A stretch of 25,353 nt of DNA, from assembly GCA_028278625.1 (NCBI GenBank), contig JANQDY010000099.1, positions 1 to 25,353 of the forward strand, given 5' to 3'. Under the pieces are notes generated by a model. The model was not told the origin of the DNA, did no database searches, and saw only the letters and a list, made by a program, of their open reading frames with translations. Position 1 is the stretch's first letter, and every line of letters begins with the position of its first letter. This DNA is from Thermodesulfobacteriota bacterium (GTDB lineage Bacteria > Desulfobacterota > DSM-4660 > Desulfatiglandales > Desulfatiglandaceae). A program made the position numbers and the translations under genes. Shown one piece after another: positions 1 through 25,353 of the stretch.

Positions 1-76
1 CGATCCTAACATAGAGGTGATAAAATCAAATGTCCAGCTATTTTTTCACATTCTCAGTTTTTTCCCAGGAAAGAAA

Positions 77-103
77 TTAACAAACCGGTAATGCTCCCAT
101 CAT
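77..103 (-). pseudogene. Remnant of a VapC-like toxin start (8 codons)
   Basis: Directly after the antitoxin stop, overlapping it by one base (TAATG), a minus-strand frame reads MMGALPVC and then hits TAA. One-base overlap is the usual antitoxin/toxin coupling, and a beginning like 'LPVC' followed by 'VDAS' is, from memory, common in PIN-domain VapC toxins. Here the frame stops where the first PIN aspartate would be expected, and none of the remaining 76 bases in any frame resembles a PIN domain. I infer a toxin gene cut off by deletion or insertion near position 77-82. It could instead be a chance short frame. Confidence 0.35.
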
Positions 104-339
104 TAATAGCGCTCTTCTTCTCTTAAATCAATGACCGTCTGACTGAGCGATTTCCCTTTAACACTTATTCTTTCTCGAAATTGCTTAAGGCTTTGTAATG
201 GAGTATGAGTATTTTGGACATTGGAGATTCGGGCAACACGCTTTCCTCGGCGCGTAATTATGATTTCTTCTCCTTTTTCGACCCTGTCCAGGATGGCGCT
301 AAGGTTGCTCCGGGCTTCTTTGACATTTATTTCAAGCAT
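103..339 (-). CDS. Phd/YefM-family antitoxin, apparently without its toxin
   Basis: A 78-aa protein with the Phd/YefM N-terminal fold: it starts MLEINVKEARSNLSAILDRV, then EEIIITRRGKRVARI, the strand that dimerises and binds operator DNA. The C-terminal part (residues ~47-78, ending in an acidic VIDLREEERY) is the toxin-neutralising tail typical of antitoxins paired with VapC/PIN toxins. The start has AAGGAG seven bases upstream. Family members repress their own operon and block the toxin. The toxin frame that should follow is broken after eight codons, so this looks like an orphan antitoxin left by decay. The family call is secure; the partner class is inferred from the tail. Confidence 0.85.
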   Translation of the reverse strand: MLEINVKEARSNLSAILDRVEKGEEIIITRRGKRVARISNVQNTHTPLQSLKQFRERISVKGKSLSQTVIDLREEERY

Positions 340-356
340 GGTTGTCTCCTTGATAT

Positions 357-395
357 GTACACTTAAAGAGTACCCACTTGGTTTGGGAATGTCAA
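357..395 (-). promoter_or_regulatory. Antitoxin promoter with overlapping palindromic operator
   Basis: On the minus strand a perfect TTGACA (390-395) is followed by a 17-base spacer and a weak -10, TACTCT (367-372). The -10 lies inside a near-perfect 17-bp palindrome at 357-373 (GTAC-n-CTT-n-AAG-n-GTAC), just upstream of the ribosome binding site. A palindrome over the -10 is what Phd-type autoregulation would need; that role is inferred. Confidence 0.55.
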
Positions 396-670
396 GATCA
401 GAGTCATGACTGTAACATTTTGAACAAATTGATTAATCAGGTCCCAACAAATGTTTCAACCTGACGATTTTCTCAGTTTTTGGGGTCAGATCTTGATTTG
501 TGAATTATTCTCATTATTCTCCCAGAACCCCACCACCTCTAGTGGTGGTATAGGGAGATCGAAAAGTTGTATTCTCGGTTTCTAGGCGAAGCGAATGCTG
601 ATATTTCTTCTAGAGGGATCATCTCTAATTCCCTAAAATCAAATAATTGGAGAAAAAGGAGGATAAACAA
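396..670. other. Non-coding spacer with stem-loop
   Basis: No credible gene is seen between the antitoxin promoter and the dipeptidase start. It holds a perfect 7-bp stem with a 5-base loop (530-536 CCACCAC, 542-548 GTGGTGG) with no T-run after it. An imperfect inverted pair lies around 435-446 and 479-490 (ATCAGGTCCCAA / TTGGGGTCAGAT). Such hairpins resemble IS200/IS605 ends or REP-type repeats, but no transposase is present, so this is only a possible scar. Confidence 0.4.
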
Positions 671-1402
671 ATGCTTTCAAATTCGGGAATCTGGATAAGA
701 CCCCCAGCGGGGAAACGTGCCATCAGGATGCTGATTTGTTTTGTGGCATTTTTCTTTCTTGCCTCTTCTGCTGTGGCCGGGAGTCTGCCGGACGGCTTTG
801 TTTATGTGGATGAAGTGATTCCGGATGCGGTGGTCGATCTGAGGTACCATTCCGAAAACAATTTTGTTGGGCGGATCATTGACGGATATGGGGCGTCCCA
901 CTGCATTCTGACCAAGGAAGCCGCCCGGGCCCTAAAAAAAGTGCAACTTGAACTCAAACGGTTTGGTTTGGGGCTGAAGATCTTTGACGCCTATCGCCCC
1001 CAGCGCGCCGTTGACCATTTCGTCAGATGGGCAAAGGACCTGGACGATGACCGCATGAAGGATCTCTATTACCCGGAAGTGGACAAGAAGGATCTCTTCA
1101 GCAAGGGGTATATCGCTGCCAAATCGAGCCATTCCAGGGGGAGCACGGTCGATGTGACAATCGTATACAAGGATCCGAAGGGTGATTACAGGGAGTTGGA
1201 CATGGGCTCAGGGTTTGATTTTTTCAGCCCCGTTTCCTGGCCCACCAGTCCCTCGGTCGGTCCGGTCCAGCGAGCCCACCGAATGCTGCTCCAGACGCTG
1301 ATGGTTCAGAACGGTTTTGCGCCATATGCCCAGGAATGGTGGCACTTCACCCTGAAGGATGAACCGTTTCCCAATGACTATTTTGATTTTCCCATCGAAT
1401 GA
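671..1402 (+). CDS. D-alanyl-D-alanine dipeptidase (VanX/DdpX-type, peptidase M15D), exported
   Basis: Zinc dipeptidase family that hydrolyses D-Ala-D-Ala. The 243-aa product begins at ATG 671 with AAGGAGG seven bases upstream; an in-frame TTG at 647 has no such site. Residues ~17-36 form a signal peptide ending AVA, so it should act in the periplasm. Catalytic residues match VanX: Arg109 in DAYRPQRA, zinc ligands His154 and Asp161 (SSHSRGSTVD), Glu222 and His225 (EWWHF), with the same spacing as VanX R71/H116/D123/E181/H184. No vanH, vanA, vanR or vanS homologue lies nearby, so a role in peptidoglycan turnover or D-Ala scavenging is likelier than glycopeptide resistance. It stands alone, converging on the displaced permease fragment. 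Confidence 0.9.
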   Translation: MLSNSGIWIRPPAGKRAIRMLICFVAFFFLASSAVAGSLPDGFVYVDEVIPDAVVDLRYHSENNFVGRIIDGYGASHCILTKEAARALKKVQLELKRFGLGLKIFDAYRPQRAVDHFVRWAKDLDDDRMKDLYYPEVDKKDLFSKGYIAAKSSHSRGSTVDVTIVYKDPKGDYRELDMGSGFDFFSPVSWPTSPSVGPVQRAHRMLLQTLMVQNGFAPYAQEWWHFTLKDEPFPNDYFDFPIE

Positions 1403-1430
1403 GAGACAGCGAAAGAGATCGCCACAACAT

Positions 1431-1610
1431 TCAGGACCCCATGAGGTGGGGCAGAAAAAGGCTCAGGCCGGGCCAATAGGTAATGAGAAGCAGGGTGAAC
1501 AGGAGCAGCAGAAACGGGAGTGTCGACTTGTACAGCCGCACCACCGGTTGATCAAACCTGGAACTGGCGACAAAGGGATTCAACCCCACAGGCGCGGTAT
1601 TATGGCCGAT
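1431..1610 (-). pseudogene. Displaced duplicate of the dctM 3' end
   Basis: About 180 bp match the last ~60 codons and stop of the TRAP large permease gene at 2333-2515, in the same orientation. By hand alignment there are about 13 substitutions and one 3-base in-frame gap. The frame is still open and reads NTAPVGLNPFVASSRFDQ and onward to FLPHLMGS and a TGA stop, but it lacks the first ~360 residues and has no convincing start. Homology begins exactly at the stop codon and fades just past 1610. It is a non-functional fragment, not a gene. Confidence 0.85.
1431..1610 (+). repeat. Direct repeat, copy 1 (pairs with 2333-2515)
   Basis: First copy of a ~180-bp direct repeat, roughly 93% identical by hand count to 2333-2515. 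The two copies bracket the YefM/YoeB module. Recombination between them would delete the module and leave one permease 3' end. Confidence 0.85.
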
Positions 1611-1669
1611 AGCAGAGAAGGAATAAACCTTGTGGCTGGCACGGCAAGGCAATCGATGTCGGTCAAATT

Positions 1670-1927
1670 TCAGTAATGGTACCGGCAGGCGAGAATGCGG
1701 ATTCTATCCTTTTTGACTTGGTAGATTAGGCGGTGCTCCTGGTCGATGCGTCGGGACCAGCAACCGGAAAGGTCATGCTTAAGCGGTTCGGGCTTGCCGG
1801 TGCCAGACAAAGGATCGCGCTGCACATCCTTGATCAGCTTGAGGATGCGAAGTGCCTTTTTGCGGTCTTTTTCCACCCACCAGGCAAGATCCTCGAATCC
1901 GTTCGGATCAAACTCCAAGCTTTTCAC
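1670..1927 (-). CDS. yoeB: YoeB/Txe-family ribosome-dependent mRNA interferase toxin
   Basis: Toxin of the RelE/YoeB superfamily, which cleaves mRNA in the ribosomal A site. It closely matches the E. coli protein in the second half: GKPEPLKH, the SGxWSRRI strand, EHRLIYQV and the C-terminal ACRYHY. Counting from GTG 1927 (85 aa), the catalytic equivalents of E. coli Glu46, Arg65, His83 and Tyr84 are Glu47, Arg66, His84 and Tyr85, all present, so the toxin should be active. GTG 1927 is chosen because it aligns with the E. coli N-terminus; an in-frame TTG at 1939 would add four residues. The start lies inside the end of the antitoxin gene, giving translational coupling. The module lies within a duplicated permease 3' end. 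Confidence 0.9.
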   Translation of the reverse strand: MKSLEFDPNGFEDLAWWVEKDRKKALRILKLIKDVQRDPLSGTGKPEPLKHDLSGCWSRRIDQEHRLIYQVKKDRIRILACRYHY

Positions 1928-2111
1928 AGGCTTCGTCAAAGGGGATGCCTTCTTTGCGGCTTTTAGCGTTTGACAATCGTTTTTTCATCGCCTCGCTTTT
2001 GAGAAGATATGCCGTCTCCTTTTCGGATTGAATCTCCCGCCACAGGTCGATAGGGACAATGACCCCTGTGATTTGGTTGTTTTCATCCGCGATGTATTGA
2101 ATCTGCCCCAT
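1908..2111 (-). CDS. yefM: YefM/Phd-family antitoxin of the YoeB module
   Basis: A 67-aa protein starting at ATG 2109-2111 (MGQIQYIADENNQITGV), chosen because AAGGAG lies about eight bases upstream; a longer in-frame start at 2159 would add 16 unlikely residues. The N-terminal half has the small beta/alpha DNA-binding and dimerisation module of Phd/YefM proteins (IVPIDLWREI). The C-terminal half (from ~35) is charged and helical, as in toxin-wrapping tails. It precedes and overlaps the toxin gene by 20 bases, the usual gene order. It should neutralise YoeB and, with it, repress the promoter at 2197-2225. Sequence identity to E. coli YefM is low, so the name rests mainly on pairing with YoeB. 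Confidence 0.82.
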   Translation of the reverse strand: MGQIQYIADENNQITGVIVPIDLWREIQSEKETAYLLKSEAMKKRLSNAKSRKEGIPFDEACEKLGV

Positions 2112-2179
2112 AACAGCTTCTCCTTCTATTGCAGTGTCGCCCTTCGATGTTGTTACCATTTTATGGCGTCATGGGTTAC

Positions 2180-2225
2180 ATGTTTTCTTAGATGCCAATA
2201 TAGTATTTTGAAAACATATTGACAA
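2180..2225 (-). promoter_or_regulatory. Promoter and operator of the yefM-yoeB module
   Basis: On the minus strand TTGTCA (2220-2225), a 17-base spacer and TATATT (2197-2202) form a good sigma70-like promoter. An inverted repeat ATGTTTTC (2180-2187) / GAAAACAT (2210-2217) straddles the -10, as expected for an autoregulatory YefM-YoeB operator. Its presence shows the module carries its own expression signals and does not rely on the TRAP operon upstream. Confidence 0.65.
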
Positions 2226-2248
2226 GGTTTTGGGTAGTCGATTGTCAG

Positions 2249-2299
2249 AAAAAGCCATCAACTCTTATGACGTTGGCCGGTCGCGGGCTGATGGCTTTT
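2249..2299 (-). terminator. Putative terminator after the TRAP operon
   Basis: Arms AAAAGCCATCA (2250-2260) and TGATGGCTTTT (2289-2299) are perfectly complementary over 11 bp with a 28-base loop. Read on the minus strand the 3' arm runs into five T's. It lies 33 bases past the dctM stop. The long loop makes it less typical; it may work in both directions. Confidence 0.5.
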
Positions 2300-2332
2300 G
2301 GAAGAGGCTTCAAAAAGGATATACAAGACCGA

Positions 2333-2515
2333 TCAGGACCCCATGAGGTGGGGCAGAAAAAGGCTCAGGCCGGGCCAATAGGTAATAAGAAGCAGGGTGA
2401 ACAGGAGCAGCAGGAGAAACGGGAGGGTCGACTTGTATAGCCGCACCACCGGTTGGTCAAACCGGGAACTGGCGATAAACAGGTTCAACCCCACGGGCGG
2501 GGTGTTATAGCCGAT
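2333..2515 (+). repeat. Direct repeat, copy 2 (the intact dctM 3' end)
   Basis: Second copy of the repeat at 1431-1610, here part of the functional permease gene. It differs from the other copy by about 13 substitutions and a 3-base in-frame insertion that gives an extra Leu in the leucine run of the last membrane segment. Confidence 0.85.
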
Positions 2516-3607
2516 GGCCAGGTTGGCCAGAAAGATGATGCCCAGATGGACCGGGTCGACCCCGAAACGGTCGGCAAGGGGAACGATCAAAGGAACCACC
2601 ACCAAAATGGCGCTGAAGATATCCATCATGCAGCCCACCAGAATCAGAAAGATATTGAGGGCCAGCAGAAAACCGATTTTAGTTTCCACCAGGTTTTCCA
2701 TGAAGGAGAGGATCTTCATGGGAATCAGGGCATCCACCAGATAGTTGGTGAATGCCAGGGCCGCCCCCAGAATGATCATGATGCTCCCCACCATCTGCAT
2801 GCTTTCCTTCATGATATTCGGCAGATCCTTATGGATCTTGATTTCCCGAAATACCAACGTCTTGATCAACAGAACATAAGCCACCGTCAAGGCAGCCGCT
2901 TCCGTGGCGGTGCAGAATCCGGAATAGATACCTCCCAGAATCAGAAAGGGGATGGGCAATTCCCATGCAGCCCCCAAAAGGGCGGACCGGAAAGCCGGGG
3001 CTGAGAAGCCTTGCCCGGCGATGCGCCATTTTCGGCCCATGTAAACGGAGAAGAGACAGAGGATCCCCACCATCAGTGTTCCGGGTATGATGCCCGCCAC
3101 AAAGAGTTCTTCGATGCTGGTGCCGGAGACAAACCCGTAAAGGATGATGGGAAGGCTTGGAGGGAAATGGAGCCCCAGACTGCCCGAGGTTGTCATAAGG
3201 CCCAGGGAGAAGTCCTCGCTGTAATGATCCGAGAGAAGGGCCGGAAATAGAAGCCCACCAAGAGCAATAATGGTGATGCCGGTGGCCCCGGTGATGGCGG
3301 TGAAAAAGGCGCAGGAGACAAGCGCAACCACCCCGAGCCCTCCGGGAAACCATCCGAAAAGGGCTCTTGAGAATTGAACCAGGCGTCTGGACGTTCCCCC
3401 CTGGGCAAGGAGGTATCCGGCAAAGGTAAAAAGCGGTATGGCCAGCAAAATGGGCGTGGTGGCCAGCCGGTAGATTTCAATGGGGATGGCTTCAAAGGAG
3501 ACCTCCGCGGTCAAAAATCCCAGCATGGCGGCCCCCAGAATGCCCAGGAACAGGGGGAGCCCCAATATGATGCAAAAGATGAGCGCGATGACCAAAGCGA
3601 GGATCAT
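2333..3607 (-). CDS. dctM: TRAP transporter large permease (DctM/TatM)
   Basis: A 424-aa, very hydrophobic inner-membrane protein with about 12 predicted spans, the normal size and composition of the DctM subunit that forms the sodium-coupled transport path. Family signatures are the N-terminal GLPLFLGILGAAMLGF, the first-domain FTAITGATGITIIALGGLLFPALL region and LAIGYNTPPVGLNLFIASS in the last third. Its ATG overlaps the stop of dctQ in an ATGA, so the two are translationally coupled. It is the last gene of a five-gene operon. Its last ~60 codons also exist as a displaced second copy at 1431-1610. Confidence 0.93.
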   Translation of the reverse strand: MILALVIALIFCIILGLPLFLGILGAAMLGFLTAEVSFEAIPIEIYRLATTPILLAIPLFTFAGYLLAQGGTSRRLVQFSRALFGWFPGGLGVVALVSCAFFTAITGATGITIIALGGLLFPALLSDHYSEDFSLGLMTTSGSLGLHFPPSLPIILYGFVSGTSIEELFVAGIIPGTLMVGILCLFSVYMGRKWRIAGQGFSAPAFRSALLGAAWELPIPFLILGGIYSGFCTATEAAALTVAYVLLIKTLVFREIKIHKDLPNIMKESMQMVGSIMIILGAALAFTNYLVDALIPMKILSFMENLVETKIGFLLALNIFLILVGCMMDIFSAILVVVPLIVPLADRFGVDPVHLGIIFLANLAIGYNTPPVGLNLFIASSRFDQPVVRLYKSTLPFLLLLLFTLLLITYWPGLSLFLPHLMGS

Positions 3608-4131
3608 TTCATAAATTCTCGAACCGTTTTGGCCCCCTCATGAATGGCCTTGATGAGGAACCGGAAAAAGAGGAGGGCAAAACCGAGCGGCAGGATGATC
3701 TGGCCAACCCAGTTTGGGATATAAAAGAGGCTTTCACCGCCGTATTCCATCTCCATGATCAGATAGCTGGTGCATACCTTGACCATGATGCCGATAATGA
3801 AAAGCGCCACCAGGGCCAGGAAGAATTCTCTCAAGGGAAGCCATTGCTTTGGCAGAACCGTTCCGAAAATATCAATTTTGATGTGTTTCCCTTTTCGGGT
3901 GAGGAGGGAAGCGCCCAAAAAGGTGAGCCACAGGACCAGCAGTTGAACCAGGGGACCGGACCAGTCAAGATGTCCCAGCATTTCGTTGGCCCAGAGAAAA
4001 TGGCCATGGGTGTAAAGGCTTCTCAGACCCACCTGAACAAAGGTCAGCACCACCATGGCCCAGAGCAACAGGGTGATGGACCACCCTTCAATTCTTGCCA
4101 ATGCCTGGTCAATGCGTTCCAGCGTTTGCAT
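3604..4131 (-). CDS. dctQ: TRAP transporter small permease (DctQ/TatQ)
   Basis: A 175-aa integral membrane protein with four predicted spans (about 15-38, 58-78, 97-122 and 138-160), the DctQ architecture. It carries the family patch just after span 2, LGASLLTRKGKHIKIDIF, where the basic KGKHI segment precedes an acidic residue. DctQ holds the large permease and helps dock the periplasmic receptor. It starts 21 bases after the receptor gene's stop, with only a weak ribosome binding site, and overlaps dctM by four bases, so its translation is probably coupled to its neighbours. Confidence 0.9.
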   Translation of the reverse strand: MQTLERIDQALARIEGWSITLLLWAMVVLTFVQVGLRSLYTHGHFLWANEMLGHLDWSGPLVQLLVLWLTFLGASLLTRKGKHIKIDIFGTVLPKQWLPLREFFLALVALFIIGIMVKVCTSYLIMEMEYGGESLFYIPNWVGQIILPLGFALLFFRFLIKAIHEGAKTVREFMK

Positions 4132-4152
4132 GGGCGTGTCCCCGGCGACCCG

Positions 4153-5172
4153 TCATGAACCGGGTCTTTGGAGAATCTGATAGACCCTTAAAAGGAGTTC
4201 TTCCGGGTAGATATTGCCGGACAGTTTTTGAGCGACTTTTTTGTGTATGCCATAGAAAGACTCACGGGCTTCCCCGGAAGGGGGCGGAACAACGGTGATA
4301 CCGCTCTTCTGAATGACCTCTATGGCTTGATCCCTTTGTTGCCGCAGTGTCCGGGTGAGGTCGGTCATGTCCTTTTGAAGGGTTTTCCGAAGCAAGGCGG
4401 CCAGATCCTTGGGCAGCCTTTTGTAATACCGGGAGGAAATCAGTACGGCACTGGTGGAATGCACCAGGGGCAGAGCCATCATGTAGGACAGGGCGGTATG
4501 CCATTGAAGGGCCAGTGCGCCCAGAGGTGGTGCATAAACCGTATCGATCATTCCCGTGTTTAAAGCGGTGTTGACATCGGTCACGGCCAGAAGGATGGGG
4601 GTCACCCCCATGGTGACAAAGGTCTCTTTTGCAATGGGATCCCCGGCCCAGGCCCAGATTTTGAGACCCGCCAGGTCATCCAGGGTGCGAATGGGTTTCT
4701 TGGAAAAGATGTTGACATTGCCCGCTTCGGTCCAGGCCAGAAGGGTGTAGCCCTTTTTCCGGAACTGCTCCTTGAAGAAATCAAAAAGGGCCTCATGAAC
4801 GCGGTCCACTTCATCATCGCTCCTGAAAAGGTATGGAAGGTCCAGCACCCGAACCATGGGGAGAATCTTTCCCAAACCGACGCCTGAAAAAGCGGCGCAC
4901 TGAATCTGGCCGATTCGCATCTTCTTAAGCACATCCAGCTCGTCTCCGGCGATACCGCCCGCATAAATGCGGAGTCCCAACCGGCCGCCGCTTTCTTTTC
5001 GAAGGGTCTTGTCAACTTGCCGGATTCTTTTAACCCATGTGCTCCCTTCAGGTGCCAGCGTGGCGAATTTAATCAGATATTGAGGCTTTTTGCCGGCATT
5101 TGCAGGTTGAAGGACGCCTGAAAAACATCCCAACCCAAAAAGAGCCATCATACAGCAGACGATTTTTTTCAT
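4153..5172 (-). CDS. TRAP transporter substrate-binding protein (DctP/TatP-like)
   Basis: A 339-aa periplasmic receptor. A signal peptide (1-26, ending ANA) precedes a DctP fold: IKFATLAPEGSTWVKRI, the LGLRIYAGGIAGDELDVL strand and helix, LDLPYLFRS, and DDLAGLKIWAWAGDP. In most TRAP receptors the residue after GLK[IL] is the Arg that binds the substrate carboxylate (R147 of SiaP); here it is Trp173. This agrees with the TatP group, which works with a TatT lipoprotein, and one lies just upstream. Start supported by AGGGAGG upstream. The ligand cannot be named from sequence. Confidence 0.88.
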   Translation of the reverse strand: MKKIVCCMMALFGLGCFSGVLQPANAGKKPQYLIKFATLAPEGSTWVKRIRQVDKTLRKESGGRLGLRIYAGGIAGDELDVLKKMRIGQIQCAAFSGVGLGKILPMVRVLDLPYLFRSDDEVDRVHEALFDFFKEQFRKKGYTLLAWTEAGNVNIFSKKPIRTLDDLAGLKIWAWAGDPIAKETFVTMGVTPILLAVTDVNTALNTGMIDTVYAPPLGALALQWHTALSYMMALPLVHSTSAVLISSRYYKRLPKDLAALLRKTLQKDMTDLTRTLRQQRDQAIEVIQKSGITVVPPPSGEARESFYGIHKKVAQKLSGNIYPEELLLRVYQILQRPGS

Positions 5173-5222
5173 TGATCCTCCCTTTGCATGCAGCTTTCTA
5201 GCTTCTGGTTCAAGCCATTCGG

Positions 5223-6071
5223 CTACAAAAAGAGTTCATCTTCCGTTTCCGCCAGCAAAACCATTTTTTGTTTTACCGCCTGGTTGATGAGACAGGCGTC
5301 TTTGAGAGCCTCCGGCTTGGCTGTGGCAACATCTTTGACAAGCTTGTCAAACAGATCCTTATCCTGAATCCTGACGGCATAGTAGCGGGCAAAATAGTAC
5401 TGTGCCAAGAGGAATTTCCCGTCGGTCAAGGCAAGGGCCCGTTCAAAATATTCCTTTGCCTTTAGAGGGTTGCCCCCAAGGATCGGCGGTCGCGCCGAGA
5501 GGATGGAACCCATGAGCACCAAAGGCGTGCCGTAGTAAAACCCGGGATCCATGTCCAGAACCCGCTTAAGGCACTTTTCGGCAACGGCGCTTTCTCCGAT
5601 GGCCAAAGGGTTGTCCAGGTTCAGATTGACCCAGGCGTTCCAGGCCATGGTGGTCCAGAAAAGGACCCGGATCTCTTTTGGCGATACTTTTTTGATGCGG
5701 TTCTGAATGCGATTGGGGTCATCCGTCTCAATGCCCATGGCCAAAAGGCCGTAGGTCTTGGCCCTCAGATAGAGAGCAGACGCCCTTTCGGCCTCTTCAT
5801 CCTCCACAAAAAGGAGGGCATAGCCGGTAAATCCCATGCAGAGGGCGGTGAGGACTTCCGGATTACGGGGGTCGTTTTTCAAAAGCCCTTCCAGCAGTTT
5901 GAGTTCCGCCGGGAGAGAGATTTCCGCCAGTTTGAGATCGCATTCTTCAAAGAAAGCGCTGGTGAAACCGGGAACCATGGATGAGGCGATGGGCATAACC
6001 ATGCGCGTGCATCCCAGGGCGGAAAGCAGTAGCAAAACCGGAAGCAATCGTAAAAGCGGCAGATGTTTCAT
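5223..6071 (-). CDS. tatT: TatT-family TRAP-associated TPR lipoprotein
   Basis: A 282-aa lipoprotein: basic start, hydrophobic stretch and lipobox-like SALGC with lipidated Cys21. The rest is helical, with TPR-like units such as LLEGLLKNDPRNPEVLTALC (~56-75), AEKCLKRVLDMDPGFYYGTP and AKEYFERALALTDGKFLLAQ. Treponema TatT proteins are TPR lipoproteins that bind the TRAP receptor and are thought to hand it hydrophobic ligands. The gene lies between another TPR protein and the receptor, as expected. ATG 6071 is used because it follows the preceding stop by four bases and yields the signal peptide; an upstream in-frame ATG (6152) would overlap the preceding gene. Confidence 0.85.
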   Translation of the reverse strand: MKHLPLLRLLPVLLLLSALGCTRMVMPIASSMVPGFTSAFFEECDLKLAEISLPAELKLLEGLLKNDPRNPEVLTALCMGFTGYALLFVEDEEAERASALYLRAKTYGLLAMGIETDDPNRIQNRIKKVSPKEIRVLFWTTMAWNAWVNLNLDNPLAIGESAVAEKCLKRVLDMDPGFYYGTPLVLMGSILSARPPILGGNPLKAKEYFERALALTDGKFLLAQYYFARYYAVRIQDKDLFDKLVKDVATAKPEALKDACLINQAVKQKMVLLAETEDELFL

Positions 6072-6075
6072 TTCT

Positions 6076-7299
6076 CTAGTACCCGATAAATGGATCTTTC
6101 GGTTTGATGGGCCCATCCAACAGTTTTTCAGCCAAAAACTGAGCGCCGGCACCGTTTTTCATCCCGAACACCCGTTTGTAGTAGCGGACGGCCTCTTTCC
6201 GCTTGCCGGCCAGATCATAGCTCATGCCGATTTTGATCAATGGCCAGGCGATCATGGCCGGGTCGTTGTCCGGGTCTTGATTCTCGAGAATCGTCTCCAA
6301 AGTGGATCTTGCCCTGTCATACTGCCCGTTTATAAGATCATTGGTGGCTTCCAGGTAAAGGGCCCGTCTTTTCCAGATGGCGGCCTTCTCCGGGGAGTCC
6401 GCCTTGTGGCTCTTTTCCAGCAACTCCCTGACGGTTTTTGAATAACCCCCGCTGTTGCCCAATTGAACGTAAGAGACCCCCTCAAGGGTTTTGAACCTGG
6501 GATTTTCAGTATATCCGTTGGAGAGTTCTTTTGCCAGCACCAGGGCTTTTGTAAAGTCCTTTTCAAGAAACAGCTGGATATGAAGCAGGACGCTCTTGGC
6601 CTCGGTTGATGAATAGGTGGCATGAGCAGCGGCCTCATAGAGTTTCTTGATCCCTTCTTTTCGATCACCCCGGTGCAGAAGAAAGTAGGTCAGGAATTTC
6701 AATACACCCGAAAGGCGGGCCGTATAATAGTCAAAAGTGCCGATTCCCAAAAGGACATCTTTGTTATCCGGCGCCATTTCCCGGCAGGTTTTAAGGGCTT
6801 CGATGGCATCGGATGCCAGAAGAAAGGAGGTAAACCAGTTCCCTTTCATGAGTTCAAAGCGGCCTTTAAAGCCCAGGGCGCCGCCCAGGTAGAAAAAATC
6901 GTAGCTGTCCGCGCCCCCATTGTCCACACGGGCCTGGGCAACCTCGATCACCCGGTCAATCCGCCTTTTATATTCCAACACCGTCTCCTCCGTCCAGAAA
7001 CCCGCGGCCAGTCTGGACCAGGTAATCATGGCCCGATAGAAGTGTCCGCTGGGATCCTTTGGCGAATCAGTGATGATTTTCAGAAACAGTTCTTCCGCTT
7101 CTTCAAAACGGCGATCATAAATCAGATGGATGCCCTTAATAATCCGCTTGTTTCCCCTGAATGACGGATCATCCCCTTTTATTTGCGTATCGGCGGACAG
7201 GCGCTGGCAGGCGGGGAAACCGTGAAAAAACAGGGCGAGGAAAACCATGATGCCTGTCAGGAACAAAGGGAGGTTTCTTTCCATACCTCTTTTTTTCAT
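6076..7299 (-). CDS. Exported TPR-repeat protein, first gene of the TRAP operon
   Basis: A 407-aa protein with an N-terminal hydrophobic signal segment (~9-30) and mostly helical remainder with several TPR-like units: IYDRRFEEAEELFLKIITDS (~60-80), an IEALKTCREMAPDNKDVLLG unit, a DFTKALVLAKELSNG unit and GQYDRARSTLETILENQDPD near the C-terminus. A Cys in FPAC (31) is a poor lipobox, so secretion rather than lipidation is likelier. It ends four bases before tatT, so it is surely cotranscribed. A role as an extra periplasmic scaffold or ligand chaperone for the TRAP system is inferred from position only. No enzymatic motif is seen. Confidence 0.75.
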   Translation of the reverse strand: MKKRGMERNLPLFLTGIMVFLALFFHGFPACQRLSADTQIKGDDPSFRGNKRIIKGIHLIYDRRFEEAEELFLKIITDSPKDPSGHFYRAMITWSRLAAGFWTEETVLEYKRRIDRVIEVAQARVDNGGADSYDFFYLGGALGFKGRFELMKGNWFTSFLLASDAIEALKTCREMAPDNKDVLLGIGTFDYYTARLSGVLKFLTYFLLHRGDRKEGIKKLYEAAAHATYSSTEAKSVLLHIQLFLEKDFTKALVLAKELSNGYTENPRFKTLEGVSYVQLGNSGGYSKTVRELLEKSHKADSPEKAAIWKRRALYLEATNDLINGQYDRARSTLETILENQDPDNDPAMIAWPLIKIGMSYDLAGKRKEAVRYYKRVFGMKNGAGAQFLAEKLLDGPIKPKDPFIGY

Positions 7300-7349
7300 A
7301 AGTATCTTGCGCTCTTTTTGCGGTAGTTTTTTGGCTGATTCACCAAAAA

Positions 7350-7362
7350 ATGTAGACTACAT
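7350..7362. promoter_or_regulatory. Perfect palindrome upstream of the TRAP operon
   Basis: ATGTAG-A-CTACAT is a perfect 13-bp palindrome about 50 bases upstream of the first TRAP-operon gene, in the 250-bp divergent spacer. A weak minus-strand promoter (TTGCGC at 7377-7382, TAGTCT at 7354-7359, 17-base spacer) overlaps it, so it may be an operator. The rest of the spacer is AT-rich (e.g. 7446-7480) and may contain the promoter of the plus-strand gene, which I could not assign. Confidence 0.35.
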
Positions 7363-7551
7363 GACTGTCGGATTTTGCGCAAGCATCTAAATGGCTCCGG
7401 TTTCTTTTTTGGTTTCTTAACATGAACTCGCACAAAAGAAATGATGGTTTTTTTTTATTTGTGTATTAATATATGTATTTAACTATTTGAATGGTTGGAA
7501 GATATTGTAAAAGAAAGAAAGCGTGAAAGAAAAAATGCGACGAGGATGATG

Positions 7552-8430
7552 ATGAAGATACTCATTTTGGGATCTACCGGTGGACTTGGGAGCGATTGCC
7601 AAAAGGTGCTGGGACGGGAGCATGAGGTAATATGCCCAAACAAAGATGAGGTTGACGTTGTCAGCTGGGATGTGGTCATAGAGGCCTTTGATACCATGGC
7701 TCCGGATATTGTGCTCAACTGCGTCGGTTTGACCGATTTTGATATCTGCCAGAAGGACGCCTTTGCTCTCAGGAAAATCAATGTGGAAGGTCCACGGAAT
7801 CTGGCCCAGTCTTCCGCCAGATTCGGCTGCAAGATCGTACACATTTCCTGCGGAAATGTCTTTGACGGGCGGAAAGCGATGCCTCAGCCATACTTTGAGG
7901 ACGATGCGCCGAATCCGCTTTCCGCATACGGCAAAAGCAAACTGGAGAGCGAAACGGCCGTTCGCGGCAACTCCCCCAATTATATCATTGTCCGCTCCAA
8001 CTGGCTGTACGGCATACACGGAAACAATATGGTAAAATCCGTGGTGGCCCATGGGATAAAGGGTGCCTCAACCCCCATGCTCCTGGCGGATGATCAGTTC
8101 GGGGCTCCCACGTGGAATTATCGTCTGGCGCTGCAGATCAGGGAACTGCTTACCAAGGACGGAAGGGGCTCGTACCATGCCACCGCTTATGGATACTGCA
8201 GTCCATTTGAACTGGGGCAGTATGTTTTGAAAAAACTTGGCCTTAAGGGACCGATTAAGCCCTCTAGCCTTGCCGCGTTGGATAATGGGCGTCTGTTGCC
8301 TGTCAATTGCGTTCTTGAAAACAGGCTCTCAAAGAAACAGGGCATCAACGTCATGACCGATTGGAAAAAGGATTTGGACACTTTTTTGGATCAGTTCGGG
8401 GATCAGATGGTGAAAGAAGCGGAATCATGA
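7552..8430 (+). CDS. RmlD-like SDR oxidoreductase (dTDP-4-dehydrorhamnose reductase family)
   Basis: A 292-aa extended SDR. The N-terminal Rossmann motif is MKILILGSTGGLGSD, followed by VLNCVGLTDFDICQ and INVEGPRNLAQ, all matching RmlD, which makes dTDP-L-rhamnose. The catalytic Tyr and Lys are present in SAYGKSK (Tyr126, Lys130). The third active-site segment, usually STDYVFDG, reads SCGNVFDG, so Thr is Cys and the Asp/Tyr are lost. Three ATGs stand in a row; the third (7552) is best placed after GAGG. No rmlA, rmlB or rmlC or sugar transferase gene is near, so the true substrate is uncertain. It overlaps the next gene by four bases. Confidence 0.75.
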   Translation: MKILILGSTGGLGSDCQKVLGREHEVICPNKDEVDVVSWDVVIEAFDTMAPDIVLNCVGLTDFDICQKDAFALRKINVEGPRNLAQSSARFGCKIVHISCGNVFDGRKAMPQPYFEDDAPNPLSAYGKSKLESETAVRGNSPNYIIVRSNWLYGIHGNNMVKSVVAHGIKGASTPMLLADDQFGAPTWNYRLALQIRELLTKDGRGSYHATAYGYCSPFELGQYVLKKLGLKGPIKPSSLAALDNGRLLPVNCVLENRLSKKQGINVMTDWKKDLDTFLDQFGDQMVKEAES

Positions 8431-8879
8431 TGAAGATACTCCTCTCGGTGCTGGGGCTTTCCTACCTGGTGAGCCCCTACGATCTTTTCCCGGACTTCTT
8501 TGTGGGTGTGGGATGGCTGGATGATCTCCTGTTGCTGGGAGTGCTCTGGTGGTATCTGTACGTGCACAAAAAGCGGCGGCCTTACGGGTTTCAAAGGGAA
8601 GGTGTCGGAGCGGATCGGCAAGGGACACGTGCCTCCGGCCAGAACAATGGCCGGACATATTCAAAAGAAGAACCCGCGCAAACCGCGGGGGAGGATCCCT
8701 ACACCATTCTGAAAGTGTCCCGCCAGGCGTCCCAAAAGGAGATCAGGGAAGCCTACCTGGAACTGGTTGGTCGGTATCACCCCGACAAGGTGCAGCACCT
8801 GGGGGAGGAATTCAGAGACCTGGCGGAAATCCGCTTCAAGGAAATCCAGAAGGCCTATGAAACCTTGAAAGTCAAATAG
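8427..8879 (+). CDS. DUF1232-J-domain fusion, membrane-anchored co-chaperone
   Basis: A 150-aa protein in two parts. Residues 1-46 are hydrophobic and match the DUF1232 signature (SPYDLFPDFFVGVGWLDDLL at 16-35). A polar, Gly/Gln-rich linker follows (~50-88). Residues 90-148 are a J domain with the HPD tripeptide (118-120) needed to stimulate DnaK. This arrangement suggests an inner-membrane J protein that recruits DnaK locally. It starts inside the stop of the SDR gene (ATGA), and the first two codons are both ATG. Its last codons overlap, tail to tail, the end of the following oxidoreductase gene by eight bases. Confidence 0.8.
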   Translation: MMKILLSVLGLSYLVSPYDLFPDFFVGVGWLDDLLLLGVLWWYLYVHKKRRPYGFQREGVGADRQGTRASGQNNGRTYSKEEPAQTAGEDPYTILKVSRQASQKEIREAYLELVGRYHPDKVQHLGEEFRDLAEIRFKEIQKAYETLKVK

Positions 8880-10788
8880 CGCGTCCCAGGACCGCCCCTT
8901 CGTAAATGGCCGATTTGGCGCTTCTCGGTTCCAAACAGTCGCCGATGCGGTGGGTTTCGTATCCCATACGCTTGATTTGATCGAACAGACTGTTTTCGGG
9001 CCGGTTTCCCACTGAAAAGACCACGCGGTCAGCGGGAAGCGTCACCTCCCCGCCATCTTTTTCCTGAATCACAACCGCGTCTTTCAAAATACGGACAAGT
9101 TTGCACTCGGTCTTGAAATCCACCCCGTTTTCCTTCATTTTTTTGAGAAAAATCTTCCGGGTCATGCTTTCGAGGCCTGACCCCAGTTTGGAGAGCATTT
9201 CCACGATGGTGACGTGCTCCCCCTTCTCCGCCAGATCCAGGGCAATTTCGCATCCCGTGGGCCCGCCCCCCACCACAACGGTTTTGGCGTTCGGCCGTTC
9301 GTGCCCGTTCAGCGCTTCACTGATGGAACTTACCAGTGGACTGTCGGTGCCGTCAACGGGCGGATGAATCGGCACTGAACCGGTTGCCAGAATCACCACA
9401 TCCGGGGCGTGCTCTTTCAGGGTTTCCGGTGTCACTTCCTGGTTCAGATGGCAGGTAACGCCGAACCGTTCCGTCTGTTTAATCTGGAAGCGGATCAGTT
9501 TAAGAAGTTCCTTTTTGTATTGGGTGGTGCTTCCCAGTATCAGCTGTCCGCCAAAATCAGACTGCTTTTCGAACAGGTGAACATCGTGCCCGCGTCTGGC
9601 AGCCACCCAGGCCACATTCAGCCCGCCGGGACCCGCGCCAACGACCATGACCTTTTTGGGCGTCGCGGCCGGCGTGAAGACCATTTCCTTCTCCCGGCCC
9701 AGGGCCGGGTTGACCAGACATTCCACCCGGCCTTTTCTGAAAATGGACTCCATGCAGGTGTTGCAGGCAATGCAGATTCTGATATCGTCCAGTCGCCCTT
9801 CTTTGGCCTTGTTGGGCATGGCGGGATCCGCCAGGAGCCCCCGGCCGATACAGACAAGATCGGCTTTTCCGGTTTTGATGATTTCCTCCGCGATCAGCGG
9901 ATCATTGATCCTTCCCACCGCCATGATGGGTACATTCAGTTCCTTTTTAATTGAGCGGGCAAAATCGGCCAGGCAGGCCTTTTCCATGAACATGGGCTGG
10001 CAGATCCATTCAGGGGTCGCGTCGTTTCCCGCGGACACCTGAACAATGTCAACGCCTTCATCTATCAGAAGCTTCAGGATCTCTATGCTCTCTTTAACCT
10101 CCAGACCGCCCTCCACGAATTCCATGGCGCTGATCTTGAAGCTGAGGGGGTATTCCTCTCCAACCCGCTTTCGAACCTCGTGAACAATCTCCCGGGCAAA
10201 CCTGGTTCGCCCCTTTATGTCGCCGCCGTAGGCATCCTCTCGAATGTTGGAAAACCCTGACAGAAACTGATTGACCAGATATCCGTGGGCCCCGTGAATT
10301 TCAATGAGTTCAAAGCCGGCCTGAACGGCGCGGTCAGCTGCGTCCCCGAATTGCGTCACCAGCTTTTGAATGTCCGGAACCGTCAGCGGCTTCACCTCAC
10401 CTCGAATGCTGGGGCAGGGAAGCGGTGAGGGGGCCACCGGCAACTGGCCGATGATCTTTGAGGAGGTCTGCCTGCCGCCATGGTGAAGCTGGACGGCCGG
10501 AATAGCGCCTTCCGCCTTCATGGCATGGGCGATTTTTGAAAGTCCTTCAACCAGCCGGTCATCATAAATGCGGGCCTGGTGAGGGGAGACAATCCCTTCA
10601 GGTGACACGGCACACGCTTCCATGATGACCATGGCGGGTCCCCCGGCGGCTCTCAATCGATAGTGTTCTATGGCTGCTGGCGGTATGCTTCCATCATTTT
10701 CGATCAAAAAAGAAGCCAGACTTGGCATGATGATTCTGTTTTTGAGCTCGCATCCTTTGATTGAGAACGTGGAAAATAGGTTTTCCAT
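8872..10788 (-). CDS. NADH:flavin oxidoreductase / 2,4-dienoyl-CoA reductase-like Fe-S flavoenzyme
   Basis: A 638-aa protein with the FadH/trimethylamine dehydrogenase layout. Residues 1-330 are an Old Yellow Enzyme FMN barrel (LHHGGRQ 101-107, EIHGAHGYLVNQFLS 163-177, MAVGRI 289-294). A 4Fe-4S motif follows with Cys339, 342, 345 and 357 (CIACNTC then VECLVNP). An FAD domain starts at GAGPGG (384-389) and an NAD(P) domain has GGGPTG (507-512). Such enzymes reduce enoyl-CoAs or other activated double bonds with NAD(P)H; the substrate is open. GGAGG upstream supports the start, and a good promoter lies at 10835-10864. It is transcribed alone; the cation transporter gene upstream on the same strand ends 149 bases away. 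Confidence 0.88.
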   Translation of the reverse strand: MENLFSTFSIKGCELKNRIIMPSLASFLIENDGSIPPAAIEHYRLRAAGGPAMVIMEACAVSPEGIVSPHQARIYDDRLVEGLSKIAHAMKAEGAIPAVQLHHGGRQTSSKIIGQLPVAPSPLPCPSIRGEVKPLTVPDIQKLVTQFGDAADRAVQAGFELIEIHGAHGYLVNQFLSGFSNIREDAYGGDIKGRTRFAREIVHEVRKRVGEEYPLSFKISAMEFVEGGLEVKESIEILKLLIDEGVDIVQVSAGNDATPEWICQPMFMEKACLADFARSIKKELNVPIMAVGRINDPLIAEEIIKTGKADLVCIGRGLLADPAMPNKAKEGRLDDIRICIACNTCMESIFRKGRVECLVNPALGREKEMVFTPAATPKKVMVVGAGPGGLNVAWVAARRGHDVHLFEKQSDFGGQLILGSTTQYKKELLKLIRFQIKQTERFGVTCHLNQEVTPETLKEHAPDVVILATGSVPIHPPVDGTDSPLVSSISEALNGHERPNAKTVVVGGGPTGCEIALDLAEKGEHVTIVEMLSKLGSGLESMTRKIFLKKMKENGVDFKTECKLVRILKDAVVIQEKDGGEVTLPADRVVFSVGNRPENSLFDQIKRMGYETHRIGDCLEPRSAKSAIYEGAVLGRAI

Positions 10789-10834
10789 AGCGGTTTCTTT
10801 CCTCCTTGATTACACATGGCTTGAACTGGAGAAA

Positions 10835-10864
10835 AATATAGAAAATGGAATCAGAATTTGTCAA
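10835..10864 (-). promoter_or_regulatory. Sigma70-like promoter of the flavin oxidoreductase gene
   Basis: On the minus strand a perfect TTGACA (10859-10864), an 18-base spacer and TATATT (10835-10840) lie about 50 bases upstream of the start codon. This makes the oxidoreductase its own transcription unit. Confidence 0.65.
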
Positions 10865-10937
10865 ATAAAAACCAGAGAAGCTTAAGGTGTGAAATATCGG
10901 GAACCCCATGCCACAAAAGGATTCATTTTAGGGGCCA

Positions 10938-11954
10938 TTAATTCCAGATTGGCGGTGCACCGGGTCTCTCGGCAATGAGCGTTTCCGCCTTCCATTGGGA
11001 AACCCCTGAGGGCGCACCCTTTCTCGCGTCACAGGTTCTGCGACGGCAGGCGGGGCAGTCGGGGTCGGCACAGGGGTCCGGATGGACCAGGACACTGGCG
11101 TTTCCCTGGAAATGGTCTCTGATGATCTCTTCCACCGCTTCCGCTTCCCCGTGCGCTTCTTCCAGGGTGAAGTCTCTGGGCAGAATCAGGTGGAGGCTCA
11201 CGTTTACAAAGTTGCCGGAACGAAAGGCTTTCAGTTCATGAATACCTGCCCAGTCGTCTTTGCGGGATTTTTCAAGGAGTGCGGTGATCTCTTCAAGGAG
11301 TGCCGGTTCCGCCCTGTCCATGAGGCCTGCGGAGGATTCTTTTACCAGGCCGATGCCCGTAACCAGGATGGCGAAACCCACCAAACAGGCGACGGTGCCG
11401 TCCAGCCAGTAGTATCCTGTCAGGTGGACCAGCAACAGACCCGCAAGAACCCCCGCTGAGGTGATCACATCCGTGAGCACATGTTTTCCGTCAGCCATCA
11501 AGGCAAGGGATTGTGTTTTCTTTCCGGTTCGAACCAGGACGAAACCGAGCACAAGGTTTATGAGGCCTGCTCCCAGGAGAATGAAAAGGCCCATCTCAAG
11601 ATTCGGCAGGGGATGGGGATGAAGGATTTGCTCCAATCCGGTTTTAAAAATGCCGATGGCGGCAATGATAATCAGTGCACCTTCAAAACCGGCCGAGAAA
11701 TACTCCACTTTTCCGTGGCCGAAAGGATGGCTTTTGTCGGGCGGTTTGGCGGCCAGGAGAATGCTGGCAAAGGCAAAGGCACTGGCGACCACGTTGATGA
11801 TCGATTCAAGGGCGTCAGAGAAAACGGCCGAGGAACGCGTGAGATGAAATGCGTAAAACTTTGCGGCCATCAGCATTACACCGACCACGAGGGAAAGACT
11901 GATGGCCGTCAGGCGAGCTCTGAAAAGGTCTTTGTTTCTGCTGTTACTTTCCAA
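10938..11954 (-). CDS. Cation diffusion facilitator (CDF) metal exporter with Cys-rich tail
   Basis: A 338-aa inner-membrane exporter with six predicted spans (residues ~12-205) and a cytosolic domain (~210-292), the CDF plan for proton-coupled efflux of Zn, Fe, Mn, Co or Ni. The span-5 metal site HVLTD (His158, Asp162) is intact. The span-2 site reads SDALES: Asp47 is kept but the position four residues on is Ser51, not Asp. After the usual C-terminal domain comes an extra tail with Cys295, 300, 303 and 308 (CADPDCPACRRRTC), a likely metal site. The start is a TTG with a weak ribosome binding site, just after an in-frame stop. It lies 53 bases downstream of the Ni superoxide dismutase gene and is probably cotranscribed. 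Confidence 0.85.
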   Translation of the reverse strand: MESNSRNKDLFRARLTAISLSLVVGVMLMAAKFYAFHLTRSSAVFSDALESIINVVASAFAFASILLAAKPPDKSHPFGHGKVEYFSAGFEGALIIIAAIGIFKTGLEQILHPHPLPNLEMGLFILLGAGLINLVLGFVLVRTGKKTQSLALMADGKHVLTDVITSAGVLAGLLLVHLTGYYWLDGTVACLVGFAILVTGIGLVKESSAGLMDRAEPALLEEITALLEKSRKDDWAGIHELKAFRSGNFVNVSLHLILPRDFTLEEAHGEAEAVEEIIRDHFQGNASVLVHPDPCADPDCPACRRRTCDARKGAPSGVSQWKAETLIAERPGAPPIWN

Positions 11955-12007
11955 TTGACATTGGTCTTAAGTAAGGGCTCGGAACAGGCAAGTTCAGGAA
12001 CAACAGA

Positions 12008-12454
12008 TCACTTGTCATGGAAATAGAGCAGATGAAACTGTTTTACCAGGTCTCGCAATTTGGCTGCGTTCCGAAGATCCGTGGTCTGTTTGCATTTCAT
12101 TGCATAAACCAGCATTTGCTGCAGTAGGGCCAGCTTCTGGTGATAATCTTTGGCTTCCGGTTTAATTCTCTGGGTCAGAAAATATTCTGAGGCGATGGTC
12201 TGGATTTCGGTGGCATGGTCTTCCTTATTCATGATCCATCGAACCAATTGGTTGAAATTGATGTTTTTTTCCTTTTCCAACAGTTTGATTTGCTTCATTG
12301 ATTTCTCAATGGTGGCGATGTGTTCGTTGATCATGTTGATTCTTGCCTGATCGTCGTAGATCCCGCAAGGAATCTCACAGTGTGCCAGCGCCATGCCGGC
12401 CGAAAGCGTAAAACAGACCAAAAACAAAACGACCTTAAAAAAATACTTTTTCAT
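12008..12454 (-). CDS. sodN: Nickel superoxide dismutase (SodN), exported by signal peptide
   Basis: A 148-aa protein. Residues 1-24 are a Sec signal peptide ending ALA. The predicted mature protein begins HCEIPCGIYDDQARI, the Ni-hook signature HCxxPCxxY, with His25, Cys26, Cys30 and Tyr33 equal to His1, Cys2, Cys6 and Tyr9 of Streptomyces SodN. His1 must be the free N-terminus to bind Ni; here the signal peptidase would expose it. The remaining ~115 residues are helical, as in the SodN four-helix bundle, and the mature length (124) is near the usual 117. Start ATG 12454 has GGGAGG upstream. It should remove superoxide in the periplasm. A CDF exporter gene follows. Confidence 0.9.
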   Translation of the reverse strand: MKKYFFKVVLFLVCFTLSAGMALAHCEIPCGIYDDQARINMINEHIATIEKSMKQIKLLEKEKNINFNQLVRWIMNKEDHATEIQTIASEYFLTQRIKPEAKDYHQKLALLQQMLVYAMKCKQTTDLRNAAKLRDLVKQFHLLYFHDK

Positions 12455-12818
12455 CACGACCTCCCTGTTCCGGTGTTTTTTTGGTTTATGGGACCTTGGA
12501 TCATGCATCAAATCATTTTTTGAATCTCATATCGGTTGCGGCTTGTCAAGTCTGTCACGGACAGCCGCTCGGCGGATAATCCCGGGCAAACGGGCAATTC
12601 AAAAATTTTGATTGACAAACATATTCGATATGGATATAAAGAAAAGTTATTTTTCATATTACAAGATTACACCATTGTAATGTTCCTGAAAGTCTGAGGT
12701 AATGTTCGGCTGGTATTCCCTGATCCAGGCGCTGATTTCCATGGGGGTAACTTTCCGGATCAATGGATTTTGGCAACGCTCCATATCTGCAATGGATTCT
12801 CTGAATGAAGGAGATATT
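12455..12818. other. Divergent regulatory spacer upstream of sodN
   Basis: About 360 bases without a credible gene. It contains the plus-strand promoter at 12612-12640 with two inverted repeats, and should also hold the sodN promoter, for which only a TTGACA on the minus strand near 12544 with no good -10 is visible. A 7-base string CGATATG occurs in both orientations' promoter areas (minus strand near 12530, plus strand near 12626), possibly a shared operator. Confidence 0.4.
12612..12681 (+). promoter_or_regulatory. Strong sigma70-like promoter with two inverted repeats
   Basis: TTGACA (12612-12617), a 17-base spacer and TATAAA (12635-12640) form a near-consensus promoter. The spacer carries CATAT-TCG-ATATG (12620-12632). 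A second inverted repeat, ATTACAA (12658-12664) / TTGTAAT (12675-12681), lies just after the expected start point. Both look like repressor sites. The transcript would have a leader of about 170 bases before the 52-aa gene. Confidence 0.65.
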
Positions 12819-12977
12819 ATGTCGAAAAAAAGAGTGATCAGCGAAGAGGTGTTTGCCGCCATGCTGGACCAGGCCATTGACGACTTGAAACAGAGCGGAC
12901 TGGATGCCAGCGAGGTTTTTTCCATCGTGGAAGAGAATTTCGGCACCTGCTACGCCAAGCGGTTTTGCAGTCAATGA
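12819..12977 (+). CDS. Small hypothetical protein (52 aa)
   Basis: Starts at ATG 12819 with AAGGAG five bases upstream, a strong site. The product, MSKKRVISEEVFAAMLDQAI onward, is mainly helical and acidic and ends with FGTCYAKRFC, holding its two cysteines six residues apart... no known domain is recognised. It has no signal peptide or membrane segment. It is the first gene after the strong promoter at 12612 and lies 40 bases before a DsbA/FrnE-like oxidoreductase, so a link to thiol or redox chemistry is possible but unproven. The frame is open further upstream to ATG 12702, but that start is too close to its GAGG. Confidence 0.6.
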   Translation: MSKKRVISEEVFAAMLDQAIDDLKQSGLDASEVFSIVEENFGTCYAKRFCSQ

Positions 12978-13017
12978 TGCCCATTTTAAAGGCTTCCGAC
13001 CGGTGAACGACCCTCTC

Positions 13018-13644
13018 ATGCCGTCTTCTTTTAAGACCCTTGAAATCTTTACCGATTGCACCTGTCCCTGGTGTTATTTCATGTCAGGGCGGATCGCCAG
13101 ACTCAAACAGGACTATCGAATACAAATCCGCCGGCGAATGTATCCCTTCCGGGCGGATACGCCGATGAAGGGTCTTTCGGTCAAAGCCTTCTTTTCGGAC
13201 GACCCGTTGGTGGTCGAGGAGAGGATGCGCAACCTTGTTGAGACGGCCGAATCCCTTGGACTGCCCTTCGTTCCGCCCCAAACCATCTATAACAGCCGGT
13301 CCGCGCAGGAGCTGGGGCTTTGGGCCGAATCAATGGGAAAAGGGGATGCTTTTCTGCAAGCCCTTTACGCCGCCTATTTTGTGGATTCCAAAAACATTGC
13401 AGAGGTATCCGTATTACGGGAGATTGCCGGATCGGTGGGCCTTTCGGCCGATCAGGTTGCCCATGTGCTTGAAGCCGGGACCTATAAAGCGCAGGTTGAT
13501 CGGGACTGGTCCAGGGCGAAAGCGCTCAATATTCTGGTGTTGCCCACCTTCTTGATGGATCAGGAACGTCTGGTCGGCGCACAGCCCTATGCCAAGCTTG
13601 AGAAGTTGATGGGAAAGGCGGATGTTCCTAAAAGAACGGGATGA
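13018..13644 (+). CDS. DsbA-family thiol oxidoreductase, FrnE-like, cytoplasmic
   Basis: A 208-aa protein with a thioredoxin fold: strand LEIFTD, active site CPWC (Cys16, Cys19) within DCTCPWCYF, a long helical insertion (~50-165) and cis-Pro176 in LPTF, followed by LVGAQPYAKLEKLM. This matches the DsbA-like group of FrnE and 2-hydroxychromene-2-carboxylate isomerases. CPWC and the absence of a signal peptide favour a cytoplasmic disulphide role. An extra Cys14 sits two residues before the active site. ATG 13018 is used; a GTG at 13003 with AAAGG upstream would add five residues. It is the second gene of a likely plus-strand operon. Confidence 0.83.
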   Translation: MPSSFKTLEIFTDCTCPWCYFMSGRIARLKQDYRIQIRRRMYPFRADTPMKGLSVKAFFSDDPLVVEERMRNLVETAESLGLPFVPPQTIYNSRSAQELGLWAESMGKGDAFLQALYAAYFVDSKNIAEVSVLREIAGSVGLSADQVAHVLEAGTYKAQVDRDWSRAKALNILVLPTFLMDQERLVGAQPYAKLEKLMGKADVPKRTG

Positions 13645-13672
13645 CCGGCCATCAGAGATCTGAAAGGTTCAT

Positions 13673-14440
13673 ATGAGGCGGCATCATTTTTTGCCGGATC
13701 TGGCAATCACCCTCCTGTTGTGGTCCTACTATACGGCGGGCTTCATCATTATTTTCGCACCTTTCTATCTGCTTGCCTACGCTTTTTCCAAGAACAGACA
13801 ACGGACATTTCAGAAACTGAACCATCTTTTCTACCGAGGGTTCTTCGGTCTTGTCAAACGGCTGGTGCCCCTCTGCCGGTGGGAGATTCCCAAGGAAGTG
13901 ACGGAAATCCGGTCGTCGGTCATTGTGTGCAATCACCGGTCCTACATTGATCCCATTTTATTGGTTTCCCTCTATCCCCGGCATACAACCATTGCAAAAG
14001 CCCGTTTTTTTCGCATTCCGATTTTTGGAAAAATGCTCTCTCTTTCGGGATATATCCCTTCAAAAGGGGAAGGGCCTTTCGGCGAATCGATGATGGACCT
14101 GATGGAAGGGATGGGGCCGTTCTTTGATTCGGGAGGGAACTTTTTTATTTTTCCGGAGGGAACCCGTACCAGAAACGGTCAAATCGGCAACCTGAATAAA
14201 GGTGCCTTTAAAATCGCCAGGCTGTGCAACGCCCCTATCACCGTACTCTTTATTGAGAAAACGGAGAAGCTTCTGCCGCCCGGAAAATCACTCTTCAACA
14301 CTCAGCGTCCCATAACGATCACTTTATCAAAGGTTTCCATGATCAAACCCCGTTACCGGGCGCCCGACTTCTCGCTCCCGGATCTCATGGCCGATGTTTA
14401 CGCACTGCTCAACCAAAGAAACATTGAAAAAGGTTGCTGA
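13673..14440 (+). CDS. 1-acyl-sn-glycerol-3-phosphate acyltransferase family (PlsC-like)
   Basis: A 255-aa acyltransferase that would transfer an acyl chain to lysophosphatidic acid or a similar lipid at the inner membrane. A hydrophobic segment (~10-36) anchors the N-terminus. The catalytic NHxxxxD motif is NHRSYID (87-93), and the substrate-binding motif is FPEGTRTRNGQ (160-170), followed by NKGAFKIA and the APITVLFI strand. Size and motif spacing are normal for the family. AAAGG upstream of ATG 13673. It lies 28 bases after the oxidoreductase gene and 61 before the DnaJ-like gene, so probably in the same operon. Confidence 0.88.
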   Translation: MRRHHFLPDLAITLLLWSYYTAGFIIIFAPFYLLAYAFSKNRQRTFQKLNHLFYRGFFGLVKRLVPLCRWEIPKEVTEIRSSVIVCNHRSYIDPILLVSLYPRHTTIAKARFFRIPIFGKMLSLSGYIPSKGEGPFGESMMDLMEGMGPFFDSGGNFFIFPEGTRTRNGQIGNLNKGAFKIARLCNAPITVLFIEKTEKLLPPGKSLFNTQRPITITLSKVSMIKPRYRAPDFSLPDLMADVYALLNQRNIEKGC

Positions 14441-14501
14441 AACCGTTATGCCTTTGATATCCAGAAGTCTGATTGCCGAAACAAGAATACTATGAGGACC
14501 A

Positions 14502-15323
14502 ATGGAACAACAGGATTATTATCAGTTACTGAAGGTGGAAATTACCGCCAGCCAGCAGCAGATCAAAGAGTCGTATCGAAAGCTGGCCCTTAAATATCAC
14601 CCGGACCACAATCGCGACGATGCCGGCGCGGCAGCCAAAATGAAAGCCATCAATGAGTCTTACGCCGTTTTGTCGGACCCTGAGAAAAGAAGCCGCTACG
14701 ATGCCTTGCGGCAGAACTATGGCGATGCGGCCCATGACAGATTCAAGCAGGCCTATTCTGAACAGGATATTTTCAGGGGAAGCGATATTGAGCAGATTTT
14801 TGAGGAATTGAGCCGTGTTTTCGGTCTAAGGGGGTTCAATGAAGTTTTCAGGGATGCTTACGGGTCACAATACCGCTCCTTTGAATTTCGAAGACCCGGT
14901 GCCTTTGGCAGAGTCTTTGTGGGAGGGCAGGGCCGCGGACAGGGGCCGGGGGCCGGATTTCCCCTGGGTGGCCGGCTGGGCCGTTTGATCAAATACGGGA
15001 TCAAGAAGAAATGGGGCATCGAACTCCCTGAAAAAGGCAAGGATATTCAGGATGTGATAGCGGTTTCGCCGGAACTGCTCCGGTCAGGGGGGAAAATCAA
15101 CTACCTGTGCCGCAAAAACCAGAAAGAGTTGCTGGTGACGATTCCACCCGGCATGAGGGCCGGGCAGAAAATCCGACTGAAAGGGATGGGGGATCCTGGA
15201 AAGGGGGGTGCGGAACCGGGGGACCTCTATGTCCTGGTGCAATCCAAGCATCTGCTGTTTCAAAAGATCGGCAAGTCGGCCAAATCGATTTTTTCATCCC
15301 TCAAAAAGCTGGCGAGTTCTTAA
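14502..15323 (+). CDS. DnaJ/CbpA-like J-domain chaperone
   Basis: A 273-aa Hsp40 co-chaperone. The J domain covers residues 5-69 with HPD at 33-35 (KYHPDHN) and ends in the usual RSRYD. A middle part with a Gly/Arg-rich stretch follows (~125-175). The C-terminal client-binding domain (~185-252) has KDIQDVIAVSPELLRSGGKI, then VTIPPGMRAGQKIRLKGMG and PGDLYVLV, as in CbpA and the last domain of DnaJ. The zinc domain is absent, so this is a type II J protein. It has one beta-domain rather than two, so it is shorter than CbpA (~306 aa). It ends seven bases from the convergent hydrolase gene. Confidence 0.87.
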   Translation: MEQQDYYQLLKVEITASQQQIKESYRKLALKYHPDHNRDDAGAAAKMKAINESYAVLSDPEKRSRYDALRQNYGDAAHDRFKQAYSEQDIFRGSDIEQIFEELSRVFGLRGFNEVFRDAYGSQYRSFEFRRPGAFGRVFVGGQGRGQGPGAGFPLGGRLGRLIKYGIKKKWGIELPEKGKDIQDVIAVSPELLRSGGKINYLCRKNQKELLVTIPPGMRAGQKIRLKGMGDPGKGGAEPGDLYVLVQSKHLLFQKIGKSAKSIFSSLKKLASS

Positions 15324-15330
15324 ACAGATT

Positions 15331-16056
15331 TCAGGTCAGATACGGGGCCCATTGTTGTGCCGTTTGTCGGATATAACCGTCCGGTACCTCGGTCATGATG
15401 CGATTGTGTCCCGGAAGAAGGATATTCACATCCAGCTCCCCCAGCTTAAGAAGCGAATCTTTTAGTTGCGGGCCGCTGGCGCCGTGGAGGTCGAACCGGC
15501 CAATGGCATGATCGGCATAAACCGTATCACCGGGGATCAGAATTTTTTCCTGGGAATGGTAAAGGGCGATACTCCCTGCCGAATGCCCCGGAATGTGGAT
15601 CACCTGCCAACGGGCGCCCCCGATATCGAGAGACTCGCCACCTGCCAGTTTTCGGTCCACGGGAAAACAGAAGTCTCCCGGTTTGATGCCGTACTGGGCC
15701 TGGCACATGCTTTCAAACATACTCATGCCGTAAACGGTATTTTCATCTCCATTTTCAAGTGGCTCGGCTTCTTTTTCGTGGATCCACAGGGCCGCATGGG
15801 GCATGGCCTCTCGCAGCTCCCCCAGACAACCGATGTGATCCAGGTGCGTGTGGGTCATGATGATCCGTTTGATATCAGGAAGCGATATGCCCGATTTCCG
15901 GATCGATTCGATTTTGTAGGGTCCCTTTCCCATGAGCCCCGCATCGATGAGACTCAAATCCTTTGAATCGGCGGATCCCAACAGGTAAACATGGGAATCA
16001 GGGATCATTTCATCTTGGCCCGGGATAAAAAAAACGCTTTCCGTAATCTGTTCCAT
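15331..16056 (-). CDS. MBL-fold metallo-hydrolase
   Basis: A 241-aa metallo-beta-lactamase-fold hydrolase. Metal ligands are seen in order: HTHLDH (His69, His71, Asp73, His74), His158 in IPGHSAGS, Asp177 in IPGDTVY and His217 in LPGHNR. This is the glyoxalase II-like di-metal pattern, and no DNA/RNA-processing domain is present, so a small-molecule ester, thioester or sulphur substrate is likely. No signal peptide. ATG 16056 follows GGGAG by six bases; a longer in-frame start would overlap the end of the caspase gene. It lies 46 bases after the caspase-like gene on the same strand and may be cotranscribed. Confidence 0.85.
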   Translation of the reverse strand: MEQITESVFFIPGQDEMIPDSHVYLLGSADSKDLSLIDAGLMGKGPYKIESIRKSGISLPDIKRIIMTHTHLDHIGCLGELREAMPHAALWIHEKEAEPLENGDENTVYGMSMFESMCQAQYGIKPGDFCFPVDRKLAGGESLDIGGARWQVIHIPGHSAGSIALYHSQEKILIPGDTVYADHAIGRFDLHGASGPQLKDSLLKLGELDVNILLPGHNRIMTEVPDGYIRQTAQQWAPYLT

Positions 16057-16102
16057 ATATTCTCCCAAAAGAAATTTTTGTGCCACCATACGCTTAAAAA
16101 AG

Positions 16103-18037
16103 TTATTTCTCAACCTTAACGATGAGATTATCAAAGGCCACAGCCTGGTTCTTATCGATTCGAAACCCGATTCTGTTGCCGTTAAACGTTTGAAAGGGGG
16201 ATTGATATACCAGGGCGTCATTGATATAGCAGTACAACCTGTTACCTCTTTTTTCAACGCTCAGTCTGTTGATGGCGGTTCCCTTGTTGATGCTGCTGCT
16301 TTTTTTCCATTTGCTGATATCGGTGAATTTCCCGTTAACGGTCTTGGATAGCTTGAAGTAGCCATTGGCGGAGATTCGAAAATGAAAACTGTTCTTTCCT
16401 TTTTTCCCCCATACAACACCGAACCCATTATTGGTGATACCCGACAAATGCTTAACCGTTAATTGGATCTTAAAATCGGAGGAGGCGTTAAATCCTTCTA
16501 TTTTTTTTGAGACGGTCCAGCTTTGATTCTCCCGATGGTGTTTGAAATAGTATTTTCCGTTTCGCAGTTTCAGATCCCGTTCTTTCTTCGGTGAAATGGG
16601 CCACTTGAAGCTGTTATCGGAAAAATCTTCCCATAACAGAACCTGATAGGTCCCCTGTTTGGCGAAAGAGGGTTTGACCGGAATTCCGCCCATCTTATCT
16701 TTGAGCTCGGGCCGAGGGGTGTCTTTCTTAATGGAAGCGCGGATCGGTTCCAGCTCAAATGAAATCGTTCTGTCCTCCCCCGGCGCCAACCTGATCCAGC
16801 TCTTTTTCGTCCCATAACCGCTGTGGCTCACTTCCAAATGATAACTGCCGGGTTCAAGATCCATCCCCTGGAAGAACTTGGGCTTGATATTGAGAATTCT
16901 GATGGTGGCGTTTTTCGGTCTGGTCTCCACAAAGAGTCTTGGTTTGGGATTGGATGGAGGAATGGAGGCGATTTCCCTCTCCTTAAAGGCTTCCACCTTG
17001 GTCCTGGCAATGGGCGCAAATACCCCATCAGGGAATGCCTCGATATAGGCTTCAAAAAGAGCGGGATCCTGGCTGTTCTGAATGGATTGCCAGAAGAGCA
17101 TTTCCTTGTCCACATGACTTTGGGGGATCTTTTTTGCGGGTTTTTTTGCTTCGGAAACCGAAGATTTCCTTCCCACATCGCCCGGCAAAACAAAGACGAA
17201 ATCTCCTTGGTCCAGATCGGGATCCTTGATTTTGCCGTACTGGGGTGTCTGGTTTTTTTGGTATGAAAGCACCTTTTTGTGAAGGTACATGCCGATTTCC
17301 GTTCCCGTGATGAAGCCGTCATCGTCAAGATCACCAGCGCCTTCCAGGGCCCGAATAAAGGAGGGCGTGAAAACACTGCGGGCGGGAACTTCCTCTCCGG
17401 CACTTCCCGCCGAAATGAACTGGCGTACGGGGCGTGAGGTGACATCGGAAATATTGGGGGGAATATGCGGCAACGCCTTTGCTTTAAAGACGGTTCCGGA
17501 AAAACAACTGTCAAAGAGAAACAGGGCGTGCTTGGCTTCGATCTCACGGGACCAGGTGAGAATTTGGTTCATCCCTAAGGCTTTTCGAGCGAAACCCTTC
17601 TCGTCATATCTGGGGTCAGGCGCATCGGCGGGAACCAGATAACCCTTCCTTCCCTGTTTTCGGGTATGTCCGTGACCCGAGAAAAAAAACAGCAGACGGT
17701 TCCCCTCGTCAAAACCGTAGGTGTCAATAAAATCTTCAAACGCTTCATAGAGTTCATCGCTATTGGGGTTCATCACCTTGACCACATGAAATCCCCTTTT
17801 CTTCAAAGCCGCTTCAACCTTTTCCATTTCATGGGGAACGCTCTCCAGTTTGGGCCAGCCGGCCGTATAATCACTGATACCGATGAGCAGGGCATGGCTC
17901 TCATTGTAAAGGCCGATTTTTCGTCCGGCGGAATCCTTTATGACGACGCTGATACCTTTGGTTTCAGTCCCTGACGAAAAAAAAGGGAGGAGCAAGACCA
18001 AGAGTGAAAGAACACCCCCCATCGCCATTTTTTTCAT
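16103..18037 (-). CDS. Exported caspase-like cysteine peptidase (C14) with EF-hand, PEGA and C-terminal beta-sandwich
   Basis: A 644-aa multidomain protein. Signal peptide ~1-28. Caspase fold ~46-285: His122 in FFFSGHGHT and Cys178 in LFDSCFSG form the dyad, with acidic Asp176 beside the Cys as in Arg/Lys-specific metacaspases. A perfect EF-hand loop, DLDDDGFITGTE (236-247), lies in the C-terminal part of the catalytic region. After a Lys-rich linker is a helical unit (FWQSIQNSQDPALFEAYIEA) seen in other bacterial caspase proteins, then a PEGA domain (~366-432) and a lectin/LamG-like beta-sandwich (~466-644). AGGGGA precedes the start. It should act outside the cytoplasm; substrates are unknown. 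Confidence 0.88.
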   Translation of the reverse strand: MKKMAMGGVLSLLVLLLPFFSSGTETKGISVVIKDSAGRKIGLYNESHALLIGISDYTAGWPKLESVPHEMEKVEAALKKRGFHVVKVMNPNSDELYEAFEDFIDTYGFDEGNRLLFFFSGHGHTRKQGRKGYLVPADAPDPRYDEKGFARKALGMNQILTWSREIEAKHALFLFDSCFSGTVFKAKALPHIPPNISDVTSRPVRQFISAGSAGEEVPARSVFTPSFIRALEGAGDLDDDGFITGTEIGMYLHKKVLSYQKNQTPQYGKIKDPDLDQGDFVFVLPGDVGRKSSVSEAKKPAKKIPQSHVDKEMLFWQSIQNSQDPALFEAYIEAFPDGVFAPIARTKVEAFKEREIASIPPSNPKPRLFVETRPKNATIRILNIKPKFFQGMDLEPGSYHLEVSHSGYGTKKSWIRLAPGEDRTISFELEPIRASIKKDTPRPELKDKMGGIPVKPSFAKQGTYQVLLWEDFSDNSFKWPISPKKERDLKLRNGKYYFKHHRENQSWTVSKKIEGFNASSDFKIQLTVKHLSGITNNGFGVVWGKKGKNSFHFRISANGYFKLSKTVNGKFTDISKWKKSSSINKGTAINRLSVEKRGNRLYCYINDALVYQSPFQTFNGNRIGFRIDKNQAVAFDNLIVKVEK

Positions 18038-18082
18038 GACGTCCCCTTTTTGCTAGCGGTTATTGTTCCGGGCTTTTAACGA

Positions 18083-18112
18083 ATAATAATATGAGAAGGG
18101 TGTTTGGTTCAA
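18083..18112 (-). promoter_or_regulatory. Promoter of the caspase-like gene
   Basis: On the minus strand TTGAAC (18107-18112), an 18-base spacer and TATTAT (18083-18088) lie 46 bases upstream of the start. No clear promoter was found for the divergent transporter gene, although a TTGACA occurs near 18203 without a good -10. Confidence 0.5.
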
Positions 18113-18274
18113 TTGTTTTCCGAAAAGGAACAAGCAATATCGGTCCTTGTGCAACCAGAAAGCCGGCGGGATCAAGAAGCGACCTTCGCCATAACAAACC
18201 CATTGACATGGGACCCTGTCCTGTGAAAAAAGTGCGGTTCAAAATGAAATGGCAATTCCAATAAGATCTTTGTG

Positions 18275-19201
18275 ATGTACGATTCCGTTAAAGGGTATAT
18301 TTGTGTGGCACTGGCGGCGCTTATGTGGGCGTCTTCAGGGACCGCGGGCAAAGCCCTCTTTATTTCAGGCGTGACCCCTTTTCAACTGGTGCAACTCCGC
18401 GTAACCGTTTCAGCCGTGCTTCTCTTCATTGTTTTTGGCATCTGGTTTCGCCCGCTTTTTAGAATCAGGCCAAAGGATCTGTGGTATTTCTTCCTCTTGG
18501 GCGGCGTGGTGATGGCCCTGGTGCAGATGACCTATTTTTTCACCATCAGTAAGATCCAGGTGGCGGCGGCCGTTTTTCTCCAGTACCTGGCGCCCATTTT
18601 CGTGACCTTTTTTTCCGTTCTCTTCTGGAAGGAATCCCTTTCGCCCACCAAAGTTCTGGCATTGCTCCTCTCCCTTGGCGGGTGCTATTTTGTGGTGGGG
18701 GGATACAGCCTTCACCTGCTCAGAATGAACCAACTGGGAATCCTCGCGGGTCTTTTGTCGGCAGTCTGTTTCGCGGCATATACGCTGGTGGGCGAAAAGG
18801 GGATGCACCGCTATCCGCCCTGGACCGTTCTTTTTTATTCCTTACTCTTTGCCTCGATTACGTGGCACATCTGTTACCGACCCTTTGATTACTTCAGGTC
18901 CGATTTTGCGGCTGTCCAGTGGGGCTGGATCTTCTATGTTTCCATCGTCGGGACCCTTTTGCCGTTTGGTCTCTTTTTTATGGGTGTCAATTATGTTCGT
19001 TCAACGCGGGCATCCATCGCGGCAACGCTGGAACCGATCTCCGCGGGCCTCTTTGCCTACCTTTTTCTGGGTGAATCTTTAAAGCCGCTGCAAATGGCAG
19101 GAGGGGCCATGGTGGTTGGGGCCATTGTTCTGCTGCAGATGAAGAAGGAACAGGATGCGCTGACGCCTGCAACCATACGGAATCGTAACAGAAACGACTG
19201 A
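18275..19201 (+). CDS. EamA/DMT-superfamily transporter
   Basis: A 308-aa inner-membrane protein with ten predicted spans arranged as two EamA repeats: the first includes LAALMWASSGTAGKALFISG and ends near YFVVGGY, the second starts at LGILAGLLSAVCFAAYTLVG and ends with the conserved EPISAGLFAYLFLGESL and a last span GGAMVVGAIVLLQM. Length and repeat positions are typical of drug/metabolite exporters such as RhaT or YdcZ relatives; amino acids or other metabolites are possible cargo. ATG 18275 is preferred over an adjacent GTG; the ribosome binding site is weak. It is divergent from the caspase gene. Confidence 0.87.
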   Translation: MYDSVKGYICVALAALMWASSGTAGKALFISGVTPFQLVQLRVTVSAVLLFIVFGIWFRPLFRIRPKDLWYFFLLGGVVMALVQMTYFFTISKIQVAAAVFLQYLAPIFVTFFSVLFWKESLSPTKVLALLLSLGGCYFVVGGYSLHLLRMNQLGILAGLLSAVCFAAYTLVGEKGMHRYPPWTVLFYSLLFASITWHICYRPFDYFRSDFAAVQWGWIFYVSIVGTLLPFGLFFMGVNYVRSTRASIAATLEPISAGLFAYLFLGESLKPLQMAGGAMVVGAIVLLQMKKEQDALTPATIRNRNRND

Positions 19202-19255
19202 TGCATCGGATATAATGATGCCCCTGTGATTGCCGGCGATCGGACAGGTTTGTCA

Positions 19256-19285
19256 TTGACGCTTGCCCCTCTGTTTTCCTATGAT
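19256..19285 (+). promoter_or_regulatory. Promoter of the hybrid histidine kinase gene
   Basis: TTGACG (19256-19261), an 18-base spacer and TATGAT (19280-19285) lie about 75 bases upstream of the kinase start codon, in the 159-bp gap after the exporter gene. The kinase start itself has GGAGGG seven bases upstream. Confidence 0.55.
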
Positions 19286-19360
19286 TAAAACCGACAGTTC
19301 CAGGCAAGATCGTCTCACTACCCCCTTAAATCATGTCACGAGCATTCGGAGGGTTTCCGC

Positions 19361-21412
19361 ATGACCACAAAACCGACCTATGAAGAATTGGAGCAAAGGA
19401 TCGCGGAAACGGAATTGGCACTTCAGAAAATACAAGGGAGGTATCGGGCTCTCCTAGAGCACATGGGCCGTGGGGTCGTTACATCCTCGGATGAAACCGA
19501 ACGCAGACCGAATTTGGAAGCATTGAAAGAGAGCCAAGAGGAACTTTCCGAGATATTTGAAATGTCCCTTGATTTAATCTGCGTTGCCGACATCAACACC
19601 GCCACCTTTCTCAAAGTCAATCCGGCCTTCACAAGATTGCTGGGGTATTCGGAACAGGAATTGCTCAATCGTTCCTTCCTCGATTTTATTCATCCCGAAG
19701 ACGTGATCCCTACCTTGACCGTGATCGAAGAGAAACTGAAGAAAGGGGAGAATGCTGTAAATTTCACAAACAGGTACCGGTCCAGCAGCGGCGATTACCT
19801 CTGGCTTAAATGGGCGTCAAAACCCATTCCTGAACGGGGTGTCACTTTTGCCGTGGCCCACGACGTTACCGAACTCAAGAAGGTTGAGGAGGCCCTGCGG
19901 GAGAGCGAATCCACCCTTGAGAGCGTTTTTACGGCAGCGCCCGTTGGCATCTGCCTGATGAAGAATCGCGTGTATCAGCGGGCGAACCGAAACTGGTGTG
20001 AAAGCTTTGGTTACCCGGAACCGTCTCTCATCGGCAGGACACCTGCCTTCCTCTATGAGAGCAGGGAAGAGTATGAACGTGTGGGAAAGGAATTGTACGG
20101 GCATCCCAATAAAGATGGGATTACATCTGCCCGGACCAGACTCAAACGGAGTGACGGCGAAATCCGTGACGTGGTTTTGATTGCAAAACCATTAGACCCG
20201 AAAGACCCAAAAGCGGGAACCGTGACCGTTGTGCACGATTTAACCGGCCGCACACGGGCTGAGGAAGAGAGAGAAAGGCTGGAAAACCAGCTGCATCAAT
20301 CCCAAAAGATGGAGTCCTTGGGCACCCTGGCAGGGGGTATTGCCCATGATTTCAACAACCTGCTCATGGCCATCCAGGGTCGCATCTCCTTGATGCTGTT
20401 GGAAAAGGATGCTTCCCATCCGGATGCTGAAAACCTGAAAGAGATCGAACGATATGTGGGGAGCGCCGCCGGCTTGACAAGGCAGCTTCTCGGTTTTGCC
20501 AAGGGCGGAAAGTATGAGACCAAACCAACGAATCTCAATGACCTTATCAAGAGGGAAAACCGGATGTTCGGCCGGACCAAAAAGGAGGTTACCATCCATG
20601 AAAAATGCGATGATAATCTCTGGTATGTGGCGGTTGACCGGGGGCAGATTCAGCAGGTCATTCTGAACATTTATGTCAATGCCTGGCAAGCGATGCCCAA
20701 CGGCGGCAATCTCCATGTCAGGACCGGTAATGTCACCCTCGATGAAGACTTCATCAACCCCCATGGGGTAGCGCCCGGGCCATATGTTCAGATATCCGTT
20801 ACCGACACGGGCATCGGTATGGATGAAACGACCCTGGGGAGAATATTTGATCCTTTTTTCACCACCAAAGACTTGAACAGGGGCACCGGATTGGGGATGG
20901 CTTCCGCATATGGCATCATCAAGAATCACGGCGGTTTTATCAATGTCTACAGTGAAAAGGGCCATGGCAGTACCTTCCATATCTATCTGCCCGCATGCCG
21001 AAAGGAGATTGTTGAGGAGAAGAAACCGGCAAAAGAGACAATCAGAGGCTCCGGGGTCGTTCTCTTTGTGGATGATGAAAAAATGATCACCGAAACCCTT
21101 GAAGATCTGTTGGGGGTCTTGGGTTACAAGGTCTTGCTTGCGGGAAGCGGAAAGGAGGCCCTCCGCATATATGAGAAGAACAAAGAACTGATCGACATCG
21201 TTATTCTGGACATGATCATGCCGGATATGGGGGGTGCGGAAACCTACGAAAGTCTGAAAAAGCTGGACCCCCATGTCAAGGTGCTCCTTTCCAGCGGATA
21301 CAGCGTCAGCGGTCAAGCCACCGAGATACTGAATCGGGGTGCCAACGGTTTTATTCAGAAACCGTTCAAATTAGGAGAGTTGTCGGAAAAACTGAGGGAG
21401 ATCCTGGGCTAA
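19361..21412 (+). CDS. PAS-PAS hybrid sensor histidine kinase with receiver domain
   Basis: A 683-aa cytoplasmic hybrid kinase with no membrane span. Coiled coil ~5-35; PAS 1 ~62-172 (LDLICVADINTATFLKVNPA, GYSEQELLNRSFLDFIHPED); PAS 2 ~182-300; HisKA ~315-380 with phospho-acceptor His329 in GIAHDFNNLL. The ATPase domain (~430-545) has N-box NIYVNAWQAM, G1 DTGIGM, F-box FDPFFTTK and G2 GTGLGMA. The receiver domain (~565-683) has Asp571/Asp572, phospho-acceptor Asp617 in LDMIMPDMGG and Lys667. It is an orphan: no separate regulator is adjacent. The PAS input is soluble, so a cytoplasmic signal, such as redox or a small molecule, is likely. Confidence 0.9.
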   Translation: MTTKPTYEELEQRIAETELALQKIQGRYRALLEHMGRGVVTSSDETERRPNLEALKESQEELSEIFEMSLDLICVADINTATFLKVNPAFTRLLGYSEQELLNRSFLDFIHPEDVIPTLTVIEEKLKKGENAVNFTNRYRSSSGDYLWLKWASKPIPERGVTFAVAHDVTELKKVEEALRESESTLESVFTAAPVGICLMKNRVYQRANRNWCESFGYPEPSLIGRTPAFLYESREEYERVGKELYGHPNKDGITSARTRLKRSDGEIRDVVLIAKPLDPKDPKAGTVTVVHDLTGRTRAEEERERLENQLHQSQKMESLGTLAGGIAHDFNNLLMAIQGRISLMLLEKDASHPDAENLKEIERYVGSAAGLTRQLLGFAKGGKYETKPTNLNDLIKRENRMFGRTKKEVTIHEKCDDNLWYVAVDRGQIQQVILNIYVNAWQAMPNGGNLHVRTGNVTLDEDFINPHGVAPGPYVQISVTDTGIGMDETTLGRIFDPFFTTKDLNRGTGLGMASAYGIIKNHGGFINVYSEKGHGSTFHIYLPACRKEIVEEKKPAKETIRGSGVVLFVDDEKMITETLEDLLGVLGYKVLLAGSGKEALRIYEKNKELIDIVILDMIMPDMGGAETYESLKKLDPHVKVLLSSGYSVSGQATEILNRGANGFIQKPFKLGELSEKLREILG

Positions 21413-21439
21413 GACCGGATAGACAAATGACATGTGTGA

Positions 21440-21485
21440 TCCATGGACATCCTTTCGCTTGTTTGTTCTAAGGGATGTCCATGGA
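21440..21485. terminator. Stem-loop between convergent genes
   Basis: A perfect 13-bp inverted repeat (21440-21452 TCCATGGACATCC, 21473-21485 GGATGTCCATGGA) with a 20-base loop lies between the kinase stop and the convergent V4R-like gene. It has no T-run on either side, so it is not a standard intrinsic terminator, but position and symmetry suit a bidirectional end. Confidence 0.4.
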
Positions 21486-21506
21486 CCTGTCCAAATGGAT
21501 GAACTC

Positions 21507-22103
21507 CTATGCCCGCGTGACCAGGAATTCTCCGTAATCATCGCCGATCTCTATCCCTTTTGTTTGTTCGCATTTGAAGGTTCCCATCCCGTCCGGATAT
21601 GGTTTGTCGCCATATGCGATGTCCATAAATGCCGCACTGACCCCCTGAATCATGTAGGCGCAGGGGCGTGAGGCTTTTCCGTATACCATAATGTCACTTT
21701 CATAGTAGTCATAGGCGCGAATGACCATTTTCTCTTTGGGAACAATTTCGATCACTTCCGACTTGGCCCATCCCCAGGCCGTAAAGACGGCGTAGGCCCC
21801 ATGAAGGACATCCTCGGGGACCTTTTCCACCATGGGCCCCACAACCTTGTTCCATTCATCGGAAGTGATGATGCCGTATCCGGTGTGGTAGCCGCATTCA
21901 TGGGCCGCATTGAACAGGAGGGCTTCGGCGGATTCAACCAGGTCTTCGGGGACATAGTTGACAATCCTACGCGCAAAGCCGTTCCAGAAATCAGAGGGGA
22001 GCTGTTGCACAAAAACATTAAAGGCCGGGATCAGTCCCTCATCATTGCCGATGACACTGACTTTTGACATCTCTTCTATGATCTTTTTTCTGTCTATCGC
22101 CAT
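21507..22103 (-). CDS. V4R-domain-like protein (198 aa)
   Basis: No signal peptide or membrane span. The middle and end follow the V4R (4-vinyl-reductase) small-molecule-binding pattern: a helix with AALLFNAAHECGYHTGYG-like residues (62-80), strands around SEVIEIVPKEKMVIRAYDYY (~114-133), then SRPCAYMIQGVSAAF (helix) and a final CEQTKGIEIGDDYGEFLV. In typical V4R proteins the last segment ends GDxxCxF; here the second Cys is Tyr. These domains bind hydrophobic ligands or metals and often serve as sensors. It starts 63 bases after the companion V4R-like gene with AGAGGAG upstream. The specific function is unknown, and the family assignment is by pattern, not by search. Confidence 0.6.
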   Translation of the reverse strand: MAIDRKKIIEEMSKVSVIGNDEGLIPAFNVFVQQLPSDFWNGFARRIVNYVPEDLVESAEALLFNAAHECGYHTGYGIITSDEWNKVVGPMVEKVPEDVLHGAYAVFTAWGWAKSEVIEIVPKEKMVIRAYDYYESDIMVYGKASRPCAYMIQGVSAAFMDIAYGDKPYPDGMGTFKCEQTKGIEIGDDYGEFLVTRA

Positions 22104-22166
22104 AGGTTTTCTCCTCTTTCATTTGAGAAAAGATTTGGTCTCGTAAGTCTTCGTTTTCAGAAGCGA

Positions 22167-22703
22167 TTATGTCAGGACCGCTTTGAAAGCCGATACCTCA
22201 TCGCCGCAGACCAACCCTTTTGGTTCCTTGACTGTGAAGGTGCGGGCCGGTTTTCCATTTGCCAGGGCCGCTACCGCTGCCACAAAGCCGCATGTGAAGA
22301 AGTTGACCGGCTTATCCCTGCTGCCCCATTTCTTAAGCCACCCTTCGTCCAAGTGCGAATACTCCATGAGGGCCGTGGCCGCATATTTGCCGATACCCGT
22401 AAAGCGGATGATTCCCATGCCCACGCACTTCCAATACTGTTCGGCAATGGTGACCTTGTCTTCGATGGACTCAATGTCGTGTTTTTGGTAGTAGTCGTCC
22501 AGGACTTCATAGAAGGTGTCTTCCGCGGCTTCTTTCATAAGCCGAACGCCCTCGAATTCCTCGGCGTCGTCAGCCAACTGGGTATAGAGGGTTGCATAAT
22601 GGTGGCAGTGAAGAACGGTGCAGAAACCGTTCATGTAGTGCCTGTTGGTGATGGGGTCAAATTTATGGTCAATTTCAAACTCGAGTCTTTTTTCGATGGC
22701 CAT
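22167..22703 (-). CDS. V4R-domain-like protein with HCHHY motif (178 aa)
   Basis: A soluble protein, also V4R-like at the C-terminus: VNFFTCGFVAAVAALANGKP (helix) followed by a strand and EPKGLVCGDEVSAFKAV. An N-terminal patch LHCHHYATLYTQLADDA (31-47) is rich in His and Cys and could bind a metal or cofactor. A central helical part (FYEVLDDYYQKHDI, AEQYWKCVGMGIIRFTGIG) precedes the C-terminal domain. GGAGG upstream; it follows the 62-aa gene by 21 bases, so the three small genes form one unit. It shares overall organisation, but little obvious identity, with the 198-aa neighbour. Function unknown; a ligand-binding or sensory role is inferred. Confidence 0.58.
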   Translation of the reverse strand: MAIEKRLEFEIDHKFDPITNRHYMNGFCTVLHCHHYATLYTQLADDAEEFEGVRLMKEAAEDTFYEVLDDYYQKHDIESIEDKVTIAEQYWKCVGMGIIRFTGIGKYAATALMEYSHLDEGWLKKWGSRDKPVNFFTCGFVAAVAALANGKPARTFTVKEPKGLVCGDEVSAFKAVLT

Positions 22704-22724
22704 ATTGATTCCTCCTCGTCGTTA

Positions 22725-22913
22725 CTAAAGTTGAATGTCCTTACCGGTTACGGCCTTAAAGGCCGTCTGAACCTTTTGGATATTTTCCGGGCTGTCCGGA
22801 GCCGCGGCAGCCTTGTCGGAACTCATCCCCGCCTTCATTGCCAGCCGCATCTGCGCTTTCACGCCGCCGGCGTCTTTGGCTGCGGCAAACGCCTTTTGCA
22901 GTCTTTTTCCCAT
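22725..22913 (-). CDS. Small basic hypothetical protein (62 aa)
   Basis: Starts at ATG 22913 with AAAGGAG about ten bases upstream. The product begins MGKRLQKAFAAAKDAGGVKA, is rich in Ala and Lys, helical and has no Cys, signal peptide or membrane span. A low-complexity stretch (SSDKAAAAPDSPENIQKVQ) links two helices; it ends VTGKDIQL. I do not recognise the family. It is the first of three closely spaced genes ending with the two V4R-like genes and follows the chemoreceptor gene by 174 bases. A stable hairpin lies in that gap. Its role is unknown; it could be a small adaptor or helper for the V4R proteins. Confidence 0.6.
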   Translation of the reverse strand: MGKRLQKAFAAAKDAGGVKAQMRLAMKAGMSSDKAAAAPDSPENIQKVQTAFKAVTGKDIQL

Positions 22914-22974
22914 AAAGCCTTTTCTCCTTTCAGATATTAAATGTTGCCGTAATGTATGCCACTTACCTTTACCG

Positions 22975-22993
22975 GTTTCCCGGCACGGGAAAC
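22975..22993 (-). promoter_or_regulatory. 8-bp hairpin in the leader of the V4R unit
   Basis: GTTTCCCG and CGGGAAAC are perfectly paired around a 3-base loop, about 60 bases upstream of the 62-aa start. No T-run follows on the minus strand. It may be an mRNA-stabilising or processing hairpin between the chemoreceptor gene and the three small genes. No known riboswitch was recognised. Confidence 0.4.
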
Positions 22994-23020
22994 TTCTCCC
23001 CTTTGGCCGGATGTTCTTCG

Positions 23021-23042
23021 AAAACCCACTCGCAAATGGGTT
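23021..23042 (-). terminator. Weak terminator-like hairpin after the chemoreceptor gene
   Basis: On the minus strand AACCCA, an 8-base loop and TGGGTT are followed by two more T's, so the T-run is only four. It lies 46 bases past the chemoreceptor stop. The stem is short, so read-through into the 62-aa gene is likely. Confidence 0.35.
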
Positions 23043-23087
23043 CATTATCACCCCCCTTAGGCCCTTTTGGGTTGGCTTCTGCCGTTT

Positions 23088-24290
23088 CTAGAAATCCCTG
23101 AGGCCTTCTGCTTCAAGGATATTGTTCCGTAAATCCGCCTCCCCTTTATCCCTTTTGAAAGGTAGAGCAGGATGCGCACCCACCTTCTCCGTTCCAACCG
23201 GTATTTTGGCAACCCCGGAAATCTCCATCGATTCTCCGGCACCGCCATTTAGAAGCGGGAGTAACCCGTTAATCATATCCATCATCTTGCCGGTCCGGGT
23301 GTTCATCTCTTCGGTGGCCGCGGCCGATTCCTCGGCGCCGGCCGCATTCTGCTGGACCACCTTGTCCATTTCCGTTACCGCCAGGTTGATCTGTTCGATT
23401 CCCTGGGCCTGCTCATTGGAACCGGATGCGATTTCGCTGACCAGCACGTTCACCTTGCCGGTGTTTTCATCCACGTTGGAAAAAGCGTCGATGGTTTCAA
23501 AGACCAAATCCATGGCTTCTTCGATTTTGCCGTTGATGCTGTCGATCTGTTCCGTGGTGTCTTTTGCGGCCGTTGCCGCCCGTAGGGCCAGGTTCCTGAC
23601 CTCATCCGCCACCACGGCAAAACCGGCACCGGCCTCTCCGGCCCTGGCTGCCTCTACGGCGGCGTTCAGGGCAAGAAGATTCGTTTGAAAGGCAATTTCA
23701 TCAATGGTTTTTACGATTTTTCGTGTCTCCTGGCTCGCATCGTTCACCTGCCCGATGGCGGCAGCCATTTCCTGCATGCTGTTGGAACAGGAATCGGTTG
23801 TGGTTTTTGTCTGGGTGGAAAGGGAATCGGCCTCCGTGGCGTGGGAGGCATTCTGCTGAGTCATGGAAGATATTTCTTCAAGTGAGGCGGATGTCTCTTC
23901 AATGGCGGCGGCTTGTTGGGAAGCCCCTTCAGCCAGCTGTTGGCTGGCAGCCAGGATTCCTAGAGAAGCGGAAGAAATCTGTTCCGCCGATTCTCTGAGC
24001 CCTGTAATGCCCCGGCCCAGCGGTTTGATCAGGCGTTTTGCCATCAGGCCCAGGTTCAGGGCGAAAATGCCGATTCCCGCGGGTACCGCCCAGATAGTCG
24101 TTTTCAAGCTGTTCACGCCTCCTGTTTTGTGCCAGATGTAGACGAGCAGAATCAAAAGGGTGATTCCCGGAATCAAACCGGTTAAAAGCTTTGTGGCGAT
24201 GTTCTTTCTCATCAGAAGAAAGAAAATCCCGCAGGCAATTGCCGTCCCTGCCACGCCGATGCAGACCACCAACAGAATTTCGGATAACAT
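23088..24290 (-). CDS. Methyl-accepting chemotaxis protein without a recognisable sensor domain
   Basis: A 400-aa chemoreceptor. Residues 5-27, 33-53 and 65-84 are predicted membrane spans with only short loops, so there is no periplasmic or PAS sensor domain and no clear HAMP. The signalling coiled-coil hairpin (~100-350) has the strictly conserved tip, [20 protein letters not shown] (196-215), then [20 protein letters not shown]. Gln/Glu pairs that could be methylation sites flank it (e.g. [25 protein letters not shown]). The tail (350-400) is polar and lacks the CheR/CheB-binding pentapeptide. No cheA, cheW or cheY is adjacent. It lies 86 bases after the HTH/PAS regulator gene; it may take its input from a partner, perhaps the V4R proteins. 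Confidence 0.88.
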
Positions 24291-24376
24291 GATCTTCCAC
24301 TCCTTTTTTTAGAGATTAACGGTTTATTTGAGATGGGCACAGCGGACACCCGTAAAACCGGATAAATGAAACGGCT

Positions 24377-25144
24377 TTATGGGATGCCGGCCGGGCTTTC
24401 TTCTTTTCTCTCCCGTTTACTTGCCAAAACAAGCCAGGCGCCTTCAGGCTCGTGAAGGGGGTAAAAGAGGGCTTCAACCTCAATTCTTTCTTGGTTTCGA
24501 TTTTTCAGATAAATTGGAAATGGGCCGGAAGGTTCATGGCCCTTAAGGCCCATCTTGCGAAATTCGTGAAGCAACGACGCCAAAGAATCCCGGTGGACCA
24601 GTTCCTCCACTCCCATTCCAATGATTTCCTCCACGTGAATACCGCAAAGTTCGGCTCCGGCACTGTTTCCCCCCAAGAAATGGAAGTCCCCGTAAACAAA
24701 GGCAGGAGCGGCGATCTGGTGGACCATCTGTATTCGCGGCAGATGGGTTTTGTGGAAATATTCGCATTTGTTACAGTCTTGAGGGCACTTGGAAGCGCTA
24801 AGACCTCTCATGATAAAGCAGTTGCTGAGGCGATTGTGAAAAATGCGACAATCCTTGCATTCGTTCCCGTGCGGCGTTCCCTCATTGTATTCCCAACAGG
24901 CCATCACGGTTTTAAAGACCCTTTCCATTGGGTTTTCCTGATAGAGTTCTTGAGGGACTCGCCTTCCCGTTGATTCCAAAAAAAGCGTCAAGTCTTTGAC
25001 CGGTATGACATACTTGTTTCCCTCTCTTTGTGTATGGATCTTTCCGGAACGGCACCAGTATCCAACGGTGTTTCGATTAACCCCGCACAAAGACGCGACC
25101 TGTTGAACCGATAGGCTTTCGGGTTTTGGGCTCATCTGTTTCAT
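24377..25144 (-). CDS. HTH - two-CW-like - PAS transcriptional regulator
   Basis: A 255-aa protein in three parts. Residues 10-57 are an excisionase/MerR-like helix-turn-helix (LSVQQVASLCGVNRNTVGYW then GKIHTQREGNKYVI and DLTLFLE). Residues 80-131 contain seven Cys (83, 96, 99, 109, 120, 124, 127) starting ACWEY and ending CNKCEYF, like the two-CW motif found in anaerobe signalling proteins and probably a metal or Fe-S site. Residues ~137-242 are a PAS-like sensor. It could sense redox or a ligand and control the adjacent cluster and the divergent gene. A GGAGG is two bases from this ATG; an ATG three codons on (25135) is possible. Three repeated sites upstream may be its operators. Confidence 0.75.
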   Translation of the reverse strand: MKQMSPKPESLSVQQVASLCGVNRNTVGYWCRSGKIHTQREGNKYVIPVKDLTLFLESTGRRVPQELYQENPMERVFKTVMACWEYNEGTPHGNECKDCRIFHNRLSNCFIMRGLSASKCPQDCNKCEYFHKTHLPRIQMVHQIAAPAFVYGDFHFLGGNSAGAELCGIHVEEIIGMGVEELVHRDSLASLLHEFRKMGLKGHEPSGPFPIYLKNRNQERIEVEALFYPLHEPEGAWLVLASKRERKEESPAGIP

Positions 25145-25171
25145 TGCCTCCCTGTGGAGCTATATCGGCAA

Positions 25172-25233
25172 TTTGCTCAAAGACTTTAACCAAAATCTAA
25201 CATCTGAAAAAAAAATTGAGCAATTTGATCAAA
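25172..25233. promoter_or_regulatory. Three copies of a TTTGMTCAAA-like operator motif
   Basis: TTTGCTCAAA (25172-25181), TTGAGCAA (25216-25223, the same core inverted) and the perfect palindrome TTTGATCAAA (25224-25233) lie in the 195-bp divergent spacer. The last two adjoin each other and overlap possible -35 boxes: TTGATC (25225-25230, plus strand, TAGAAA 17 bases on) and TTGCTC (minus strand, TTAGAT 17 bases on). The layout suggests binding by a dimeric regulator, perhaps the neighbouring HTH protein. Confidence 0.5.
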
Positions 25234-25339
25234 AAATGGGTGCGGTTTAGAAAGGTAGGTGCATAGGGCAGAATAAACCGGACAGAATCTGAGATAAATT
25301 CCCCTACACTTTCCGCTAGCAAAGTTGAAGGAGAGTGAA

Positions 25340-25353
25340 ATGGGAAAACGAAT
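25340..25353 (+). CDS. Start of a divergent gene cut by the window edge
   Basis: ATG at 25340 is preceded by AAGGAG at 25328-25333 with six-base spacing, a strong start. Only MGKR and part of the next codon are visible, so the product cannot be named. It shares the divergent regulatory region with the HTH/PAS regulator and may be its target. Confidence 0.6.

Follow-up and report, generated by a model that had tools for sequence, protein, structure and literature searches.

A candidate two-subunit V4R sensor encoded beside sensorless chemoreceptors and other signalling outputs

Introduction

In the phenol sensors PoxR, MopR and DmpR the V4R domain carries a zinc site made of three cysteines and one glutamate (PMC10715001, PMC7264223). 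A second described system is MsvR, a redox regulator of methanogens, whose V4R cysteines are reported to affect redox-dependent DNA binding (PMC3729527). A third is the TRAPP heterodimer of Bet3 and Trs33 (TRAPPC3/C6): Bet3 is related to V4R (PMC2253512) and the dimer interface in a TRAPPC3 structure is built from the two N-terminal helices (PMC10933270).

The two proteins considered here, A1 and A2, resemble the TRAPP heterodimer in being two V4R-type subunits that probably associate. They differ from PoxR, MopR and DmpR in having no attached output domain and in being two different subunits, they carry an HCHH motif, and the three-cysteine zinc site of those proteins is not conserved in the window type. 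Like MsvR they have a V4R domain with conserved cysteines, but MsvR is a homodimeric DNA-binding regulator in which a helix-turn-helix (HTH) is fused to a single V4R domain. Chemoreceptors that lack a sensor domain of their own raise the question of what informs them; one such chemoreceptor is encoded beside the pair. The earlier note on this DNA knew of no described system with this make-up, and our literature searches, on V4R together with chemoreceptors, Roadblock/DUF4388 or desulfurase, agree in yielding no paper on the A1/A2 pair, most subscription papers lying outside their reach.

Genes of the locus

The window, by which we mean the whole stretch of 25,353 nucleotides analysed, contains five minus-strand genes at 21507-25144, all five open reading frames (ORFs) being found where they had been reported. 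They are listed here with one nearby repeat.

21507-22103, minus strand: A1, 198-aa V4R-fold subunit (from the ORF list)
22167-22703, minus strand: A2, 178-aa V4R-fold subunit with conserved HCHH at H32-H35 (from the ORF list)
22725-22913, minus strand: S62, 62-aa accessory protein (profile matches upstream of A2 in other loci)
23088-24290, minus strand: 400-aa chemoreceptor with three membrane spans, probable output partner (MCPsignal, 1.3e-40)
24377-25144, minus strand: 255-aa HTH_17/Cys-rich/PAS-like regulator, neighbour of the unit (HTH_17, 8.8e-11)
21440-21485, no strand assigned: 16-nt inverted repeat, 94% complementary, possible two-way terminator

Pfam and NCBIfam scans of the three small proteins (198, 178 and 62 aa) give nothing firm. 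Both A1 and A2 are stand-alone ORFs in the window, without a fused AAA+ output domain. The inverted repeat is positioned between the V4R unit and a convergent histidine kinase gene; it is absent from the output of a terminator scan whose criteria include a run of T and a loop length of 3-8.

Fold and pairing of A1 and A2

Neither protein of the window matches V4R in Pfam. At the family level, 10 of 38 A2 members match PF02830 (best E-value 3.6e-6), and none of 33 A1 members matches it or any other Pfam family significantly. The two families can be connected by profile, A1 aligning to A2 over 77 columns with an hhalign probability of 87.7 (E = 3.4e-6). A natural fusion of the two is predicted to be one compact two-domain protein, each modelled half of which matches V4R sensor structures in structure comparison; the top matches of the halves are ligand-sensor domains, and Bet3 proteins are not the best match. 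The profile alignment and the predicted structure thus agree with the original description of both proteins as V4R-like.

To the window we added loci from a scan of a species-level genome collection, taking the best 80 of 81 confirmed loci, which makes 81 with the window. An A2-type gene lies directly upstream of the A1-type gene in all 79 loci that have upstream DNA, window included, although one of these (L080) shows a fragment only; the remaining two start inside the A2 gene. In L032 and L033 the two are a single ORF, and a search with the fusion as query found seven full-length fusions, these two among them, as well as one distant 398-aa relative that bears a Pfam V4R annotation. Within one phylum, an A1-family match was seen in just 13 of 395 genomes, so that the distribution is patchy, yet the partner is next door in all 13, ten of them divergent. 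A1 and A2 are therefore one obligate gene pair and not two separate inputs. Given the pairing and the fusions, they probably form a heterodimer when unfused.

The search for the A1 family found 1584 members, and the rows of its tree carry 20 different phylum names, most of the genomes being metagenome-assembled. In 32 relatives the A1 protein is 68-94% identical to that of the window.

Conserved residues and a candidate site

The earlier note had pointed to an HCHHY patch that could hold a cofactor. It corresponds to H32-C33-H34-H35-Y36 of A2. In the alignment of 78 A2 ORFs from the collected loci, neither HCHH nor W122 ever varies. The corresponding 79 aligned ORFs of A1 have invariant D98, W112, Y133, Y134 and E135, and C70 is kept in 78 of them. 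Among database relatives, only C70 and C178 of the A1 cysteines are invariant in 33 rows, and C33 alone of those in A2 reaches 90% in 38 rows; one of these 38 relatives, P0073, has serine in its place. The very divergent pair of L104 has HCDKF instead of an HCHH-type motif, and divergent pairs retain, as judged by eye, a Cys-rich V4R end.

In the fusion model, HCHH is placed at the junction of the third strand and the next helix, and the conserved QLPxxFWN of the A1 half at the equivalent strand-helix junction. Since the TRAPPC3 dimer interface is formed by two N-terminal helices, the site may lie near the A1/A2 interface. We regard the conserved HCHH of A2 as the likeliest cofactor or ligand site. 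The three-cysteine zinc site of the MopR/PoxR/DmpR type is not conserved in window-type A1 or A2. The pair does have invariant Trp and His residues, candidates at most for counterparts of the His/Trp dyad that anchors the phenol hydroxyl in the phenol sensors.

The conservation of C33 (78/78) and C70 (78/79) could also be read in terms of an MsvR-like redox switch, in which A2 C33 with A1 C70 and C178 would change state with oxidants and alter a partner, no ligand being involved; the reported effect of the MsvR cysteines on DNA binding (PMC3729527) is a precedent. Against this, the cysteines are no better conserved than the histidines of HCHH, and P0073 has serine for C33; we consider this reading unlikely. 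Such a switch could also be the working mode of a V4R sensor, so that the likelihoods we attach to the two readings overlap.

Signalling neighbourhood

Genes around the pair are biased towards signalling. Among 104 same-strand neighbours there are 16 matches to DUF4388, 15 to MCPsignal, 14 to Response_reg and 13 to Roadblock, compared with three for Response_reg and at most two for each of the others among 101 ORFs lying farther away on these contigs. With these last control counts taken as 2, their maximum, Fisher tests give p = 5e-4 for DUF4388, 9e-4 for MCPsignal, 6e-3 for Response_reg and 3e-3 for Roadblock, values to be read in the knowledge that neighbours share descent and are not independent. 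Within 4 kb of the pair, a chemoreceptor (MCP) is found in 17 of the 81 loci, Roadblock/DUF4388 in 26 and a response regulator in 24. At least one of the three occurs in 48 loci; the other 33 have none, some owing to contig ends. MCP and Roadblock/DUF4388 never occur together (0/81). Cultured hosts of the pair include Aureispira and Heliobacterium, and in neither is a chemoreceptor encoded within this distance.

The type of output follows the phylogeny of A1. On a quick A1 tree of 78 rows (L077, L078 and L080 left out; 20 of 74 branches starred), the distribution of MCP and Roadblock/DUF4388 among 43 labelled rows needs two changes, against 13.6 with shuffled labels, and none of 500 shuffles was as low. 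Both output classes cut across phyla: the tree sorts by output partner, not by phylum. The window belongs to a starred clade of 13 rows, six of which have an MCP nearby. This clustering could stem from joint transfer of whole clusters, the rows not being independent, but in that case pair and output would still travel together.

The chemoreceptor of the window has the MCP signalling domain (PF00015) and hydrophobic spans at residues 1-28, 30-54 and 65-84, all inside the first 84 residues and with no large loop between them, just as expected of the three-span protein without sensor domain that had been described. The unit is accompanied by a full-length chemoreceptor in 14 cases, and eight of these proteins have 480 aa or fewer (those of the window, L008, L014, L018, L023, L048, L056 and L059), their spans being close together or absent. 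The six longer ones include five with a large sensor loop (L001, L002, L011, L016 and L042) and one, in L028, with a 27-residue gap between spans. Elsewhere in 13 of the genomes concerned, only 20 of 155 chemoreceptors are as short (Fisher p = 3e-4, again for proteins sharing descent), a comparison of open-frame lengths, some cut by contig ends, that excludes sub-threshold and repeat rows, the truncated chemoreceptor of L003 and genome G006 with its 57 matches. The excess of short chemoreceptors fits a V4R pair that supplies the missing input. The proposal that V4R proteins act as input thus gains from their fold, their signalling setting and the enrichment of short chemoreceptors, but it has to be recast for one pair in place of two inputs.

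An opposite direction of information flow is conceivable, with the pair an effector or regulated target of the response regulators or chemoreceptors that does some other work, such as a metabolic step. The 68-94% identity among the 32 relatives and the many invariant polar residues are enzyme-like, and a published comparison puts ATC hydrolase near V4R (PMC5847659). Since the best structural matches are ligand-sensor domains and the adjacent chemoreceptors often lack a sensor, we think this improbable.

Accessory genes

The earlier note had treated the 62-aa protein as an unknown of a five-gene cluster. It remains without a firm profile match, but its gene can now be assigned to the V4R unit: S62 profile matches occur upstream of A2 in 55 of 81 loci and S62 is rare elsewhere, being found in four of 395 genomes of one phylum, three of which have a close-type pair (in G238 the S62 gene and the pair are on different contigs). 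Four copies away from any pair sit among signalling or signalling-like genes, the names here being read from the sequences: those in L169 and L170 adjoin a response-regulator gene, that in L167 is near signalling-like ORFs and that in L168 is in a row of response-regulator, Roadblock and small-GTPase genes. This single small-GTPase gene and the Roadblock genes near some clusters are further points of likeness to TRAPP.

Two other genes are frequent companions. Of the 81 loci, 55 have a class-V aminotransferase gene close to the pair (that of L063 being a weak match) and 59 encode a 95-aa protein. In all three loci tested, the aminotransferase is matched best in NCBIfam by the cysteine-desulfurase family TIGR01977, followed by the selenocysteine lyase SclA, although the TIGR01977 cut-off is passed by one of the three and that of SclA by none. 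A desulfurase-type active-site Cys pattern is present in all 42 near-full-length members, and one Cys is invariant in all 35 aligned 95-aa proteins. A desulfurase-like gene also adjoins the divergent pair of L114.

These observations could indicate a sulfur (or selenium) transfer unit, in which the desulfurase-like and 95-aa proteins would serve the pair, itself acting as scaffold, carrier or enzyme, with the signalling genes as bystanders. However, neighbourhood-built profiles find neither gene in the window. Nor is the 95-aa gene generally hidden elsewhere: among 12 searched genomes whose locus lacks it, 11 lack it altogether and that of L030 has a copy at another place, in a search that left out L005, recovered two positive genomes as expected and covered genomes that may be incomplete. 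Enzyme and 95-aa protein thus appear not to be needed for the window version. Signalling neighbours are present both with and without the enzyme, whose presence needs 11 changes on the A1 tree. We consider a transfer unit a poor prospect, about on a par with the effector.

The neighbouring regulator

The 255-aa protein had been described as a DNA-binding two-CW/PAS regulator. It matches HTH_17 (8.8e-11), and PAS families match only below the Pfam cut-offs. NCBIfam holds a model named two-CW, but the family is absent from its scan of this protein at E ≤ 1, so that the label lacks profile support; one CW is visible in a Cys-rich stretch.

No relative of the regulator at E ≤ 1e-3 is found among the ORFs of L001-L117 and L167-L170, the two nearest matches (0.0015) being in L003 and L042. 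A five-gene order and linked control of genes and taxis by one signal, as formerly suggested, thus get no help from conservation. Three divergent pairs (L106, L107 and L109) are flanked by long ORFs with a similar Cys/Trp motif, which is suggestive only. We treat the regulator as a neighbour of the unit and not as an established member.

Since a single gene row holds both V4R proteins and both candidate outputs, the chemoreceptor and the HTH/PAS regulator might each have had a separate V4R sensor. This is very improbable in view of the strict pairing, of the fusions and of a regulator not conserved with the pair.

A proposed mechanism

Our preferred reading, which we hold to be somewhat better than an even bet, is that of a stand-alone heterodimeric V4R sensor that feeds a sensorless chemoreceptor. 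A1 and A2 would form a two-subunit soluble sensor of V4R fold, with a shared interface or pocket marked by HCHH of A2 and the QLPxxFWN and CGYxT motifs of A1. A small ligand may bind there, or the pocket may hold a metal/thiol cofactor, and the pair, with S62, would relay its state to the output protein encoded alongside. In the window this would be the membrane chemoreceptor, whose contact with the unit we infer from context; in the other branch it would be the Roadblock/DUF4388/response-regulator set.

More tentatively, and with distinctly less confidence, we envisage an undescribed and widely transferred receptor class. In it, a V4R heterodimer with a metal or sulfur-derived cofactor held by HCHH would act as an exchangeable input cartridge for sensorless chemoreceptors or Roadblock/DUF4388/response-regulator pathways, the cofactor being made in some lineages by the class's own cysteine desulfurase.

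Implications

Rather than a loose five-gene cluster, the locus probably represents a two-subunit V4R sensor of wide occurrence, which has a small companion protein and is linked through its gene context to different signalling outputs. For the A1 family, with its many members and no V4R or other significant Pfam match in those scanned, this provides a hypothesis of function. For sensorless chemoreceptors, the pair is a concrete candidate input, which makes the question of how they are informed a testable one.

Divergent relatives of the V4R pair

Distant relatives of the V4R pair, the adjoining genes for 178-aa (HCHH motif) and 198-aa V4R-fold proteins, were seen at several loci of other genomes. 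At four of these the pair is followed immediately by a gene that, by eye, resembles a PAS-containing regulator.

Divergent pair regions with a PAS-regulator-like gene directly after the pair (read by eye)
L108, 9351-10604
L110, 7682-8923
L111, 7291-8937
L112, 9473-11119

Inspection of the sequences by eye also suggests that the divergent pairs of L105-L107 and L109 adjoin corrinoid adenosyltransferase-like genes, with corrinoid methyltransferase-like and acyl-CoA genes also nearby in some, and that genes for a PAS kinase and for a regulator of the NarL type come next. L114 (8263-10981) holds a very divergent pair with HCDKFN instead of HCHHYN; after the pair come one desulfurase-like gene and another that encodes 104 aa. 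In L074 (1916-3139), L090 and L092, two V4R-like halves lie within single proteins of around 400 aa that bear an HCNHYN motif, and small unknown genes adjoin them.

A relative of the 62-aa accessory gene stands alone in L168 (5098-8388), flanked by Roadblock-like genes, and downstream of this row lies an MglA-type small GTPase-like gene.

Other features of the window

Two further features were noted.
16103-18037: 644-aa protein, by eye resembling a peptidase of the caspase type that carries a C-terminal domain
21440-21485: 16-nt inverted repeat, separating the unit (V4R pair plus 62-aa gene) from a convergent histidine kinase gene
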